From an uncultured Bacteroidales bacterium (GTDB lineage Bacteria > Bacteroidota > Bacteroidia > Bacteroidales > UBA932): a stretch of 64,000 bases of DNA. The translations under genes were made by a program, and so were the position numbers. Shown piece by piece: positions 1-64,000 of this stretch (positions within the stretch are counted from its first letter, which is position 1; each line of letters starts with the position of its first letter). Location of the stretch: positions 22,564 through 86,563 of the forward strand of contig ONOQ01000001.1 in NCBI GenBank assembly GCA_900319485.1. The letters run 5' to 3'. The notes under the pieces are model-generated. The model saw only the letters and a program-made list of their open reading frames with translations. It was not told where the DNA came from and did not search any database.

Positions 1-1605
1 GACCGTCATGGCGTCTTTCCAGCGGAGAAGGTCCCAGTAGCGGTGGTCTTCAAATGCCAGTTCCACGCGGCGCTCCTGCTTTACGGCGTTACGGAAATCC
101 GTCTTTGACGTGGCCGTAACGGCGGGAAGGGATGTGCTTGCGCTCTGGCGTACCTCCGTGAGAGCCTGGCGGGCGGTCATGCCGTAACCCTTTGGATCGG
201 CATCCGGACCGTAGGCCTCGTTCATTGCCTCGGCATAGTTCAGAAGGACCTCGGCATAGCGGTAGAGCGGCCAGATATGGTCTGTGCTGCCGCCTTCCAC
301 AAGGTTGAGGTTGGGGGCCAGGAACTTACGCAGATAGTATCCGGTGGGGCTTGCGCCTGCAACGCGGGAGTCGTAGGCGCCTCCCTTGGACTCGTCAATT
401 ACGTTGCCGTTCCAGGTGCTGCCGTTACAGACAATTGTAGCCGCAAGGCGGGGATCCCTGTTTGCGTAAGGATCCGGCACCTCAGGGCCTACATACTCGT
501 AAGCGTCCACAAGGTTCTGTGTAGGGCACACTCCGCTGTTTCCGCCGCGGGTGCCGATAGGATAGTTGGCCGCCTCCGGGGCGCTGCCGGCCGCCTGGCG
601 GATAAGGAAGATGGACTCGGTGTCCGATGTGGCGTTGTTCTTTATGAAGTAGTTGCCGTAGTCCCTGTTGACGGGCATATGCCAGTCGGGATAAGTGCGG
701 GCGCCTTCGCCAAAGCCGAAGCCCTTTGCAAAGACCGCCTTCCTCATCTGGATGACGTCATTTGCCGCTTCCGCAGCCTTTTCCCACTTCTCCACATCGT
801 CCATAGGGTTGTTGCGGGGGCTTGCCGCGTAAAGGAGCACGCGGGCCTTGACGGCAAGGGCCGACGTGCGGTCCCATCGGCCTGTCTCGTCGCGGAAATT
901 CCAGTTTGTTACGTCTGCAATTGCGTTTTCCGGGGTCTCGTCCAGGGCTACTCTCCAGTCTAGGTTGAGCTCATTCAGGTGGTCGTCGATGAGTTTTACG
1001 ATATGGTCCACTACTTCGTCGTAGGAAGCCTGGCGGGCAATGCCGGTCTCAGGGTCCAGAAGCGGAACGCCGCCGTACATCTTAAGGAGTTCACCGTAGT
1101 AGTAGGCCTCCGCAATGTAGGCCTCGGCCCTCTGCCATCCAAGGTTGATGCAGTCTCGCTTATAGGCCTTGGGCTGCTCCGTGCTGTAGATGGTGCCGTC
1201 CGGGTTATACACCGTGCTGGTGTCCCTGTTCAGCGCAAGGAAATCTTCCCCGCCCTTGGCGTATTCCAGGAAGAAACGCGCCGCGCGGATTCCCTCGTAG
1301 CAGTTGGTGTACTTGTAGGAAAGCGGGTTAAGATCGGCCGATAGAAGGCCCCTGTTGAAGGTCTGGGCCTCGGACGTAGGCGCCGCCTGCTCGGCTTCGT
1401 CGGAAGCGCTGGCAAAGAGGTTCCCGTCAATCACGTTGAAGCCGTTCCCCATAGGGGTATAATATGCATAGGCGAAACTTGTGAGCGTGCTGGAACGGGT
1501 CTGAAGCCTGTCCATCGTGTCAAACACGTCCGTGCGGGTGTCCAGGAATTTGGAGCAGGCGCATACTGAAAGCGCCGCTGCAAGTATGATGTAAATCCTC
1601 TTCAT
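1..1605 (-). CDS. SusD/RagB-family outer-membrane lipoprotein, 3' end cut by window edge
   Basis: SusD-like proteins are surface lipoproteins that cap a SusC transporter and bind the glycan. The start at 1605 encodes MKRIYIILAAALSVCACSKF, a signal peptide ending in a lipobox Cys. The frame stays open to base 1. Visible family features are the N-terminal TPR-like helices (TNCYEGIRAARFFLEYA, AEAYYYGELLKMYGGVPL) and the late segments around PLYRYAEVLLNYAEAMNEA and KQERRVELAFEDHRYWDLLRW, which normally lie close to the C-terminus, so little is missing. It starts 3 bases after the stop of the susC-like gene at 1609-4347, so the two are certainly cotranscribed. The substrate cannot be read from the sequence. 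It is the second SusD of a tandem susCD arrangement. Confidence 0.93.
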   Translation of the reverse strand, partial: MKRIYIILAAALSVCACSKFLDTRTDVFDTMDRLQTRSSTLTSFAYAYYTPMGNGFNVIDGNLFASASDEAEQAAPTSEAQTFNRGLLSADLNPLSYKYTNCYEGIRAARFFLEYAKGGEDFLALNRDTSTVYNPDGTIYSTEQPKAYKRDCINLGWQRAEAYIAEAYYYGELLKMYGGVPLLDPETGIARQASYDEVVDHIVKLIDDHLNELNLDWRVALDETPENAIADVTNWNFRDETGRWDRTSALAVKARVLLYAASPRNNPMDDVEKWEKAAEAANDVIQMRKAVFAKGFGFGEGARTYPDWHMPVNRDYGNYFIKNNATSDTESIFLIRQAAGSAPEAANYPIGTRGGNSGVCPTQNLVDAYEYVGPEVPDPYANRDPRLAATIVCNGSTWNGNVIDESKGGAYDSRVAGASPTGYYLRKFLAPNLNLVEGGSTDHIWPLYRYAEVLLNYAEAMNEAYGPDADPKGYGMTARQALTEVRQSASTSLPAVTATSKTDFRNAVKQERRVELAFEDHRYWDLLRWKDAMTV

Positions 1606-1608
1606 ATC

Positions 1609-4347
1609 TTAGAAACTGATTTGAAGTCCCAGGTTGACCGCCTTTGAAGCGGGATATCCGTAATTGACCGTTTCCGGGTCCATCTTGTACTTGCTCAGAA
1701 GGCTGCTGAGTGTGAGGAGGTTATACCCCGTGAGGCATACGCGGAAGTTCTTGATTACCCTGCTGTTGACGGGAATGGTGTAACCAAGTTCCACTTCCTG
1801 CAGGCGTACCCACGCGTTGTCCTTGATCCAGAAGGAACTCAGGCGGTAGTTGTTGTCGTTCTGTCCGGTGGAAAGACGGGGATATGTGGCCGTGTTCCTG
1901 GTGTCCAGTTTTGCTTCCGGGTAGTATACCCAGGCGCCCTGAGCCCATTCGAATGCCGTTCCGTAGTTGAGGAAGGGCTTCCATTCGTCGTAGTCAAGAA
2001 GGTTCACCGTGGAGCCGGCGCTTCCGGTGATGAGAAGGGCCAGGTCAAAGCCCTTGAACCGGGCCTGGGCCCCAAGGCTGGCGACCAGCGAAGGATACGA
2101 AGGATTGCCTATCCTCACAATGTCAGTGTCGTCAATGTACTCGTCGCCGTCCTGGTTCCTGTACTTGAGGTCACCGGGCTGGATGGCGCCGTAAAGCGGA
2201 ACGGGCTGTCCAATGTTCAGTTCTCCGTCCATATCGAAGTCCTTGATCTGGTAGAAGCCGATGCTTTCAAGACCCATCCTGGTGCCGTAGGGAAGCCCTG
2301 TAGCGGCATTGTAAGGGTACTTGGTGCCGATTTCTCCCATCTCCAGGACCTTGTTCTTCGCGTAGAGGACGCTTCCGTAGACGCTCCAGTCAACGGGGCC
2401 GCTTGTCCTTGCAAACACAAAGGATGCGTCCACGCCCTGGTTTATCATCCTGCCAAGGTTGGAGTAAGCCACCTGGACGCCGTTATAATCCATAAGGGTG
2501 TTGTCCCTTGTGAGGATGCCGGTGCGGTAATCCACAAAGTAATCGGCATTAATGGTAAGGGCGTTCCAGAGGGTTGTCTCAATGCCGATATTGCCCTTCA
2601 GGCTCTTTTCAGCAGTAACATTGGCGTTGCCTTCAAACAACGGGCGGATGCCGCTTGCCCCGCCGCCGAAGTTGGGACCCATACCCTGGACAAAGCTTCC
2701 CGTCCAGGTATAGTACTGCTGATAGAGGTATCGGCCATTAGTCTCAAATCCGTCAATTCCAACGTAGGCTTCCGTTGCACCGGTAAAGCCTGCCGATGCC
2801 CTCAGCCTCAGTTTGTTGACCACCGGGTTACCCTTCAGGAAATCCTCGTTGGAGGCATTCCAGCCAAAGGAAACGGTGGGATAGGGAACAAACTGCTTTC
2901 CGGGAGCATAGGCATCTGAGCCGAAGACGGACAGGCCAAGCCCTGCGTCGTAGCGGTTGTCGTAGGACCAGTCGGCCCTGGCGGTGAAGTTGGCGTAGCG
3001 GTACTTCCAGTTGTAGAAGGCGCTGCCGCTGCCGTTGAAATCGGAGATGTTGGCGGCAAGTTTTGCGTTTATCCTGTGAAGACCAAGTTGTCCGTCCCAG
3101 CCAAGGATCACGTTGCCCTGCATCCAGCGCTCCTTGCCGGAACTCCAGTATCCGTTGGAACGGATGTAGGTGGAGACATCGGCAGTCTGGGGAACGCCGC
3201 CGCTGTAACGGGCGTAAGTGTTTGTCTTGGCGGTATTTCCAATTGTCCTTGAATAGAAGGAGAAGCCTTCCTGGATGTACAGGCCCGGGAGAAGGAAGCC
3301 AAAGTCTTCCCTGAACTTGAAGTTGGCCTGCATCAGTTTGGTGCGGCTTGTGGTCCAGCCCTGTCCGGCAAGTGAACCAACCGGGTTGTTGGGATAAACC
3401 GCCGTACCGGAGAAGTTGGAAATGGGATCCGTGGCGTCCTTGTCAAATATGGGGTAAATATTTGACGGATAACTCATTACGTCGTTCACTAGTTGATAGA
3501 CGCTGTAATTGGGGCGGTTGCGGTCTTCAAGACGTCCGCCCAGGTCTACGCTCACCGTGAAAATGTCGTTGAGTTTCATATCAAGGTTGGTACGTACGCC
3601 GTATTTCACAAAGGAAACGTTCTTGGTGCGGTCCGTATTCCTGACGTTGAGGAAACCCTGCTGGTTGGCATAATCCAGAACTACGCTATATTTGGCGTTC
3701 TGGGAGCCGCCGCGGATGGAGAGGCTTCCGTCGGCATAACCCGTGACTGGCTTGAAAACTTCGTCGTACCAGTTCACGTCAATGCCTTCCCCGGCCTTGT
3801 AGGCGTTCATGGCCTCAAAGTCGTAGTAGGGATCCCACTCACGGCCGTGGTCGTTGCTCCAGGCCTGGTTGTAAAGGCGGGCGTATGCGTAGGAGCCAAG
3901 GGGCTTTGCCACGTTGATTGGCATCTGGACGCCGCCGCGGGTCTTGAACGTAATCACGGGAGCGCCTTCGGAGCCCCTCTTGGTGGTTATTGCAAGTACG
4001 CCGTTGGCGCCGTTCATACCGTATTCGGCAAGATCGGCCGCATTCTTGCAAATTACCACGGACTCTATTTCCTCCGGGGAGAGGTAACTGATGAAGTCCT
4101 GCTGGACCTCGAATCCGTCCACGAATATCTTGAGGGTATTTATGTCCGTTCCCTGCGCGTAGGAGCCTATTCCGCGTATCATCATACGCGCGGCGCCGGC
4201 GCCCGGAGTTCCGTCGTTACGGATGACGATGAGTCCCGGATACTTGCCCTCAAGGGCGTCCGTAAAGTTGGCAAGGTCCTGGGAATATCCGCTGAAGGAT
4301 CCAAGGATAAGTCCCGCCAAAGCTGCTATAATGGAATATCTTTTCAT
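1609..4347 (-). CDS. Short SusC/RagA-type TonB-dependent transporter lacking the N-terminal extension
   Basis: Outer-membrane TonB-dependent transporter that imports oligosaccharide (or peptide) with its SusD partner. The 912-residue product has a signal peptide (MKRYSIIAALAGLILGSFSGYSQ) and then goes almost at once into the plug domain: ARMMIRGIGSYAQG, LKIFVDGFEV, IESVVICKNAADLAEYGMNGANGVLAITTKRG. The usual carboxypeptidase-regulatory-like domain and the region carrying the TonB box are not visible, and the protein is about 100-200 residues shorter than its neighbour at 6227-9571. The barrel looks complete and ends in the expected aromatic residue (GLQISF). It lies 19 bases after the upstream susD and 3 bases before the next one. 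How it couples to TonB is unclear; an alternative is a partner-dependent or degenerate pore. Confidence 0.92.
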   Translation of the reverse strand: MKRYSIIAALAGLILGSFSGYSQDLANFTDALEGKYPGLIVIRNDGTPGAGAARMMIRGIGSYAQGTDINTLKIFVDGFEVQQDFISYLSPEEIESVVICKNAADLAEYGMNGANGVLAITTKRGSEGAPVITFKTRGGVQMPINVAKPLGSYAYARLYNQAWSNDHGREWDPYYDFEAMNAYKAGEGIDVNWYDEVFKPVTGYADGSLSIRGGSQNAKYSVVLDYANQQGFLNVRNTDRTKNVSFVKYGVRTNLDMKLNDIFTVSVDLGGRLEDRNRPNYSVYQLVNDVMSYPSNIYPIFDKDATDPISNFSGTAVYPNNPVGSLAGQGWTTSRTKLMQANFKFREDFGFLLPGLYIQEGFSFYSRTIGNTAKTNTYARYSGGVPQTADVSTYIRSNGYWSSGKERWMQGNVILGWDGQLGLHRINAKLAANISDFNGSGSAFYNWKYRYANFTARADWSYDNRYDAGLGLSVFGSDAYAPGKQFVPYPTVSFGWNASNEDFLKGNPVVNKLRLRASAGFTGATEAYVGIDGFETNGRYLYQQYYTWTGSFVQGMGPNFGGGASGIRPLFEGNANVTAEKSLKGNIGIETTLWNALTINADYFVDYRTGILTRDNTLMDYNGVQVAYSNLGRMINQGVDASFVFARTSGPVDWSVYGSVLYAKNKVLEMGEIGTKYPYNAATGLPYGTRMGLESIGFYQIKDFDMDGELNIGQPVPLYGAIQPGDLKYRNQDGDEYIDDTDIVRIGNPSYPSLVASLGAQARFKGFDLALLITGSAGSTVNLLDYDEWKPFLNYGTAFEWAQGAWVYYPEAKLDTRNTATYPRLSTGQNDNNYRLSSFWIKDNAWVRLQEVELGYTIPVNSRVIKNFRVCLTGYNLLTLSSLLSKYKMDPETVNYGYPASKAVNLGLQISF

Positions 4348-4366
4348 TGCTTCACGGATTTATCTG

Positions 4367-6214
4367 TTAATAACCGGGGTTCTGGGCTATCACGCCTTTG
4401 TTTACCTCATCCTGGCGGAAAGGCTCAAGGAACCACTTGGGGTGCCAGTAGCCTGTGTAGGAGTAGGCATCCCAGTAGGAAATGAGGGCTGCCATAGTGT
4501 TGGCTCCGTCCGTTGTGAGGAAGGAGATTTCCGTCATAGGGCCGCCAAGGATCTTGGTGCCGATATCCGGATGCTTCCAGTGCTTTACGTCGTAGTAGCG
4601 CTGGTTCTCTTCAAAGAATTCAAGGGCCCTTTCACGCACTATCAGTTCACGCAGTTTGGCCTGGTCACCTTCCGTCACGGACGGGAGGCCGGCGCGGTTG
4701 CGGATGATGTTGAGGTACTTGCGGGCGTTGGCGGCGTCTCCAAGTTCGTTGTAGCATTCGGCCAGGGACATATAGTTTTCGGCCAGGCGGAACAGCGGGA
4801 ACTCCAGCCAGCGGCGGGCGCCGGCCTTGTAGTAGAACTTGGTGGGAACGCCTATGGAGCGGCCCTCGGTGGCGCGGGACATGCTTGCGGCAATCTCTGC
4901 GCTGGAGGTGAGGCTTCCCATATACCAGATACCCTCGTTCCAGTTGGCGTCGCCGTCATTGGAGCGGCCGAATTTGCCGGGAACGCAGATATCCACCCTG
5001 AAGCGGGGCTCTATCTTATCGATGTTGGCTGCGAAGTCGGCGATGGGGCGCGGGGCCGCTTCTCCAACTACGGGCCAGTCAATGTCGTTGCCATCCGTAT
5101 CCCTGTAAAGGCGTACGAAGTTGGTGAGGACACCGCGGAGGGAACGTTCGCCGGCGTCCACATAGGCGCTCCAGTTGTAGCCCTCCGTCATGTTGTTGTA
5201 AACCTGCTGGTCACTTTCCACCTTGAAGGCAAGGAGAGTCTCCGGACCGTTGAGTTCCGACACTCCGCGGCCGTAGTCGTCAATAGCCTGCTCGAAGGAA
5301 TTGCGGTTGCCTTCTCCGGCGGTGAAAATTAGGTGTTTACCGTTGGCTTTAGCCCAGTTGATCACCGCAAGGTGGGCGTCAATGGCGGTCTGGTAGCGGT
5401 TAATGTCCTTTCCGCCCAACCAGATGAGGGAATCGGCGCTGTAGGCCATTCCAAACTCCTTGGCGTAGGACTCCTCGGCATTGAAAAGCGGACGCGCGGC
5501 GAAGGTGAGGAGGCGTGCCTTCATTGCAAGGACTGCGCCCTTGGTGATGCGTCCTTCCCACTTGTCTCCGCAGCCGGGCTCAATGTCGGTCCAGGTGTCG
5601 GGGAGGCGGTTTTCGGCCTCCTGGAGCATCTCAAGGGCAAATTCCAGAGTCTTCTGGGCCGATGCGCGGGGGAAGTTTATGTCGTCCGTCATATTGTTGG
5701 CCTGACGCACGATGGGAACGCCGCCCCAGCGCTGGAACATTCCTACATAACGGTATGCGATAAGCGCATAGGCCTCGCCCTTCATATACTCCTTCATTTC
5801 GGGGGAGATTTCGGGGCAGGTGTCTATGTTGGAGATGATGATCCAGCAGGAGCGGATCACCTCCCAGTTTTCGTTGAAGTTGGCCGGCGCGCCCTGGAAC
5901 TGCCCAGAGGCGTCCAGAACGGTGGTGGGGCCGTTCACAACCAGGTTATAGCCGGCGTGCCAACTGTAACCGCGGGTTATTTCTCCGGAGAGGGAGGCAA
6001 GGGTGCCGTGGTTGATGGCCCAGCCTTCGGGGAGGCCTTCGCGAAGACCGCGGTGATAGGCCCTCCAGAGCATTCCTTCCGTATCTTTCCGGTTGGAGAA
6101 TACGTCTTCAAGGTAAACGCTTCCGGTTACCTCCGGCATCTCCAGGAACAGGTTGCAGCCGGTAACTGAAAGGACGGCTGCGCTCAATGTTGCGATAATT
6201 TGTATCTTTTTCAT
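4367..6214 (-). CDS. SusD/RagB-family lipoprotein
   Basis: Surface glycan-binding partner of the SusC transporter encoded immediately upstream (12 bases away). The 615-residue product starts MKKIQIIATLSAAVLSVTGCNLF, with a lipobox ending at Cys20. Family features are the early TPR-like helices (MKEYMKGEAYALIAYRYVGMFQRWGGVPIV), the middle segment LAMKARLLTFAARPLF, and the late SusD block (FRLAENYMSLAECYNELGD, ARKYLNIIRNRAGLP, RERALEFFEENQRYYDVKHW). Length is normal to slightly long for the family. It is the first susD of the minus-strand locus. No enzyme gene is present within the visible part of the locus, so the substrate is unknown. Confidence 0.95.
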   Translation of the reverse strand: MKKIQIIATLSAAVLSVTGCNLFLEMPEVTGSVYLEDVFSNRKDTEGMLWRAYHRGLREGLPEGWAINHGTLASLSGEITRGYSWHAGYNLVVNGPTTVLDASGQFQGAPANFNENWEVIRSCWIIISNIDTCPEISPEMKEYMKGEAYALIAYRYVGMFQRWGGVPIVRQANNMTDDINFPRASAQKTLEFALEMLQEAENRLPDTWTDIEPGCGDKWEGRITKGAVLAMKARLLTFAARPLFNAEESYAKEFGMAYSADSLIWLGGKDINRYQTAIDAHLAVINWAKANGKHLIFTAGEGNRNSFEQAIDDYGRGVSELNGPETLLAFKVESDQQVYNNMTEGYNWSAYVDAGERSLRGVLTNFVRLYRDTDGNDIDWPVVGEAAPRPIADFAANIDKIEPRFRVDICVPGKFGRSNDGDANWNEGIWYMGSLTSSAEIAASMSRATEGRSIGVPTKFYYKAGARRWLEFPLFRLAENYMSLAECYNELGDAANARKYLNIIRNRAGLPSVTEGDQAKLRELIVRERALEFFEENQRYYDVKHWKHPDIGTKILGGPMTEISFLTTDGANTMAALISYWDAYSYTGYWHPKWFLEPFRQDEVNKGVIAQNPGY

Positions 6215-6226
6215 ATCCCTGTCCGT

Positions 6227-9200
6227 TTAGAAGTTAATATTCACACCCACGTTGGTGGTTCGGGTGAGCGGGAACACGTAGGATATGTTTCCTTCGCTGC
6301 CGCCAAGGTTGTCCTTGGTTTCGGGGTCAATTCCGTAACGGCTCATCTGGTCAAAGAGGGTGAGCACGTTGTTGGCGTTGACATAGATCCTGAGCATGGA
6401 GATCTTGGCCTTCCTGAGGAACGGGGAATTTGACGGGAATGTGTATCCCAGTTCTATATTCTTTATTCTCAGGTGGTCAGACGACAGTGCCCAGAGTTGG
6501 CTCTTTGGACCGAAGTCGTAGTGGTCCTGGCTGGCGTCATACACTGCGCGGGGGTAGGTGATGGGAGTGCCGGCGGCCACTTTTTCGGGAGTCCATCGGC
6601 CCTCATACTGCCACAGGAAGGCGTTTCCGGCCCTCTTGAAGAACGGGCTGGTGATACGGGCAATATAGTAGGAGCCCATAGCCGTACCGGAGAGCACAAC
6701 CTTGAGGTCAAAGCCCTTGTAACTTATGCCGATCTTTCCGCCGAAGTTCATCATGGGCCTGTTGGGATAGCCTATGGGGCCCTGGTCCTTGGAATCTATC
6801 ACGCCGTCGCCGTCAAGGTCTACGTACTTTATGTCGCCAAGGGTTACGGCGCCGGCGCTCTGCGCAAAGTACGGACGGTTGTTCAGTTCCTCGAGGGTGT
6901 CGTAGAAGCCGTCGGTCTTGTATCCGTAATACTGGCCGATTGAATGCCCCGTCTGGTTCATCCAGTCGTAGGGGTTGGGGGCCTCGGCCATATATTCTAT
7001 GGTGTTTTTGGCGTAGGTGACGTTACCTTCAATGTAATAGCGGAGGTCTCCGCGTTTTTCATTCCATCCAAGCACCAGTTCATAACCGCGGTTGGTGACG
7101 CGTCCAACGTTGACGGCCGCGGTGTCCCAGGAGGGAACGCCGAAGGTCACGGGGATTACGCCAAGCGTTGTGAGGATGTCGCGGCGGTTCTCATAGAAGA
7201 AATCGGCATTGAAATAGAGCCTGTCGCTGAAGAACTTGGTCTCAAGGCCGGCGCTTATCTTCTCAGATTTCTCCCAGGTTACCTGGGGGTTACCCAGCGC
7301 GCCTTCCGCAGAACCGGTGTAGATGGTGTTGTAGGAGCCCGTGCTGGTTCCGAACTGGTAGTAGTTACTCTGCAGTGAACCGGAAGAAGTTGTGCTTGTG
7401 AAGCTTCCCGGGCCCATATTGATCTGGTATGTGCCGGGGAGGTAGAGGTAGCGCTTGCCACCGATCTGGTCATTACCCACAAGGCCGTAACTTGCCCTTA
7501 TCTTGAAAAAGGTGAGCCAGGGGTTCTCCGGGAACCAGGGCTCGTTGGTAAGGACATAACCTGCCGACGCCGCGGGGAAGAAACCGAACCTTCTGTCGGC
7601 GGCGAAGTTCTCCGTGCCGTTGAGCGCGAAGTTCAGTTCAAGCAGGTAGCGGGTGTCGTAGTCGTAGGTGAGACGGGCCGATGTTCCGATAAGGCCGCTG
7701 GGGGTGTTGAAACTGTCGGAGGGCATCGTGTACTTGGTGGCGCGTCCAAGGAGGAGACCGCCAACGTTGTGCTTCCCGAAGTTGCCCTGGTAGTTGAGGA
7801 CTATATCGGCATAAAAGTCACGCATACCGCCCCAGGAGCCGGAGGAATAGCCGTCTGCGCCCACCGTGCCGCCGAAGAATTCAAGTTCATTGGGGTTGGT
7901 GATGCTGCGGCGAACGCGGTACTGGGGGATTGCGAAGGACTGGACCGCAACCTTGCTGTAGTTCTCCTGGTAGCGGACGCTGGCCTGGAGGTCAAGTCCC
8001 TTGAGGAGCCAGGAGAAGTCGTGGCGGAGACGCATGGTCACGTCCACGCGCGTATTTGATGTGGTACCCACGGAACGGCTCAGGAGAGCGGGCAGCCAGC
8101 CGCCTGTCATCTCGTTGTCCGTGCGTTTGTGGAGGCCTTCCTGGACTGAGTTCTGGGGGTAGTCGAAGTCCACAATCAGTTTGTCGTCCAGGATCATGCT
8201 GCGGTTTGTGAAGGGGTTGCCTTCGTAGATTATCTGCATTATGCCGCTGTACCTGCTGTAGAGCGAACCTGTGCCGGGACCGGTTGTGGAGCCGAACTGG
8301 CCGCTGGTGTTCACGCTGAGGGTGGTGTTCTTGAAAAGGTCCACGTCAATGTTGGCCCTCACGTTGTACCTCTGGTAGCGGGATCCGGTCTGGACGCCGA
8401 AGTAGTTGGCGTTCTGCATAATGGACTGCTGGTCGAAGTAGTTGAGGGAGACGTAGTATTTCACCCTTTCAGTACCGCCGGAGACGTTTACGTTGGCGCT
8501 CCACTGGGGGGCTATGCGGCTGTAGAGTTCCGCGTAGGCGTCGGAGGTGCCGTAGTAAAGGGCCGGACTTTCCTTGAGTTGCTGTTTCTGGGCGTCCGTG
8601 AGCCAGGTCATCGCATCCACCTCCGCGGGAGTGAAGTCCCTGTTGTTCTGGAATTTCCAGAGGTCGTCATCCGTGAACAGGTAATTCTGCAGCGGGGTGC
8701 TGCCGTAGCCTTCTACCTCGTTGCGGATGGCCTCGTTCCTGAACAGGGCGTATTCGTAGGAGGAAAGGCCGCGCTGTACGTTGGTTGCGCCCGTGAGGCC
8801 GAAGTTTCCGGAGAAACTCACCTTGGGGCGTCCCTGCTGGCCGCGGCGGGTGGTGACAATTATAACGCCGTTTGCCGCGCGGATACCGTACACTGCCGTT
8901 GAGGAGGCGTCCTTGAGCACGCTGATACCCAGAATGTCGTTGGGGTTCATTCCGTTGAGGATGCTCATAGCCTGCCTTGTGGGCTGCTCGATGCCGTCAA
9001 TTACAATGAGGGGAGACGTGCTTCCGGAATAGGAGGAGATACCGCGGATGGCGATATCGGCCGCATCCTGACCGGGTTCACCGGACACCGTCACGGCGCT
9101 GAGGCCGGGGGTGATACCCACAAGGGCCGATGAAACATTGGCTACCGGCGCCTGGATTACGTCGTCACCCGTGACGGCGGTGATTGCGCCTGTCACGTTC

Positions 9201-9571
9201 ACCTTTTTCTGGGTGGCGAACGCCGTGACAATGGTTTCCTGAAGCAGGAGTGCCTCTTCCTCCAGCGCAATGCGTATAGGAGCGCCGGCGCGGGCCTGGA
9301 AAGTGTAGTCTGCGTATCCTATCCAGGATACAACCAGCGTGGTGCCGGGGGTGGTCTCAATCACAAAATTGCCGTCAAGGTCCGTGATCACGCCGTTGGT
9401 GGTTCCCACTTCCAGGATACTGGCGCCTATTGCAGGCTCTCCGGTTTTGTCCGTGACCGTTCCCCTGACCACAATCTTGCGCCCTCCGGTGTCATTTCCG
9501 CCCTGGGCCAGAAGGGCCTGGGGGAGCAGAAAAGCCGCGCCTAAAAGGACACAAACTAACAGTTTTTTCAT
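6227..9571 (-). CDS. SusC/RagA-type TonB-dependent outer-membrane transporter
   Basis: Full-size SusC-like transporter (1114 residues from the chosen start). I chose the ATG at 9571 because it gives a clean signal peptide (MKKLLVCVLLGAAFLLPQALLAQ); a longer frame to 9670 adds 33 residues that do not look like a leader and would run through the probable promoter. Domains in order: carboxypeptidase-regulatory-like domain (about residues 30-115, VRGTVTDKTGEPAIGASILE), a linker containing ETIVTAFATQKK, the plug domain (IAIRGISSYSGS, PLIVIDGIEQ, SVLKDASSTAVYGIRAANGVIIVTTRRG), then a beta-barrel ending GVNINF. It is the first gene of the minus-strand operon and diverges from the beta-propeller regulator at 9686. 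Confidence 0.95.
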   Translation of the reverse strand: MKKLLVCVLLGAAFLLPQALLAQGGNDTGGRKIVVRGTVTDKTGEPAIGASILEVGTTNGVITDLDGNFVIETTPGTTLVVSWIGYADYTFQARAGAPIRIALEEEALLLQETIVTAFATQKKVNVTGAITAVTGDDVIQAPVANVSSALVGITPGLSAVTVSGEPGQDAADIAIRGISSYSGSTSPLIVIDGIEQPTRQAMSILNGMNPNDILGISVLKDASSTAVYGIRAANGVIIVTTRRGQQGRPKVSFSGNFGLTGATNVQRGLSSYEYALFRNEAIRNEVEGYGSTPLQNYLFTDDDLWKFQNNRDFTPAEVDAMTWLTDAQKQQLKESPALYYGTSDAYAELYSRIAPQWSANVNVSGGTERVKYYVSLNYFDQQSIMQNANYFGVQTGSRYQRYNVRANIDVDLFKNTTLSVNTSGQFGSTTGPGTGSLYSRYSGIMQIIYEGNPFTNRSMILDDKLIVDFDYPQNSVQEGLHKRTDNEMTGGWLPALLSRSVGTTSNTRVDVTMRLRHDFSWLLKGLDLQASVRYQENYSKVAVQSFAIPQYRVRRSITNPNELEFFGGTVGADGYSSGSWGGMRDFYADIVLNYQGNFGKHNVGGLLLGRATKYTMPSDSFNTPSGLIGTSARLTYDYDTRYLLELNFALNGTENFAADRRFGFFPAASAGYVLTNEPWFPENPWLTFFKIRASYGLVGNDQIGGKRYLYLPGTYQINMGPGSFTSTTSSGSLQSNYYQFGTSTGSYNTIYTGSAEGALGNPQVTWEKSEKISAGLETKFFSDRLYFNADFFYENRRDILTTLGVIPVTFGVPSWDTAAVNVGRVTNRGYELVLGWNEKRGDLRYYIEGNVTYAKNTIEYMAEAPNPYDWMNQTGHSIGQYYGYKTDGFYDTLEELNNRPYFAQSAGAVTLGDIKYVDLDGDGVIDSKDQGPIGYPNRPMMNFGGKIGISYKGFDLKVVLSGTAMGSYYIARITSPFFKRAGNAFLWQYEGRWTPEKVAAGTPITYPRAVYDASQDHYDFGPKSQLWALSSDHLRIKNIELGYTFPSNSPFLRKAKISMLRIYVNANNVLTLFDQMSRYGIDPETKDNLGGSEGNISYVFPLTRTTNVGVNINF

Positions 9572-9603
9572 ACTGGATTGATTATTAGTTGGTTCGGTTA
9601 ATG

Positions 9604-9611
9604 CAAATTTG
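9604..9611 (-). promoter_or_regulatory. Probable -7 element of the susCD operon
   Basis: On the minus strand this reads CAAATTTG, one mismatch from the Bacteroidota TAnnTTTG element, about 32 bases before the susC ATG. No strong -33 TTTG was found. It lies in the 114-base divergent space shared with the regulator. Confidence 0.4.
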
Positions 9612-9657
9612 GCGAAACCTTTTATCAAACTAGTGACCATTATTTCCAAAAAAAGTC

Positions 9658-9665
9658 TAACTTTG
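9658..9665 (+). promoter_or_regulatory. -7 element (TAACTTTG) of the beta-propeller/AraC regulator
   Basis: An exact TAnnTTTG match ends 20 bases before the ATG at 9686. It is placed back to back with the susC promoter candidate, so regulator and operon share one short control region. Confidence 0.6.
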
Positions 9666-9685
9666 TCCAAACATTTATATACGTA

Positions 9686-12280
9686 ATGAAAAAGTGTCTG
9701 TTTTTATTCATCCTTCTACTGCAAAATTGGAGTTTGTTTGCAGATGGCTTCTATTGCAAGCAGATAGGCATTGAAAACGGACTGTCCCAGTCTTCCGTCA
9801 CCACCGTCGCTTATGACGACAGAGGGGCCCTGTGGATAGGTACCAGATTCGGGCTCAACGAGTACAGGAACGGGGAACTTCGCACGGTGATCGGCAGGCA
9901 GGACAATTACGGGCAGGGCACATATATCTATATGCTGCACTGTGACAGCCGTGGAACGCTCTGGACTTCTACGGACAAGGGCCTTTTCAGGTATGATCCG
10001 GCGGGGGATCAGTTTATCCAGGAGAGCGAGAGCACGGTTACCTGCGCCGTGGATTCGCCGGAAGGCGTCTGGTTCGGGGCGCACTTCGGCCTTAAATACT
10101 ATTCTTACGCTGCCGGCGCGCTTTCCGGAGAAGACGGTGACGTTTACACTGATTACCTTTCGCTTTTCTATCATAACGGCGCCCTCTATTCCCTTGACAG
10201 GAGGGAGGGCCTTTCCGTCCATTCTCCTCAGGGGACTCAGAAAATAGAAATCCCGCACCTTGACGGAAACCTTGTGATGGCATCGGCCATAGATGGAGAT
10301 ACGCTGTACCTTTCCGTCCTCAATTACGGGCTTGTGGGATTCTCCCTTACGGAGATGAAGGAGGTCTATACCCTCCAGAGAGGGGAAGGCGGCCTTTCTT
10401 CAGAGCCGCTTCTTGCCCTTATGGTGTTTGACGGCGCCCTGTGGATGGGTTTTGACGGAGACAGCGTATGGATTATGGACCTTCATACTCACAGGATAGT
10501 TCCTCTTGACAGGCAACTGGCGCAGTCCGGGGCCAGGATTCCCCTTTCCGTGACAACCCTGTACCCTGACCGCCACGGAAATATATGGGTGGGCAGCGTC
10601 CGTTCCGGTCTGGTTGGCCTGAAACTCTCCCCAATAAAGGCGCTGTCGCTTACTGGTAAGGATCCGGAGGCTGAAAACGTCATCATTTCCCTCCTTGCAT
10701 CTGAGGACGGCAATGTCTATCTTGGAACGGACGGAAGCGGCATATGGCGTTACAATCAGTCGGAGGGGCTCACCTGCCTTGCCGGAAAGGACGGTCTCAA
10801 GGTAACCGCTTTGGCCGATTTCGATTCCCGAAGCCTCTGTCTAGGCACTTACAACAGGGGATATTTCCTGATGGACAGGCAGTCTTTCCGCCTCACTCCT
10901 TTTATAATTAAGGACAGGGAAACCAATGCGGATGAATGCTTTAACAGCAACTCTCCGTCCATCTATACGCTCCCTGACGGCCGGATGCTGTTTCTGGCGG
11001 TCAATACTTATCTGTACGATCCCCGCACAAGGCGTTTCTACCAGTTCAAGGATACAACTGAAGGAGAAGGCCTGGAACTTCTTGTGATAGGGGTTTCAGG
11101 AAGCGGAACCATATATGCGTATTCTTCTCCCGGCATTTTCACCATAGACCTTGAGTCGATGGAACTTAACCTGATATACAGGGTGGACGCCGGAACCGGG
11201 AGCATCAACACGGCCGTCTATCACGGAGGGATGGTGTGGTTCGGCACCAATTACGGGCTTTATTCTTTCGACCCCCGAAGTTCTCAGGTACAGAAGGTGA
11301 ACACCGGCCTTTTCTCCCGAGTAAGCCGCCTGGAGAGCAACGGCGCGGACAACCTCTGGATATCGGCCGACAATACACTTTTCCTCAGCCGCAACGGCGT
11401 CATTGAAGTGACGGGAGAAAACCGCGGCGTCCCGGCCAACGAGATTGTTTCCGGAACCTGCGCGCAGGACGGATCCATTTATCTTGGAGGCAACGCCGGC
11501 CTTGTGGAGATAGGGTCGGACTGCTATTTCGGAGACCCTGAAGAGCGAAGGATTGAACTCAAGGACCAGTCCCTTTCTTCAATAAGCCTTCCGTACAACT
11601 ATCCATCCCTCTCCCTTTCAGTGAACCTTGACGGAGCAGACCCTTTTGAACGCGTACTGTACCGGTATCAGTTGAAGGGCTCGTCGGATGTAAATGCGGA
11701 ATCATTCGACCAGTCCATTTCTCTTCCGGCCCTGAAACCCGGGCACTACAGGCTGCTTGTTTCTTATCTTAAGTCGGACGGCACGTGGAGCAGGCCCCAG
11801 ACTGTTTCAAGGATCCATATCAGAAGGCCGTGGTATCTTTCCGTGCCGATGCTTCTTGTGTATGTGCTACTGTTTATGGTGCTGGCGCTGTTTGGAATAG
11901 ACAGGCTCAGCCGGAGGCGTGTCCGCGCCCTGGAGGAAGCACTCAAGGCCCGGGACATCGTTTTCACTTCCAAGGTGGAGGAGTTCATAGAGCAGCATAT
12001 CACGGAGCCGGGCCTCAGTGTGTCGGACCTTGCGGGACATATGGCTATGAGCCGCGCCACGCTTTATTATAAGATGAACGCTTCTTTCGGCAAGGGTGTT
12101 GCGGAGGTTATCGAGGAGAAGAGGATGGCTATGGCGGAGGAACTTCTTTCCTCCACATCTTTCTCAATATTAGACATTTCGGAGAAAGTGGGGTATTCTT
12201 CTCCGCGCTACTTTGCCACCCGCTTCAAACTTCTCCACGACGGCCAGACGCCGCTGAAATACCGGAAGGCGCACCAATAA
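9686..12280 (+). CDS. Membrane one-component regulator: periplasmic beta-propeller, Y_Y_Y domain, AraC-type HTH
   Basis: Probable activator of the divergent susCD operon. The 864 residues show a signal peptide (1-19), many propeller blades of the two-component-regulator-propeller type (NGLSQSSVTTVAYDDRGALWIGTRFGLNEY; later DRHGNIWVGSVRSGLVGL, YHGGMVWFGTNYGLYSFD), a Y_Y_Y-like domain before the membrane (about 640-705), one transmembrane helix (about 719-741) and an AraC-family domain (about 760-864; SDLAGHMAMSRATLYYKM and ILDISEKVGYSSPRYFATRFK). Hybrid two-component regulators of this class normally have histidine kinase, ATPase and receiver domains between membrane and HTH; here only about 20 residues separate them. 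The gene is intact, so this appears to be a phosphorelay-free form. It would have to signal by conformation or dimerisation through the membrane. Confidence 0.9.
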   Translation: MKKCLFLFILLLQNWSLFADGFYCKQIGIENGLSQSSVTTVAYDDRGALWIGTRFGLNEYRNGELRTVIGRQDNYGQGTYIYMLHCDSRGTLWTSTDKGLFRYDPAGDQFIQESESTVTCAVDSPEGVWFGAHFGLKYYSYAAGALSGEDGDVYTDYLSLFYHNGALYSLDRREGLSVHSPQGTQKIEIPHLDGNLVMASAIDGDTLYLSVLNYGLVGFSLTEMKEVYTLQRGEGGLSSEPLLALMVFDGALWMGFDGDSVWIMDLHTHRIVPLDRQLAQSGARIPLSVTTLYPDRHGNIWVGSVRSGLVGLKLSPIKALSLTGKDPEAENVIISLLASEDGNVYLGTDGSGIWRYNQSEGLTCLAGKDGLKVTALADFDSRSLCLGTYNRGYFLMDRQSFRLTPFIIKDRETNADECFNSNSPSIYTLPDGRMLFLAVNTYLYDPRTRRFYQFKDTTEGEGLELLVIGVSGSGTIYAYSSPGIFTIDLESMELNLIYRVDAGTGSINTAVYHGGMVWFGTNYGLYSFDPRSSQVQKVNTGLFSRVSRLESNGADNLWISADNTLFLSRNGVIEVTGENRGVPANEIVSGTCAQDGSIYLGGNAGLVEIGSDCYFGDPEERRIELKDQSLSSISLPYNYPSLSLSVNLDGADPFERVLYRYQLKGSSDVNAESFDQSISLPALKPGHYRLLVSYLKSDGTWSRPQTVSRIHIRRPWYLSVPMLLVYVLLFMVLALFGIDRLSRRRVRALEEALKARDIVFTSKVEEFIEQHITEPGLSVSDLAGHMAMSRATLYYKMNASFGKGVAEVIEEKRMAMAEELLSSTSFSILDISEKVGYSSPRYFATRFKLLHDGQTPLKYRKAHQ

Positions 12281-12294
12281 TCGGCAAAATCGGC

Positions 12295-12302
12295 TAACTT
12301 TG
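12295..12302 (+). promoter_or_regulatory. -7 element (TAACTTTG) of the prsW-like gene
   Basis: An exact TAnnTTTG lies 5 bases before the ATG at 12308, so transcription would begin at or next to the start codon. Confidence 0.6.
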
Positions 12303-12307
12303 CACTT

Positions 12308-13030
12308 ATGTTACACGTTATAGCGCTGGCGGTGCTGCCCGCCCTTATCCTTATTTATTATACATATCAGCAGGATAAACTCCAGAGGGAGCCTGTAAAG
12401 AACATTGTGAAGGCGTTTTTCTACGGCTGGCTTTCCGTGTTTGCGTCGCTTCTCATTTCTATGCCGCTTATGTGGATGGGGGCGTTCCCGCAGGAGATAA
12501 CGTCTTTTTGGGGTGCTGTCCGCACGGCTTTCCTTGGTGCGGCAATCCCGGAGGAAACGGCAAAACTCTTCTGTCTGTGGCTTTTCCTCAGGAAATGCCG
12601 TGACTTTGACGAGCGTATGGACGGCATTGTATACGCCGTTTGCGTGGGTATGGGCTTTGCGGCTTTTGAGAATATCGAGTACCTCTTTGCTGCTGGCTCT
12701 GACTGGATTACAACGGGTATCGGCAGGTCCCTTACTGCTATCCCGGGCCACTTTGGCTTTGCCGTGATTATGGGTTACTACTATTCCCTCAACTGGTTCG
12801 ACAGGTACCGTGCCCCCGGCGCAGGCGTCAAGATGTGGCTGTACCCCGTGCTGGCCCACGGAATATATGACACCATTGCAATGCAGTCTGCTGTAACGCC
12901 TGAAATGAGCGGAATAATTTCCATCGTAATTCTTCTCTTCTGCTTCTGGGGAATGAAACTTGCCCGCCGCAAGATGTCCACCCACCTTCTGGCCGATTCC
13001 TATTCGGCCGCAGGCATAGATGAGCAGTAA
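12308..13030 (+). CDS. prsW: PrsW-family intramembrane metalloprotease
   Basis: A 240-residue polytopic membrane protein. PrsW in Bacillus cleaves the anti-sigma factor RsiW; related proteins are widespread and mostly of unknown target. Family motifs visible are the glutamate pair in PEETAK (about residue 80), GMGFAAFENIEYLF, and a late AHGIYD segment that supplies the metal-binding His, plus several hydrophobic helices including MLHVIALAVLPALILIYYTY at the N-terminus. An ECF sigma factor with a membrane-anchored partner is encoded at 40.7-42.4 kb, but nothing here links the two. The gene stands alone between the regulator and the tRNA. The family call is strong; the substrate is unknown. Confidence 0.88.
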   Translation: MLHVIALAVLPALILIYYTYQQDKLQREPVKNIVKAFFYGWLSVFASLLISMPLMWMGAFPQEITSFWGAVRTAFLGAAIPEETAKLFCLWLFLRKCRDFDERMDGIVYAVCVGMGFAAFENIEYLFAAGSDWITTGIGRSLTAIPGHFGFAVIMGYYYSLNWFDRYRAPGAGVKMWLYPVLAHGIYDTIAMQSAVTPEMSGIISIVILLFCFWGMKLARRKMSTHLLADSYSAAGIDEQ

Positions 13031-13032
13031 TT

Positions 13033-13063
13033 TTTGCAAATTCAGGATTTTGCAATAACTTTG
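13033..13063 (+). promoter_or_regulatory. Promoter of tRNA-Leu (TTTG-N19-TAACTTTG)
   Basis: TTTG at 13033-13036 and TAACTTTG at 13056-13063 are separated by 19 bases, the consensus Bacteroidota arrangement. The mature tRNA begins 16 bases later. This is the cleanest vegetative promoter in the window. Confidence 0.8.
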
Positions 13064-13078
13064 CAGTCCAACTCCAGG

Positions 13079-13161
13079 GCCCGAGTGGCGGAATGGTAGA
13101 CGCGCTGGACTCAAAATCCTGTGGTAGCAATACCGTGTGGGTTCGATTCCCACCTCGGGCA
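13079..13161 (+). tRNA. tRNA-Leu (anticodon CAA)
   Basis: The acceptor stem is GCCCGAG (13079-13085) paired with CTCGGGC (13154-13160), followed by an A discriminator. The anticodon CAA is at 13112-13114 within the loop CTCAAAA. There is a long class II variable arm (GGTA-GCAA-TACC), and a T-arm with GTTCGATTCC. CCA is not encoded. One U-U apposition is visible in the anticodon stem. It is read from its own promoter and followed directly by a strong terminator. Confidence 0.95.
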
Positions 13162-13162
13162 C

Positions 13163-13192
13163 AAAAAAAGAGACCGGCCGGTCTCTTTTTTT
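13163..13192 (+). terminator. Perfect 30-base palindrome, terminator of tRNA-Leu
   Basis: Seven A, a 16-base GC-rich self-complementary core, and seven T, beginning two bases after the tRNA discriminator. Being fully symmetric it can also stop transcription arriving on the minus strand. Confidence 0.9.
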
Positions 13193-13202
13193 GTGTATAT
13201 GC

Positions 13203-13233
13203 GTCGCAGGTCAGGGAGCAAAGTGTCGCAGGT
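13203..13233 (+). repeat. Family A: two GTCGCAGGT cores 22 bp apart (locus 1)
   Basis: Exact cores at 13203-13211 and 13225-13233. The same core with the same 22-base step occurs at 40434-40679 and 51480-51580. It lies between the tRNA terminator and the 3' end of the lipoprotein gene at 13251. No function is known to me. Confidence 0.8.
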
Positions 13234-13250
13234 CTGGGCACAAAAAGCAC

Positions 13251-13967
13251 TTAGTCTTTGACCGGACGGATGGGAAGTCCGTTCTCACGGTAAAGACCGT
13301 AACAGTCGGTATGTCCAAATCGCATGGCATCACCCTGTTTACGCTCATGCCATTCAATAGCATTTTCGCTACCTGAAGGCGTACCGGCAGCAAGCGCCAT
13401 AGAAGCCGTCCAGCACCAGGGATAGCCTGTTTCCTGAAGATTTTCCCCCACATAGTATCCTGTTTTCGGGAAATCTATGGTATTGCCATTGGGACCGGTG
13501 ACTGTCACAAGGCCAGGCTTGTTATAACTGAATGTGCATTTTGTGAATAGTTCCATGGCTTCTTCACGGGTGGGCATACGCCATCCATTGCCAAGGGTGG
13601 TCATTGCAGCATCATCTTCCGGCTGCAGGACAATCAGTTTGTCGGCAGTGCCTGAACTGGCGTGACTGTCATCCGTTGAGTACTTCTTAACCTTGTAGCC
13701 ATCCTTAAACTTGTACGAGTCGCCGTTGTAAACCTTTTTGGTTTCCGTCTCACCCCAGGCGTAATAATTGCCTGGATCAGAGGCATCCTTTGCGCCCAGA
13801 TTGGTCTTTGCCCACTTGACGCTCAGGCCAAGATCAATGGCGTCGGATGCTGCTACGGAAGTCTTTGTTTCTGAAGCCTTGACGCCAGTTTTCTTGTTGG
13901 AATTGCCGCCACATGAGACCATCGCAATAGCGGCAACGCACATGAGGAGGAGTGCAATCTTTTTCAT
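13251..13967 (-). CDS. Lipoprotein with a FISUMP/DUF1566-like C-terminal domain
   Basis: The start at 13967 is chosen because it opens with a lipoprotein signal (MKKIALLLMCVAAIAMVSCG); an in-frame ATG 39 bases earlier would overlap the upstream gene and destroy the leader. The mature protein has a short linker, then a domain found in many secreted Bacteroidota proteins: DAIDLGLSVKWAKTNLGA, YYAWGETETKK, NGWRMPTREEAMELF, GYPWCWTASMAL and the terminal GLPIRPVKD. This resembles the FISUMP (Fibrobacter major paralogous) and C-type-lectin-like folds; its role is not established. It is the last gene of a probable three-gene minus-strand operon, 16 bases after the 14706 lipoprotein. Confidence 0.8.
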   Translation of the reverse strand: MKKIALLLMCVAAIAMVSCGGNSNKKTGVKASETKTSVAASDAIDLGLSVKWAKTNLGAKDASDPGNYYAWGETETKKVYNGDSYKFKDGYKVKKYSTDDSHASSGTADKLIVLQPEDDAAMTTLGNGWRMPTREEAMELFTKCTFSYNKPGLVTVTGPNGNTIDFPKTGYYVGENLQETGYPWCWTASMALAAGTPSGSENAIEWHERKQGDAMRFGHTDCYGLYRENGLPIRPVKD

Positions 13968-13983
13968 GATATTTGTTTTTATA

Positions 13984-14706
13984 TTATTCGGGTTTATCCC
14001 ATTCAAATGCCTTTACAGAAGTATCCCAGCTCTTGATTTCGAATGTGGCGTTCTTGGACTCCTTATCCTTGTCCAGATAGTTGACGAACTTGTACACGAT
14101 CTTTGTAGCATCATCAACCCAATAATCGGCCTTGACTACAAAATCATAATCGTAGCGGGTACATTCAACGCCCAGGATTGTTTCTTTGTCGGATGTCGCC
14201 TCACCATATTTCTTGCAGTTGCCAGCAGGGACACCGGCATCAAACAGGACGTGGCACTCGGAGTTTTTGGCAAATCCGGCGAAGTTCAGGTAACTCTCAT
14301 CACCGCTGGTAAGAAGATTGGTCCACTTAACCGTGCTGTCTTCCTGCAAGGCCCCGCCAAAGGCTTTCAATGTTTTGCCGTCTTTGGCAAATTGGCAATA
14401 GAGATATAATACATAACGATAGCCCCTGTTCTCGTAGAACCATTCATTCCCCAATTTAATGAGGGTAATGTCTTCTTCCGCAGTGTTATACGAAGGCTGA
14501 TTCTTCATTACAATCTTCACATTGAGGGGGAATGTTGCCTCCAGGACCTTGGAATCCATCGTCTGGTCGGTCTGTTCGTTACCGTTGCTATTTCCATTTT
14601 CATTCCCGTTCCCGTTCACGTTGTCATCGGGAACTAATGATTTCTCACAGGCCGCGATCATTGAAGCACCGGCCAGGAGCATGATTGCCGTAAAAAACTT
14701 CTTCAT
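13984..14706 (-). CDS. Lipoprotein of unknown function
   Basis: A 240-residue protein starting MKKFFTAIMLLAGASMIAACEK, with the lipobox Cys at about position 20. It is followed by a low-complexity Asn/Gly/Glu linker (NVNGNGNENGNSNGNEQ, about 30-46) and a soluble domain of about 185 residues. I do not recognise the domain. Repeated beta-strand patterns and many aromatic residues suggest a beta-rich fold. It lies between a small LuxR-type protein (25 bases upstream) and another lipoprotein (16 bases downstream), so it is probably an envelope product under control of that regulator or of the divergent TPR-LuxR protein. Confidence 0.75.
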   Translation of the reverse strand: MKKFFTAIMLLAGASMIAACEKSLVPDDNVNGNGNENGNSNGNEQTDQTMDSKVLEATFPLNVKIVMKNQPSYNTAEEDITLIKLGNEWFYENRGYRYVLYLYCQFAKDGKTLKAFGGALQEDSTVKWTNLLTSGDESYLNFAGFAKNSECHVLFDAGVPAGNCKKYGEATSDKETILGVECTRYDYDFVVKADYWVDDATKIVYKFVNYLDKDKESKNATFEIKSWDTSVKAFEWDKPE

Positions 14707-14731
14707 TTCTTTAGTGTTTTGTTTAAATATG

Positions 14732-14947
14732 CTATAAGAGTTTTTGCGCCACCGCTTTCATCAACATTTCCCCGGTGGTGGCCGCATTGAATTTTGACTT
14801 GAGTCGCTGCCGGTACCATTTGATAGACGGCAGGCTGAGATGTAGATCCTCCGCTATCTCCGTACTTTTCTTTCCTTCTGCCAGCATCTTCAAAACCTTC
14901 TCCTCTGTGGCTGTCAGGACGATTTCATTGTCGTATAAGTCTTCCAT
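14732..14947 (-). CDS. Stand-alone LuxR/GerE-type HTH protein (71 aa)
   Basis: The protein is little more than a LuxR-type DNA-binding domain: LTATEEKVLKMLAEGKKSTEIAEDL, then the recognition-helix region SLPSIKWYRQRLKSKF. There is no receiver, ligand or membrane domain. Roughly half of the positions match the C-terminal HTH of the divergent membrane protein at 15092-16333, including IKW-RQRL and T-EML, so the two are probably paralogues. It is the first gene of the minus-strand operon with the two lipoproteins. Likely roles are a co-regulator or a competitor of the membrane-bound paralogue; this is inference. Confidence 0.8.
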   Translation of the reverse strand: MEDLYDNEIVLTATEEKVLKMLAEGKKSTEIAEDLHLSLPSIKWYRQRLKSKFNAATTGEMLMKAVAQKLL

Positions 14948-15076
14948 TCGCTTGGGATTAGTTTCCGCCTACAAAGTTCGTTAATCACAAGCATATGAGA
15001 CTTATACAAAAGTATAAAAATGAGCCGTGTCCGTGGTTTTTTTACCCTTGGAACTCTAAAAATGTGTCGCTTTTAC

Positions 15077-15084
15077 TAACTTTG
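15077..15084 (+). promoter_or_regulatory. -7 element (TAACTTTG) of the TPR-LuxR gene
   Basis: An exact TAnnTTTG, 7 bases before the ATG at 15092, predicting a leaderless or nearly leaderless mRNA. Confidence 0.6.
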
Positions 15085-15091
15085 CCCTACC

Positions 15092-16333
15092 ATGAAGCGT
15101 CTTTTAATCATACTTTGTTTAATACAGATCTACGCCACTCCGGCAAATGCACAGTACAACGACCACAGGGATCGGAAACTAGATTCCCTGGAGAACGTGG
15201 TGACCGGATGGACACCAGAGCGCCTTGCAAATGCCCCTTTTGAAACCAGGGCCGATGTATGCCTTGCTTTTTCGCAATTGATGTATGGATATGAGCGCAT
15301 CAACCCGGACCGTTCCATGTATGCTGCCAGAAGAGCCTACCACCTGGGCAATGAGCTTAAATCCCTCTACCAGCCCTATCTTGCCTCCAAGTTCATCGGC
15401 CAGCTTTTCTATAATAAGGAACAGTATGACAGCACCATCTTCTACTATCGCGTAGCTTTGGGTTATCTGGACCGCATGGCGGCTGGAGAGGCTGGCCCTG
15501 ACACCCCGCAGGGCTACCCACAGGAAAAGATAGACGATGCTGCATCAAGCCTATACGGCAATATCGGCAATCTTTACTATGAGATTGATTCTCTTACTCA
15601 GGCCATGAACTACTACGCCAAGGCCGGGGAGATATTCAAAAAATACGACTGGAAGATTAGCAGCTCCATCCTGGAACACAATATGGGCGATATCTGGGCC
15701 TACGAGGGGAATGACGCCAAGGCTGTCGAGTGCTACAACACAGCCATCAGATATGCACAGGAGGCCGACGATTCCTTATGGATGGCATCACCTAAGTTGG
15801 GACTCGGTGCTCTCTTTATGCGGCAGGGCAAAGTCACAAAGGCTTTAAAGTATCTTCATGAGGCCGATGAATACTACTCTAAGCATCAAGATCAGGAGTA
15901 CTACGACCGAATCGCTACGTTGGACATTATGGGGCAGGCCTACCAGACACAGAAACGGCAGCGATCCATGTTGGCAACGGCTTTTGCCGTTCTGGCCCTG
16001 GTCCTGCTGTCCCTCCTGATCATAACCCGTCGGGCGCTGCGCCTGAAAAGAGAGAACGTCGCGGCAGACGAAGCCATCGGAGAGGCCCTGACCCAGCTGG
16101 AAATGACAGACTCGCTGTTCCGGCTAAAGATGGACCAGAATGTGCAGCTGAGCAGAGGAGAACAGGAAATCCTTCCCATGATTGCCGAAGGACTCACCAG
16201 CAAGGACATCGCAAAACGCCTTTTCGTCACGGAACAGACCATCAAATGGCGCCGCCAGCGTCTTCTCGCAAAGTTCGACGCCAGGAACACGGCAGAAATG
16301 CTTTCAAAAGCACGCGAGATAGGATTGCTATAA
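15092..16333 (+). CDS. Membrane-anchored TPR regulator with C-terminal LuxR-type HTH
   Basis: The 413 residues show a signal peptide (MKRLLIILCLIQIYATPANAQ), helical TPR-like repeats (about 60-280; NIGNLYYEIDSLTQAMNYYAKAGEIF and HNMGDIWAYEGNDAKAVECYNTAI), one transmembrane helix (about 290-312) and a LuxR/GerE HTH at the C-terminus (EILPMIAEGLTSKDIAKRLF, TIKWRRQRLLAKF). The TPR region should therefore be periplasmic and the HTH cytoplasmic, a design seen in several Bacteroidota transcription factors. It diverges from the small LuxR gene and lipoproteins, which are its most likely targets. The signal sensed is unknown. Confidence 0.85.
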   Translation: MKRLLIILCLIQIYATPANAQYNDHRDRKLDSLENVVTGWTPERLANAPFETRADVCLAFSQLMYGYERINPDRSMYAARRAYHLGNELKSLYQPYLASKFIGQLFYNKEQYDSTIFYYRVALGYLDRMAAGEAGPDTPQGYPQEKIDDAASSLYGNIGNLYYEIDSLTQAMNYYAKAGEIFKKYDWKISSSILEHNMGDIWAYEGNDAKAVECYNTAIRYAQEADDSLWMASPKLGLGALFMRQGKVTKALKYLHEADEYYSKHQDQEYYDRIATLDIMGQAYQTQKRQRSMLATAFAVLALVLLSLLIITRRALRLKRENVAADEAIGEALTQLEMTDSLFRLKMDQNVQLSRGEQEILPMIAEGLTSKDIAKRLFVTEQTIKWRRQRLLAKFDARNTAEMLSKAREIGLL

Positions 16334-16464
16334 GTTTCCGCTTTAGGTATAAGTGCGGGAGGTGTGACATTTTTGGGCTCATCACCCGCAGGTCTGGCCC
16401 CGATGCTCATCTTCGCCGCCTGCAGGTTTATCTGCAAATAGTATTGCAATTTGTGTAGAAATGC

Positions 16465-16472
16465 TATCTTTG
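16465..16472 (+). promoter_or_regulatory. -7 element (TATCTTTG) of the TerB-like gene
   Basis: An exact TAnnTTTG, 26 bases before the ATG at 16499. The 165-base gap before this gene otherwise shows no gene. It contains one degenerate family A-like core (CCCGCAGGT near 16387) that I do not count. Confidence 0.55.
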
Positions 16473-16498
16473 CATAAAACAATTGATACTAACACATT

Positions 16499-17410
16499 AT
16501 GGCAACACTAAATTTATCTTACGAAGACCTTGCGTCCGTGATCTGCCTGGCAGTTCACCTTGCAAACGCCGACGGTAACGTTTCCGACGACGAAATGGAG
16601 GCTATTGTGAAAGCAATCACAGACCAGTATAACTTTGAGGGCCGGCAGGATCTCCTGAAGCAGTATATCAACGACGGGATGGCGATGGCCCCCCAGGTTG
16701 CCCTTCAGCACATAGCCGCTTTCGGCCCCGTGGAAAAGCAGTGGACCTCCAACTTCTTTGTGAAGACCATCGTGGCCGACGGAAACCTTGAGGAGAACGA
16801 GAAGAGCCTCTACTGGGATATCCAGGAAAAGTGCGGTCTTCCGGACCACAACCTTGAGGGCGGCTCATCCTCTTCAAATTCCGCACAGAATGAAAGCGAC
16901 ATCAAACTGGACCAGCAAACCTGCGTGACAATCAGTTACCGCCGCGTCAATGAAAGTATCTGCGACGGCTACGTTGGTTTTGTCCAGTACGACAGACAGG
17001 CCAAGGTGAGGGACAAGGTCTTTGCGTGGTTCCAGGATGCAGAATCCCTCCGCTTCCACAGGTCATCAAAGAATCTTGACTACCTAAACTCCAAACTTGG
17101 CCTCAGCGGCGGATGGAGCCTCATTATGATTTACGCAAATAAAGACTACTGGGCCGATCCAAAACTGAACCGCGCCGGCACCCTCATTGTGGGCGAGGAA
17201 GTTTACGGTCCCGTGTTCTTTGTCCTTGAAAACGGTGACAAGACCCTGATGGGCTTCAATTACAAGAGTTTCATAGAGAAACTGCTTGGAGAACTCTACG
17301 CCCTTGACAACGGCATTCTGGTCACCGGTGAAGAAGAGCCTGCGCTTACCCGCCGCTACCTTGTAACGGCGCTTACCGCGCTTGGGGAACTGAAGGGTAC
17401 TAAATGCTAA
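16499..17410 (+). CDS. TerB-like domain protein with an unrecognised C-terminal domain
   Basis: Residues about 1-120 look like a TerB-type helical domain. There are two acidic metal-loop-like segments, HLANADGNVSDDEMEAI and IVADGNLEENEKSLYWDI, which is the characteristic paired DGxxxxxE pattern. A Ser/Asn linker (SSSSNSAQNESD) leads to a 170-residue C-terminal domain (KLDQQTCVTISYRRVNES onward) that I do not recognise. There is no signal peptide, so it is cytoplasmic. TerB domains are linked to tellurite resistance and envelope stress, but this gene is isolated and no other ter genes are present. Its last 11 bases overlap the 3' end of the convergent esterase. Confidence 0.7.
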   Translation: MATLNLSYEDLASVICLAVHLANADGNVSDDEMEAIVKAITDQYNFEGRQDLLKQYINDGMAMAPQVALQHIAAFGPVEKQWTSNFFVKTIVADGNLEENEKSLYWDIQEKCGLPDHNLEGGSSSSNSAQNESDIKLDQQTCVTISYRRVNESICDGYVGFVQYDRQAKVRDKVFAWFQDAESLRFHRSSKNLDYLNSKLGLSGGWSLIMIYANKDYWADPKLNRAGTLIVGEEVYGPVFFVLENGDKTLMGFNYKSFIEKLLGELYALDNGILVTGEEEPALTRRYLVTALTALGELKGTKC

Positions 17411-18251
17411 AGTTCCTGGACGCAAAGGGCAGGGCCCAGCGGAGGCTGAGGTGCCAGTATTCCCAGTTGTGCACACCGTCACGCACGCGTAGCTGTGCCG
17501 GAACGCCGGCGTCACGCATAGCGCGGTAGAAGTCCAGGCTCAGGTACAGGATAAAGTCGTCGTCTCCGCAGTCCACGAACCATTTTACTGTTTTAAGCCG
17601 CTCCAGGGTTTCCGGAGTGGCTTTTTTAACGTATTGTATGGCCGAATTGTCTGCAACGGAGTTTGACGTTGCGGGGAACTTGCTGCCTTCAGGGATATCG
17701 GCCCATACCTCTCTCTTCTCGTTGTCCAGCCAGCCGCTCATAGCATAGCAACTGGAGAACATATCCGTGTGATGCTGGGCATACACCACGGAGCCGCCGC
17801 CGCCCATCGAAAGGCCCATAATGGCCCTCTGGCCCTTGCTGCCGCCGCAGTTGAACTTAGCCTCCACTGCAGGGAGGAGTTCATTGAAGAAAAAATCCTC
17901 ATAGGACCATCCGGGAACGTTGAAATAGCCGTTCTGGTAGGCGTGGATATTGGCATTGCCGGCGTTTGGCATAAGAATCACAAACGGGACGCATTCTCCT
18001 GATTCAATTAGTTCGTTTGCCACCCAGTCCACGCGGCCGCGGTCCTGCCAGGCGGTGTAGTCATCGGAGAGGCCGTGAAGGAGCACTATCAGGGGGTAAT
18101 GATTTGCGGGATTGTACCCTGCAGGAAGATACACGTTGTAGTTCTGGTCTGTGTCCAGAATGTTGCTATGGAGGGTATGGGTCTCTATACTCTGGCCGAA
18201 GGCCGAAAACGCCACGCAAAGGGCGGCAATGATGGTCAATAGTTTTTTCAT
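17400..18251 (-). CDS. Secreted alpha/beta-hydrolase esterase (esterase D / acetyl-xylan or feruloyl-like)
   Basis: The signal peptide is MKKLLTIIAALCVAFSAFGQ. The fold motifs are complete: YNVYLPAGYNPANHYPLIVLLHG (oxyanion strand), the nucleophile elbow GLSMGG with Ser148, a probable Asp in WFVDCGDDDF, and the catalytic His in DGVHNWEYW near the C-terminus. Length (283) fits the putative-esterase family, whose members hydrolyse small acyl esters or remove acetyl and feruloyl groups from plant glycans. No carbohydrate genes are directly adjacent, so the substrate is open. Its ATG sits 4 bases from a TAACTTAG box on the minus strand. The 3' end overlaps the TerB-like gene by 11 bases. Confidence 0.88.
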   Translation of the reverse strand: MKKLLTIIAALCVAFSAFGQSIETHTLHSNILDTDQNYNVYLPAGYNPANHYPLIVLLHGLSDDYTAWQDRGRVDWVANELIESGECVPFVILMPNAGNANIHAYQNGYFNVPGWSYEDFFFNELLPAVEAKFNCGGSKGQRAIMGLSMGGGGSVVYAQHHTDMFSSCYAMSGWLDNEKREVWADIPEGSKFPATSNSVADNSAIQYVKKATPETLERLKTVKWFVDCGDDDFILYLSLDFYRAMRDAGVPAQLRVRDGVHNWEYWHLSLRWALPFASRNFSI

Positions 18252-18255
18252 ACCG

Positions 18256-18263
18256 CTAAGTTA
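18256..18263 (-). promoter_or_regulatory. -7-like element (TAACTTAG) of the esterase gene
   Basis: Read on the minus strand, this TAnnTTTG variant (T to A at position 7) ends 4 bases before the ATG at 18251. The same variant precedes the CotH gene at 34679. Confidence 0.5.
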
Positions 18264-18276
18264 ATCATTTTTCGTG

Positions 18277-18284
18277 TATCTTTG
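18277..18284 (+). promoter_or_regulatory. -7 element (TATCTTTG) of the FecCD-like permease gene
   Basis: An exact match, 4 bases before the ATG at 18289 and back to back with the esterase promoter. It fixes the start at 18289 rather than the in-frame ATG at 18274, which would precede the promoter. Confidence 0.6.
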
Positions 18285-18288
18285 CACT

Positions 18289-19083
18289 ATGTTATTAAGT
18301 CTTCTGTACGTACTTATTTCCGGAATAGCCCTTCCTGTGGGCGGAATCCAGATGCAATACCTCTGGCGTAACCAACTTGGGGACGTGTATTCGCTGGGCC
18401 TTGGCTCTGCGGCCTGCCTTGGCGCCGCCGCGGCTACAATGTCCGGCTGGTGCTCCCTTACCGTCGGGAGTTTTATCTGCACGCTTATATGCACGCTGGT
18501 GTGCTATTTTGTGACGCTTAAAGTTAACACCCAGCAACTCATCACATTTGGCATTCTCTTCGGCACTTTCATAGGCTCACTTGGGACCATTGTGGTTACA
18601 AATGCGCCCACGGGAGACCTCCTGAAGCAGTATTACCTCTGGGGTGCGGCCAATTTCCGCCTGGAAGGCGTGACCACCGGAGACATCATTTTCTCCCTTG
18701 TCCTGTTTGCCGTGGGCCTTGGCGTAGCGCTGTGGCAGGCACGCAGGCTTACCCGCCATTTCAAGGAGGAGATTGAAATCCCTAACCGTGACAAAGCCTG
18801 GCTCCTTCTTGCCATAATGTGCCTTGTGACAAGCGCCGTGAGCATCTGCGGCCCTATCGGCTTCATCTCCCTCGGCGTTCCAAACCTCAGCCGCCTCATC
18901 TGCAAGAGTACGGATATCCGTAAGCACTATATCATCAGCAGCGCCATGGGTATCGGCCTTCTTCTTGTCACCTATCTTGTGGTGCAGTACGTCAATTTTG
19001 GCATCTACCTTCCCATCAGCGCAACAATGGCAATCCTTGCCCTGCCCCTGATGGCCATGATTTTTGTGAAAGGGAAAGAATAA
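18289..19083 (+). CDS. FecCD/BtuC-family ABC permease, N-terminally short
   Basis: Homologous to permeases of iron-siderophore and cobalamin importers. The protein begins [21 protein letters not shown], which corresponds to the second transmembrane helix of BtuC-like proteins (ISG...MQ followed by [15 protein letters not shown]). The rest is present, including the late [16 protein letters not shown] motif that contacts the ATPase and [19 protein letters not shown]. At 264 residues it is about 60 short, lacking the first helix and the following segment. No binding protein or ATPase gene is nearby. The promoter box abuts the start, so the short form looks real rather than a missed start. It could be a remnant or a shortened functional permease; the stop is 20 bases before sufB. 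Confidence 0.82.
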
Positions 19084-19088
19084 AGTGT

Positions 19089-19096
19089 TATCTTTG
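19089..19096 (+). promoter_or_regulatory. -7 element (TATCTTTG) of the suf operon
   Basis: An exact match lying between the permease stop and sufB, 7 bases before the ATG at 19104. It provides the operon with its own start point independent of the permease. Confidence 0.6.
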
Positions 19097-19103
19097 TATT
19101 CCT

Positions 19104-20540
19104 ATGCCTAATGATATCATAAATGAGTTCACCAAGGCCGAATACAAGGAAGGCTTTGTGACAGACGTGGAGCAGGAGTTCATCCCCAAGGGGTTGAACG
19201 AGGATATCGTGCGTATGATATCGGCCCGTAAAGAAGAGCCTCAGTGGCTCCTTGAATTCCGCCTGGATGCGCTTCATAAGTGGGAAAAGATGCCCCAGCC
19301 GGACTGGGCGCATCTTGATATGCCGGAGATAGATTTCCAGGACATAATCTACTTTGCCGCTCCCAAAAAGGACAAGGACCGCCCCAAGGAGATAGACCCC
19401 AAACTTGCCGAAACCTTCGATAAACTTGGCATTCCCCTCAAGGAACGCGACGTCCTTGCCGGCGTCGTGGCAGTAGACGCGGTGTTCGATTCCGTTTCCG
19501 TCACCACAACTTTCCGGAAGACCCTTGCAGAGAAAGGCATCATTTTCTGCAGTTTCTCCGAGGCCGTGAAAGAGCACCCTGACCTTGTCCGTAAATACCT
19601 TGCCAGCGTTGTACCGGCCAGTGACAACTACTTTGCGGCCCTTAACAGCGCGGTTTTCTCCGACGGTTCCTTCTGCTACATCCCCAGGGGCGTCCGCTGC
19701 CCTATGGAACTCTCCAGTTATTTCCGCATCAACGCGCGCGGTACCGGCCAGTTTGAGCGCACGCTCATTGTGGCCGATGAAGACTCCTACGTCTCCTATA
19801 TGGAAGGCTGCACCGCCCCAATGCGTGACGAGCAGCAACTTCACGCCGCCGTGGTGGAAATCATAGTTGAAAAAGGGGCCGATGTAAAGTACTCCACGGT
19901 CCAGAACTGGTACCCCGGAGACCAAGACGGCAAGGGCGGAATCCTTAACCTTGTGACCAAGCGCGGCATCTGTAAGGGAGAAGGCTCCCACCTCTCCTGG
20001 ACGCAGGTTGAAACCGGTAGCGCCATCACCTGGAAATACCCTTCCACCATACTGAAAGGGGACTTTTCATCATCTGAATTCTACTCCGTGGCCGTCACCA
20101 ACAATCATCAGCAGGCCGATACAGGCACCAAGATGATCCACCTTGGCCGCGGCACCAAGAGCCGCATCGTGAGCAAGGGAATATCGGCCGGAGTAAGCCA
20201 GAACAGTTACCGCGGCCTTGTGAGGATGGCTCCTGGCGCCAAGAACGCCCGCAACTACTCCCAGTGCGACAGCCTCCTCATTGGTTCCAAATGCGGCGCG
20301 CACACGTTCCCGGATATCCGGAGCGCCAATCCGTCGGCCACTGTGGAGCACGAGGCCACAACCTCAAAGATCTCCGAGGATCAACTCTTCTACTGCAACC
20401 AGAGGGGCCTGGACCCCGAGGAAGCAGTGGGCCTCATTGTGAACGGCTATGCCCGCGAGGTCCTTTCCCGTCTCCCCATGGAGTTTGCCGTCGAGGCCCA
20501 GAAACTCCTCCAGGTATCACTTGAAGGCTCTGTTGGATAA
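19104..20540 (+). CDS. sufB: Fe-S cluster assembly protein SufB
   Basis: Scaffold subunit of the SufBCD complex that builds iron-sulfur clusters in the cytoplasm. The 478 residues match SufB along the whole length: [76 protein letters not shown] and, near the end, [16 protein letters not shown]. Cys397 in the last motif corresponds to the conserved Cys405 of E. coli SufB that receives sulfur. The stop codon overlaps the start of pnuC by one base (TAATG). No sufS or sufE gene is in the operon, so the sulfur donor is encoded elsewhere. Confidence 0.97.
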
Positions 20541-21157
20541 TGCTGGATACCGTCATATTCTCCCTTGCCGGCCGCCCGGTGCTGCTGATAGACCTGATAT
20601 CCAGTATATTGGGCCTTACCTGCGTTGTTCTGGCGGGCCGAAACTCAAAGTACAACTTCTGGGTGGGCTACCTTTACACGGCGGCGCTCTTCTTCCTTTT
20701 CTGGAACAGGAACCTCTACGCCAGCCTGCTTCTGCAGCCCATTTCCCTTGCCATAAACATCCTGGGCCACTGGCGCTGGACTCATCCAAAGAAGGAGGAG
20801 GCCACGGCAAAGGGGGACCTCAAGGTGAGTATGCTCAGCCTGCCCTGGCGCATAATGAGCATAAGCGCCGTGCTTCTTGTGGCTGGCCTCTGGGGCTGGA
20901 TACTGGACAGCCTTTTCCCCTCGGATCCCCATCCCTACCTTGACTGCACGGTGACGGTGCTCATCCTTATGGCGCAGTTACTGTCGGCCCTCAAAAAGTG
21001 GGACTGCTGGATTGCCTGGCTGCTTGTAAATATAACCCAACTCATCCTTCACATCAGCGTTGGCAACGTGTTTATGCCAATTGTGAGCGGCCTGTACCTT
21101 GTAAACGGCATCTGGTCACTTGTAACTTGGATCAAACTGTATAGAAAGAATGGATAA
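20540..21157 (+). CDS. pnuC: PnuC-type nicotinamide riboside transporter
   Basis: A 205-residue membrane protein with about seven hydrophobic helices. It matches PnuC facilitators, which import NAD precursors: LIDLISSILGLTCVVLAGRNSKYNFWVGYLYTA near the start, NLYASLLLQPISLAINILGHWRW in the middle (the WRW motif) and DCWIAWLLVNITQLILHI near the end. The position is odd: it is inserted inside the suf operon, overlapping sufB by 1 base and sufC by 8 bases, so it is translationally coupled to both. The length is at the low end for the family. The vitamin specificity (nicotinamide riboside versus thiamine or riboflavin relatives) cannot be settled by eye. Confidence 0.85.
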   Translation: MLDTVIFSLAGRPVLLIDLISSILGLTCVVLAGRNSKYNFWVGYLYTAALFFLFWNRNLYASLLLQPISLAINILGHWRWTHPKKEEATAKGDLKVSMLSLPWRIMSISAVLLVAGLWGWILDSLFPSDPHPYLDCTVTVLILMAQLLSALKKWDCWIAWLLVNITQLILHISVGNVFMPIVSGLYLVNGIWSLVTWIKLYRKNG

Positions 21158-21893
21158 GATGTTAAAGATAAAGAATCTTCACGCCTCAGTAGAGGACAAG
21201 GAAATCCTGAAAGGGGTGGACCTTGAGATAGGCCCCGGGGAAATCCACGCCGTTATGGGCCCCAACGGTGCCGGTAAAAGCACTCTGGCGGCGGTACTTA
21301 CCGGCCGTCCCGGCTACACCGTCACTGAGGGAAGCGTCACTTTCTGCGGAAAGGACCTTCTTTCAATGAGCCCGGAAGAGCGCGCCTGGGCGGGGCTTTT
21401 CCTCAGTTTCCAGTACCCCATAGAGATTCCCGGCGTCACTATCACTGCCTTTATGAAGGCTGCGGTAAACGCTAAACGCCGCGCAAACGGCTTGGAAGAA
21501 CTCAAGGCCGGGGAGTTCCTCAAACTCCAGAAGGAGAAGATGGCATTCCTTAAGATGAAGCCGGAATTTGCAAAGCGTGAGGTTAACGTTGGTTTCTCCG
21601 GAGGCGAAAAAAAGCGCAACGAGATATTCCAGATGGCAATGCTGGATCCGTCCCTCAGCATCCTTGACGAGACCGATTCCGGCCTTGACGTGGACGCCCT
21701 CAAAATTGTGGCCGATGGAGTAAACGCCCTCCGGAGCCCTGAGAAGTCTGCCATAATAGTGACTCACTACCATAAACTCCTTGAGTATGTCCAGCCGGAC
21801 TTTGTTCACGTCCTCAAGGACGGCCGCATAGTGAAAACCGGCGGGAAGGAACTCATAGAGGCTATTGAGTCTGAAGGATTTGACCAGTTTTAG
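21150..21893 (+). CDS. sufC: Fe-S cluster assembly ATPase SufC
   Basis: ABC-type ATPase that drives the SufBCD complex. It has Walker A GPNGAGKSTL (about 37-46), the SufC-specific Q-loop region LFLSFQYPIEIPGV, the signature FSGGEKKRNEI, Walker B SLSILDETDSGLDVDAL (here the SufC-typical DETDSGLD) and the switch His in IVTHYHKLL. At 247 residues it is of normal length. The start at 21150 lies within the end of pnuC (8-base overlap). The stop is 1 base from the ATG of sufD. Confidence 0.97.
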   Translation: MDKMLKIKNLHASVEDKEILKGVDLEIGPGEIHAVMGPNGAGKSTLAAVLTGRPGYTVTEGSVTFCGKDLLSMSPEERAWAGLFLSFQYPIEIPGVTITAFMKAAVNAKRRANGLEELKAGEFLKLQKEKMAFLKMKPEFAKREVNVGFSGGEKKRNEIFQMAMLDPSLSILDETDSGLDVDALKIVADGVNALRSPEKSAIIVTHYHKLLEYVQPDFVHVLKDGRIVKTGGKELIEAIESEGFDQF

Positions 21894-21894
21894 C

Positions 21895-22500
21895 ATGGGA
21901 CACGGCAGATACATAGATCCCCTTGTAGATACCCGGTCGGTGCCGGGTATGACGCACGTAGTGAAAGCCGGGGAAAAACTGGAACTGGAGTACGTGGTGC
22001 TTCCCCGGGAATCCAGGGACATTGACGTGAGCGTGGATCTCACGGGCCCCGGCGCGGAACTCTCCCTGAAGGCCCTCTACCTTTGCAAGGCCGACGAAAA
22101 GGTGAATTTCCGCATCCTGGTGCATCACAGGGCCCCCGGCTGCCGCAGCACCCAACTTGTGAACGGCATTGCAGGCGGCACTTCAAACGTCACATTCCAC
22201 GGCACCATAGTGGTAGCCCCGGACGCCCAGAAGACGGAAGCCTTCCAGGAAAACCACAACATCCTTTTCAGTGATTCCGCCAAGGTTGAGACCCGTCCCC
22301 AACTTGAGATTTATGCCGATGACGTGAAGTGCTCCCACGGAGCAACCGTCGGCCGCCTTAACGAAGACGAACTCTTCTATATGCGCTCCCGCGGCATTCC
22401 GCGCAAGGAAGCGGAGTCCCTCCAGATGATTTCCTTCCTCACTCCGGTCATCCCGGAAGGAAGGCGGGAAGAGATAGAAAACGCCATCAGAAGCCTGTGA
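21895..22500 (+). CDS. sufD: SufD, half-size form
   Basis: Partner of SufB in the SufBCD scaffold. The ATG at 21895 (one base after the sufC stop) is used; an in-frame TTG at 21865 lies within sufC and adds nothing family-like. The product is 201 residues, whereas SufD is usually near 400 or more. What is present is the C-terminal beta-helix core: GTSNVTFHGTIVVAPDAQKTEAFQENHN and the signature DVKCSHGATVGRLNEDELFYMRSRGI. His148 corresponds to the conserved SufD His360 of E. coli. The N-terminal helical region is missing, with no sign of it in other frames upstream. The last 4 bases overlap the GTG start of the next gene. Confidence 0.93.
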   Translation: MGHGRYIDPLVDTRSVPGMTHVVKAGEKLELEYVVLPRESRDIDVSVDLTGPGAELSLKALYLCKADEKVNFRILVHHRAPGCRSTQLVNGIAGGTSNVTFHGTIVVAPDAQKTEAFQENHNILFSDSAKVETRPQLEIYADDVKCSHGATVGRLNEDELFYMRSRGIPRKEAESLQMISFLTPVIPEGRREEIENAIRSL

Positions 22501-24086
22501 AACGCATCCTTCTCATACTTGCTGCATTAGCCGACCTTGCGGCCTGCGAACCCCAGTCTTCCCTTGACCGCGCAACCCGCAGCAAACTTGAGGAACTGGA
22601 TCGCTACATTGCCTCCCGGGAAATCTACTATGCCCGTAAGAACGGCCGCCTTGAGTCCCTGCGATCGATTATCGGCACAACAAAAAGCCCGGAAGCCCTG
22701 TATGAACTGGGGATGAATATGGCCAGGGAATACTTTTCCTACAGCCTTGACTCAACGCAGCATTACCTGAAATCCTGCCAGGCCATTGCCAGGGATCAGT
22801 TGAATGACAAAGACCGTTACAACGCCGCCACAATAATGCTGGGACACCTTTACGGCAAGGGCGGAAACTATCTGGAAGCGTCCCAGATTCTCTACGGCCA
22901 GATAGATTCGGCCTCACTTTCTCCCGCCCTCAAGGCTGAATATTATTGGGTTCTCTACGATTTCTGCGGAGATATGGCCGGAAATTCCGGCATTGTGGAG
23001 AGCCTGAGCATCCCTCCGGCATCGGCCTACCTTCCCATCCTTTTCCGCCTGCTTCCAAAAGACAGCCCCCGCTGGCGTATGGCCCTTCGCAATAAATATA
23101 TAGAGGAGGGGAATCTTGACAGCGCCGACAGCGTGAGCGCCCTTCTTCTTGCCGGAGTGAAGCCTGAAGACCGTGATTACGCCATCCACGCATATTTCCA
23201 GAGCGAGATAGAGTATCGGCGCGGAAACCATCCCGAGCGTATGCGCTGGCTGGTTCAGTCGGCCGAATGCGACCTTGTGAATGCCGTCCGTGACTACGCC
23301 TCGCTCACGATGGTTGCCCAGATCATCCTCCCCAGTGACGTGGACCGCTCTTTCCGCTACCTCCGGATGGCGCAGGAGGACGCCCTGGCGTACAACGCGC
23401 GCCTCCGCCCCTGGCAGATATCCCGCTTCCTGATGGAGGTTGAGGATGCCTACGCGGTCAGGCAGGCCGAGGCCAGAAGCGGCGCAATTGTGGGCCTGGT
23501 GATTCTGACGGTGCTGGTGGTTGTGCTTCTTATGGCGTTTTGGATGCTTGTGGCCCGTTCCCGCAACCTCACCCGCACCAAGGCCGCCCTTGAAAGCAGC
23601 AACCGCAAACTAGCCCAGGCCGATAAAGTGAAGGGAGACTACATTGTGAACTTCCTGGAAGGCCTCAGTTCCCAGATTTCAGTAATCCGCACGGAGGACA
23701 ATCATTTCCGTAACCTTCTCAAGCACGGCAAGGCCGACCAACTTCTGAAGGAACTCTCCATCTCCGGCCGCTCGGAAAAGGCTAGGGAGGAATTCTACGA
23801 GACCTTCGACCGCACCTTCCTTGCAATGTATCCGGATTTCCCGGACCGCTTCAACGCGCTCCTCAAAGAGGAAGGCCGTATTTATCCGCCAGCCGGAAGG
23901 CTCACCACGGAACTGAGGATCTTCGCCCTCATATGCCTTGGCGTAGACGATTCCAAGAAGATTGCCGCTATGCTGGACTACTCCGTGAGCACCATCTACA
24001 ACTACAAGGTGAGTGTGAAAAACTGCGCCCTTGAAGACCGCGACGGCTTTGAAAAGAGGGTGAAAGAACTTGCGGACAAACTTTAA
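22497..24086 (+). CDS. DUF6377-type membrane regulator with TPR-like periplasmic region
   Basis: A 529-residue protein beginning at GTG (GTGA overlap with sufD) with a lipoprotein-like leader MKRILLILAALADLAACEP. Residues about 30-325 form helical TPR-like repeats, expected to be periplasmic. A transmembrane helix follows (about 331-355), then a cytoplasmic coiled segment (LTRTKAALESSNRKLAQADKVKGDYIVNFLEG) and a C-terminal helical region resembling an HTH (LRIFALICLGVDDSKKIAAMLDYSVSTIYNYKV). This matches the Bacteroidota DUF6377 proteins commonly placed next to susCD loci, and here the beta-glucan locus follows. The regulatory role is inferred from architecture and position. A clear lipobox followed by a membrane helix is unusual; the leader may be a plain signal anchor. 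Confidence 0.78.
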   Translation: MKRILLILAALADLAACEPQSSLDRATRSKLEELDRYIASREIYYARKNGRLESLRSIIGTTKSPEALYELGMNMAREYFSYSLDSTQHYLKSCQAIARDQLNDKDRYNAATIMLGHLYGKGGNYLEASQILYGQIDSASLSPALKAEYYWVLYDFCGDMAGNSGIVESLSIPPASAYLPILFRLLPKDSPRWRMALRNKYIEEGNLDSADSVSALLLAGVKPEDRDYAIHAYFQSEIEYRRGNHPERMRWLVQSAECDLVNAVRDYASLTMVAQIILPSDVDRSFRYLRMAQEDALAYNARLRPWQISRFLMEVEDAYAVRQAEARSGAIVGLVILTVLVVVLLMAFWMLVARSRNLTRTKAALESSNRKLAQADKVKGDYIVNFLEGLSSQISVIRTEDNHFRNLLKHGKADQLLKELSISGRSEKAREEFYETFDRTFLAMYPDFPDRFNALLKEEGRIYPPAGRLTTELRIFALICLGVDDSKKIAAMLDYSVSTIYNYKVSVKNCALEDRDGFEKRVKELADKL

Positions 24087-24120
24087 TCTTACTACTTTTT
24101 TACATACTTCGAAAAAACTT

Positions 24121-24150
24121 AAGCGCTTGACACAAAGCGCTTTAATTTTC
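24121..24150 (+). terminator. AAGCGCTT hairpin: terminator and/or operator pair
   Basis: Two copies of the self-complementary octamer AAGCGCTT (24121-24128 and 24135-24142) with a 6-base loop, followed by TAATTTT. It can fold as a terminator for the upstream regulator. Each octamer also resembles a LacI-family operator core. It sits 53 bases before the GH3 promoter element. Confidence 0.55.
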
Positions 24151-24201
24151 CATACCCACTACTTTAAAACTACAAACGAAATCTGGATGTTTCATTTCCG
24201 G

Positions 24202-24209
24202 TAAATTTG
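24202..24209 (+). promoter_or_regulatory. -7 element (TAAATTTG) of the GH3-led locus
   Basis: An exact TAnnTTTG, 28 bases before the GH3 ATG. A weak TTTC stands near the -33 position. Confidence 0.5.
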
Positions 24210-24237
24210 CGATGAAAGTTAATTAATAACGCGCGGA

Positions 24238-26454
24238 ATGAAAACCTCAACACCTGTTTTGCTAATCGCCATCGTGGCAGCGGCCGTTTCCTGCGGTCAG
24301 CGTAAAAGTGATGTGGATATTAGAGTTGACTCTATTCTCAGGCAGATGACTCTCTCGGAGAAAATCGGCCAGATGAACCAGATCTCAGTAGGAGGCGAGG
24401 TAAGCAATTATGCCGGCGCAATCCGTGACGGCCAGGTGGGCTCCATCCTCAACGAGGTTGATCCCGTGAAGGTTAACGAGTACCAGCGCATCGCCGTAGA
24501 GGAATCCAGGCTTGGAATTCCGCTTCTTGTCGCCCGCGACGTTATCCACGGCTTTCACACCATCTTCCCCATTCCGCTTGGCCTTGCCGCAACTTTCGAT
24601 CCCGCATTAGTAGAGGAAGGCGCGCGCGTAGCGGCCGTTGAGGCAACCGCCCAGGGCGTTCGCTGGACCTTCTCCCCTATGCTTGACATTGCGCGTGACC
24701 CCCGCTGGGGCCGCATTGCGGAAGGAAGCGGAGAGGACCCTTACCTTGACGCACGTATGGCGGAGGCTATGGTTTACGGTTATCAGGGACGCTCCCTGGA
24801 CTCCACTTCCATGGCTGCCTGCATCAAGCATTTTGTGGGTTACGGCGCTGCCGAAGGCGGCCGTGACTACAACAGTACCCTTATCCCGGAGCATCTTCTC
24901 AGAAACGTCTATCTCCCTCCGTTTGAGGCGGCAGTGAAAGCAGGCGCTATGACCCTTATGACCTCCTTCAACGACAACGACGGCGTCCCTTCCACGGGAA
25001 ACAGGCACGTTGTAAAGGATATCCTCCGCGGAGAATGGGGCTTTGACGGCCTGGTTGTCACTGACTGGAACTCTATGGGCGAAATGATAAACCACGGCTT
25101 TGCAGAAGACCGTCCTGACGCTGTCAGGAAGGCCGTAGCCGCCGGGGTTGATATGGATATGATGACCTACGGTTTTATCGGCCATCTTGAAGAAATGGTC
25201 CGCCGCGGGGAAGTCAAGGAGTCACAGATTGACGCCGCCGTCCGCAATATCCTCCGTGTAAAGGTAGAACTGGGCCTTTTTGAGCATCCTTATATTAATA
25301 TAGAGGAAGGCGCCGCCGTCCAGTACGCCCCTGAGCACCTTGCGGCAGCGCAGAAGAGCGCGGAGGAAAGCGCAATCCTCCTTAAAAACGACGGAGTCCT
25401 GCCGCTGAAGGAAGGTCTCCGCATCCTTGTCACCGGCCCTATGGCCGATGCCCCCCACGACCAACTTGGCACCTGGGTGTTTGACGGTGAGAAATCCCAC
25501 ACCGTAACGCCTTTTAAGGCTCTTGAGGAACGTTTCCCGGGTAAGGTTACCTATGTCCCCGGCCTATCCTACAGCCGTGAGGAGCGTGACAATTTCTCAG
25601 ATGTCGTAGCCGCCGCCCGCCGCGCAGACGTAGTCCTTGCCTTCCTTGGAGAGGAAGCCATCCTTTCCGGAGAAGCCCATTCCCTTGCGGACCTCAATTT
25701 TATCGGCTCCCAGAGCGAACTCCTCAAAGCCCTCAGGGCAGCCGGAAAGCCGGTTGTCGCAACCGTTATGGCAGGACGTCCCCTCACAATTGAGCGTGAC
25801 CTTGAAAACTGCAGCGCAATGCTCTACAGTTTCCATCCTGGCACAATGGGAGGCCCCGCCCTTGCAAACCTCCTTGCCGGAGACGTGAACCCTTCCGGAA
25901 AGGCTCCCGTCACGTTCCTCCGTACCGTCGGCCAGGCCCCTATGTACTACAACCATAATATGACCGGCCGTCCATACAGCGGAGAACTCCTTATGAAGGA
26001 CATTGCCCTGGAAGCCGGCCAGACCTCCCTTGGCAACACGTCATATTATCTTGACTACGGCGCCTATCCTCTCTTCCCCTTCGGATTCGGCCTCAGCTAC
26101 ACAACGTTCGCGTATTCAAATATCGGCCTGGATAAGGACAGTTATAAGGCCGATGAAACTATCTCCGTAACCTTCACCCTCACCAACACCGGCAGCCTTG
26201 ATGGCACTGAGGTGGCCCAGGTGTACGTACGTGACCTCGTTGGCTCCATCGCCCGCCCCGTGAAGGAACTGAAGGCCTTTGAGAGGGTGAGCCTTGCCGC
26301 AGGGGAGAGCCGTACAATTACCATCGGCATTCCCGTCAGCTCCCTTGCCTTCTACGGCCTTGACGGCAAATGCAAAGTGGAGCCCGGCTCTTTCCAGCTC
26401 TGGGTAGCCACCAGCAGCGCCTCCGGAGAGCCCGTTGAATTTGAAGTACTGTAA
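24238..26454 (+). CDS. Family GH3 beta-glucosidase, lipoprotein
   Basis: Exo-acting glycosidase that releases glucose from beta-gluco-oligosaccharides, similar to BglX. The leader MKTSTPVLLIAIVAAAVSCG has a lipobox Cys, placing it in the periplasm on a membrane anchor. The 738 residues are full length: the N-terminal TIM-barrel domain (EKIGQMNQ, LLVARDVIHGFHTIFP, ARDPRWGRIAEGSGEDPYL, KHFVGYGAAEGGRDYN), the nucleophile Asp276 in GLVVTDWNSMGEM, a second domain with the probable acid/base Glu in LAFLGEEAILSGEA, and a C-terminal fibronectin-III-like domain (YPLFPFGFGLSYTTF onward). It is the first gene of the locus that also encodes GH16, consistent with stepwise beta-glucan breakdown. Confidence 0.95.
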   Translation: MKTSTPVLLIAIVAAAVSCGQRKSDVDIRVDSILRQMTLSEKIGQMNQISVGGEVSNYAGAIRDGQVGSILNEVDPVKVNEYQRIAVEESRLGIPLLVARDVIHGFHTIFPIPLGLAATFDPALVEEGARVAAVEATAQGVRWTFSPMLDIARDPRWGRIAEGSGEDPYLDARMAEAMVYGYQGRSLDSTSMAACIKHFVGYGAAEGGRDYNSTLIPEHLLRNVYLPPFEAAVKAGAMTLMTSFNDNDGVPSTGNRHVVKDILRGEWGFDGLVVTDWNSMGEMINHGFAEDRPDAVRKAVAAGVDMDMMTYGFIGHLEEMVRRGEVKESQIDAAVRNILRVKVELGLFEHPYINIEEGAAVQYAPEHLAAAQKSAEESAILLKNDGVLPLKEGLRILVTGPMADAPHDQLGTWVFDGEKSHTVTPFKALEERFPGKVTYVPGLSYSREERDNFSDVVAAARRADVVLAFLGEEAILSGEAHSLADLNFIGSQSELLKALRAAGKPVVATVMAGRPLTIERDLENCSAMLYSFHPGTMGGPALANLLAGDVNPSGKAPVTFLRTVGQAPMYYNHNMTGRPYSGELLMKDIALEAGQTSLGNTSYYLDYGAYPLFPFGFGLSYTTFAYSNIGLDKDSYKADETISVTFTLTNTGSLDGTEVAQVYVRDLVGSIARPVKELKAFERVSLAAGESRTITIGIPVSSLAFYGLDGKCKVEPGSFQLWVATSSASGEPVEFEVL

Positions 26455-26469
26455 AACGAGATTAATTAT

Positions 26470-26477
26470 TAATTTTG
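26470..26477 (+). promoter_or_regulatory. -7 element (TAATTTTG) before susC
   Basis: A TAnnTTTG match in the 47-base gap between the GH3 and susC genes, 24 bases before the ATG. It could give the binding and transport genes a separate transcript. Confidence 0.4.
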
Positions 26478-26501
26478 TAGATATAATAACCAATTTTTTC
26501 T

Positions 26502-29500
26502 ATGAGAAAAGCACTACTCATTGTTATGGCTTTTGCCATTTCCGTTTGTGCCTTTGCACAGGGTCGTGTAAGCGGAATAGTCCAGGATAATTCCGGCTAT
26601 CCCGTCATTGGCGCGGCTGTTATGGTGGAAGGAACGTCAAATGGTGCGGTTACAGATGCCGACGGCGCCTGGTCACTCTCAAACGTGCCTGCAGGGGCCG
26701 TTCTTGAGGTTTCATCCATCGGGTATGTCACCAAGAAGGTTCCGGCTTCAGATTCCGCCGTCATCATCATTGAAGAAGACACCATTATGCTTGACGACGT
26801 TGTGGTTGTGGGATACGGCGTTCAGAAAAAGAGCGTAGTTACCGCTTCCATAGCCAAGGTCTCATCCGATGAACTTGGGAAAACAGCTCCCGTACGTGTT
26901 GACAATGCCCTCAAGGGACTTGCAGCAGGTGTTAACGTAACATCTTCTTCCGGCCAGCCCGGCGCAGCCGCAAGAATCCGCGTCCGTGGTATCGGTACCA
27001 TCAATAATTCAGACCCCCTCTACATTGTTGACGGAATGCCTATCGAAGGCGGTATAGACTACCTTAACCCCTCCGATATCGAGTCCATCGAGGTCCTGAA
27101 GGACGCCGCCTCCGGCGCTGTTTACGGTGCACGTGCAGCCAACGGCGTCATCCTTGTTACCACCAAGAAGGGCACCAAAGGAGCAGCCAGGATAAACTAT
27201 GACTTCTCCTATGGTATTTCCAGCCCCTGGAAAAAGCTCAGTGTCCTCAATGCTTCCCAATACGCAATGATGGTGAACGAGGGAATGATGAATTCCGGAC
27301 AGGCTCCCAAGTATGCCGATCCTTCAAGCTTTGGCGCAGGCACAGACTGGCAGGATGAGATTTTCTTCAAGAATGCTCCCCAGGTCCAGCACGAGCTGAG
27401 CGTAAGCGGCGCATCGGACAAGGTAAACTACTATCTTTCTCTTGGCTATATCAGCCAGAAGGGTATCATCGGCGGTAATGTGGGAAGGTCCAACTATGAC
27501 CGTCTTACCCTCAGGAGCAACACTACCTATGACGTATTTGACAGGACGAAGGACCGCAGTTTCCTCAATAAATTAACTCTGGGCAGCAACCTCTCCTACG
27601 CCTATATTACATCTACCGGCATTGCCACCAACTCCACCTGGGGCTCTCCCCTTGGTTCTGCCGTGGCCCTTTCTCCTATCCTCAACGTCTATGCAAATGA
27701 GCAGGAGGCCGCAGACCAGATTGCAACTTACGGTGCTGCCGGAATGCTTTACGGCGCAGATGGCAGGATGTACACCGTCCCCGGCGGCGGATACAATGAA
27801 ATGGTGAATCCCGTGGCCGCTCTCTCCCTCCCCGGGACAAAGGGATGGAGCCACAAGTTCGTGGGCGGATTCAGCGGAGAACTCCAGATCATCGAGGGCC
27901 TCAAATTCAGGAGCGCCCTTGGCCTTGACCTCTCATTCTGGGGTGACGACGGCTATTCAGATGTCTTCTATCTCAGCAGCAGCCAGCAGGCAACGGAGTC
28001 CTACGCCTCATCATCGGCCTGTCATTCACTGGTCTGGCAGGTTGAAAACACCCTCACATACAGCAGGGAGTTTGGCAAGCATAGCATCACCGCCCTTCTT
28101 GGCCAGTCGGCCAAAGCCTCAAACGGCGCATATCTTGGCGCCTCTTCCAAATTCCTCAAGGATATCAACAAGCCCTATATTGACTACACCAACGGTCTCC
28201 AGGCCGATGGCGACCGCAATGGTTGGGGTGCCCCCTATGCCCAGGCTAAACTGGCATCCTACTTTGCGCGTGTAAGTTACAACTACGGAGAGCGCTATAT
28301 GGCCGAGGCCACTGTACGTCACGACGGTTCAAGCCGCTTCGGCTCCAATAATCACTGGGCCACATTCCCTTCCTTCTCCCTTGGCTGGAACATCTGGAAA
28401 GAGGAGTTTATGCAGGGATTGACTCCCGTTCTCAGCAACGCCAAACTCCGTGCATCCTGGGGCCAGAACGGTAACGAGAATATCGGTAACTTTGGCTACA
28501 CCGTGCTTACGGAGGGAAATAACAACTATTTCTACGGAAAGGACCAGTCAGAGGCTATCGGCGTAAAGGCCAGCGGCCTTGCAAACAGGAGCCTCCGCTG
28601 GGAAACCTCCAGCCAGACCGACGTCGGCCTTGACCTTGGATTCTTTGGGAACAAGCTCACCTTTACCGTAGACTACTACTACAAGCTTACGGACGGTATG
28701 CTTATGACTATGCCCATCCCTTCCTATGTGGGAGAAAGCAAACCTATCGGCAATGTTGGCATTATGGCCAACAGCGGTGTTGAATTTGAACTTGGCTACA
28801 AGCTTTCCGTTGGAGACTGGAATTTCAGGGCTAATGCAAATGCAACATATCTCAAGAATAAACTCGTGAAGCTTGGTAACGACACAGGTTGGGCCAACTA
28901 TGACTCCTTCCAGGGTGTAGGAACCATCTCACGCGCAGAAAACGGCTATCCTTTCCCGTTCTTCTACGGATACCAGAGTGACGGTATTTTCCAGAATGCC
29001 GGTGAGATTGCATCCTATGTGTGGACAAATCCTGAAACCGGAGAAGCCAAGCCCATCCAGCCCAAGGCCGCACCCGGAGACGTCCGTTTCAAGGACCTCA
29101 ACAACGACGGAATCATTGATGACAATGACCGTACCTATATTGGAAAGGGTACCCCCGACTGGACATTCGGCCTCAATCTTCAGGCAAGTTGGAAGGGAAT
29201 TGATTTCTCAATGCTCATCCAGGGCGTTGCCGGAGTACAGGTGTATGACTGCACCCGCCGCACGGATATCCGTTCCGTCAACCTTCCTTCCTATATGCTT
29301 GACAGATGGACCGGTGAAGGCTCTTCGAACAGGATTCCCCGCTTTGTCATAGGCGACAAGTTCAACTGGGTGTCTTCCGACCTTTATGTTCATGATGGCT
29401 CTTACGCACGTATCAAGAACATCCAGCTGGGTTATACAATCCCCGAGTCACTTACCCGCAAGATCCTCATTTCCAATGTACGCGTCTACATTGCCGCCGA

Positions 29501-29633
29501 AAACCTTCTTACCCTTACGGGTTATCACGGTTTTGATCCGGAAATTGCTTCCGGCGGAACATCCCTGGGCATTGATTACGGTGTTTATCCCCAGGCACGC
29601 ACCTTTACCGCAGGCATCAGTGTCGCATTCTAA
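26502..29633 (+). CDS. SusC/RagA-type TonB-dependent transporter of the beta-glucan locus
   Basis: Full-length SusC-like protein (1043 residues). It has a signal peptide (MRKALLIVMAFAISVCAFAQ), a carboxypeptidase-regulatory-like domain (RVSGIVQDNSGYPVIGAAVMVE, about 22-100), the LDDVVVVGYGVQKK segment, the plug domain (ARIRVRGIGTINNSDPLYIVDGMP, IESIEVLKDAASGAVYGARAANGVILVTTKKG) and a barrel ending TAGISVAF. It is located between GH3 and susD, 2 bases before a possible and 17 before the likely susD start. By analogy with beta-glucan and laminarin loci of gut Bacteroides it would import beta-gluco-oligosaccharides made by the surface GH16. Confidence 0.96.
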   Translation: MRKALLIVMAFAISVCAFAQGRVSGIVQDNSGYPVIGAAVMVEGTSNGAVTDADGAWSLSNVPAGAVLEVSSIGYVTKKVPASDSAVIIIEEDTIMLDDVVVVGYGVQKKSVVTASIAKVSSDELGKTAPVRVDNALKGLAAGVNVTSSSGQPGAAARIRVRGIGTINNSDPLYIVDGMPIEGGIDYLNPSDIESIEVLKDAASGAVYGARAANGVILVTTKKGTKGAARINYDFSYGISSPWKKLSVLNASQYAMMVNEGMMNSGQAPKYADPSSFGAGTDWQDEIFFKNAPQVQHELSVSGASDKVNYYLSLGYISQKGIIGGNVGRSNYDRLTLRSNTTYDVFDRTKDRSFLNKLTLGSNLSYAYITSTGIATNSTWGSPLGSAVALSPILNVYANEQEAADQIATYGAAGMLYGADGRMYTVPGGGYNEMVNPVAALSLPGTKGWSHKFVGGFSGELQIIEGLKFRSALGLDLSFWGDDGYSDVFYLSSSQQATESYASSSACHSLVWQVENTLTYSREFGKHSITALLGQSAKASNGAYLGASSKFLKDINKPYIDYTNGLQADGDRNGWGAPYAQAKLASYFARVSYNYGERYMAEATVRHDGSSRFGSNNHWATFPSFSLGWNIWKEEFMQGLTPVLSNAKLRASWGQNGNENIGNFGYTVLTEGNNNYFYGKDQSEAIGVKASGLANRSLRWETSSQTDVGLDLGFFGNKLTFTVDYYYKLTDGMLMTMPIPSYVGESKPIGNVGIMANSGVEFELGYKLSVGDWNFRANANATYLKNKLVKLGNDTGWANYDSFQGVGTISRAENGYPFPFFYGYQSDGIFQNAGEIASYVWTNPETGEAKPIQPKAAPGDVRFKDLNNDGIIDDNDRTYIGKGTPDWTFGLNLQASWKGIDFSMLIQGVAGVQVYDCTRRTDIRSVNLPSYMLDRWTGEGSSNRIPRFVIGDKFNWVSSDLYVHDGSYARIKNIQLGYTIPESLTRKILISNVRVYIAAENLLTLTGYHGFDPEIASGGTSLGIDYGVYPQARTFTAGISVAF

Positions 29634-29650
29634 AAATGGAGGGAAAAGAA

Positions 29651-31168
29651 ATGAAAACAAGAAATATACTTTCAGCAGTCGCATTAGCATCCGCTCTCTT
29701 TGCTGCCACTTCCTGCGGGAACAAGTTCCTTACCGTGGAAAATCCCACAGCGCAGCCTATAGAGGAATATTTTGTAACTAAAGACCACCTCCAGGAGGCC
29801 TTGGTGGCCGCTTATGCCCCCCTTCACTGGACAGACTGGGCCAACGGGCAGTACAATCCGCTTATGATTATGAGCGACATTATGGCCGATCAAATCTGGG
29901 TAGGCGGCGAGAGCAAGACCGACAACCAGTACTGGCACCTTATGATGAACTTCGAGGCTCTTCCCACAGCCTGTATGACTTCCATCTGGACCTGCGGTTA
30001 TTCCGGTGTAAAAAGGTGCAATGACCTTATCCAGTATACCGGATGGACCAAGGGCGCCGGAGAAATAGATGACACGGAAGAGTCCCTTATCCTTGAACAG
30101 GCCAGGCTTCTCAGGGTGTACTACTATAGCTGGCTCTGGAAATTCTGGGGCAATATCGTGTACTACGAGACCAACCTTGAGGACCCTTATATCGGCACCC
30201 AGTTCACCGCCGACGAAGTTTATGGCAAGATTATTGCCGACCTTGAGGGCGCTATCGCCATTGATGCACTGCCTATGAGGCAGCCCGACGCAAAGGCCGG
30301 TTACCTTACCAAGGCATTTGCCTATATGCTTTACGCAGAACTTGTAATGTACCAGAAGGACGAGTCCCGCTATACCAAGGCCCTTGATTATATGAAGGAA
30401 ATCATTGGTTCTACCGAATATGACCTTGTGGACGATTATGGCACCATCTTCAAGCCGGAAGGCGAGTGGAGCAAGGAGTCAATCTTTGAGATTGCCTACA
30501 AGGCCGATGCCCAAGTACGTTCCTACGACAACGTGCTTGGCGCAGGCGGAACCATCCTTCCTCAGCTTATCGGCCCTTATAATATGGCAGAGGGTGCCGA
30601 TGATCATAAGGCCGGCTGGGGATTCGCACCTGTTCGCAAGGAAACCGTGGAGATGTTCAAGGCAACGGATACCCGTCGCGCCGCAACTTGCTACGACGCA
30701 ACGGTAAATGCTTATGAAAAGCGTTATCAGGACACCGGATACTTCCTTGAAAAATATCAGGGCCTTCAGTCCGAGTACAATACCGGAGACGGCGCCCCCG
30801 ATATGCGCTTTGGCAACAACTATCGCATCTATCGCTTCTCCGAAACCCTGCTGAACGCTGCGGAGCTTGCCCTGGCCAGCGATCCCACCAACGCCAAGAT
30901 CTGGCTGAACAAGGTTCATAACCGCGCCGGTCTTACTGATACAGTTGACGCAACCCTTGCAAACATCAAGCAGGAGCGCCGTCTGGAATTCGTCGGCGAG
31001 GGTAAGCGCTACTGGGATCTGGTCCGTTGGGGTGACGCCCCCACCGTACTTGTCCCTGACACCTACGGCTACCGCACAAACACCTGGTCCGAGAGCAAGA
31101 AATATCTCCCCATCCCGCAGAGCGAGATAGACGCAGCACTTGGGACACTCAATCAGAATAATTATTAA
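29651..31168 (+). CDS. SusD/RagB-family lipoprotein of the beta-glucan locus
   Basis: The start at 29651 is preferred over an in-frame ATG at 29636, because it follows a purine-rich GGGAAAAGAA and begins directly with the leader MKTRNILSAVALASALFAATSCG (lipobox Cys). The 505-residue product has the typical TPR-like helices (LLRVYYYSWLWKFWGNIVYYET, AFAYMLYAELVMYQKDESRY) and the SusD C-terminal block (YRFSETLLNAAELALASD, WLNKVHNRAGLTD, IKQERRLEFVGEGKRYWDLVRWGD, YLPIPQSEID). It is the surface glycan-capture partner of the SusC upstream. Confidence 0.96.
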   Translation: MKTRNILSAVALASALFAATSCGNKFLTVENPTAQPIEEYFVTKDHLQEALVAAYAPLHWTDWANGQYNPLMIMSDIMADQIWVGGESKTDNQYWHLMMNFEALPTACMTSIWTCGYSGVKRCNDLIQYTGWTKGAGEIDDTEESLILEQARLLRVYYYSWLWKFWGNIVYYETNLEDPYIGTQFTADEVYGKIIADLEGAIAIDALPMRQPDAKAGYLTKAFAYMLYAELVMYQKDESRYTKALDYMKEIIGSTEYDLVDDYGTIFKPEGEWSKESIFEIAYKADAQVRSYDNVLGAGGTILPQLIGPYNMAEGADDHKAGWGFAPVRKETVEMFKATDTRRAATCYDATVNAYEKRYQDTGYFLEKYQGLQSEYNTGDGAPDMRFGNNYRIYRFSETLLNAAELALASDPTNAKIWLNKVHNRAGLTDTVDATLANIKQERRLEFVGEGKRYWDLVRWGDAPTVLVPDTYGYRTNTWSESKKYLPIPQSEIDAALGTLNQNNY

Positions 31169-31193
31169 AAACCATTAACCAATAACAAACAAA

Positions 31194-32660
31194 ATGAAAA
31201 AGATTTTCGCTTTTTTGAGCATCGCTGCACTTGTAATAGCAACAGCAGCCTGCACCAAGCCGTCCAATGGTAACAATGATACACCTGGTGGCTCAAATCT
31301 TCCTTCTGCTGCAGGTATCACTCCTGTAGTTAAAGTCGATGGAACAGTTGTGACTTTCTCCCTTCCCGATGGCGTAACCGGTCTCATTCCTATCTGGCAG
31401 ACCAACGAGTCCGGAGAGTTTGTGTTTGCAGGTACCGGTAACGGTTTCCAGAAGACCTTCTTCGATGCTGGTACTTTCAAGGTACGTATGTATGTGAGCA
31501 ACGCTTCCGGCCAGTCTGCAGATTACTCCGAGGCTGAGTTTACAGTTGAGGGACAGCAGGGTTGGAACGGATTCAACTACAACTCCCAGTACAATATCTG
31601 GAAAGTTGGTGAAGATGCAGGTATGGATAAGAGTTACACCTGGCACAGCCCGGGTTGGGGCGGAGAGATTGCTCTTCCTTTCACCATCAATCCTTATACC
31701 CTTACCATTAACAACACTTGCAACGGTCAGTGGCAGGCACAGCTCCACCTTGTTCCCGGAGCAGATGTCTCCCTCTCTTCCGATAAGCACTATGATTTCT
31801 CCTGCATAGTGTCCGTCAACAAGCTTTGCGGCGGTGTTACCTTCAAGCTCACCGACACAACAAGTGACGACAACTTCCTCTTTGTTGAGCAGGAAGATAT
31901 GCAGGAAGGTGAAAACATCTTCTATATGAAGGATGTTCCCGGTATTGACGCCGCTGCCGTAAAGATGGTATTTGACTTTGGCTGGGCCGCAGAAGGCACG
32001 GAGGTTTCCATCACACGCATCACCCTTAAGGATCACGCCAATGATGACGGCACCAACGCCCCCGACAAAGTGATTCCCGAACCCGAACCGGAACCCGAAC
32101 CGGAGCCCGGCACCGAGGTTGATCCTTCCTTCGTATTTGATGTAAACGGCGCTGCCAACCTCTGGAAGGCAGTGGTTGATGCCAACGGCGAGAAATTCTT
32201 CTATTACAGCTGCAATGGCAGCGAATGGAACGGCACCGAGGTTGAGACAACGGAAGTTCCCTTTATGGTGAAGAGCGGCAACTCCTATGCAGTAACTTAT
32301 GAGAACGCTACAACAAGCCAGTGGATGAACCAGTTCTTTATGTTCCCCAATGAAGGCAGCTTCATCGCTCTCAGTGAAGAGAAGAAATATGCTCTCCAGA
32401 TTAAATTCACGGCAAGTGTGGATACTCCTGCATTCTTCAAGATTGAGAAGTATGCTGCCGGCGGTCCCAAGCACGAAGGTGAGGCTATCTGGGAGAAAGG
32501 CGCCCTGACAATTGCTGCAGGAACCGATACCGTTGTTACTTCTCCTGTGATCTCCGGTGTTTCCTGCGACAACATCAACCTTATCTTCGACTTCGGCGGC
32601 AATGCCGCAGGCGCAGTTGTCACCATCAAGGACATCTGCATCCAGGAGTACAACAAATAA
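31194..32660 (+). CDS. Surface glycan-binding lipoprotein with two carbohydrate-binding-like domains
   Basis: This is the gene after susD, where SusE/SusF-type or SGBP proteins are normally found. The leader is MKKIFAFLSIAALVIATAAC (lipobox). Order: a PKD/Ig-like domain (about 35-105, PVVKVDGTVVTFSLPDG...FKVRMYVSNASGQSADYSEAEF), a first beta-sandwich domain (about 112-285), an acidic Glu-Pro linker (EPEPEPEPEPEPG, near 297-309) and a second domain (about 315-488). The two sandwich domains are internal repeats: compare YNIWKVGEDAG...QWQAQLHLVP with ANLWKAVVDANG...QWMNQFFMFP, and VKMVFDFGWAAEGTEVSI with INLIFDFGGNAAGAVVTI. These resemble CBM4/9-type modules. Binding of beta-glucan is inferred from the neighbours. 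Confidence 0.85.
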   Translation: MKKIFAFLSIAALVIATAACTKPSNGNNDTPGGSNLPSAAGITPVVKVDGTVVTFSLPDGVTGLIPIWQTNESGEFVFAGTGNGFQKTFFDAGTFKVRMYVSNASGQSADYSEAEFTVEGQQGWNGFNYNSQYNIWKVGEDAGMDKSYTWHSPGWGGEIALPFTINPYTLTINNTCNGQWQAQLHLVPGADVSLSSDKHYDFSCIVSVNKLCGGVTFKLTDTTSDDNFLFVEQEDMQEGENIFYMKDVPGIDAAAVKMVFDFGWAAEGTEVSITRITLKDHANDDGTNAPDKVIPEPEPEPEPEPGTEVDPSFVFDVNGAANLWKAVVDANGEKFFYYSCNGSEWNGTEVETTEVPFMVKSGNSYAVTYENATTSQWMNQFFMFPNEGSFIALSEEKKYALQIKFTASVDTPAFFKIEKYAAGGPKHEGEAIWEKGALTIAAGTDTVVTSPVISGVSCDNINLIFDFGGNAAGAVVTIKDICIQEYNK

Positions 32661-32667
32661 TTGAACT

Positions 32668-33768
32668 ATGAAACCCATCCATACTTTGACAGCCATTCCA
32701 TTCATCATTCTTGCAATTTGCTGTGCTCCCCAGCCTGCTGCTGAGGTTCCTGAGAACAGTATAGCCTTCTCACCGGAAAAGCTGGAATTCGAACAGCCCG
32801 GAGGAGAGCTCAAGTTCTACGTCACATCTTCAGCAGCCGGTATCCAGGTTTACAGCGAGGATGATTGGGTAACCAGCATTGAGCCCCCTTATTCAGTGGC
32901 CACTGAGGGCAATTTTACCGTGAAGGTAAAGCCCAATACCCTTACTGCAACACGTGAAGGGAAGGTGGTTATCAAAGTTGGACAGACAAGGGCATATTTG
33001 CCCGTCGTGCAGCCCGGTCTCGATCCCGTTGAATCCGGGATCGAGACTCCCGAGGGCTATACACTCGTATGGCATGATGAATTTGATGACTACGAAGGTC
33101 TGCCGGCATCGGCCGACTGGAAATACCAGACCGGTGATGGTGGATGGGGTAACAATGAACTACAGGATTATGTTGCCGGCGAGTACAATGGCGTAAAGAT
33201 AGCCGAAGTCTCCAACGGCACCCTGAAAGTTCACGCAAAGAAAATAGACGGCAAGGTCCGGTCCGTACGTCTTAACACTCGTAAGAGCTGGACGTACGGC
33301 TGGATCGAGGCGTCGTTAAAACTTCCTTCAGGAAAAGGCACCTGGCCTGCATTCTGGATGATGCCCTCACAGTTTACGGGCTGGCCCAAGGACGGCGAGA
33401 TAGACATTATGGAGGAAGTAGGATATCACGCCGATTATTGCAGCGCTTCCATCCACTGTAACCGTTACAACAACGGAGGCACCCCTACAGAGCATTCTGA
33501 AAGATACGTTGCCGGTTCACAGACATCATTCCACGTTTATGCAATGGAATGGACGGAAGACTATATGACCTTCTATCAGGACGGAAAATCCATTCTAACC
33601 TACCGTAACAATGGTCAGGGACACGACTACTGGCCTTTCTACAAGCCGTTCTATATTATCCTCAACCTGGCTTGGGGCGGAAACTGGGGCGGCGCCCAGG
33701 GAGTTGACGAGTCCTGCCTTCCCACCGCAATGGAAGTGGATTGGGTCAGGGTGTTCCAAAAACTTTGA
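32668..33768 (+). CDS. BACON-GH16 endo-beta-glucanase (laminarinase/lichenase type), lipoprotein
   Basis: A surface endo-enzyme that cuts beta-1,3 or mixed-linkage beta-glucan. The leader MKPIHTLTAIPFIILAICCAP has a lipobox. Residues about 30-115 form a BACON domain (AFSPEKLEFEQPGGELKFYV...VQPG). GH16 runs from about 125 to 366: LVWHDEFDDYEG, GGWGNNELQDY, YGWIEASLKLPSGKGTWPAFWMMP, the catalytic motif EIDIMEE with Glu244 and Glu249, and FYIILNLAWGGNWGG. The motif spacing with Met is the laminarinase/lichenase subtype. It follows the binding protein by 7 bases. The interdomain linker is encoded by a perfect inverted repeat (33017-33047). A family B hairpin element follows the stop. Confidence 0.95.
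   Translation: MKPIHTLTAIPFIILAICCAPQPAAEVPENSIAFSPEKLEFEQPGGELKFYVTSSAAGIQVYSEDDWVTSIEPPYSVATEGNFTVKVKPNTLTATREGKVVIKVGQTRAYLPVVQPGLDPVESGIETPEGYTLVWHDEFDDYEGLPASADWKYQTGDGGWGNNELQDYVAGEYNGVKIAEVSNGTLKVHAKKIDGKVRSVRLNTRKSWTYGWIEASLKLPSGKGTWPAFWMMPSQFTGWPKDGEIDIMEEVGYHADYCSASIHCNRYNNGGTPTEHSERYVAGSQTSFHVYAMEWTEDYMTFYQDGKSILTYRNNGQGHDYWPFYKPFYIILNLAWGGNWGGAQGVDESCLPTAMEVDWVRVFQKL
33017..33047 (+). repeat. Inverted repeat inside the GH16 gene linker
   Basis: The arms GTCTCGATCCCG (33017-33028) and CGGGATCGAGAC (33036-33047) are perfectly complementary with a 7-base loop. They encode the GLDPVESGIE stretch joining the BACON and catalytic domains. The layout recalls the translated palindromes in the response regulator at 55551, though the sequence differs. 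Confidence 0.75.
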
Positions 33769-33775
33769 CCTCCCC

Positions 33776-33879
33776 ATGGAGCTAACGGCTTGATTGTTAG
33801 CGAGTTAATAGATTAGCGGTGCGCCGAAAGGTGCACCGCTAATTGTGTATCAGCCTCAATACCAGCCACTTACCTCCAC
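33776..33879 (+). repeat. Family B hairpin element, copy 1
   Basis: A 104 bp element. The left end ATGGAGCTAACGG and right end CTTACCTCCAC form imperfect terminal inverted repeats. The centre is a 14-bp stem closing a GAAA tetraloop (ATTAGCGGTGC on the left, GCACCGCTAAT on the right, 33812-33843). The right flank TGTGTATCAGCCTCAATACC aligns with copies 3 and 4. It lies between the convergent GH16 and hicB genes and probably terminates both. Confidence 0.75.
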
Positions 33880-33891
33880 GCTGGTGGCTGC

Positions 33892-34290
33892 CTACAAGGT
33901 GACGCTTAGAAGTTCGTGGGCAATTTCGTGTATGCCGGATTCAATCTTCCTGGCCTGGGAGTCTGATATATAGGTGTCGCCAAGTTTGTAATGCCTCATC
34001 AGCGATGGATTGATCCCGATTCGTTTTGCCAGTTTTGATACGTTTAGAAACTCGAACAAATCAAAGAACGCGGAAACGTCGTACTTGTATTCAAACTCCG
34101 GATTAAGCAGTTCTGCCGGAATATCCGATGCTGAATCATATGATTCCAACACCTCCTGAAAGGAATTCAGAAAGTCTTGTTTGGCTTCTGCGGCAGTGGC
34201 GCCCTCGCCAATAATGACCGACTTGGTGTTTTTTGTGAAAGCGCCGAATCCGTTTTCGTCCTTTTCTATCACAACGGTAATCTTGCCCAT
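33892..34290 (-). CDS. hicB: HicB-family antitoxin
   Basis: A 132-residue protein with a HicB-like N-terminal domain (MGKITVVIEKDENGFGAF, then the GEGATAAEAKQDFLNSF helix) and a C-terminal helix-turn-helix (FEFLNVSKLAKRIGINPSLMRHY) that would bind the operator. It lies downstream of hicA with a one-base gap, in the hicA-hicB order. HicB neutralises the HicA RNase and represses the operon. The gene looks richer in A+T than its neighbours, suggesting acquisition. The stop codon lies 12 bases from the end of a family B element. Confidence 0.88.
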   Translation of the reverse strand: MGKITVVIEKDENGFGAFTKNTKSVIIGEGATAAEAKQDFLNSFQEVLESYDSASDIPAELLNPEFEYKYDVSAFFDLFEFLNVSKLAKRIGINPSLMRHYKLGDTYISDSQARKIESGIHEIAHELLSVTL

Positions 34291-34291
34291 A

Positions 34292-34477
34292 TCAGTTCTC
34301 TGTTATTGTTTTTATCAACCTTTTCATTAATCCCGGTCTGACTTCTTGACTTAAGTGCCGTTCCAACTGGATTGTTTCTTTCTTGTCTGGGTGCATGTAA
34401 ATATCGTGCTTGGCTCCAGATCTGTGTTTATACCAACCATATTGTTTGGCCAGTCTTATCATCTCACTCCATTTCAT
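34292..34477 (-). CDS. hicA: HicA-family toxin
   Basis: A 61-residue mRNA interferase of the double-stranded-RNA-binding fold. The family pattern is clear: an N-terminal helix (MKWSEMIRLAKQYGW), then YKHRSGAKHDIYMHPD with the catalytic His in the KHDIY position, and a C-terminal LMKRLIKTI helix. Canonical members have GSH here; this one has AKH, which still keeps the histidine. It forms an operon with hicB. The divergent space up to the CotH gene (201 bases) holds a family C repeat and the CotH promoter. Confidence 0.88.
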   Translation of the reverse strand: MKWSEMIRLAKQYGWYKHRSGAKHDIYMHPDKKETIQLERHLSQEVRPGLMKRLIKTITEN

Positions 34478-34551
34478 CGCAAATATAACACATTTTTGTG
34501 ATACAACAAATAATTATTTATTGGCGGAAGATCGGCAGCCTTTTGCAGAAT

Positions 34552-34620
34552 AGCAAGAATCACAAAAAAAGTTTTTACGTTTCAACGGATTAGGGACGAA
34601 AAGACGTATATAGGGACGAA
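34552..34620 (+). repeat. Family C repeat, copy 1 (69 bp)
   Basis: It matches 39078-39146 at 64 of 69 positions without gaps. It contains an A7/T5 tract and two direct copies of TAGGGACGAA starting 20 bases apart (34591 and 34611). It lies between hicA and the CotH promoter. Confidence 0.85.
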
Positions 34621-34662
34621 TGACAGTTGTCGTATTACCTTGTTAATTATAATAGAATTGAG

Positions 34663-34670
34663 TAACTTAG
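34663..34670 (+). promoter_or_regulatory. -7-like element (TAACTTAG) of the CotH gene
   Basis: It ends 8 bases before the ATG at 34679. It is the same TAnnTTAG variant as at the esterase gene, in a strongly A+T-rich stretch. Confidence 0.5.
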
Positions 34671-34678
34671 CACTCTCT

Positions 34679-36262
34679 ATGAAAAAAATCCTCGCATACG
34701 TCGCCACTCTGGCATTTGCTCTCTGCTGCACCAAGGCTCCGGAGTCGGCACCAAAAGAGGAAACCCCTCAGCAGCAGGAGGAGGAGTCTTCTGCTCCTTC
34801 CCTTAAGTCTATAACCATAATAGACAGCATTGTCACTTTGGAGCCGGGCGGCAGCGCTCCCCTTCATTTCACCGTTGAGGATCCTGACTGTCAGTTACAG
34901 GAAGTGACGCTTCTTGGCACGGACGGCAATGTCCCTTCCCGTTTCCATCTTGAATCATTTGAAAAGGACCAGAATCCCGGAAGCTATGTTGCCATAGTCC
35001 AGAATGACACCAAGGACGAGAGCTACAACCGCACGGTTAAGCTTCGTGTCAAAGATAAGGATGGGGTGGCCGTTCAGTCTGCGAATTTTATGGTTGTGGG
35101 TAAAACCTACAAGCCTGGAATGGTTCACACGGGCCTCCCCGTGGTTTTTGTAGATACAGATGGCGGCAAGGCAATAACTTCAAAGGAGACGTATGTTGAC
35201 GCAAAGATCTCAATAGTAGGGACGGATGCCATTGAAGGCCTTCAGGAAATGAACTGCAGCATCCGCGGCCGCGGAAATACCACCTGGGAGTGGCCCAAGA
35301 AGCCATATCTTGTGAAACTGGAAGAAAAGGCGTCCGTATTCGGCTATCCCGAGCACAAGCGCTGGGTCCTTCTTGCAAACTTTATGGACCGCACAATGAT
35401 GCGCAATATGGTTGCAATGAAAGTGTCCTCAATGACGCGCCTTGCCTGGACCCCCAGAAGCCAGACCGTGGAACTGGTTCTCAACGGCAAGCACGTGGGG
35501 AACTACCTCCTCATAGAGCAGGTGAGGGTGGACGGAGACCGTGTCAACATTGACAAGAACGACGGCTACCTCCTGGAACTTGACTTCCATTATGACAACG
35601 AGTTCCAATGGACGGAGCACGGCATTCCCTTTGCCGTGAAGCACCCGGACCCCGAGGAACCTTCCGAACTCACCCAGGAGAAGAAGACATTCATTAAAAA
35701 CTACATAACAACCGCTTCCAATGCCATTTACGGCAGTAATTTCAAGGACCCTTCAAACGGTTATGCCAGATATCTGGACGTGGATTCCTTCATAGATTAC
35801 TGGATAGTCTTTGAAGTTATGACAAACCACGAACTAGGTAACCCCGGAAGCGTGTTCATCCATAAGGACAAGGGCGGAAAACTGGTTGCCGGTCCCTGCT
35901 GGGACTTTGACTGGGGAGTGCTTACATTTGACACAACAGGCGGAGACAGACGCCTCATAAACCGCCACGCCATCTGGTATGACCGCCTGTTCCAGGATCC
36001 TGCATTCCTTGAAAAGACAAGGGCCCGTATCAGGGAACTCCTGCCTCAACTTCAGACCATTCCGGATTACATAGATGAGTGCGAGGCCCTCCTTGCAGAG
36101 AGCGCCAAACTCAATTTCAAACTGTGGAATCCCGCCGAAGACGCCTCGATGAACGGCGGCCAGATCATCAACGGAGATGAACGGATGTCCTTCCACGATG
36201 CCGTTGCCCGCATCAAGAAGAACTACAACATCCACCTCCAGTTTGTGCTGGATAATCTATAG
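34679..36262 (+). CDS. CotH-kinase-family lipoprotein
   Basis: The start at 34679 gives a lipoprotein leader (MKKILAYVATLAFALCCTKAP); an in-frame ATG at 34640 precedes the promoter element. A Glu/Gln-rich linker (KEETPQQQEEESS) is followed by an Ig-like domain (about 45-140), then the CotH domain (about 145-527). The CotH domain shows CSIRGRGNTTWEWPKKPYLVKL, HKRWVLLANFMDRTMMRNMVA, VELVLNGKHVGNYLLIEQVRVD, the probable metal or nucleotide residues in GYLLELDFHYDN, and AGPCWDFDWGV. CotH of Bacillus is an atypical kinase of spore-coat protein; secreted bacterial relatives have unknown substrates. The stop is one base from the end of the convergent comM-like gene. Confidence 0.87.
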   Translation: MKKILAYVATLAFALCCTKAPESAPKEETPQQQEEESSAPSLKSITIIDSIVTLEPGGSAPLHFTVEDPDCQLQEVTLLGTDGNVPSRFHLESFEKDQNPGSYVAIVQNDTKDESYNRTVKLRVKDKDGVAVQSANFMVVGKTYKPGMVHTGLPVVFVDTDGGKAITSKETYVDAKISIVGTDAIEGLQEMNCSIRGRGNTTWEWPKKPYLVKLEEKASVFGYPEHKRWVLLANFMDRTMMRNMVAMKVSSMTRLAWTPRSQTVELVLNGKHVGNYLLIEQVRVDGDRVNIDKNDGYLLELDFHYDNEFQWTEHGIPFAVKHPDPEEPSELTQEKKTFIKNYITTASNAIYGSNFKDPSNGYARYLDVDSFIDYWIVFEVMTNHELGNPGSVFIHKDKGGKLVAGPCWDFDWGVLTFDTTGGDRRLINRHAIWYDRLFQDPAFLEKTRARIRELLPQLQTIPDYIDECEALLAESAKLNFKLWNPAEDASMNGGQIINGDERMSFHDAVARIKKNYNIHLQFVLDNL

Positions 36263-36263
36263 G

Positions 36264-37820
36264 TCACAGTCCCATTATATGCCGCCGGTCAAGGAAACGG
36301 TAACTGGCGGCTTCGGCAAGGTGCTCCGGGAGGATGTCCTGGACGCCGGCAAGGTCTGCAATTGTGCGGGCAATCTTGATGATGCGGGTGTATGCGCGGG
36401 CGCTGAGCCCCTGGCGGTCGATTATCTTTTCAAGAAGGTCTTTACAGGGGGCCGATAAAGGGCAGAACTCCTCCAACTGCGCCCCGCTCATTTCTGCATT
36501 GGTGTAGATCCCAAGCCCCTCGAAGCGCTGGAGTTGAATTTCCCTGGCACGGACGACCCTTGCCGCCACGGCATCTGAGGCCTCCGCCTTCTTCCCTGCA
36601 ATAAGCGCCTGAGTCTCAACCGGATGCATCCACAGTTGAATGTCTATCCTGTCCATAATGGGGCCACTCAGTTTGGAAAGGTACGCGTTACGGACCGTAG
36701 GGGTGCAGGTGCAGCGGTCTCCCTCCCCGTAATAGCCGCACGGGCAGGGATTGGACGCCGCCACAAGCATGAAGGACGCCGGATACTCAATCTTTGCCTT
36801 GAGGCGGGAAATGCACACTTTCCGGTCTTCCAGCGGCCCGCGGAGCGCCTCCAGGATGGACTTTGGCGCCTCGCAGAATTCGTCAAGGAAAAGGATCCCG
36901 CCGGTAGCCAGGGACACCTCACCGGGAAGGATGTTGTCCCCGCTTCCGCCGCCAAGAAGTGCCGCCTTGGAGGCCGATATATGCGGCGCCCGGAACGGCC
37001 TTGACCGAAGGAGCCCGAGGCCCCCGGAAGACGTCCCCGCCACGGAGTAGATCTTTGACGTGGTGGCGCTTTCCTCCAGGGTCATCGGCGGCAGGATTCC
37101 CGCCATAGCCTTGGCCAGGGACGTTTTTCCGCTGCCCGGAGCACCGACCAGAAGCACGTTGTGCTGGCCGGCCGCGGCCACTTCAACGCCTCTGCGCGCC
37201 GCATCCTGGCCAATTATCTCGGAGAAATCCATATACCTCTTTGCCGGATTCAGCGCCCTTTCCCGGGCCTCCCTGTACGCCTCCGTATTCCATATGAGAA
37301 GGTCCTGCGCCGGAACGCCCGAAAGGATCCGGAGCACGTCCTCAAGCGTTTTCACCCCGTAAATCTCCGTTCCGGCGTAGTCCACGGCCTCAAGCGCGGC
37401 CGCTTCCGGAAGGATGCACCCCCTGAACCCCATTTCCATAGCCAGTTCCACCATAGGGAGGGACCCGCTCACATACCTCACGCTTCCGTCCAGCCCCAAC
37501 TCTCCCATAATGAGGTATTTGCCAAGAAGGGGCATATCCCTCTGGCCGGAGGCCGCCACTATCCCAAGCGCAATGGGGATGTCGTAGCCGCTGCCCTGCT
37601 TGTGCATATCGGCCGGGGCCAGATTTATCACAATTTTCTTTCCCGGAACGTGGAATCCAAGCGCCTGGAGGGCCGTCACGGTGCGTAGCAGGCTCTCCTT
37701 GACGGCGGCATCGGCCAGCCCTACAAGGTGCAGGCCCACGCCAAGGGTGATGTTGATCTCAACATTGACCGGCACGGCCTTTATGCCGATAATCTTAGCG
37801 GAATAAATATTTACAAGCAT
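36264..37820 (-). CDS. comM: YifB/ComM-family Mg-chelatase-like AAA+ ATPase
   Basis: A 518-residue cytoplasmic protein. ComM in other bacteria is a helicase that promotes branch migration during natural transformation. Order: an N-terminal Lon-protease-like S5 domain (SAKIIGIKAVPVNVEINITLG...KIVINLAPADMHKQGSGYDIPIALGI), an AAA+ core with Walker A GAPGSGKTSLAKAMAG and Walker B GGILFLDEFCEAPK, a zinc-binding loop NPCPCGYYGEGDRCTCTP, and the C-terminal Mg-chelatase domain (RAYTRIIKIARTIADLAG). Everything expected is present. It overlaps the preceding lipoprotein gene by one base. Confidence 0.94.
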   Translation of the reverse strand: MLVNIYSAKIIGIKAVPVNVEINITLGVGLHLVGLADAAVKESLLRTVTALQALGFHVPGKKIVINLAPADMHKQGSGYDIPIALGIVAASGQRDMPLLGKYLIMGELGLDGSVRYVSGSLPMVELAMEMGFRGCILPEAAALEAVDYAGTEIYGVKTLEDVLRILSGVPAQDLLIWNTEAYREARERALNPAKRYMDFSEIIGQDAARRGVEVAAAGQHNVLLVGAPGSGKTSLAKAMAGILPPMTLEESATTSKIYSVAGTSSGGLGLLRSRPFRAPHISASKAALLGGGSGDNILPGEVSLATGGILFLDEFCEAPKSILEALRGPLEDRKVCISRLKAKIEYPASFMLVAASNPCPCGYYGEGDRCTCTPTVRNAYLSKLSGPIMDRIDIQLWMHPVETQALIAGKKAEASDAVAARVVRAREIQLQRFEGLGIYTNAEMSGAQLEEFCPLSAPCKDLLEKIIDRQGLSARAYTRIIKIARTIADLAGVQDILPEHLAEAASYRFLDRRHIMGL

Positions 37821-39031
37821 TACTCGATAATCTTTAAGGATGTGAAATAACCGTTGAAATCAATGGGGACAAGGCGTCCGTCCAGAAACAGCCGGTGCTT
37901 CCTCCCGGAGGTGTCGGAAAGCGCCGCCGCGAAGGTGCCGCCGCGGAAATCGGCACAGGCGGAACTGCGGATCTTAAGGTACAGGCTGTCTTCCCGGGCC
38001 GATACTATCTCTCCGCCTATATCGGCCATACTGATCCTGCCGTCACTGCCGGTGATGAAATACGCCAGGCGGTCGCCGTCGGCGTATATGTCCGGAACGC
38101 CCCGGGAACTTATCACCTGATGGCGGATTCCGTCCCTGGAACGTATCCAGTGCCGGATAAGGGTTCCGAACAGGGAATACCCCTTCACCATCATCTCTCC
38201 TTCAATGTCTATGAGTTTGCACTGGTGTATCTCCTCCCCGGCGCCAACCCCCAGGGAGTGGACGCTGTCGCCTATGACAAGGCAAAGGCTGGAAGGTGGC
38301 TCCGCGCGCCTTTCGCTGCGGTATACCGTTCCGTCCCTCACGCGTATGTCGTAGATGGCCCCGCCGCCGTTTGGGGTGACTACGGCAATTTCATCGGCCC
38401 CGTTCATAATATGGTATTCCGTTGTGACGGCGTCGCCCTTCCGGATGGTGATGCCGTACGCGAAGTGAGTGCCGCCGGGGCCCGTCTCCATCTGGCCGAA
38501 GATGGTCCCTGCGCCGGAGGAGAACACCTCTTCTCCGTTCACCCTGTAGCACAGGCCGCCCCCGGAACGCTGCCCAAGGGTACGTATGGTGTCGTTTTCG
38601 ATGAGAAAGCCCTTCAGCAGTTCCTCCTCCGGGATGGTGAGCCGGTGCCTGCCGTCGCAGTAGACGGCGGTCTCTCCGTTTGCGGCAACATCGGTCCACA
38701 GGTGGCCGTCGATGATGCGTATGCGATCCGGGTCCGGCAGCGCCCCCATCGGGCAAGCGGCAACCTCCACGCTGTCGCGGAAAAGCACGGCCTCCGCGCC
38801 GCGGAAGTCCCCGTCCTTCCAGGAAGCCCATTCCGGGAAACGCAGGGCGGCGATGTAGATGCCCTTCCCGGCCGGGACATTCCAGGCCGATGAATCCGCC
38901 GCAGCCCGCTGCCCGCCTCCATAGGTGCGCGGGCCCCGGACGAAACTTCGGGGCACTATGTCGATAAGAGGTATTTTAGCGCAGGAAAGAAAGGCGGCTG
39001 CGACCGCCAGGGAAATGACGATTCTCCTCAT
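37820..39031 (-). CDS. Lipoprotein of unknown function (403 aa)
   Basis: The leader is MRRIVISLAVAAAFLSCAK (lipobox). The rest is beta-rich with repeating short motifs: IRIIDGHLWTDVAANGETAVYCDGRHRL, VNGEEVFSSGAGTIFG, HFAYGITIRKGDA, DIYADGDRLAYFITG and HRLFLDGRLVPIDFNG. This pattern of strand, Asp/Gly turn and strand suggests a propeller-like fold, but I do not recognise a named family. It is the upstream gene of the comM-like ATPase (one-base ATG/TAA overlap), with no functional reason apparent for the pairing. The 84-base gap upstream holds most of family C copy 2. Confidence 0.75.
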   Translation of the reverse strand: MRRIVISLAVAAAFLSCAKIPLIDIVPRSFVRGPRTYGGGQRAAADSSAWNVPAGKGIYIAALRFPEWASWKDGDFRGAEAVLFRDSVEVAACPMGALPDPDRIRIIDGHLWTDVAANGETAVYCDGRHRLTIPEEELLKGFLIENDTIRTLGQRSGGGLCYRVNGEEVFSSGAGTIFGQMETGPGGTHFAYGITIRKGDAVTTEYHIMNGADEIAVVTPNGGGAIYDIRVRDGTVYRSERRAEPPSSLCLVIGDSVHSLGVGAGEEIHQCKLIDIEGEMMVKGYSLFGTLIRHWIRSRDGIRHQVISSRGVPDIYADGDRLAYFITGSDGRISMADIGGEIVSAREDSLYLKIRSSACADFRGGTFAAALSDTSGRKHRLFLDGRLVPIDFNGYFTSLKIIE

Positions 39032-39077
39032 GGCTCACAACATTTTGGCGTACAATGTCGCCAGTTGCGGGCTTAAA

Positions 39078-39146
39078 AGCAAGAATCACAAAAAAAGTTT
39101 TTACGTTTCACGTGATTAGGGACGAAAAAGCGTATATAGGGACGAA
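39078..39146 (+). repeat. Family C repeat, copy 2, overlapping the 3' end of ispE
   Basis: 69 bp, 64 identical to 34552-34620. Bases 39116-39146 are also the last ten codons of ispE, so the stop codon of that gene lies inside the repeat. Confidence 0.85.
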
Positions 39147-39949
39147 CCGCTGCCGCTCATCGCGCAATACAACGCCCCCTTCGCATAAAGATCCGCCTTA
39201 ATTGCGGCAAGTTCCGGGTATTTTTTGAACACCGTTTCCTCAAAATCGTTCCTCAGTTCCTCCTTCCAGGTGGAGGGATCCTGACGCAGGATTTCCGCCA
39301 GGGGTTTTTCCGGAATGCGGGGTACTATCCCGCGGTAGGCATCGGCCGTGGATACCGATATCCCCTCCGGAACCACCACCTCCAGCCTGAGGTTCCCAAG
39401 GTCCAGCGGGAACGGCTCCAGGATTTCCCCGCGGCCGGAACCCATCATGGGCTTATTATATATAAAGAAGGCGCAGTCGCTGCCAAGACGGGCGGCGTAA
39501 CCGGCAAGGGCCTCATCCGAAAGCCCCAGTCCGGCAAGTTCCGATATCATCCTGAGGGCAAATGCTGCATCGGCCGATCCCCCTCCAAGGCCCGCACCCA
39601 CCGGGTTTGTCTTCTCAAGGAAGATCTTCATAGGGGGGAGTTTGTGCTCTTCGGCCAGGATTGCGTACGCCTTGGCCGTAAGGTCCTTCAGGGGATCCCA
39701 GTCCACGCCTTCGCGGCGCGCTATTGTGATCATCAGTTTCCCGTCCGGGGAGATGGCCTGGGCAAGGTTGCCGTACTTTTCCTGCAGCCCGGCAATGGTG
39801 CGGCTGTAGTCCTCTCCGGTAATTATTTCAAGGGTATCGGTAAGGCCGAAGTAGGGGACGAACAGCGTCTCAAGGTCATGGAAGCCGTCCGGGCGCTTTC
39901 TCAGGACGTTCAGTCCCAGGTTGATTTTGACGTTGGGATGGGTGATCAT
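39116..39949 (-). CDS. ispE: 4-diphosphocytidyl-2-C-methyl-D-erythritol kinase
   Basis: GHMP kinase of the MEP isoprenoid pathway that phosphorylates CDP-methylerythritol. The 277 residues show the substrate loop at the start (PNVKINLGLNVLRKRPDGFHDLET), the ATP-binding motif TNPVGAGLGGGSADAAFAL, the SDCAFFI segment and the C-terminal GHMP motif CAMSGSGSSLY. The protein ends only eight residues after the MSGSGS motif, slightly short; those last residues and the stop are encoded by a family C repeat. It lies 3 bases downstream of tsaE. Confidence 0.95.
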   Translation of the reverse strand: MITHPNVKINLGLNVLRKRPDGFHDLETLFVPYFGLTDTLEIITGEDYSRTIAGLQEKYGNLAQAISPDGKLMITIARREGVDWDPLKDLTAKAYAILAEEHKLPPMKIFLEKTNPVGAGLGGGSADAAFALRMISELAGLGLSDEALAGYAARLGSDCAFFIYNKPMMGSGRGEILEPFPLDLGNLRLEVVVPEGISVSTADAYRGIVPRIPEKPLAEILRQDPSTWKEELRNDFEETVFKKYPELAAIKADLYAKGALYCAMSGSGSSLYTLFRP

Positions 39950-39952
39950 GCT

Positions 39953-40378
39953 CTAATCCTCCCACGTTACGTTTCTTGATCCATCCGGCTGCACGGTAAT
40001 ATGCACTTTCAGGGTTTCTTCCGGCAGTAGTTCCTCTATATTCTCGGGCCACTCCATAAGACACAGGCAGCCGCTGTCCAGGTAATCATACAGGCCAAGG
40101 TCCAGGGCCTCTGTGAGGCGGTTTATTCTGTAAAAGTCAAAGTGAAATACGGGCTCACCGCTTGCCGCACGGTATTCATTCAGAATTGCAAATGTAGGGG
40201 AACTCACGGCGTCTTCCCTTACTCCAAGGGCATGGCAGACAGCCGTGGTAAACGTGGTTTTACCGGCGCCCATCGGCGCATAGAACGCAATGAGCCGGTT
40301 GCCTCCGATCTCTGAAAGGAATTGTTCTGCCGCCGCCGGCAGCTGCTCAAGGCCGTGTATTGCAATGGAGTGTTTCAC
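39953..40378 (-). CDS. tsaE: tRNA threonylcarbamoyladenosine biosynthesis ATPase TsaE
   Basis: ATPase that supports TsaBD in making t6A on ANN-decoding tRNAs. I chose the GTG at 40378 (giving MKHSIAIHGLEQ). The in-frame ATG at 40396 lies within the TATCTTTG promoter element, and the extra residues MRIFAHV are not family-like. The resulting 141 residues include Walker A APMGAGKTTF, the switch region DAVSSPTFAILNEY, FHFDFYRI and the LMEWPENI segment with the conserved Glu and Trp. Upstream is the largest family A array, oriented so that the array lies behind this promoter. Confidence 0.93.
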   Translation of the reverse strand: MKHSIAIHGLEQLPAAAEQFLSEIGGNRLIAFYAPMGAGKTTFTTAVCHALGVREDAVSSPTFAILNEYRAASGEPVFHFDFYRINRLTEALDLGLYDYLDSGCLCLMEWPENIEELLPEETLKVHITVQPDGSRNVTWED

Positions 40379-40383
40379 GTGCG

Positions 40384-40391
40384 CAAAGATA
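40384..40391 (-). promoter_or_regulatory. -7 element (TATCTTTG) of tsaE-ispE
   Basis: An exact match on the minus strand, 5 bases before the GTG at 40378. It decides the start codon and predicts a leaderless mRNA starting with GUG. Confidence 0.6.
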
Positions 40392-40433
40392 CGCAAAAAA
40401 ACTTGTTTTGGGAATCATCGGCCATCTAATCCC

Positions 40434-40679
40434 GTCGCAGGTGGTGGGGCAGAATGTCGCAGGTCCGGGGGCAGAACGTCGCAGGTCCTGGTGCTAACCG
40501 TCGCAGGTCTGCGTTTTTGGCGTCACCTGCGACGCAAATCGGCCACAGGAGACAAAAAGTGTCGCAGGTCCGACTGTTTTTGCAGACCTGCGACGTTTCT
40601 TCGTGTCACCTGCGACGTTTCTTCGTGTCACCTGCGACATTTCCTTCGGTCACCTGCGACAGTTACTGCCACCTGCGAC
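40434..40679. repeat. Family A: eleven GTCGCAGGT cores with 22-bp phasing (locus 2)
   Basis: Direct cores start at 40434, 40456, 40478, 40500 and 40561. Inverted cores (ACCTGCGAC) start at 40525, 40586, 40608, 40630, 40652 and 40671. Neighbouring starts are 22 apart within each same-orientation run (19 for the last). The direct/inverted pairs at 40500/40525 and 40561/40586 form hairpins with T-rich loops. The 13-base spacers vary, apart from the repeated TTTCTTCGTGTC. It fills the space between the tsaE promoter and the stop of the beta-barrel gene, which it abuts. Confidence 0.9.
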
Positions 40680-40681
40680 GC

Positions 40682-41815
40682 CTAATAACTGCCGATAGAG
40701 AATCTGAGGCCGCCTTCCATCATGAAGCGGACGGGATGGACGGGAAGACCGTTAATGTCCGCGCCGCTCACGCGTGTGAAGTAGTAGCGGGCGGTGGGGT
40801 TGAGGTAGATGCCAAGCCGGGGAGTGATCATGTACTCCGCGCCGGCGCCGATACCTGCCGACCACTGGAACGAGGTGTCCTTCTTCTGCCAGGGAATGGG
40901 CTTGTTGCCGTGGATTGTGAAGTTGTTGGCAAGGAGGTAATCCATTTCTCCGCCGGCAAGGACGTGCACCCTCCAGCGGGGGCTGCGGACTATGTCAAAG
41001 TAGAAGTTTACGGGAACGCCGATCCAGTGCTGCATATTGTCTACGGGCACTTGGGTGAGCACATAGCCGTTGTCTGCGAAGTCTGCGGCGAATGAGCGGC
41101 TGATGTTGAGGTAGTTCACTCCTGTGCCGATGGCCCATCTGGGCGCGAAGTTCCATTTTACGCCAAGGCCCACGGAGAACGGGAACCCGGGTTTGTCGGA
41201 ATCGGGATTGGGATTGAACACTCCTTCCTGCGGCGCTGCGGCCGGGGCGGCGCTGCGGCGGCTAAGGAACGGAGCCTTGGAACTTGCCTGGAAATTACCG
41301 GCGGCGGTAAGGGAGATGTCCCTGCCCGGAAGCGGTTTTGCCTCCCAGGCCAGTTCATTGAGAAGGGTGTTGTCGTCCACCTTTGCCACATAAGAACTCT
41401 TTGGCGGCATTGCAAGGCGGGAAGAAAGCTTCTGAAGGGGCGCCGGGTTAATGGCTGCGTTTGGCACGGCCTCCAGGGAAGCTTCCTCCCGTAAAGCAAC
41501 GGGCGCAGCGGATTTCCTTACCGGGGCCTGTGAGGCCGATTGTGGCGTCACAATGCCTCCGGAAAGGGAATTGTCCAGCCTTGCCGCAAGCGGGGAAGCA
41601 GGCGTAAATTCTTCTAACCTATAACCTTGATTGGGACGCCACAGGAAAACGCCCACCGCTACCGCGGCTGCCGCAGCAAATGCCATGGCTCCCCACATCC
41701 ATGCGGGTACAATGCGTTTCTTTGCGTCCAGTCCTGCCGCTACCGCACTCCAAACGCCGGGGGAAACGGGTTCCTCAGCGTTATAGAGTATATCTCTTAT
41801 GTCCTGATCTCTCAT
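40682..41815 (-). CDS. Anti-sigma-like membrane protein fused to an outer-membrane-type beta-barrel domain
   Basis: A 377-residue protein overlapping the ECF sigma gene by 4 bases. The N-terminus (MRDQDIRDILYNAEEPVSPGVWSAVAAGLDAKKR, about 1-35) is short, soluble and charged like an anti-sigma segment. A transmembrane helix follows (about 39-59), then a Pro/Ala/Ser-rich spacer (about 65-185). The C-terminal domain (about 195-377) has strands typical of the outer-membrane beta-barrel (PorT-like) family: FSVGLGVKWNFAPRWAIGTGVNYLNIS, WIGVPVNFYFDI, WRVHVLAGGEMDYLL, SAGIGAGAEYMITPRLGIYLNPTARYYF and MMEGGLRFSIGSY. The combination of inner-membrane helix and barrel domain implies a protein spanning the periplasm. 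The anti-sigma role is inferred from operon position. Confidence 0.8.
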   Translation of the reverse strand: MRDQDIRDILYNAEEPVSPGVWSAVAAGLDAKKRIVPAWMWGAMAFAAAAAVAVGVFLWRPNQGYRLEEFTPASPLAARLDNSLSGGIVTPQSASQAPVRKSAAPVALREEASLEAVPNAAINPAPLQKLSSRLAMPPKSSYVAKVDDNTLLNELAWEAKPLPGRDISLTAAGNFQASSKAPFLSRRSAAPAAAPQEGVFNPNPDSDKPGFPFSVGLGVKWNFAPRWAIGTGVNYLNISRSFAADFADNGYVLTQVPVDNMQHWIGVPVNFYFDIVRSPRWRVHVLAGGEMDYLLANNFTIHGNKPIPWQKKDTSFQWSAGIGAGAEYMITPRLGIYLNPTARYYFTRVSGADINGLPVHPVRFMMEGGLRFSIGSY

Positions 41816-42408
41816 TTTCTCTTACTAATCATTTCCTGCAACTGGAGCCTGGCCCGCTGAAGTTTTGAGCGGGAAGTGGCTTCCGAGCATCCCAGGGTGG
41901 CGCCAATCTCCTTGTGGGAATAGCCTTCCACCACATACATATTGAAAACTGTCCTGGCATCTGCGGGAAGGCGGGCTATCAGATCCATAAGTTCCTTGTA
42001 GCCCATCTTCTGGAGCGGGGTGGCCTCTTCCGTGGAGAGGGACCGCGCCTCCTCAATGTCTCCGGACAATCCCAGGGCGTCTGTTTTCCTGAGATGCATC
42101 AGTGCAGTGTTTACAAAGATCCTTCTGGCCCAGCCTTCAAATGATCCGGAACCGTTGTAACTTTCCAGTTTTGTGAAAAGCGTTACAAAACCCTCCTGGA
42201 GCACATCCTCTGCGTCTTCACGGTTACCCATATAACGCATGCACACGGCCATCATCTTTGGTGCCAGGGTGTCAAAGAGACGTTTCTGGGCATCTCTTTT
42301 TCCATCCTTGCAGGCGGCTGCCAGTTCCTCAAGGGAGCAGCGTCCGCCAGGGGATTCTTCATCCCCCGTCCAAGTAATAAGATGCAGTTTTACCCAAAAA
42401 CGTTTCAA
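41812..42408 (-). CDS. ECF-type RNA polymerase sigma factor
   Basis: A 198-residue sigma-70 family factor of the extracytoplasmic group. Region 2 is clear (AKRLFDTLAPKMMAVCMRYMGNREDAEDVLQEGFVTLFTKLESYNGSGSFEGWARRIFVNTALMHLRK, about 40-110). Region 4 follows (LPADARTVFNMYVVEGYSHKEIGATLGCSEATSRSKLQRARLQLQEMI, about 144-195). The last 4 bases overlap the start of the membrane/beta-barrel protein that probably controls it. It diverges from the TPR gene at 42462 with only 53 bases between them. Confidence 0.93.
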   Translation of the reverse strand: MKRFWVKLHLITWTGDEESPGGRCSLEELAAACKDGKRDAQKRLFDTLAPKMMAVCMRYMGNREDAEDVLQEGFVTLFTKLESYNGSGSFEGWARRIFVNTALMHLRKTDALGLSGDIEEARSLSTEEATPLQKMGYKELMDLIARLPADARTVFNMYVVEGYSHKEIGATLGCSEATSRSKLQRARLQLQEMISKRK

Positions 42409-42448
42409 AAGGTGCGGATTTTGTTACACAAAAATGAGAAAAATGCAG

Positions 42449-42456
42449 TAATTTTG
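42449..42456 (+). promoter_or_regulatory. -7 element (TAATTTTG) of the TPR/envC operon
   Basis: An exact TAnnTTTG, 5 bases before the ATG at 42462. The intervening CAAGG would be the whole leader. Confidence 0.55.
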
Positions 42457-42461
42457 CAAGG

Positions 42462-44087
42462 ATGAAAAAAGTATTCGTTCTGGCACTTGCCATTTTGGCC
42501 CTTCTGCTCCCCCTCCGGGCGCAAACCGTGGAGTCCAATCTGGTAGACGCCGTTTCCCTATATTCCAACGGTCAGTATGCAAAGGCCCAGCGCATTTTGC
42601 AAACCCTCAGCGTAGCCTCTCCGGAGAGCGACGCAGTATGGTATTACCTGGCCCAGACGCAACTCAGGCTCAATGATATGCAGGGCGCTGAGGCCTCCCT
42701 TGAAAAGGCCGTGGCGCTGGACAGCACTAACTTCTGGTACAGGCGCACCCTTGCCCGCCTTTATCTAGCGCAGGGGAATAAGGCCGATGGAAAAGCCCTC
42801 TATGAATCCCTCGTGAAGGATTTCCCGGAGAATCAGTCCCTCCCCTATGAACTTTTGGAGGTATATCTCACGGAAAAGGACTTTGACAAGGCGCTAGGCG
42901 CCCTTGAGGAGATAGAACACCAGAGGGGGATGTCGGAGGAAGTTGCCACCACCCGCCACGACATCTACCAGGCTATGGGCCGCCCTGACCTTGCCGTAGA
43001 GGCCCTGGAGGCCTTCAACAAGGATTATTCGTCGCCGCATATCCTCTCCATGCTGGGGGATGCATATCTGGCCGATTTCAAGGACTCCCTTGCCCGCGCC
43101 CGCTTCACCGAGGCCCTGGAACTTGACAGTTCCTACATCCCCGCCACAATGGGCATGAGCGAGGTATACAGGCATCAGAGGCAGTATCCGGAGTATTTCA
43201 GGACGCTCCGTCCCTTCTTCACGTCGCCGGACATCCCCGCCCAGTCAAAGAGTATGTATATCGGCAATATGACAAGAAGCATTGACCCCAAGGTGCTCCA
43301 GGCCCACAGGCCCAGTTTTGACTCCCTTGCCGTCCTTGCCGTGGAGCATTCCCAGGCCGATTCCACCCTCTACACCACGGTTGGCTCCTACTTCTTCTCC
43401 ACCGGAAGGCGGGATGAGGGGGAGAATTACTTCCGCCTTGCCGCCCTGGCCTTCCCGGAGAGCGTTCCCGTTACGGCTACATATATCCAGGTGCTGTCCC
43501 TCCAGCAGAAATGGGAGGCTATGAGGGACGCTTCCCTTGACGCCTTCAACCGCTTCTCAGAACTTGGCTTTATGGATTACGCCAATATGGCAAACTATCA
43601 ACTGGAGGACTACGACGCTATAATCGGCAACTGCCGATACCTTATAAAGAATTATCCAAAGGACAATAAAGTCCTTCTTGCTTCGTGGTCCCAACTTGGG
43701 GACGCATATCACTCCAAAGGCAATTCCAAGGAGGCCTACAAGGCCTATGACAAGGCCCTGAAGATAGACCCCAATTACGCTCCGGTTCTCAACAACTACG
43801 CCTACTACCTCTCGGAGGAAGGCAGGAAACTGAAAAAGGCGTACACTATGTCCAAGAAGACAATTGAGGCCGAGCCGGACAATGCTACCTATCTTGATAC
43901 CTTCGCCTGGATCCTCCACCTTCAGGGGAAGGACCTTGAGGCAAAGCCTTTCTTCAAGCACGCTATGCTCTACGGCGGCAAGGACAGCCCCGTAATCCTC
44001 AGGCATTACGCAAAGGTGCTTGAGATCCTTGGAGAGAATGATTCGGCCAAGGTTTACCTCAATATGGCAAAACGTCTGGAACAATGA
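42462..44087 (+). CDS. Secreted tetratricopeptide-repeat protein
   Basis: A 541-residue protein with a signal peptide (MKKVFVLALAILALLLPLRAQ) followed almost entirely by TPR units. Clear ones are about 31-64 (ALSLYSNGQYAKAQRILQ-like), 66-98 (YYLAQTQLRLNDMQGAEASLEKAVALDS), 120-150, 195-225, and a strong late pair (GDAYHSKGNSKEAYKAYDKALKIDPNYAPVLNNYAYYLSEEG and LDTFAWILHLQGKDLEAKPFFKHAML). Such proteins act as periplasmic or outer-membrane scaffolds. It overlaps the EnvC-like gene by 4 bases, so the two products are likely to work together in cell-envelope remodelling; this is inference from coupling. Confidence 0.85.
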   Translation: MKKVFVLALAILALLLPLRAQTVESNLVDAVSLYSNGQYAKAQRILQTLSVASPESDAVWYYLAQTQLRLNDMQGAEASLEKAVALDSTNFWYRRTLARLYLAQGNKADGKALYESLVKDFPENQSLPYELLEVYLTEKDFDKALGALEEIEHQRGMSEEVATTRHDIYQAMGRPDLAVEALEAFNKDYSSPHILSMLGDAYLADFKDSLARARFTEALELDSSYIPATMGMSEVYRHQRQYPEYFRTLRPFFTSPDIPAQSKSMYIGNMTRSIDPKVLQAHRPSFDSLAVLAVEHSQADSTLYTTVGSYFFSTGRRDEGENYFRLAALAFPESVPVTATYIQVLSLQQKWEAMRDASLDAFNRFSELGFMDYANMANYQLEDYDAIIGNCRYLIKNYPKDNKVLLASWSQLGDAYHSKGNSKEAYKAYDKALKIDPNYAPVLNNYAYYLSEEGRKLKKAYTMSKKTIEAEPDNATYLDTFAWILHLQGKDLEAKPFFKHAMLYGGKDSPVILRHYAKVLEILGENDSAKVYLNMAKRLEQ

Positions 44088-45283
44088 GAAGGCTCCTTAT
44101 AATAATAATGGCGCTTGCCCTTGCCCTGCCGCTCCAGGCCCAGAAATCCAGTTCCATGAAGAAACTGGAGAGCCAGAGGGCGCAACTTGAGAAGGAGATT
44201 GCAATACTGAACCGCCAACTTAAGGAGAATTCATCGGCCCGGGAAAAGGAACTCACAAACCTTACGCTGGTAAGGAGCAAGATCCAGGCGCGGGAGAAAC
44301 TCATTGCGGCGTCGGATCAGACCCTCCGCATCCTGGACGATTCCATCCGCACCTGCCGGAAGGATATTGAGAAACTCCAGGCCCGTCACGACACCCTTTC
44401 AAAGTATTATTCACGTCTTGTCAGGAGCACCTACAAGAACCGCGACAGCCGTATGTGGTATATGTATGTGCTGGCCAGTGAATCCATCGGCCAGGGGTTC
44501 AGGCGCTTTGGATATCTCCGTTCCCTTGCATCGGAGATGGGCGCGCAGGCAACGCGCATACGCGAGACATCGGCCGCCCTGGAGGTGGAAAAGGAGCGTC
44601 TGGAAGGGCTCAGGGCTAAGGAGGCCGAAACCAGGAAGCAGATAGCCAGTGAACGTACCAAACTTCGCGGGGAGGAGGATGAGAGTAACCGCCTTGTCCA
44701 GAAACTTGGCTCTGACCGCAAGAAATACCAGCAGCAGTTATCGGCCAAGAACAGGCAGAAGGAGGAACTCAATAAGAAGATTGCCGATTTAATCCGCAAG
44801 GAGAGTCAGAAGCAGAAAGGCGGCGGCTCAGGCAAGGCCGGCAAGAAGACCTCCACGGCCATTGACACCAAACTCTCCAATGAATTCGCCTCCAATAAAG
44901 GCCGATTACCATGGCCGGTTGAAGGCGCAATAGTGGAGCGCTTTGGGAAGCACAAGCACCCCGTGTACCAGAACGTGGACCTCCCGCAGAATAACGGTGT
45001 AACCCTGGCCGTCAAGCGCGGCACCCAGGCCAAGGCCGTCTTCAACGGCACCGTCACCCAGATTGTGGTTCTGCCCGGCTACAACCAGTGCGTGCTGGTG
45101 AATCACGGCGCGTATTACACCCTCTATTCCAAACTTGCAACTGTAGCCGTGAAGCCCGGAGACAAGGTCAAGACCGGCCAGGTTGTGGGCATTGTGGACA
45201 CCATCGGCGGGGAGGACCTTTTCCACTTCGAACTCTGGCATGACACCACCCCCCAGAACCCGGAAAACTGGCTCCGGGACTAG
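44084..45283 (+). CDS. EnvC-like murein hydrolase activator (coiled coil plus degenerate LytM/M23)
   Basis: A 399-residue secreted protein (MRRLLIIIMALALALPLQAQ). A long coiled coil occupies about 22-250 (KKLESQRAQLEKEIAILNRQLKENS; EVEKERLEGLRAKEAETRKQIASERTKL). The C-terminal LytM domain follows (about 285-399; FGKHKHPVYQNVDLPQNNGVTLAVKRGT...GDKVKTGQVVGIVDTIGGEDLFHFELWHD). Active M23 zinc peptidases have HxxxD and HxH; here the first reads NVDL without His and the second region reads YYTLYSK. It should therefore not cut peptidoglycan itself but activate amidases, as E. coli EnvC does for AmiA/AmiB. It is coupled by a 4-base overlap to the TPR gene. Confidence 0.9.
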   Translation: MRRLLIIIMALALALPLQAQKSSSMKKLESQRAQLEKEIAILNRQLKENSSAREKELTNLTLVRSKIQAREKLIAASDQTLRILDDSIRTCRKDIEKLQARHDTLSKYYSRLVRSTYKNRDSRMWYMYVLASESIGQGFRRFGYLRSLASEMGAQATRIRETSAALEVEKERLEGLRAKEAETRKQIASERTKLRGEEDESNRLVQKLGSDRKKYQQQLSAKNRQKEELNKKIADLIRKESQKQKGGGSGKAGKKTSTAIDTKLSNEFASNKGRLPWPVEGAIVERFGKHKHPVYQNVDLPQNNGVTLAVKRGTQAKAVFNGTVTQIVVLPGYNQCVLVNHGAYYTLYSKLATVAVKPGDKVKTGQVVGIVDTIGGEDLFHFELWHDTTPQNPENWLRD

Positions 45284-45285
45284 GG

Positions 45286-45407
45286 TGTTGATAACTTCCC
45301 TCAAAAAGAAACACAAAAGTTATTGTTTAGAATAATTCTAAATTAGAAACTTTTATAATTGCCTGTTAATCAACAAATTAACAGGCTTTTTTGCGCGCTG
45401 TTGATAA
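45286..45407. other. Two DnaA-box-like TTATCAACA sites upstream of nrdD
   Basis: TGTTGATAA (reverse complement TTATCAACA) occurs at 45286-45294 and 45399-45407 in an A+T-rich 219-base gap. It differs from the consensus DnaA box TTATCCACA by one base. No dnaA, dnaN or other origin genes are near, so I do not call an origin. Regulation of a nucleotide reductase gene by DnaA is known in E. coli for nrdAB. Confidence 0.35.
45361..45392 (+). terminator. Intrinsic terminator after envC
   Basis: GCCTGTTAAT (45361-45370) pairs perfectly with ATTAACAGGC (45377-45386) across a 6-base loop and is followed by six T. Confidence 0.9.
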
Positions 45408-45448
45408 CTTTTTTCAGAAAAATCGTTGTAAATACAAAAACCTTGATA

Positions 45449-45456
45449 TAACTTTG
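45449..45456 (+). promoter_or_regulatory. -7 element (TAACTTTG) of nrdD
   Basis: An exact match, 46 bases before the nrdD ATG, giving a leader of about 40 bases. I looked for an NrdR box around it and did not see a convincing one. Confidence 0.6.
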
Positions 45457-45502
45457 TCTCCAGTCCGACCTAACCAACAGATCACAGAAATATAAACGCA
45501 AT

Positions 45503-47713
45503 ATGGTAAAACGTGTACTAAAGCGCGATGGACGTCGCGTCGAATTTAACAACCAGAAGATTGTCGCCGCCATCCTCAAGGCAATGGATGTAACGGAGAA
45601 CGGAGAAGATATTGTGCTGGCTGCCCAGATTGCCCACGATATCTCCCTTCTGCCCAAGGAGGAGATGACCGTTGAGGAAATCCAGGATGTAGTGGAGAGC
45701 CACCTCATGAACAGCCCCCGCCAGGAGGTTGCCCAGGAGTATATCCGCTACCGTAACAAACGTAACCTTGCCCGCAAGGCCAAGACCAACGAGATTTTTG
45801 AGACCATCATCCAGGCCCAGGCCAACGACATCACCCGTGAGAACGCCAACATGAATGCCGATACCCCGGCTGGCATGATGATGAAGTTCGCCTCCGAGGC
45901 CACCAAGAGTTATGTGGACGAGTGCCTCCTCTCAGACCCCGTCCGTGAGGCAGTTGCAGGTAACTATATCCACATCCATGACAAGGACTACTATCCCACA
46001 AAGTCCCTCACCTGCATCCAGCACCCCCTGGACGTAATCCTGGAGCACGGTCTCAAGGCCGGCCACGGTGAGTCCCGTCCCGCAAAGCGCATTGAAACCG
46101 CCGCAGTTCTGGCCTGTATCTCCATGGAAACCGTCCAGAACGAGATGCACGGAGGCCAGGCCATCCCCGCCTTCGACTTCTACCTTGCTCCCTTCGTCCG
46201 CAAAACCTTCGAGGAAGAGATTGACAAGGTTTGCGCCATTATGAATGCCGATTATGAAGACCTCAAGACCGCCAAGATAGACGATTACCTGAAGCGTGAC
46301 CTCACCGGCCTTCAGGGCCGTGAACGCGCTCTCCAGCACGCCGTGAACCAGACCGTGGGCCGCGTACACCAGGCAATGGAGGCGTTCGTTCACAACATGA
46401 ACACAATCCACAGCCGTGGCGGTAACCAGGTTGTGTTCTCCTCCATCAACTACGGAACTGATACATCGGCAGAAGGCCGCTGCATCATCCGTGAAATCCT
46501 CAACACCACCTATGAGGGTGTGGGTAACGGCAGCACCGCCATCTTCCCCATCCAGATCTGGAAGAAGAAGAGGGGCGTAAGTTATCTGCCGGAGGACCCT
46601 AACTATGACCTCTACAAGTTCGCCTGCAAGGTATCGGCCCGCCGTTTCTTCCCCAACTTCCTCAACCTGGACGCCTCCTACAACCAGGACGACGCCTGGA
46701 AGGCCGATGACCCCAAGCGCTATATCCACGAGGTAGCAACCATGGGCTGCCGCACCCGCGTGTACGCCAATGCCTTCGGCCCCAAGACTTCCATCGGCCG
46801 CGGAAACCTCTCCTTCACCACCATCAATATCGTGAAACTCGCAATTGAAGCAATGAGGGAGGAGCCCGAGAAAGAAGCCCGTATCCAGAAGTTCTTCCAG
46901 AAGGTTGACTGGGCCCTTGACATTGCCGCCCGCCAGCTCAATGAGCGCTTCGATTTCCAGAAGACCGCCCTCAAGAAGCAGTTCCCTCTGCTTATGAACG
47001 GCCTCTGGATGGGTTCAGAGAAACTTGACTCTGAGGATACCATAGAGAAAGTCATCAACCAGGGTACCCTTTCAATAGGCTTTATCGGCCTAGCCGAAAC
47101 CCTTATCGCACTTATCGGCAAGCATCACGGAGAAAGCGAAGAAGCCCAGGAACTGGGTCTCAGGATCATCTCCCATATGGCCGACAGAGTGAAAGGCTAC
47201 ACTGAAATCTACAAGCACAACTTCACCTTCTTCGCAACTCCCGCAGAAGGCCTTGCCGGAAAGTTCACCAAGAGGGACAAGAAGACCTTCGGCATCATCC
47301 CCGGTATCACAGACAAGGATTACTACACCAACTCCAGCCACGTTCCCGTGTACTATCACTGCACACCTGAACACAAGGCAAAGATAGAGGGCCCTTACCA
47401 CAAGTATGAGAACGCCGGCCACATCTTCTACGTGGAGATTGACGGTGACGCCACTCACAACCCGGAGGCAATCATGCAGATTGTGGACCTCATGGATAAG
47501 TACGACATAGGTTACGGCTCCGTGAACCACAACCGCAACCGCTGCCTTGACTGCGGCTATGAGAACGCAGAGAAGGACCTCCATGAGTGCCCCCACTGCC
47601 ACGGTCACCACATTGACACCCTCCAGCGCATTACCGGTTACCTTGTAGGTACCACAGACCGCTGGAATGCCGGTAAATTGGCAGAACTCCACGACCGCGT
47701 GATTCACGAATAA
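45503..47713 (+). CDS. nrdD: Anaerobic ribonucleoside-triphosphate reductase
   Basis: Class III reductase that makes dNTPs without oxygen, using a glycyl radical. The 736 residues show an N-terminal ATP-cone (VKRVLKRDGRRVEFNNQKIVAAILKAM, about 1-90), the catalytic barrel (YIHIHDKDYYPTKSLTCIQHP; MHGGQAIPAFDFYLAPFV; TLSIGFIGLAETLIAL), a four-Cys zinc site near the end (CLDCGYENAEKDLHECPHC) and the glycyl-radical loop RITGYLVGTTDRWNAGK with Gly712. The activase gene nrdG follows 114 bases later. It points to an anaerobic lifestyle, in line with a gut or rumen habitat. Confidence 0.97.
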   Translation: MVKRVLKRDGRRVEFNNQKIVAAILKAMDVTENGEDIVLAAQIAHDISLLPKEEMTVEEIQDVVESHLMNSPRQEVAQEYIRYRNKRNLARKAKTNEIFETIIQAQANDITRENANMNADTPAGMMMKFASEATKSYVDECLLSDPVREAVAGNYIHIHDKDYYPTKSLTCIQHPLDVILEHGLKAGHGESRPAKRIETAAVLACISMETVQNEMHGGQAIPAFDFYLAPFVRKTFEEEIDKVCAIMNADYEDLKTAKIDDYLKRDLTGLQGRERALQHAVNQTVGRVHQAMEAFVHNMNTIHSRGGNQVVFSSINYGTDTSAEGRCIIREILNTTYEGVGNGSTAIFPIQIWKKKRGVSYLPEDPNYDLYKFACKVSARRFFPNFLNLDASYNQDDAWKADDPKRYIHEVATMGCRTRVYANAFGPKTSIGRGNLSFTTINIVKLAIEAMREEPEKEARIQKFFQKVDWALDIAARQLNERFDFQKTALKKQFPLLMNGLWMGSEKLDSEDTIEKVINQGTLSIGFIGLAETLIALIGKHHGESEEAQELGLRIISHMADRVKGYTEIYKHNFTFFATPAEGLAGKFTKRDKKTFGIIPGITDKDYYTNSSHVPVYYHCTPEHKAKIEGPYHKYENAGHIFYVEIDGDATHNPEAIMQIVDLMDKYDIGYGSVNHNRNRCLDCGYENAEKDLHECPHCHGHHIDTLQRITGYLVGTTDRWNAGKLAELHDRVIHE

Positions 47714-47757
47714 GGCTGCCGTTTTACTTAAACTATTGAAATACAGGTAATTATGAA

Positions 47758-47788
47758 TTTTGCTCCGGGCGTTTTTGCCTGGAGCAAA
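47758..47788 (+). terminator. Hairpin between nrdD and nrdG
   Basis: TTTGCTCCGGGC pairs with GCCTGGAGCAAA (one G-T pair) around a T-rich loop. No strong T run follows, so it may be a partial terminator or an RNA-stability element setting the nrdD:nrdG ratio. Confidence 0.45.
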
Positions 47789-47827
47789 TTTGCCAAAAGG
47801 CTATAAATCAATCATTTAGCAATTACA

Positions 47828-48334
47828 GTGAAAATCAGGGTACTTGACATATTGCATCAGACCATGGCCGACGGCCCCGGGTTCCGCACTGCCATTTACT
47901 GCGCCGGGTGCAAGCACGGCTGCAAGGGGTGCCACAATCCCCAGAGTTGGGACTTCAAGGCAGGAAAGTGGATGGAAGTAGATGAACTTTTGGAGATTAT
48001 AAAGGCCGATTCAATGTCCAACGTGACCTTCTCCGGCGGGGATCCTATGTACCAGGCTCCGGCGTTCACGGAACTTGCCCGCCGCATCAAGGAAGAAACC
48101 GGGAAGACCATCTGGTGCTGGACCGGTTTCACGCTTGAGGAAGTTGAGGCCGATCCCACGATGGCCGCAATGCTTCCTTACTTGGACGTCCTTGTGGACG
48201 GCCCGTTCATCCTTGAGCAGAGGGACACTGACCTCCTTTTCCGCGGCAGCCCCAATCAGCGTATAATCTATCTACACGGAGAGCCCCCGGTGGACAACAT
48301 CCCCGGCACCGTGGAACTTGAGCCGCTGAGGTAG
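47828..48334 (+). CDS. nrdG: Anaerobic ribonucleotide reductase activating protein
   Basis: Radical-SAM enzyme that installs the glycyl radical on NrdD. The 168 residues contain the cluster motif CKHGCKGC (CX3CX2C) within YCAGCKHGCKGCHNPQSWDF, then VTFSGGDPMYQ (the SAM-binding GGxP motif) and IWCWTGFTLEEV. Length is normal. The start is GTG at 47828 (MKIRVLDI); no better in-frame ATG precedes the motif. A family B element begins just after the stop. Confidence 0.95.
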   Translation: MKIRVLDILHQTMADGPGFRTAIYCAGCKHGCKGCHNPQSWDFKAGKWMEVDELLEIIKADSMSNVTFSGGDPMYQAPAFTELARRIKEETGKTIWCWTGFTLEEVEADPTMAAMLPYLDVLVDGPFILEQRDTDLLFRGSPNQRIIYLHGEPPVDNIPGTVELEPLR

Positions 48335-48337
48335 CCG

Positions 48338-48443
48338 CTGGAGCGTAACGCGCTGATTCTGCGCTGATTACATAACCACGGGTGCACCTGCAGGTGCGCC
48401 CGTGGTTTATCAAGTGGCTGAATCTCAGCCGTTTATGTGCCAG
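48338..48443 (+). repeat. Family B hairpin element, copy 2
   Basis: 106 bp. The ends CTGGAGCGTAACGCGC and TTATGTGCCAG are imperfect inverted repeats. The centre is a near-perfect stem (AACCACGGGTGC at 48374, GCGCCCGTGGTT ending at 48407). The right flank AAGTGGCTGAATCTCAGCC aligns with the other copies. It sits between convergent nrdG and the 48446 gene. Confidence 0.7.
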
Positions 48444-48445
48444 GG

Positions 48446-49021
48446 CTAGAAACTCAGAACCACTCCGGTGCCGTACTGGCCGGCGCCGAAGCGGATGTTT
48501 GCGCTGTAATTGCTGTGATTGTACTCTGTGGCAATCCAGTCCAGGCGCTTTTTGCCGATGATCTGAAGCGGAATACCAACGCTGAGGCAGATGTCACCTG
48601 CCGCAAGGAGAGTGGCTCCGGCGGCAAAGCCCAGTACGGCAAGAGCAGCCTTGTCGTCATAACCCTTGACTACTTTCTGGCCGTTCTGTGTCTCATAGGT
48701 AACGTGGCCGTTCTCGATGGCATAAACAGTAGCGACAGAACCTGCGATGGTGCCCACCAGGCCGACGCCTGCAGTTGCGGCACCCACGATTGTGAGGATC
48801 TTACCGGTTTTGTACTGCTTGCAGGCCCCTGCATAGGTCTGGTTGTAGACGTCCTCACCGATCAGTAGGAAAACTTCCTGGTCGGTAAGGGTGTGACCGT
48901 TCTCATCCTCAAGGCCAGCGCGGTGCTGGCTGAGGGTGCCGGGCCGATACTGCGCGTTTGCCGTAATGCCGGAAGCAATGAATGCCACGGCCGCAATAGC
49001 CAGAACGATGATCTTTTTCAT
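48446..49021 (-). CDS. Small exported membrane protein, paralogue of the 50923 product
   Basis: A 191-residue protein with a signal peptide (MKKIIVLAIAAVAFIASGITANAQ), a soluble segment (YRPGTLSQHRAGLEDENGHTLTDQEVFLLIGEDVYNQTYAGACKQYKTGK), two hydrophobic Gly/Ala-rich segments (ILTIVGAATAGVGLVGTIAG; AALAVLGFAAGATLLAAGDICLSVGIPL) and a C-terminal tail ending RFGAGQYGTGVVLSF. I do not recognise a named family. The 50923 product has the same plan and the same last residues. It lies 5 bases downstream of mdh on the minus strand, so it is probably cotranscribed, with no evident functional tie. The final Phe is typical of outer-membrane proteins. Confidence 0.72.
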   Translation of the reverse strand: MKKIIVLAIAAVAFIASGITANAQYRPGTLSQHRAGLEDENGHTLTDQEVFLLIGEDVYNQTYAGACKQYKTGKILTIVGAATAGVGLVGTIAGSVATVYAIENGHVTYETQNGQKVVKGYDDKAALAVLGFAAGATLLAAGDICLSVGIPLQIIGKKRLDWIATEYNHSNYSANIRFGAGQYGTGVVLSF

Positions 49022-49026
49022 CCTGC

Positions 49027-50013
49027 TTAAAGATTAGCGTTGTCCTTTTTCCAGTCTGCTACGGCGGGAACGATGCCGAGGGAAACAATCTCATCCCTCA
49101 TCTTCACGAGGTGCTCATAGGAGGCGTCAAGTGCGGCCATTTCCTCTGCGGTACCCTGGGGAGCGGTGAAGTGGCAGCCGGTGGCGTCAATTACGGTGGG
49201 CATTGCCATCATCACGTTCTTGTACTTGCCTTCGTTCACATAGGTGCCGGCGGGCCAGTAGAACTTGTCTCCGCCCATTGCGGCCTCGATCATCTTTACG
49301 GCCTGATATGCAGGGCTCTGGAAGGAACTGCGGCCACGGAGTTTGATGATATTGGAACCGCCCTGGATGGTATTGTGCTTGATTTCGGCAAATCTTTCGG
49401 CCGATAGAGGAAGTTCAGACAGGGGCTTTCCGTCAATCTTCACCTGGCTTGCGAACACTGCCATTGCCTCACCGTGACCACCATAGGTGTGGGCGCCGGT
49501 AACCTTGTACTGAGGTACGCCGAATTCCTGTGCAAGGGCCTCCTGCAGACGGGTGCTGTCAAGGGCTGCGAGGGAAGTGAGCTGTGAGGGCTTAAGGCCG
49601 GAGTGGATGAGGGCCGTGAGAGCGGTAACGTCTGCCGGGTTGAAGATAACCACCACAAACTTGGCGTCAGGGCAGTACTTCTTGATGTTGTCGCCAAACT
49701 CTGCGGCAATCTGGCAGTTGCCCTTGAGGAGGTCCTCACGGGTCATACCCTCTTTACGGGGTGCTCCACCGGAAGAGATGATGTATTTTGCGTCCTTGAA
49801 GGCCTCTGCGGGATCGATGGTGGCGGTGAAGTTCACGCCCTCGAATGCGCAGTGGTCCATTTCTGCCAGGACACCCTTGAGGCCGGGCTCAAAGATATCG
49901 TAGAGGCAGATGTTTGAAGAAAGACCAAGGCAAGCAGCGGTCTGGGCCATATTTGAGCCGATCATACCTGCTGCGCCAACAATAAGGAGTTTTTCGTCAG
50001 TGAGAAATTTCAT
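49027..50013 (-). CDS. mdh: Malate dehydrogenase
   Basis: NAD-dependent dehydrogenase of the lactate/malate family interconverting malate and oxaloacetate. The 328 residues contain the Rossmann motif VGAAGMIGSNMAQTA (about 12-26), the substrate-loop region GGAPRKEGMTREDLLKGN with two arginines as in malate dehydrogenases, VVIFNPADV, the substrate-binding Arg in LAALDSTRLQ and the catalytic His in GAHTYGGHGEAM. In anaerobic Bacteroidales it serves the reductive branch toward fumarate and succinate. It has a clear promoter at 50049-50056. Confidence 0.92.
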   Translation of the reverse strand: MKFLTDEKLLIVGAAGMIGSNMAQTAACLGLSSNICLYDIFEPGLKGVLAEMDHCAFEGVNFTATIDPAEAFKDAKYIISSGGAPRKEGMTREDLLKGNCQIAAEFGDNIKKYCPDAKFVVVIFNPADVTALTALIHSGLKPSQLTSLAALDSTRLQEALAQEFGVPQYKVTGAHTYGGHGEAMAVFASQVKIDGKPLSELPLSAERFAEIKHNTIQGGSNIIKLRGRSSFQSPAYQAVKMIEAAMGGDKFYWPAGTYVNEGKYKNVMMAMPTVIDATGCHFTAPQGTAEEMAALDASYEHLVKMRDEIVSLGIVPAVADWKKDNANL

Positions 50014-50048
50014 GATATTTTCTGTTTACGTTATTTCAATTGCAGCCA

Positions 50049-50056
50049 CAAAGATA
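50049..50056 (-). promoter_or_regulatory. -7 element (TATCTTTG) of mdh
   Basis: An exact match on the minus strand, 35 bases before the ATG at 50013. Confidence 0.6.
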
Positions 50057-50097
50057 CTAATTTCCGCGCAAAAAGTGTTTGAATTCATAAAAATGAT

Positions 50098-50284
50098 TAT
50101 CTTTGCGGTTGAATTTGTAACAATTAGTATGGAGCCTCCCAGTCCGGTCACATCCAGCCAGTTGAAGGTCGTCGGTTCAGACGATCCTTCCCCACGATTG
50201 TCCACCACATTTAACTGAGAAACCTGATACCCTCCCCAAAAAGAGTATCGGGCGCTTCCTTATTGTTGTTCAGAACACTTTGTA
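50098..50284 (+). ncRNA. Candidate structured leader or small RNA before the phosphopantetheinyl transferase
   Basis: TATCTTTG at 50098-50105, with TTTG at 50078-50081, predicts a start near 50112, about 170 bases before the next ATG. The stretch has no convincing coding frame. It can form an outer helix CAGTT/AACTG (50158-50162 with 50213-50217), an internal stem AAGG-TCGTC with GACGA-TCCTT around 50164-50189, and a downstream hairpin CCTGATAC/GTATCGGG (50223-50252). I do not recognise it as a named riboswitch, 6S or SRP RNA. Confidence 0.4.
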
Positions 50285-50923
50285 ATGGCACTTTATTTAA
50301 AGAAGGAACTTGAAAACGAAGCCACCATCGGCGTGTGGCAGATCACAGAAACCGAGGATGAGCTGGTAAAACTTGCCGCCACCCCCACCGACGAGATGGA
50401 AGAAATCTCGTTCATAAAGAGCGAATCCCTCCGCAAGCAGCGCCTTGCGGTGAGGGCCCTCCTCAACACCCTGTTTGACGAAAAGGTATACCTGAGCCAC
50501 CACGACAACGGCAAGCCCTACCTTGAGAACAACCCCACAAATATCTCCATAACCCATACTGAGAAGTACGTGGCCGTAATCCTCCACGAGGACCAGGACT
50601 GCGGCATAGATGTTGAGTCCCTGGACCGTGACTTCTCCGCCGTGGAGAAAAAGGCCCTTAGCGAGGACGAGATAGATGACCTTCCGGATGAGAAACGCAA
50701 TGAGCAACTTGCCATCTACTGGTGCGCCAAGGAAGCCATCTTCAAACTCCTGAGCCTCTACAGCGTAGACTTCGCTGAGCAGATTGAGGTAGACCGCTTC
50801 CGTTACCGCGGTGAAGGTGAACTTGAAGCCACCTTCGTGGACAAAGACGACGACGAGCAGGAATTCAACCTTGAATACATGACCTTCGACCGCCACGTCC
50901 TTGTGTGGGTGGTGGGAGACTGA
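50285..50923 (+). CDS. 4'-phosphopantetheinyl transferase superfamily protein
   Basis: Transfers the phosphopantetheine arm from CoA to acyl or peptidyl carrier proteins. The 212 residues are of the Sfp type: SLRKQRLAVRALLNTLF, the substrate segment LSHHDNGKPYLENNPTNISITHTEKYVAV, the magnesium motif GIDVESLDR and the catalytic helix YWCAKEAIFKLL. No carrier-protein or synthase genes are adjacent, so the target is unknown. The stop overlaps the ATG of the next gene by one base (TGATG). A long structured leader precedes it. Confidence 0.92.
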   Translation: MALYLKKELENEATIGVWQITETEDELVKLAATPTDEMEEISFIKSESLRKQRLAVRALLNTLFDEKVYLSHHDNGKPYLENNPTNISITHTEKYVAVILHEDQDCGIDVESLDRDFSAVEKKALSEDEIDDLPDEKRNEQLAIYWCAKEAIFKLLSLYSVDFAEQIEVDRFRYRGEGELEATFVDKDDDEQEFNLEYMTFDRHVLVWVVGD

Positions 50924-51459
50924 TGAAAAAGTTAATCCATATAGCGCTCCTTATCCTTCTTACGAGTGGGAGCGCTTTTGCGCAATATATACCTCAATCT
51001 ATGACGTTTTCTGGGGGAAGACTACGTGACGAAGTCGGTGAACGGTTGACTGATGAAGATATCCTTTTTGCTGTTGGGGAATCTATCTATTACGATACTT
51101 ACGTTGGATCCTGCAGCCAAATTAATGTGGGAAGAGGCTTGACAATTGCAGGAGGCGCTTTAGCTATTCTTGGCACTGCAGGATTAATCAACGGGAATAT
51201 ATTTTACAACATCGAAGATATAGATCCCACATCAGGAATAAAGCCCAAAAAATCTGCCGGAATGGTATTAATAGGCATAGGGGGTAGTTTTATCTATGTT
51301 GGAGCACATCTATTTAGCATAGGCATTCCTCTTTGGATTACTGGTACCCAACGTCTCAAATGGGTGGCGAAAGACTATAATAGTCGTAATACGTCTACAA
51401 TCTCATCCCTCCGCTTCGGCGCCGGCCAGTACGGCACCGGAATGGTTCTGAGTTTCTAG
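50923..51459 (+). CDS. Small exported membrane protein with mosaic composition, paralogue of the 48446 product
   Basis: The ATG at 50923 (MKKLIHIALLILLTSGSAFAQ, a signal peptide) is used; a GTG 18 bases earlier lies in the previous gene. The 178 residues parallel the 48446 product: RLRDEVGERLTDEDILFAVGESIYYDTYVGSC, two hydrophobic segments, GIPLWITGTQRLKWVAKDYNS and the identical ending RFGAGQYGTG-VLSF. The first 490 bases are noticeably A+T-rich with codons unlike the neighbours. The final 49 bases switch to the local GC-rich style and are 48/49 identical to the 3' end of the paralogue. The function is unknown; the 3' end suggests gene conversion or selection on that tail. Confidence 0.75.
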   Translation: MKKLIHIALLILLTSGSAFAQYIPQSMTFSGGRLRDEVGERLTDEDILFAVGESIYYDTYVGSCSQINVGRGLTIAGGALAILGTAGLINGNIFYNIEDIDPTSGIKPKKSAGMVLIGIGGSFIYVGAHLFSIGIPLWITGTQRLKWVAKDYNSRNTSTISSLRFGAGQYGTGMVLSF

Positions 51460-51479
51460 GCCTGGAGGGCAGCGAAACC

Positions 51480-51580
51480 GTCACAGGTGACGCCAAAAAC
51501 GCAGACCTGCGACGGTTCTGCCAAGGACCTGCGACGTATTGTGCCCTGACCTGCGACGCCACCCCCCTTGGACCTGCGAC
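51480..51580. repeat. Family A: five GTCGCAGGT-type cores with 22-bp phasing (locus 3)
   Basis: One direct variant core (GTCACAGGT, 51480) and four inverted cores starting at 51505, 51527, 51549 and 51572 (steps 25, 22, 22, 23). The 51479-51514 hairpin unit is the reverse complement of 40499-40534 with one mismatch in 36. It lies between the small membrane protein and the feoAB promoter. Confidence 0.88.
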
Positions 51581-51641
51581 AAATGGCCGCCCGGATCAGC
51601 CATCCCAATAAATGGGGATTGACGGAAAACGCAATACGCCG

Positions 51642-51649
51642 TATCTTTG
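51642..51649 (+). promoter_or_regulatory. -7 element (TATCTTTG) of feoAB
   Basis: An exact match, 18 bases before the ATG at 51668. I saw no convincing Fur or other iron-regulator site. Confidence 0.6.
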
Positions 51650-51667
51650 CGGCGGTAATTATTATAT

Positions 51668-54064
51668 ATGATACTTTCAGACCTTAAGACCGGAGAAAAG
51701 GCGGTGATTGTGCGTGTGCACGGTCACGGCAGTTTCCGTAAACGTCTTATAGAAATGGGTTTCATCAAAGGGAAGGAAGTGAGAGTTATCCTCAACGCCC
51801 CCCTGAAGGACCCTATCGAATATGAAATAATCGGCTATAAAGTCTCTCTCCGGAGAGAGGAAGCACGTCTTATAGAAGTGGTAACGGAGGAGGAAGCCAG
51901 GGAGGCGCTGGTAAGCGATGAGCACCTTCAGGGACTTCCGGCCGATATGGAAGAGCCCCGGCGCCTGGGAGAAGCCATGGCCCATGTTGCCGAGGAACGT
52001 CACCACTCTATCCGTGTTGCGCTTGTGGGCAATCCTAACTGCGGAAAAACTTCACTATTCAACATTGCCTCCGGAAGCCACGAGCACGTAGGCAATTACT
52101 CAGGTGTGACGGTGGACGCCAAGGAAGGCCATTTCAAGTTTCGGGATTATGAAATAACCTTGGTGGACCTGCCCGGCACCTACTCCCTCAGCGCCTACTC
52201 TCCGGAGGAACTTTATGTCCGAAAAAACCTGCTGGAAACTACCCCCGACGTTGTCGTGAATGTGGTTGACGCCTCAAACATTGAGCGTAACCTCTACCTC
52301 ACTACCCAACTCATAGACATGAACCTTCGGGTTGTGATGGCCCTCAATATGTACGACGAACTTGAGCATAAGGGGGATAAACTGGACACTACCCAACTTG
52401 GCTACCTCCTTGGTATGCCCGTCTGCCCCACGGTTTCCCGTGACGGCCGCGGCATCCCGGAACTCTTTGACACAGTCATAAAGATATATGAAGGGGCCGA
52501 TGACCGCCTTGCCCGCCACATCCACATCAACCACGGCGCGGAGATAGAAAAGAGCATAAAGAGAGTCCAGAGGCACATAGCATATAACGAGGAACTGAAG
52601 GCCACCTACTCCACCAGATACCTTACAATAAAATACCTGGAAGGGGACAAGGAGGTTGAGCGCCTTCTTTCCACAAAGCCGAATATAGGGGATATCTCAG
52701 ACGCCAGGGCCGATGAAATGGAGCGCGTGGAAGGCATCGTGGGTACCAATATGGAAAGCGCCATTGTGGATGCAAAGTACGCCTTCATCCAGGGCGCCCT
52801 TGCCGAGACCTATCAGAAATATCAGGAAGAAAGGCCCCGCCGCACCATCACGGACAGGATAGACGCAATTGTCACCAACCAGTGGGCGGCATTCCCCATT
52901 TTCCTGGTGCTGCTGTGGTTTGTTTTCTGGGCAACATTCACTATCGGCCAGTATCCTATGGACTGGATAGAGGCCGGGGTGGGCTGGCTTGGGAACGCCG
53001 TCGGCTCTCTTATGGCCGATGGCTGGCTCAAGGACCTTGTGGTAGACGGCTGCATCGCGGGCGTAGGAAGCGTCCTTGTGTTCCTTCCCAACATCATGAT
53101 CCTGTACTTTTTCATTTCCATAATGGAGGACAGCGGCTATATGGCCCGCGCGGCATTCATCGTGGATAAACTGATGCACAGGATCGGCCTTCACGGAAAG
53201 AGTTTCATCCCCATGGTAATGGGTTTCGGCTGCAACGTGCCGGCAATTATGGCTACACGCAGTATCGAGAGCCGGAAGTCCCGCCTTGTTACTATGGCCA
53301 TAATTCCATTTATGTCCTGCGCGGGCCGATTACCGATTTTCGTCCTATTCGCAGGCGCTTTCTTCCCCGGAAGCCCCGCCACGGCGCTTCTTGGAATATA
53401 CCTTCTGGGCATAGTTCTGGCCATATTATCGGCCCTTGTAATAGGAAAATTCGTCAAGGACGACGACCTCCCGTTTGTGATGGAACTGCCGCCATACCGT
53501 ATGCCCACCTGGAAAGCCACCTGGCGCCACACCTGGGAAAAGGGCAAGCAGTACCTTGAGAAGATGGCCACCACCATCCTCATCTTCTCCGTTGCAATCT
53601 GGTTCCTGGGTTACTTCCCGCGTCACGCGGACCATACGGCCGCATACCAGCAGGAGCACTCGTATATCGGCATGGTAGGTAAGGCCATCGAGCCTGCCAT
53701 GGAACCGCTTGGCTTCAACTGGAAGATGGATGTTGGCCTTCTTGCCGGCGTTGGCGCCAAGGAACTTGTCATAAGCACCCTCGGCGTTATGTATGCTCAG
53801 GACGGTGAGGAATACGAGGGGATGGGCGACGAGGACGATACCGCCCTTCAGGCAGCCCTCAAAGCCACGGTTCCCACCGCCGCTGCCCTTGCCTTTATGG
53901 TGTTTGTGCTGCTGTACTTCCCGTGCATTGCCACCTTCGTGGCCCTGAAGAACGAGACCGGCTCCTGGCGCTGGGCCATCCTCCTGTGCCTCTACACCAT
54001 CCTTGTGGCCTGGATCTGCGCCTTCGCGGCCTTCCGTATCGGCCTTCTCATCTGGCCGGTGTAG
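51668..54064 (+). CDS. feoB: Ferrous iron transporter, FeoA-FeoB fusion
   Basis: Imports Fe2+ across the inner membrane. Residues about 1-75 are a FeoA (SH3-like) domain (LSDLKTGEKAVIVRVHGHGSFRKRLIEMGF...SLRREEARLIEV). After a linker, the FeoB G domain runs from about 115: G1 GNPNCGKTSLFN, G2 NYSGVTVD, G3 DLPGTYSLSAYS, G4 ALNMYDE and G5-like PTVSRDGRG. A helical GDI region follows, then the membrane domain with two Gate motifs (MVMGFGCNVPAIMATR and MSCAGRLPIFVLFAGAFF) and the late GAKELVISTLGVMY. At 798 residues it is complete. The fused form is common in Bacteroidota. An anaerobe would use Fe2+ as its main iron source. Confidence 0.96.
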   Translation: MILSDLKTGEKAVIVRVHGHGSFRKRLIEMGFIKGKEVRVILNAPLKDPIEYEIIGYKVSLRREEARLIEVVTEEEAREALVSDEHLQGLPADMEEPRRLGEAMAHVAEERHHSIRVALVGNPNCGKTSLFNIASGSHEHVGNYSGVTVDAKEGHFKFRDYEITLVDLPGTYSLSAYSPEELYVRKNLLETTPDVVVNVVDASNIERNLYLTTQLIDMNLRVVMALNMYDELEHKGDKLDTTQLGYLLGMPVCPTVSRDGRGIPELFDTVIKIYEGADDRLARHIHINHGAEIEKSIKRVQRHIAYNEELKATYSTRYLTIKYLEGDKEVERLLSTKPNIGDISDARADEMERVEGIVGTNMESAIVDAKYAFIQGALAETYQKYQEERPRRTITDRIDAIVTNQWAAFPIFLVLLWFVFWATFTIGQYPMDWIEAGVGWLGNAVGSLMADGWLKDLVVDGCIAGVGSVLVFLPNIMILYFFISIMEDSGYMARAAFIVDKLMHRIGLHGKSFIPMVMGFGCNVPAIMATRSIESRKSRLVTMAIIPFMSCAGRLPIFVLFAGAFFPGSPATALLGIYLLGIVLAILSALVIGKFVKDDDLPFVMELPPYRMPTWKATWRHTWEKGKQYLEKMATTILIFSVAIWFLGYFPRHADHTAAYQQEHSYIGMVGKAIEPAMEPLGFNWKMDVGLLAGVGAKELVISTLGVMYAQDGEEYEGMGDEDDTALQAALKATVPTAAALAFMVFVLLYFPCIATFVALKNETGSWRWAILLCLYTILVAWICAFAAFRIGLLIWPV

Positions 54065-54093
54065 GTTTTCCGCAGCATTGTAATGCCGATGCG

Positions 54094-54199
54094 GTGGAGC
54101 TTAATACGCTAATTATCAATCATTTATACGGTTCTTTGGGATTACTGGTAATCCCAAAGAGTTTTGCAAGTGGTTGTATGTCAGTTACTTAGCTCCCAC
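54094..54199 (+). repeat. Family B hairpin element, copy 3 (left of RhuM-Fic gene)
   Basis: 106 bp. The ends GTGGAGCTTAA and TTAGCTCCCAC are imperfect inverted repeats. The centre is a 13-bp perfect stem (TCTTTGGGATTAC, 54133-54145; GTAATCCCAAAGA, 54148-54160). It matches copy 4 (55253-55358) at 84 of 106 positions without gaps and in the same orientation. Confidence 0.85.
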
Positions 54200-54208
54200 C
54201 ATAGAGTT

Positions 54209-55189
54209 CTAATTCTTCCGGTTTATCAGGCTTACTACTACCTTTACCATTGTAGACATCTCGTCAGTATGGCTTTCCGCAATCATAAGTGTTATAGCCA
54301 CAAGAGAGGCGTCTGATATACGCTTTGTGCCATTGGGCCGATACAATATTCCATTATTCTGCATAAACCATAGGAAAAGAGTAGCGGCTATCCTCTTGTT
54401 TCCATCTACGAAAGAATGATTCTTCACCACAAGATAGAGTATCATTGCGGCTTTTTCCTCTATACTGGGATAGAGGTCTTTTCCGTTCCAGGTCTGATAT
54501 ATTTGGCCGATACTGCTATGGAATGAAGAATCTTTTTCAACGCCAAATAAATTACTTCTTCCTATCTTTGATTTCAAGTTGTGGACAACCTCCATCGCAT
54601 TTTCATATGTTGCGTGAAAGCGCTCCGGTGTGGTAGTGTCTGCTATCTTTAAACTTTGGTAATCATAGGCGTCCAGGGTATCAAGGGCGTATGTGTAGTC
54701 CCGTATAACGTCAAACAGGTCTGTTACTTGGTCTGATGAAAGAAGAAGTTCCTTGTTAAAGACGTTTTCCAGAAGATTAAGTGCTTGCTTCAAATCGGCA
54801 TATTTTTGCTCGGACACAATGTTTCGATTAATTGCGTATCCTTTAAGCATATATTGCTTTATAATGCCTGTGGCCCAAATCCTGAAGTTGGTGGCCATAA
54901 TGGAGTTAACTCGGTAGCCGACAGAAATAATCACATCTAAATTGTAGTATTGAACAGGCCTGTCTGAAAAAGCAATTTGCATTTTTTGCAAAGTGCTTTC
55001 TCTTGATAGTTCGCCACACTTGTAAACATTTCGTATGTGTCTTGAAATGTCTGACACGTCTTTGCCAAATAACGTTGCAATTGCTTTTTGAGTTGCCCAT
55101 ATGGTCTCGTGGTTTGGATCAACCATCGCTTCCATTTTGACCAGTCCATCATTAGACTGATAGATAATAATGTCATTTCTTTCTTCCAT
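54209..55189 (-). CDS. RhuM-Fic/Doc fusion protein
   Basis: A 326-residue protein with an N-terminal RhuM-type domain (IIIYQSNDGLVKMEAMVDPNHETIWATQKAIATLFG...YYNLDVIISVGYRVNS, about 8-120) and a C-terminal Fic/Doc domain with the complete active-site motif HSFVDGNKR (His258) at about 258-266. Fic enzymes transfer AMP or similar groups to protein targets; Doc phosphorylates EF-Tu. RhuM-Fic fusions are common as stand-alone accessory genes in gut bacteria. I did not see an inhibitory (S/T)xxxE(G/N) helix with confidence. The composition is A+T-richer than the neighbours. The gene is bracketed by direct family B copies, 9 bases after the left one and about 60 from the right one, suggesting a cassette. 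Confidence 0.9.
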   Translation of the reverse strand: MEERNDIIIYQSNDGLVKMEAMVDPNHETIWATQKAIATLFGKDVSDISRHIRNVYKCGELSRESTLQKMQIAFSDRPVQYYNLDVIISVGYRVNSIMATNFRIWATGIIKQYMLKGYAINRNIVSEQKYADLKQALNLLENVFNKELLLSSDQVTDLFDVIRDYTYALDTLDAYDYQSLKIADTTTPERFHATYENAMEVVHNLKSKIGRSNLFGVEKDSSFHSSIGQIYQTWNGKDLYPSIEEKAAMILYLVVKNHSFVDGNKRIAATLFLWFMQNNGILYRPNGTKRISDASLVAITLMIAESHTDEMSTMVKVVVSLINRKN

Positions 55190-55252
55190 AATAATCAGAT
55201 ATTGGTTAACAAGTTTATTTTTGGCACAAGATAAGGAATGTCTATGACGGCG

Positions 55253-55358
55253 GTGGAACTCAACGCGCTTATTATCAATTACTTACATGGTTGTATGGGA
55301 TTACCGGTAATCCCAAAGAGTTCTGCAAATGACTATATATCAGCAACTTAGCCTCCAC
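55253..55358 (+). repeat. Family B hairpin element, copy 4 (right of RhuM-Fic gene)
   Basis: 106 bp. The ends are GTGGAACTCAA and TTAGCCTCCAC. The core palindrome GGGATTACCGGTAATCCC is at 55297-55314. The outer part of the stem is broken compared with copy 3: the left side reads TGTAT while the right keeps AAAGA. That is consistent with decay after duplication. Confidence 0.85.
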
Positions 55359-55395
55359 TACCCACCGAGAACCGCTAATGGGACCTCCATCGATG

Positions 55396-55446
55396 CCACT
55401 GTAAAGAACATTTACAACTGCGGCGGTTTTCTTTACACTTTTACAA
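55396..55446 (+). promoter_or_regulatory. Probable upstream activator sites of the NtrC-type regulator, own gene
   Basis: CCACTGTAAAGAA at 55396-55408 overlaps an inverted repeat TGTAAA-N5-TTTACA (55400-55416). Further CTTTACA and TTTTACA half-sites follow at 55431 and 55439. The same 13-base string stands upstream of the tolC-like gene, in both cases 99 bases before the GG of the sigma-54 promoter. Confidence 0.65.
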
Positions 55447-55494
55447 TTCTGATTCCGGGTGTAATCGTCTGGAAATCAGTTATATGCGCTTTAA

Positions 55495-55508
55495 GGCACG
55501 GGAGTTGC
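55495..55508 (+). promoter_or_regulatory. Sigma-54 promoter of the response-regulator gene
   Basis: GGCACGGGAGTTGC: GG at 55495-55496 and GC at 55507-55508, with exactly 10 bases between, against the consensus YTGGCACGRNNNTTGCW. The predicted start is near 55520, 31 bases before the ATG. Confidence 0.75.
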
Positions 55509-55550
55509 GTTTGCGTGTGCTGGAATAATTGTGTAAATTCGTAAACCGTT

Positions 55551-56954
55551 ATGGCTTCAAAGAAGGGCAAAATACTGATTGTGGACGACAACGCCGGCAT
55601 CCGCCAGGCGCTGAAGATACTTCTTCCCGTGCATTTTGCAGAGGTGGAAACGCTGCCGTCGCCGGTAACTCTGGTATCAACGCTGGAACGCTTCCGTCCG
55701 GACGTGGTGCTTCTGGATATGAATTTCAACACGTCCATCAACACCGGCAACGAAGGCCTCTACTGGGCCGGGGAAATCAAGAAGATGGTCCCGGAAGTGG
55801 AGGTGGTGCTGTTTACCGCTTATGCCGATATCCAGTTGGCGGTGGAAGGGATGAAGCGTGGCGCGTTTGACTTCATCGTGAAGCCGTGGGACAATGAGAA
55901 ACTCATTGAGGTGCTCACGGCTGCCCGTGACAAGGCCCGGAAGGCGATGGGAAGAGATGCCCGATCGGAGTCGGGCATGACGGGAGCCGTCACCCCCGAC
56001 CTGATCGGGGGTCCTATGTTCTGGGGCTCCTCCAGGCCCATGGCCGCCATCCGTAAGACTGTCGAAAAGATTGCGCCAACTGACGCCACGGTCCTTATTA
56101 CCGGCGAAAACGGCACCGGCAAGGACGTGCTGGCCCGTGAAATCCACGCCAGGAGCCTCCGAAGCGGGAAACCGATGGTGGCCGTGGACGCCGGAGCCAT
56201 CACGGAAACGCTCTTTGAAAGCGAACTCTTCGGCCACGTCAAAGGCGCTTTCACCGACGCCCACACGGACCACGTGGGTAAGTTTGAGCAGGCCGATGGC
56301 GGGACTCTGTTCCTGGATGAAATAGGCAATATTCCGCTGCATCTGCAGGCGAAACTCCTTAGGGCCATTCAGAACCGGAGCATAGTGCGGGTGGGCGGCA
56401 ATGAGTCCAAGCCCATCAACATCCGGCTTATCTGCGCTACAAATATGGATCTGGAACAACTGGTCCGTGAAGGCCGATTCCGCGAGGACCTTTATTACCG
56501 CATCAATACCGTTCACATTGCCCTGCCGGCGCTCAGGGAGCGGAAAGAAGACATTGTCCCGCTGGCGCAACTTTTCCTTGAGAGGTTCGCCCAGAAGTAC
56601 CATCGGCCGCTTTCCGGGCTGGATGAATCGGCCAAAACCGTGCTTGAGAGTGGCCGCTGGAGCGGGAATATCCGTGAACTGCAGAATGTGATTGAGAAGG
56701 CGGTGATTCTTTCGGACGGGACGGTCCTTACCGCAAAGGATTTAGATGCCCGATCGGGGTCGGGCATGACCCCCGGCTTTGGCCCCGACGTCATTCCCGG
56801 CCTGACCGGGAATCTCCTTCACAATGCCCAGGAGGAAGAGCGGCTGGTACGTAAGGCAATGGAGCGCACGGACGGCAACATCTCCGCCGCAGCCAAGATG
56901 CTGGGCGTGAGCAGGCCCACACTCTATGCAAAACTTAAGAAATACGGCCTGTGA
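55551..56954 (+). CDS. NtrC-family sigma-54-dependent response regulator
   Basis: A 467-residue activator. The receiver domain (about 5-125) has the phosphorylated Asp56 in VVLLDMNF and the K of FIVKPWD. The AAA+ domain (about 157-380) has Walker [16 protein letters not shown], the sigma-54 contact loop GAFTDA (canonical GAFTGA), Walker [13 protein letters not shown], and the arginine region near [10 protein letters not shown]. The C-terminal Fis-type HTH is [23 protein letters not shown]. Both interdomain linkers are encoded by palindromic family D repeats (residues about 136-154 and 399-421). It is coupled to the kinase gene by a 4-base overlap, and its own promoter is of the sigma-54 type, suggesting autoactivation. 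Confidence 0.95.
55956..56013 (+). repeat. Family D palindromic element, copy 1, translated in the response regulator
   Basis: Two adjacent palindromes. The first, GATGCCCGATCGGAGTCGGG continuing to CATGAC, is at 55956-55981. The second is ACCCCCGA-CCTGA-TCGGGGGT at 55992-56012. They are read in frame as DARSESGMT...VTPDLIGG in the linker between receiver and AAA+ domains. Confidence 0.85.
56745..56814 (+). repeat. Family D palindromic element, copy 2, translated in the response regulator
   Basis: The first palindrome (56745-56770) differs from copy 1 at one base. The second, ATTCCCGG-CCTGA-CCGGGAAT (56793-56813), shares the CCTGA centre. They are read in frame as DARSGSGMT...VIPGLTGN between the AAA+ domain and the HTH. 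Confidence 0.85.
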
Positions 56955-57832
56955 CATTTACCATCTGGCATATCGTTGGAGTAGCCGTCATCGCAGCAAT
57001 CATTGCGGCGGTGATAGCTTCCATACGCACCAGACGGAAGGACATAAAGAAGGTGGCCTATATGATGGACGCCCTGGAGGACGGGGAACTGAATTTCCGT
57101 TTCCAGGAGAAAAACCAGTTCAACCGTACTCTCAACCGTATCAGGACCATCTTCGAGAAGCAGCGCCAGGCCCACGAGCAGGATTCCTGGACAAAACTCA
57201 TCCGCGTGCTCACCCATGAGATTATGAATACGGTGTCGCCAATCGCATCGCTGTCCGACGCCCTTTCAAAGTCCATGGATGAGAACGGACACAGCGAACT
57301 GGATGTAAGGGCAGGCCTTGACACCATCAGCGATTCATCAAAGAATCTCATCAAGTTTGTGGAAACGTACCGGCAACTCTCCGGTGTGGCAAAACCTGTG
57401 AGGAAGGCCATCGACTTAAGGGAATTGATGGAAGGCGTCATCTCTTTGAACGGTGAATTCGCTGCCAGTTGCGGCGCTTCCTGCGTCTATCGGCCGGAGG
57501 AGGATGACCTTATGATTTATGCCGATGAAGGCCAAATCTCCCAGATTCTCATTAACCTCATCAAGAATGCCCTTCAGGCGGGCGCGAAGCACATTGACAT
57601 AACCGCAAAGATGGGCCGCGAAGACGATGTTATTGTGGAGGTGGCTAACGACGGCGAACCCATTCCACCGGCAGCCCAGGAGCAGATTTTCATCCCGTTC
57701 TACACCACCAAGAAGGAAGGCTCCGGAATCGGCCTTTCCCTGGCCCGCCAGATTATGCGGCACCACAACGGCAGCATTGAACTCCTCCGCAGCGATGCCT
57801 CCGGAACGGTCTTCCAACTCCGGTTCCGGTAG
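56951..57832 (+). CDS. Sensor histidine kinase of the sigma-54 export system
   Basis: A 293-residue kinase starting at GTG (GTGA overlap with the regulator). It has one N-terminal membrane helix (WHIVGVAVIAAIIAAVIASI), a short cytoplasmic segment, the phosphoacceptor His89 in RVLTHEIMNTVSPI, then an ATPase domain with the N box (QILINLIKNALQAG), G1 (VEVANDGEPIP), F (IFIPFYTTK) and G2 (GSGIGLSLARQI). There is no extracellular sensor domain to speak of, so it probably senses membrane state or a partner such as the exporter. The HEIMNTVSPI pattern is typical of NtrB-like kinases that pair with sigma-54 activators. The second activator-site cluster begins just after its stop. Confidence 0.94.
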   Translation: MTFTIWHIVGVAVIAAIIAAVIASIRTRRKDIKKVAYMMDALEDGELNFRFQEKNQFNRTLNRIRTIFEKQRQAHEQDSWTKLIRVLTHEIMNTVSPIASLSDALSKSMDENGHSELDVRAGLDTISDSSKNLIKFVETYRQLSGVAKPVRKAIDLRELMEGVISLNGEFAASCGASCVYRPEEDDLMIYADEGQISQILINLIKNALQAGAKHIDITAKMGREDDVIVEVANDGEPIPPAAQEQIFIPFYTTKKEGSGIGLSLARQIMRHHNGSIELLRSDASGTVFQLRFR

Positions 57833-57835
57833 TAT

Positions 57836-57890
57836 CCACTGTAAAGAAAAGTGTAAAGGGAGTGTAAAGTTTTACAGGCTTTACACTCCC
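57836..57890 (+). promoter_or_regulatory. Activator sites and hairpin upstream of the export operon
   Basis: CCACTGTAAAGAA at 57836-57848, further TGTAAAG at 57852 and 57863, and the inverted CTTTACA at 57879. The last two lie in a perfect 12-bp inverted repeat (57858-57869 with 57879-57890, loop 9) which may also terminate the kinase transcript. Confidence 0.7.
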
Positions 57891-57934
57891 TGCATTTTTG
57901 TGTGTTTGCTGTAAATCAATTAGTTAACGCATTT

Positions 57935-57948
57935 GGCACGGCGGGTGC
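57935..57948 (+). promoter_or_regulatory. Sigma-54 promoter of the export operon
   Basis: TTTGGCACGGCGGGTGCTT matches YTGGCACGRNNNTTGCW with one mismatch. GG is at 57935-57936 and GC at 57947-57948, the exact spacing. The predicted start is near 57960, 22 bases before the tolC-like ATG. Confidence 0.85.
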
Positions 57949-57981
57949 TTATGTTTGGTACGGTTAAACATAAGTATTGAT

Positions 57982-59313
57982 ATGAAAAACCTTTTCATTA
58001 AGTGTGTAGTTACAGCCCTGGCGCTTGCTGAGACAGTCAGCGCCAGCGGCCAGACTACAATGAACCTCAACGATTGCATGCGTTACGCCATCTCCAATTC
58101 CACAAAGGTGCGGATCCAGGAGGCGGCTATCGGCGACGCCCAGATTGCCCGGCGGGATGCGGCGCTCACGCTTTTCACCCCGCAGATTACGGCGCAGACA
58201 TACGCCTACTACAACTTCGGCCGAAGCATCGACCCCCAGACCAATACGTACTTTAATACTACGTCGTTCCATAACAATTACGGCGTGAGTGCAGGATACG
58301 ACCTTTTCGACGGCTTCAAGGCGGTAAACAATTACAAGATTTCCAAGACGGGAATGCTCATCGCGGACTCCCAGGAGAAGCAGGTTGAGGCCGATATCTG
58401 CCTGGCCGTGATGGAGGCTTACTACAACGTAGTCTATTACAAACGCCTCTGTGACGTGTATGAGGAGCAGGTTGCCGCTGCAGAGCAGGCTCTGGCCAAA
58501 GCCAAGAGGCAGGAAGAACTGGGCCAGAAAGGCCATGCAGACGTAATCCAGATGGAAGCCGACCTGGCCGATCGCCAGTATGACCTTACCAACACTTTCA
58601 ATAAGTATCTGGACCAGAAAATGACCCTCTCGGACCTTATGTTCTGGCCGATGGATGAGGAACTGGTCATTGACACTTCTATGCCGGTGTGGCAGATTGA
58701 GCCGGTGGCCACAGAGTCAGTTGTTGACTTTGCCCTGGAGCATAATCCCGGTGTCCGGATTGCCAGTTGGAAGGAACTCAACGCCAAGCGTGAACTGAGC
58801 ACAGCCAAATGGCAGGTGCTTCCTTCAATCGGCCTTTATGCCGGCTGGAATACCAGTTATTATACCTATCAGGGAGCGGCTACAAGCCCGTTCTGGAATC
58901 AGTTCAGAAACAATGGCGGCGAGTACGTGGAGGTGTCACTGCAGATTCCCATCTGGAACCGCCTGGCCAAGGCTTCCGCCATTTCCAAGAAGCGGAATGC
59001 GCTTCAAAAGGCCACGGCCGAACTGGACCAGAAGCGCCGGGATGTGGAATCAGAGGTGAGAAGGGCTGTCCAGGACCGTGACGGATCGGCTATCGCCTAT
59101 CAGCAGGCGCAGAGAAAGGCAGAAGTGCAAGCCGAGGCCTACACCCTGAACCTCAAGAAACTGGAGCAGGGCCTCATCTCCCCGCTGGAGTTTCAAACGG
59201 CCAACAACAACTACCTCAAGGCCCAGGCCGATGAGATGAACTCCCTGTTCAAGTACCTCATCAAGCAGGCGGTAGTCAGATATTACAATGGTGTCGAATA
59301 CGTAAATCAGTAA
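57982..59313 (+). CDS. TolC-family outer-membrane efflux protein
   Basis: Outer-membrane and periplasmic channel of a tripartite exporter. The ATG at 57982 gives MKNLFIKCVVTALALAETVSASGQ (signal peptide); an upstream in-frame GTG at 57955 lies before the sigma-54 start point. The 443 residues show the two repeated TolC halves: MNLNDCMRYAISNSTKVRIQEAAIGDAQIARRDAALTLFTPQI, the coiled-coil AEQALAKAKRQEELGQKGHADVIQMEADLADRQYDL, then VSLQIPIWNRLAKASAISKKRNALQKATAELDQ and LKKLEQGLISPLEFQTANNNYLKAQ. It is the first gene of the sigma-54 operon, 6 bases before the adaptor. Confidence 0.95.
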   Translation: MKNLFIKCVVTALALAETVSASGQTTMNLNDCMRYAISNSTKVRIQEAAIGDAQIARRDAALTLFTPQITAQTYAYYNFGRSIDPQTNTYFNTTSFHNNYGVSAGYDLFDGFKAVNNYKISKTGMLIADSQEKQVEADICLAVMEAYYNVVYYKRLCDVYEEQVAAAEQALAKAKRQEELGQKGHADVIQMEADLADRQYDLTNTFNKYLDQKMTLSDLMFWPMDEELVIDTSMPVWQIEPVATESVVDFALEHNPGVRIASWKELNAKRELSTAKWQVLPSIGLYAGWNTSYYTYQGAATSPFWNQFRNNGGEYVEVSLQIPIWNRLAKASAISKKRNALQKATAELDQKRRDVESEVRRAVQDRDGSAIAYQQAQRKAEVQAEAYTLNLKKLEQGLISPLEFQTANNNYLKAQADEMNSLFKYLIKQAVVRYYNGVEYVNQ

Positions 59314-59319
59314 TAAACT

Positions 59320-60576
59320 ATGGATAAGATCATCGAGAAGAAAACCGGTTGGCGCGTGGCGTTCACCAAAAAGGCCCTGCCCTGGTGGCTGGGAGCGCTG
59401 CTGCTGGTGTTTGTGATTTACCTTATTGCAAGGCCCAACAACAAGACCCTGCGTGTTGATAAGGACACCGTGACCATTTCAACGGCGGTCAAGGGAGAGT
59501 TCAACGACTATATCCGCATCGGCGGAAGGGTTCAGCCGATGACAACCATCCAGTTGAGCCCGCAGGAGGGCGGCATCGTAGAGAAGATCCTCATTGAGGA
59601 AGGCTCCCCGGTAAAGGCCGGCGACGCGATCCTCATCCTGAATAACGACAACCTGGATCTGCAAATCCTGAACTCCGAGGCCGAACTGGCGGAGAAGGAA
59701 AACATCCTGAGAAACACCCAGATCCAGATGGAACAGCAGAAACTGGACGTGCGCCAGAATGTGCTGGAATATGGGACCAATGTGGAGCGCCTGCGCCGCG
59801 CCTACGAGCAGCAGAAGGCCCTCTATGAGGACAAACTTATCGCCAAAGAGGAATACCTCAAGGCCGAAGAGGACTACCAGCTGGCCCTGCAGAAGTACAA
59901 TCTGATGACCGAGCGTTCCCGTCAGGACAGCCTATACAGAGGAACCCAGATTGACCGCATGGAAGAGAGTCTGGAGAATATGCAACTGAATATGTCGATG
60001 ATCCGTAGGCGCAAGAGCAACCTGATTGTGAAAGCGCCCATCGATGGAGAACTCGGCCTGCTGGATGTGGTCCTGGGCCAGAGCATCGCCGCCGGCACCA
60101 AGATCGGCCAGATCAATTCTGTTGGCACGTACAAAGTTGAGGCCCAGATAGATGAGCACTACATTGACCGAGTGGTCGCAGGCCTGGAGGCCACCTTCGA
60201 GCGCCAGGGCGAGACATACTCCACCGTTATCCGCAAGGTTTACCCGGAGGTCCGTGACGGCAAATTCAAGGCCGATTTCAAGTTCGATGGTGAGCAGCCG
60301 GACAACATCCGCAGCGGCCAAACCTACTACCTCAATCTCCAGCTGGGCCAGCCGGAGGAGGCCGTCATCATCCCCAGAGGCACCTTCTACCAGAAGACCG
60401 GCGGAAAATGGATCTACGTTGTTAACAAAGACGGCAGCAAGGCCGTCAAACGTGAAATCCGCATCGGTCGCCAGAACCCGCAGTACTACGAAGTGCTGGA
60501 AGGCCTGGAGCCCGGCGAAAAGGTCATTACCTCTGGGTATGAAACTTACGGTGATAGTGATGTGTTAGTGTTTTAA
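59320..60576 (+). CDS. HlyD/MacA-type periplasmic adaptor
   Basis: A 418-residue membrane-fusion protein linking inner-membrane ABC permeases to the TolC-like channel. It has one N-terminal membrane helix (PWWLGALLLVFVIYLIARP), a lipoyl half-motif (IQLSPQEGGIVEKILIEEGSPVKAGDAILILNNDNLDLQI), a long alpha-hairpin (about 110-220, coiled coil), the second lipoyl half (LIVKAPIDGELGLLDVVLGQSIAAGTKIGQI), a beta-barrel domain and a membrane-proximal domain (YYEVLEGLEPGEKVITSGYETYGDSDVLVF). It lies 6 bases after the tolC-like gene and 3 before the permease gene. Confidence 0.95.
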   Translation: MDKIIEKKTGWRVAFTKKALPWWLGALLLVFVIYLIARPNNKTLRVDKDTVTISTAVKGEFNDYIRIGGRVQPMTTIQLSPQEGGIVEKILIEEGSPVKAGDAILILNNDNLDLQILNSEAELAEKENILRNTQIQMEQQKLDVRQNVLEYGTNVERLRRAYEQQKALYEDKLIAKEEYLKAEEDYQLALQKYNLMTERSRQDSLYRGTQIDRMEESLENMQLNMSMIRRRKSNLIVKAPIDGELGLLDVVLGQSIAAGTKIGQINSVGTYKVEAQIDEHYIDRVVAGLEATFERQGETYSTVIRKVYPEVRDGKFKADFKFDGEQPDNIRSGQTYYLNLQLGQPEEAVIIPRGTFYQKTGGKWIYVVNKDGSKAVKREIRIGRQNPQYYEVLEGLEPGEKVITSGYETYGDSDVLVF

Positions 60577-60579
60577 GCG

Positions 60580-62928
60580 ATGAAGATATTCAGAAAGACG
60601 GGCGTTTCGACGCTGATTAACATCCTGGGTATGAGCGTGGCGTTTGCCGCTGCGATGATCCTGATGGTGCAGGTGAAGTGGGATGCAACTTACGACAAGA
60701 ACTTTAAAGGGCACGAGCAAGTGTTCCGGATGGAGAACAATTGGTTGGATAACGGGCTTTTCAACACGGGATTCTCCCGGCCCATTATCGAACTGATCCG
60801 GACGGCCAGCCCGAATCTGGAGGCCGTTGGGACCCTGCAAGATATAGGGCAGCAGGTCTTTTACAAAGAAAGTGACAAGGAGTCAGCCATAACCATTCCT
60901 TCCGTGCAGGTGGACAGTGCTTTGCTCTCCGTTTTCCCCTTCGAATGGGTGGAAGGCTCGGCGAAGGAATTCACTACCAGAGGAACTGCCATTCTCAATG
61001 AGGCCTTTGCCGAGATGATTTTTGGTGAAGAGAGCGCCATTGGCAAATTGCTTTTGATGGATGACAGCTACCAATGCCGCATCGTTGGAGTCTTCAAAAA
61101 CTCGCCCCGCAATTATAGCATGCACTATGGCATCATTTTGAATATGGGAGACTGGCTCTTGCACGATGGAAACGAATGGTCTTTTATCGCTTATTTAAAA
61201 CTGAATGATCCCTCTCAAGTTCGGGAAACTGAATCCGCCATTTTGGATGTACTGGAGCCGGATTTATTTGCAGGATCCTCCGATGAAGAGATTGCGAAAT
61301 ATCGCAATGGATTCCGCATCAGCAACCTGCACGACGCCCACTTTGAACGTGACGTTCGCGCAGGTATTGCCAGTGCAAATAAGTCCATCATGATCACGCT
61401 GGCGGCCATTGCCATCCTGCTAATTCTCATTGCTATCATCAACTTTATCAATTTCGCCTTCGCAGAGATTCCGTTCCGGATTAAAAACATCAATACCAGG
61501 AAAGTCCTGGGCGAAGGGCGAGGTTCGCTCATCGGCAGGCAACTGCTGAATGCAGGACTTATAGCGCTTGTGGCTTTTGGCCTTGCCTGCCTGATTGTTC
61601 ACGTGGTGTCAGGAACGTCCTGGGCATCGTACGTATCGAATTCCCTTGCCCTGAAGGATAATACCGGCATTCTTGCCATTACGCTGGGTATAGCGCTTCT
61701 TTCTGCCGTTGCGGCGGGAATTGCACCTGCGTTGTATTCTACTTCTCAGCCTGCCGCATTGGTGCTGAAAGGCTCATACGGGACCAGCGTGAAAGGCCGA
61801 AGCCTCCGCAATGCCCTGGTAGCCCTGCAATTCATCCTTTCGTTTGTGTTCATATTGATGGCTCTGTATGTGAATGTCCAGACCAAGTTTATGGCAGGTA
61901 AGGATATGGGATTCTCGCAAGAGAATATCCTTCAGGTGTGGTGCGGCCAGCATGCCGGTGGGGCGCACGATGCAGTGCATGACAAACTGCTTCAGAACCC
62001 GTCCATCGTGGATGTGACCTTTGCCGATAACCTGATTGTATCCGACCATAAGATGGGTTGGGGTCGTACCGGAGATGACGGAAAGCAGGTGTTTATGGAA
62101 GTGCTTCCGGTTACGGACGACTTTGTGAGATTCTTCGGTCTGCAAATAGTGGACGGACGGGATTTCCAGGAGTCCGATAATCAGAGCCGTACCGGGTGCT
62201 TCATCGCCAACGAAACTTTTATCCATAGTTTTCCTCAGTATCACGTGGGCAGTTTCATGGGCGGTCATGTAGATGATACGGAGATTGTGGGCATCGTGAA
62301 GGACTTCAATTTCAAGAGCCTGAAGCATCCGATGGGACCGCTGGTGCTCTATAACTGGGGGAAGACACAATGGAGGAATTTCAGTGTGATGTACGTAAAA
62401 ACAGCTCCCGGCGCCAGTTTTAAGGAGGTTTCGGACTATATCAAGGAGGTCGTCTGTACGTATGACCCTACCCGTCAACCGGACCAAGTGAACGTGCGTC
62501 ATCTGGACGAATGGATTGAGAATATGTACCAGAGCGAGCAGTCGCTCGGGAAACTCATCACCATCGCCTCCTTCGTGGCGCTGCTAATCGCCATCATCGG
62601 TATCATCGGCCTGGTGTTCTTTGAAACGCAGTTCCTGAAGAAGGAGATTGCCGTACGGCGAGTCAACGGCGCTACTGTGGGGAGCATCCTGAAGATGATT
62701 AATAAGAAGTATCTGGTGATGGCTGGAGTCAGCTTCGCTGTAGCCGCTCCATTCGCGTACTGGATTATGTCGGTATGGCGCAAGGGCTTTGCCTACCAGG
62801 CACCCATCCCCGTGTGGATATTCCTGGTGGCGCTGTTGCTGGTAGCGGCGATTACCATGGCAGTGGTGACGCTCCAGAGTTGGAGGGCGGCAAATGCCAA
62901 TCCGGTTGAATCATTAAAGAACGAATAG
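60580..62928 (+). CDS. FtsX/MacB-type ABC transporter permease
   Basis: A 782-residue inner-membrane protein without an ATPase domain. It has two repeats of the layout membrane helix, large periplasmic MacB-like domain, three-helix FtsX domain. Helices are at about 13-35, 271-295, 324-345, 362-382, 416-436, 664-686, 715-738 and 747-770. Motifs include TLINILGMSVAFAAAMILM at the start, INFINFAFAEIPFRIKNINTRKVLGEGRGSLIGRQ, GFSQENILQV, VDGRDFQESD and the C-terminal KKEIAVRRVNGATVGSILKMINKKYL and ANPVESLKNE. Such permeases work with a separate ATPase, here the next gene. Substrates in related systems are antimicrobial peptides, lipids or macrolides; the one here is not known. Confidence 0.93.
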   Translation: MKIFRKTGVSTLINILGMSVAFAAAMILMVQVKWDATYDKNFKGHEQVFRMENNWLDNGLFNTGFSRPIIELIRTASPNLEAVGTLQDIGQQVFYKESDKESAITIPSVQVDSALLSVFPFEWVEGSAKEFTTRGTAILNEAFAEMIFGEESAIGKLLLMDDSYQCRIVGVFKNSPRNYSMHYGIILNMGDWLLHDGNEWSFIAYLKLNDPSQVRETESAILDVLEPDLFAGSSDEEIAKYRNGFRISNLHDAHFERDVRAGIASANKSIMITLAAIAILLILIAIINFINFAFAEIPFRIKNINTRKVLGEGRGSLIGRQLLNAGLIALVAFGLACLIVHVVSGTSWASYVSNSLALKDNTGILAITLGIALLSAVAAGIAPALYSTSQPAALVLKGSYGTSVKGRSLRNALVALQFILSFVFILMALYVNVQTKFMAGKDMGFSQENILQVWCGQHAGGAHDAVHDKLLQNPSIVDVTFADNLIVSDHKMGWGRTGDDGKQVFMEVLPVTDDFVRFFGLQIVDGRDFQESDNQSRTGCFIANETFIHSFPQYHVGSFMGGHVDDTEIVGIVKDFNFKSLKHPMGPLVLYNWGKTQWRNFSVMYVKTAPGASFKEVSDYIKEVVCTYDPTRQPDQVNVRHLDEWIENMYQSEQSLGKLITIASFVALLIAIIGIIGLVFFETQFLKKEIAVRRVNGATVGSILKMINKKYLVMAGVSFAVAAPFAYWIMSVWRKGFAYQAPIPVWIFLVALLLVAAITMAVVTLQSWRAANANPVESLKNE

Positions 62929-62955
62929 AATAAACAAATTAAATATCAAACAATT

Positions 62956-63636
62956 ATGATTACTGTTAGCAATCTTTGCAAAGTCTTCCGTACGGAAGAG
63001 ATCGAGACCACGGCTCTCAATGGTGTTTCATTCGAAATCAAGGACGGCGAGTTTGTCGCCATCATGGGCCCTTCGGGCTGCGGCAAATCGACGCTCCTGA
63101 ACATCCTGGGCCTGCTGGACAATCCGACGAGCGGCAGCTACAAGCTGCTGGATACGGAGGTGGCGAACCTCAAGGAAAAGGAGCGCACGAAGTTCCGCAA
63201 GGGAAACATCGGCTTTGTGTTCCAGAGCTTCAACCTCATCGATGAGCTCAACGTGTATGAGAACATCGAGCTGCCTCTGCGCTACCTGAACATCAGCGCC
63301 GCTGAGCGCAAGCAGAAGGTCACGGACATCATGAAGCGGATGGCCATCAGCCACCGCGCGAACCATTTCCCGCAGCAACTCTCAGGCGGCCAGCAGCAGC
63401 GCGTGGCCATTGCCCGTGCCGTCGTCGCCGGCCCGAAACTGATCCTCGCGGATGAGCCCACCGGTAACCTCGATTCCAAGAACGGCAAGGAAGTGATGGA
63501 CCTCCTAAAGGAACTCAATGCCGAAGGCACGACGATCGTGATGGTGACGCACAGCCAGAAAGACGCAGCCCAGGCACAGCGGACGATTGACCTGTTTGAC
63601 GGTCAGATTGTGAGCGATGTCAAGAATGAGCTGTAA
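62956..63636 (+). CDS. MacB/LolD-type ABC transporter ATPase
   Basis: A 226-residue ATPase that powers the FtsX-type permeases. It has Walker [19 protein letters not shown] (about 39-56), the Q-loop [25 protein letters not shown], the signature [14 protein letters not shown], Walker [15 protein letters not shown] and the H-loop [11 protein letters not shown]. This is the mechanotransmission subgroup (MacB, LolD, FtsE). It follows the permease by 27 bases. A family D palindrome stands 3 bases after its stop, then a second permease gene begins at 63764. Confidence 0.96.
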
Positions 63637-63639
63637 AAA

Positions 63640-63665
63640 GATGCCCGGTCGGGGCCGGGCATGAC
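63640..63665 (+). repeat. Family D palindrome, copy 3 (intergenic)
   Basis: The GATGCCCGGTCGGGGCCGGG...CATGAC unit matches the first palindromes of the two coding copies except for compensating changes in the stem (GGTC/GGCC), which keep it foldable. Only the first palindrome is present. Confidence 0.8.
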
Positions 63666-63681
63666 GTTGAGATATGGGAAA

Positions 63682-63753
63682 GCCCCTTGCAGATCCTTTT
63701 CATTTAGAGTGTAGTTAGAAAACAAATCATACAAGGGGCCTACCCTTTTGGTA
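63682..63753 (+). other. Inverted repeats in the gap before the second permease
   Basis: GCCCCTTG (63682-63689) and CAAGGGGC (63732-63739) could close a 42-base loop, followed by a small TACC/GGTA hairpin (63741-63753). No coding frame or recognisable riboswitch is present. It may tune expression of the second permease gene. Confidence 0.35.
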
Positions 63754-63763
63754 GTGCAAAGAT

Positions 63764-64000
63764 ATGAAGAAAAACTCAGATATTCTAATCAAGGTCCTGT
63801 CCCTGGGTGTGGGATTGGCTGTGGGCATCGTGCTCATTGCCAAGGTGTTCTTCGAACTGAGTTACGACAGTTTCTACAAGGACATCGACAGGGTCTACAC
63901 CATTAATACCTGGTACTCGCACCAAGGAGAGGAGAAAGATTATGGCCAGGTGAGCGGCGCTGTTGCCGTGGGCTTTATGGATGAAGTGCCAGGCGTTGAG
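63764..64000 (+). CDS. FtsX/MacB-type ABC permease, 5' part only
   Basis: Starts at ATG 63764 and is open to the window end (79 codons visible). It begins MKKNSDILIKVLSLGVGLAV and continues GIVLIAKVFFELSYDSFYKDIDRVYTI, the same plan as the 60580 permease: a membrane helix, then the xFELSYDxF segment that opens the MacB-like periplasmic domain. It is a second permease of the same exporter, as is usual in Bacteroidota operons that carry several in a row. Nothing can be said of the rest. Confidence 0.85.
   Translation, partial: MKKNSDILIKVLSLGVGLAVGIVLIAKVFFELSYDSFYKDIDRVYTINTWYSHQGEEKDYGQVSGAVAVGFMDEVPGVE

Follow-up and report, generated by a model that had tools for sequence, protein, structure and literature searches.

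A dispersed repeat with a covarying hairpin centre and phased half-sites in a genus of Bacteroidales, probably the REP/BIME-like partner of a Y1-type transposase family

An array of short inverted and direct repeats in 64,000 nucleotides of Bacteroidales DNA (the whole stretch analysed, referred to here as the window) is, with a probability of roughly 80%, a copy of a non-autonomous REP/BIME-like repeat belonging to a Y1 (HUH-type) transposase family of the RAYT/TnpA-REP-like kind. The repeats are dispersed, and their presence and length vary among sister genomes; their centre is a covarying imperfect hairpin in which an internal loop is kept unpaired; and they flank a transposase gene, with a core that changes with the transposase clade. 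From this we infer that the transposase mobilises the repeat. Repeat and transposase together are read here as a new variety of REP/RAYT system, characterized by the lack of a GTAG foot, a Y[IV][PA][RK]NA motif, a transposase of ~300 aa and phased half-site arrays. Coordinates of the features in the window are collected in Table 1.

Table 1. Parts of the array and related features, in window coordinates
Feature	Position	Strand	Basis or remark
Whole array: 11 exact 9-bp cores, order ++++-+-----, flanking runs at 22 bp	40434..40679	.	
Conserved 95-bp centre: core-N16-core'-N27-core-N16-core'	40500..40594	+	Sequence; predicted single-strand fold
Predicted fold of the centre: 13-bp outer stem, internal loop, 11-bp inner stem, apical loop	40500..40594		z -4.96; 0/200 shuffles fold as well
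Arm A: GTCGCAGGT-CTGCGTTTTTGGCGTC-ACCTGCGAC	40500..40533	+	
Arm B: GTCGCAGGT-CCGACTGTTTTTGCAG-ACCTGCGAC	40561..40594	+	
Left half-site run: three direct cores, 22-bp steps, running on into the centre	40434..40486	+	
Right half-site run: four inverted cores, steps 22, 22, 19	40608..40679	-	
Half element: one arm (GTCACAGGT-N16-ACCTGCGAC) and three inverted half-sites	51480..51580	-	
Two-core remnant	13203..13233	+	40 bp behind tRNA-Leu (13079-13162)
Segment present in the window, absent from G204	40403..40681	.	279 bases; single base C129:18914 instead

The core of the repeat is the 9-mer GTCGCAGGT (complement ACCTGCGAC). A first interpretation, made from the letters of the window alone (the sequence-only reading), had reported eleven exact cores with direct core starts stepping by 22, 22 and 22 bp and the last inverted starts by 22, 22, 22 and 19 bp, and a recount at 40434-40679 bore out the number, the order and the steps. 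The exact core occurs 17 times in the window, against a mean of 0.46 and a maximum of 3 in 100 dinucleotide shuffles, and the copies outside this array lie at 13203-13233 and 51505-51580. Same-strand steps inside the window arrays are exactly 22 bp in 9 of 11 cases, the remaining two being 19 and 23, and this count is unbiased in that the window was not picked for spacing. The same reading had described constant cores with variable spacers, and this holds: in 207 distinct 22-mers starting with the exact core, among the matches listed, each spacer position carries 0.03-0.62 bits, so the spacers vary and are far less conserved than the cores. The arrays at 13203-13233 and 51480-51580, the 95-bp centre and the genome-wide dispersal were missing from that reading. 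A CRISPR array was ruled out: its direct repeats are 24-48 bp long, all point the same way and are separated by unique spacers, and the cores here are 9 bp long, occur in both orientations and have 13-bp spacers. Elsewhere in the window, at 54209-55189 on the minus strand, a protein with RhuM-like and Fic domains (Pfam PF13310, PF02661) is encoded.

The pair GTCGCAGGT-N13-GTCGCAGGT occurs 29 times in the window's own genome (G000; 2.5 Mb, 91 contigs) and the reversed control pattern 0 times. Neither of the two outcomes named in advance as refuting the sequence-only reading, a core at chance frequency genome-wide and spacers as conserved as the cores, was thus observed. This spaced pair was present in 4 of 61 genomes (G000 and 60 relatives), all four of the same genus. 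At 10 of the 12 array sites fetched from G000 the 95-bp centre was found, made up of two inverted core pairs that are separated by 27 bases and in each of which 16 bases lie between the core and its inverted copy; the two sites lacking it are the remnant and the half element of the window, and arms of 17 bases were found outside those G000 sites. The centre is found in both orientations, and its 27-base middle is asymmetric. It is flanked on the left by direct and on the right by inverted cores at 22-bp steps, in a number that varies, as does the number of half-sites with which individual copies end. Orthologous sites differ in unit number, with 217 bp at L158 against 173 bp, two units fewer, at L091. 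Among the matches listed, 207 of 311 steps are 22 bp, a fraction that is biased because loci L041-L152 were themselves collected by the 22-bp pair pattern; some pair-pattern loci in other phyla, also among the matches listed, hold one pair without a centre and were taken as chance. Hairpins with the GTCGCAGGT core number 20 in G000 and up to 34 in G149. Elements lie mostly outside mechanical ORF calls of at least 250 aa (59 of 78), the other 19 falling within such calls, some at ORF ends and some in chance loci. The named relatives carrying the repeat, among the matches listed, are rumen and gut Bacteroidales assemblies, in which the REP/BIME-like reading would explain it. A second dispersed repeat of ~100 bp, of the GGGCAATGA...TTACACGTTTT type, adjoins three array sites (the right flank of L155 and the flanks of both arrays in L156, at query bases about 713-817, 1028-1127 and 1633-1733 in the flank comparison); its matches are numerous in G204, and G208 and G149 have some as well.

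Comparison with the sister genomes G204 and G208 showed filled and empty sites. The site of the window array is empty in G204, where flanks 92% and 97% identical to those of the window enclose one base and no target duplication is evident; the missing segment also covers 31 bases to the left of the first core, which makes the boundary of the element approximate. The half element is absent from G208, in which the site reads TTCTAGGCCGCCC straight across, with flanks that align less well, and GGCC stands on both sides of the insert, so that a 4-bp duplication is possible at this site; the comparison of the half element with G204 gave no clear site. The site of the two-core remnant is filled in G208 (about the same length) and in G204 (longer, with a hairpin), and the C56 site, at which G204 lacks about 340 bp, does not qualify as cleanly empty. 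Deletion could account for the empty sites. Beside the array, a tsaE stretch (window 40011-40342) corresponds to G208:C10:157878-158209 in inverted orientation and at a match of only 73%, with collinear flanks, as if tsaE had been inverted or replaced in G208.

As single-stranded DNA the plus strand of the window centre is predicted to fold into a nested hairpin (z -4.96, DNA parameters), and the minus strand retains the 13-bp outer stem (z -5.08). The final four spacer bases of arm B, GCAG, pair with the opening four of arm A, CTGC. Conservation of this fold was assessed on centres gathered by their cores, of which there were 118 distinct ones among the matches listed (90 with GTCGCAGGT, 28 with seven other cores) and 57 once those more than 85% alike had been removed. 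Arm pairs 1-4 match the four spacer bases that follow the left outer core with the four that precede the right outer core. Pairs 1-4 were Watson-Crick in 56, 46, 47 and 35 of the 57 centres, against shuffled means of 32.8, 21.8, 35.6 and 21.0, and at each position none of 500 shuffles, which ignore relatedness, reached the observed count; the arm ends covary, with examples such as CTGC/GCAG, CCCC/GGGG, GTGA/TCAC and GGGC/GCCC. Position 5 gave no pairing signal in the 57 centres (27 vs 23.9; 87/500 shuffles). At positions 6-8 Watson-Crick pairs were avoided (9, 11 and 11 of 57 vs 22.3, 23.1 and 18.5), with T opposite T or A opposite A. The outer stem is therefore maintained and the internal loop held open, and the roughly dyad form noticed in the sequence-only reading is real and fits one nested hairpin.

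Separate local hairpins, formed by arm A alone and arm B alone, were considered and rejected, since the arm positions favour the nested form; core positions are uninformative on this point, the cores having served to collect the centres. Part of the arm signal is nevertheless local, as a weaker within-arm signal was found at position 1 (arm A, 33 vs 26.5, 11/500 shuffles; arm B, 39 of 57 vs 30.3, 0/500), and in 19 of the 57 centres one position of the inner core pair (A3[4]-B5[6]) is unpaired. The 95-bp centre is thus an imperfect palindrome with an unpaired stem part, as found in REP/RAYT systems. In the E. coli REP the unpaired part of the stem is needed and restoring the stem abolishes activity, and the unpaired bases are only moderately selected in SELEX, according to the main text of PMC8266576. 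The geometry of the hairpin varies by clade: in the GGGGAAGGT type (G034, G028, G095, G121, G201 and others) paired hairpin starts are often 75 bp apart, against about 61-62 bp, so that the middle segment is ~40 bases, and G064, also of the GGGGAAGGT type, retains a spacing of 62-63 bp.

Three elements are clustered on contig C63 of G000, and two of them flank a gene of 319 aa (P0001). The idea of a gene cassette bounded by elements 1.3-3.3 kb apart was dropped; one interval holds the transposase gene. A C5-cytosine DNA methylase gene (PF00145) lies on the same contig at L153:5399-6388 (minus strand), ~2.3 kb from a transposase-flanking array. Of 200 genomes of the genus, 157 have relatives of P0001 at E 0.001; when sampling was widened to 150 genera of the order, 2 of 198 genomes matched the profile at the stricter E 1e-10, both of the same genus, and the family was found here only in this genus. 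Arrays with GTCGCAGGT are present at 6 of the 30 best transposase loci (L159, L160, L161, L163, L164 and L166), always on both sides of the gene, and the transposases at these loci are 62-100% identical to P0001. Among the eight closest transposases, those of L162 (75%) and L165 (63%) have no GTCGCAGGT array beside the gene; the flanks of L162 carry GCATCAGGT-like hairpins. An automatic search detected centres in 22 of 36 transposase loci (three loci being entered under two names) and in 0 of 36 single-base-shuffled flanks; several loci of the AAGGT type escaped it, some of them with a wider distance between the two hairpins.

Transposase lengths are mostly 302-323 aa. The motif Y[IV][PA][RK]NA was found in 29/29 seed proteins (L168 failed the motif regex and lies outside these 29, yet forms one row of the tree), and an HxH motif is present; at the HUH motif the nearest clade has NHGH, its middle residue being glycine. 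A structure model of low confidence (pLDDT 55.7, six sequences) was compared by Foldseek, in which ranks 1-29 were IS200/IS605-family or putative IS200-like transposases (best E 4.2e-4, seven matches at E <=0.001) and the E. coli RAYT bound to REP (4er8) was rank 31, with an rmsd of 3.1 over 129 columns; the model thus predicts for the linked transposase the Y1 HUH fold of REP/RAYT systems. Of 7 members, 4 matched Pfam Y1_Tnp below threshold (best E 1.9e-4, 22.0 bits vs 23), and P0001 did not match it at all; among the family members scanned no Y1 match in Pfam or NCBIfam reached its curated cut-off. P0001 and its close relatives were left unnamed by sequence searches of Pfam, NCBIfam and PDB, and a PHROGs search gave nothing useful. 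A small ORF (about 117-153 aa) terminates close to the start of the transposase gene at 30 of 37 loci (27 of 34 distinct; 24 calls by a strict motif, 6 by eye). This ORF carries an HRDC domain in L164/L123 (Pfam E 2.3e-18) and is HRDC-like, by eye only, in L047, L114 and L166; two of the non-HRDC type gave no match above cut-off.

The core of the repeat follows the transposase. Hairpins of the form NNNNN-AGGT-N16/17-ACCT-N'N'N'N'N' number 59 in 27 of 35 transposase loci, against at most 3 for any other inner tetramer; CGGT occurs in a few centres elsewhere (3 of 118, typed GTCCCCGGT, among the matches listed). Differences between cores track protein distance (Mantel rho 0.61, 0/2000 permutations, 29 rows, with L160 and L161 omitted as near-duplicates of L159 and the cores of L170, L171, L174 and L179 assigned by hand). 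A second transposase of G000, 45% identical, is flanked instead by the repeat GGACCAGG/GACCAGGT. Away from the gene, GTCGCAGGT hairpins occur in 7 of the 8 genomes whose transposase is 60% identical or more, whereas 5 of the remaining 192 have any hairpin (Fisher 2.7e-9; the 60% line was chosen after the list was seen, and the match in G172 is a single hairpin). For GGCGCAGGT the corresponding counts are 6 of 7 expected genomes against 10 of 193 others (Fisher 6.5e-7), with G072, whose copies lie beside the gene only, scored as a miss, and for GGGGAAGGT 5 of 5 against 20 of 195 (Fisher 2.1e-5); only gene-distant hairpins were counted for these two cores because the core had been read from the same genomes. 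Expected genomes, here and in the foot test below, were drawn from the 30 best transposase loci, and transposases were considered in those genomes only. Individual genomes depart from the pattern: for G149, an 82%-complete and fragmented assembly with 34 GTCGCAGGT hairpins, no close transposase was found, through either a lost gene or an assembly gap; G150 is the reverse, having a close transposase without the hairpins; and G023 holds elements with a best transposase 45% identical. Repeat type co-evolves with transposase type, as in REP/RAYT systems.

This linkage of core type to transposase clade is unpredicted if the array is a phased double-stranded binding site that a regulator or a protein organising the chromosome uses, and for whose sake it was retained or spread, and so are the fixed asymmetric centre, the covariation outside the core and the avoided pairing at arm positions 6-8; we regard that explanation as unlikely. 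It is consistent with the 22-bp spacing of exact 9-bp cores, close to two turns of the helix, and with their variable spacers, and half-sites phased on one face of the DNA are possible. The double-strand binder could be supplied by a C-terminal helix-turn-helix, for which 5 of the 8 transposases scanned gave matches at chance level (E 0.015-0.15, none reaching the cut-off), a reading that is weak because an unrelated family, ECM29_N, outscored every one of them (E 0.0038 in L114). The sequence-only reading had proposed recognition by a sequence-specific protein or structure, and this much is supported; recognition is probably by a Y1/HUH-type transposase, which would act on the folded single strand, in place of the regulator or chromosome organiser envisaged there.

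The position of the elements relative to genes bears on a further explanation, that they act as RNA, in transcribed hairpins which terminate transcription or protect message 3' ends and have spread passively. Distances of 60 bp or less were found in 31 of 65 stop-facing and 14 of 49 start-facing cases, and 57 elements with two neighbours lie in 20 convergent, 25 tandem and 12 divergent gaps, against 54, 122 and 74 of 250 background gaps. The closeness to stop codons, the convergent gaps and the strong predicted hairpin (DNA parameters) agree with an RNA element, but the divergent gaps do not, and the linkage to the transposase would be left unexplained. A terminator scan of window 40200-40900 gave no intrinsic-terminator-like site; the sole Rfam match up to E 1 was mir-43, at 20 bits vs a gathering score of 54; and in the 57 centres G.U was not clearly in excess over A.C mismatches, RNA and DNA not being separated by this count. 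An RNA element is accordingly judged quite improbable. A MITE of an ordinary insertion sequence with an internal minisatellite, like BrickBuilt of P. gingivalis, is hardly credible, for it would account for the intergenic position, the variable tandem 22-bp units (23 nt in BrickBuilt, by the main text of PMC4596501) and presence or absence between sister genomes, but copies end in variable numbers of half-sites rather than in fixed inverted termini, target duplication is not evident at the G204 site, and the linked transposase has a Y1-type fold by the structure model.

If the array is a REP/BIME-like repeat served by a Y1 transposase, as favoured here, the 95-base centre would fold wherever the DNA becomes single-stranded, for example on the lagging-strand template. 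The cognate Y1 domain would read the stem (a variable NNNNN and the nearly constant AGGT) together with the unpaired T/A-rich loop, cleave, and move the element to a position between genes, in many cases just past a stop codon. Runs of 22-bp half-sites would grow or shrink by whole units and may raise the local protein concentration, perhaps via the HTH-like C-terminus, and the small gene directly upstream of the transposase (HRDC in one clade) may encode an accessory nucleic-acid-binding factor. A more elaborate scheme is offered tentatively, and we consider it doubtful: a two-mode, two-gene transposition in which Y1 would act on the folded centre, the HTH-like C-terminus on the double-stranded phased half-sites and the small partner (HRDC in one clade) on single strands, the array serving as a loading platform whose unit number tunes activity or expression and the bases before AGGT serving as a recognition code. 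How REP-type repeats spread is described as an open question in PMC8266576. The genus offers many transposase/repeat pairs in close relatives, and the recognised bases (NNNNN, AGGT and the open loop) are visible by comparison, so single-strand recognition is testable by swapping pairs in vitro.

The sequence-only reading knew of no described element of this form, which was only partly right because REP/RAYT systems (REPtrons, BIMEs; main texts of PMC6006769 and PMC8266576) are a described kind; for this repeat, transposase family, accessory gene and phased half-site array themselves, no description was met in the main-text passages and listings of the REP/RAYT, REPIN, Bacteroidetes and BrickBuilt literature covered here. 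The BrickBuilt MITEs are likewise intergenic repeats of Bacteroidales, with tandem units of 22-23 nt between the two, and by the main text of PMC4596501 have IS-type terminal inverted repeats, whereas exact 9-mer cores, variable spacers and a hairpin centre are found here and, judged by eye from the copy ends, no IS-like terminal inverted repeats bounding the element were met. TIRYT or subclass 2.1 elements (main texts of PMC3733652 and PMC6006769) share a long Y1 protein, flanking inverted repeats and possibly an HTH-like C-terminus (weak here), but REP-like sequences are reported absent from subclass 2.1 in the main text of PMC6006769, and hairpins flank 27 of 35 loci here. TnpA-REP subclass 2.6 (RAYT group 5) belongs to the same phylum, the Bacteroidetes, and likewise has 'atypical secondary structures' on its flanks that recur at other places in the genome; going by the main-text description in PMC6006769, it is set apart by a transposase of 179 aa with YIH[QN]NP, against mostly 302-323 aa and Y[IV][PA][RK]NA here. 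A GT[AG]G 5' foot was not enriched (17 of 236 ends vs 11 of 223 background), so the repeat is REP-like and not a REP. With REP/RAYT systems as presented in the main texts of PMC6006769 and PMC8266576 it shares dispersed intergenic imperfect palindromes with an unpaired stem part, cognate repeats flanking the transposase gene and one repeat type for each transposase type; it differs in the two 34-nt arms nested in one 95-nt hairpin, the 22-bp half-site runs, the nearly constant inner AGGT/ACCT, the upstream accessory gene and a transposase of ~300 aa with Y[IV][PA][RK]NA in place of the class 2 Y---NP (PMC6006769, main text), and adds to the REP/RAYT picture a candidate accessory protein and a phased half-site array.
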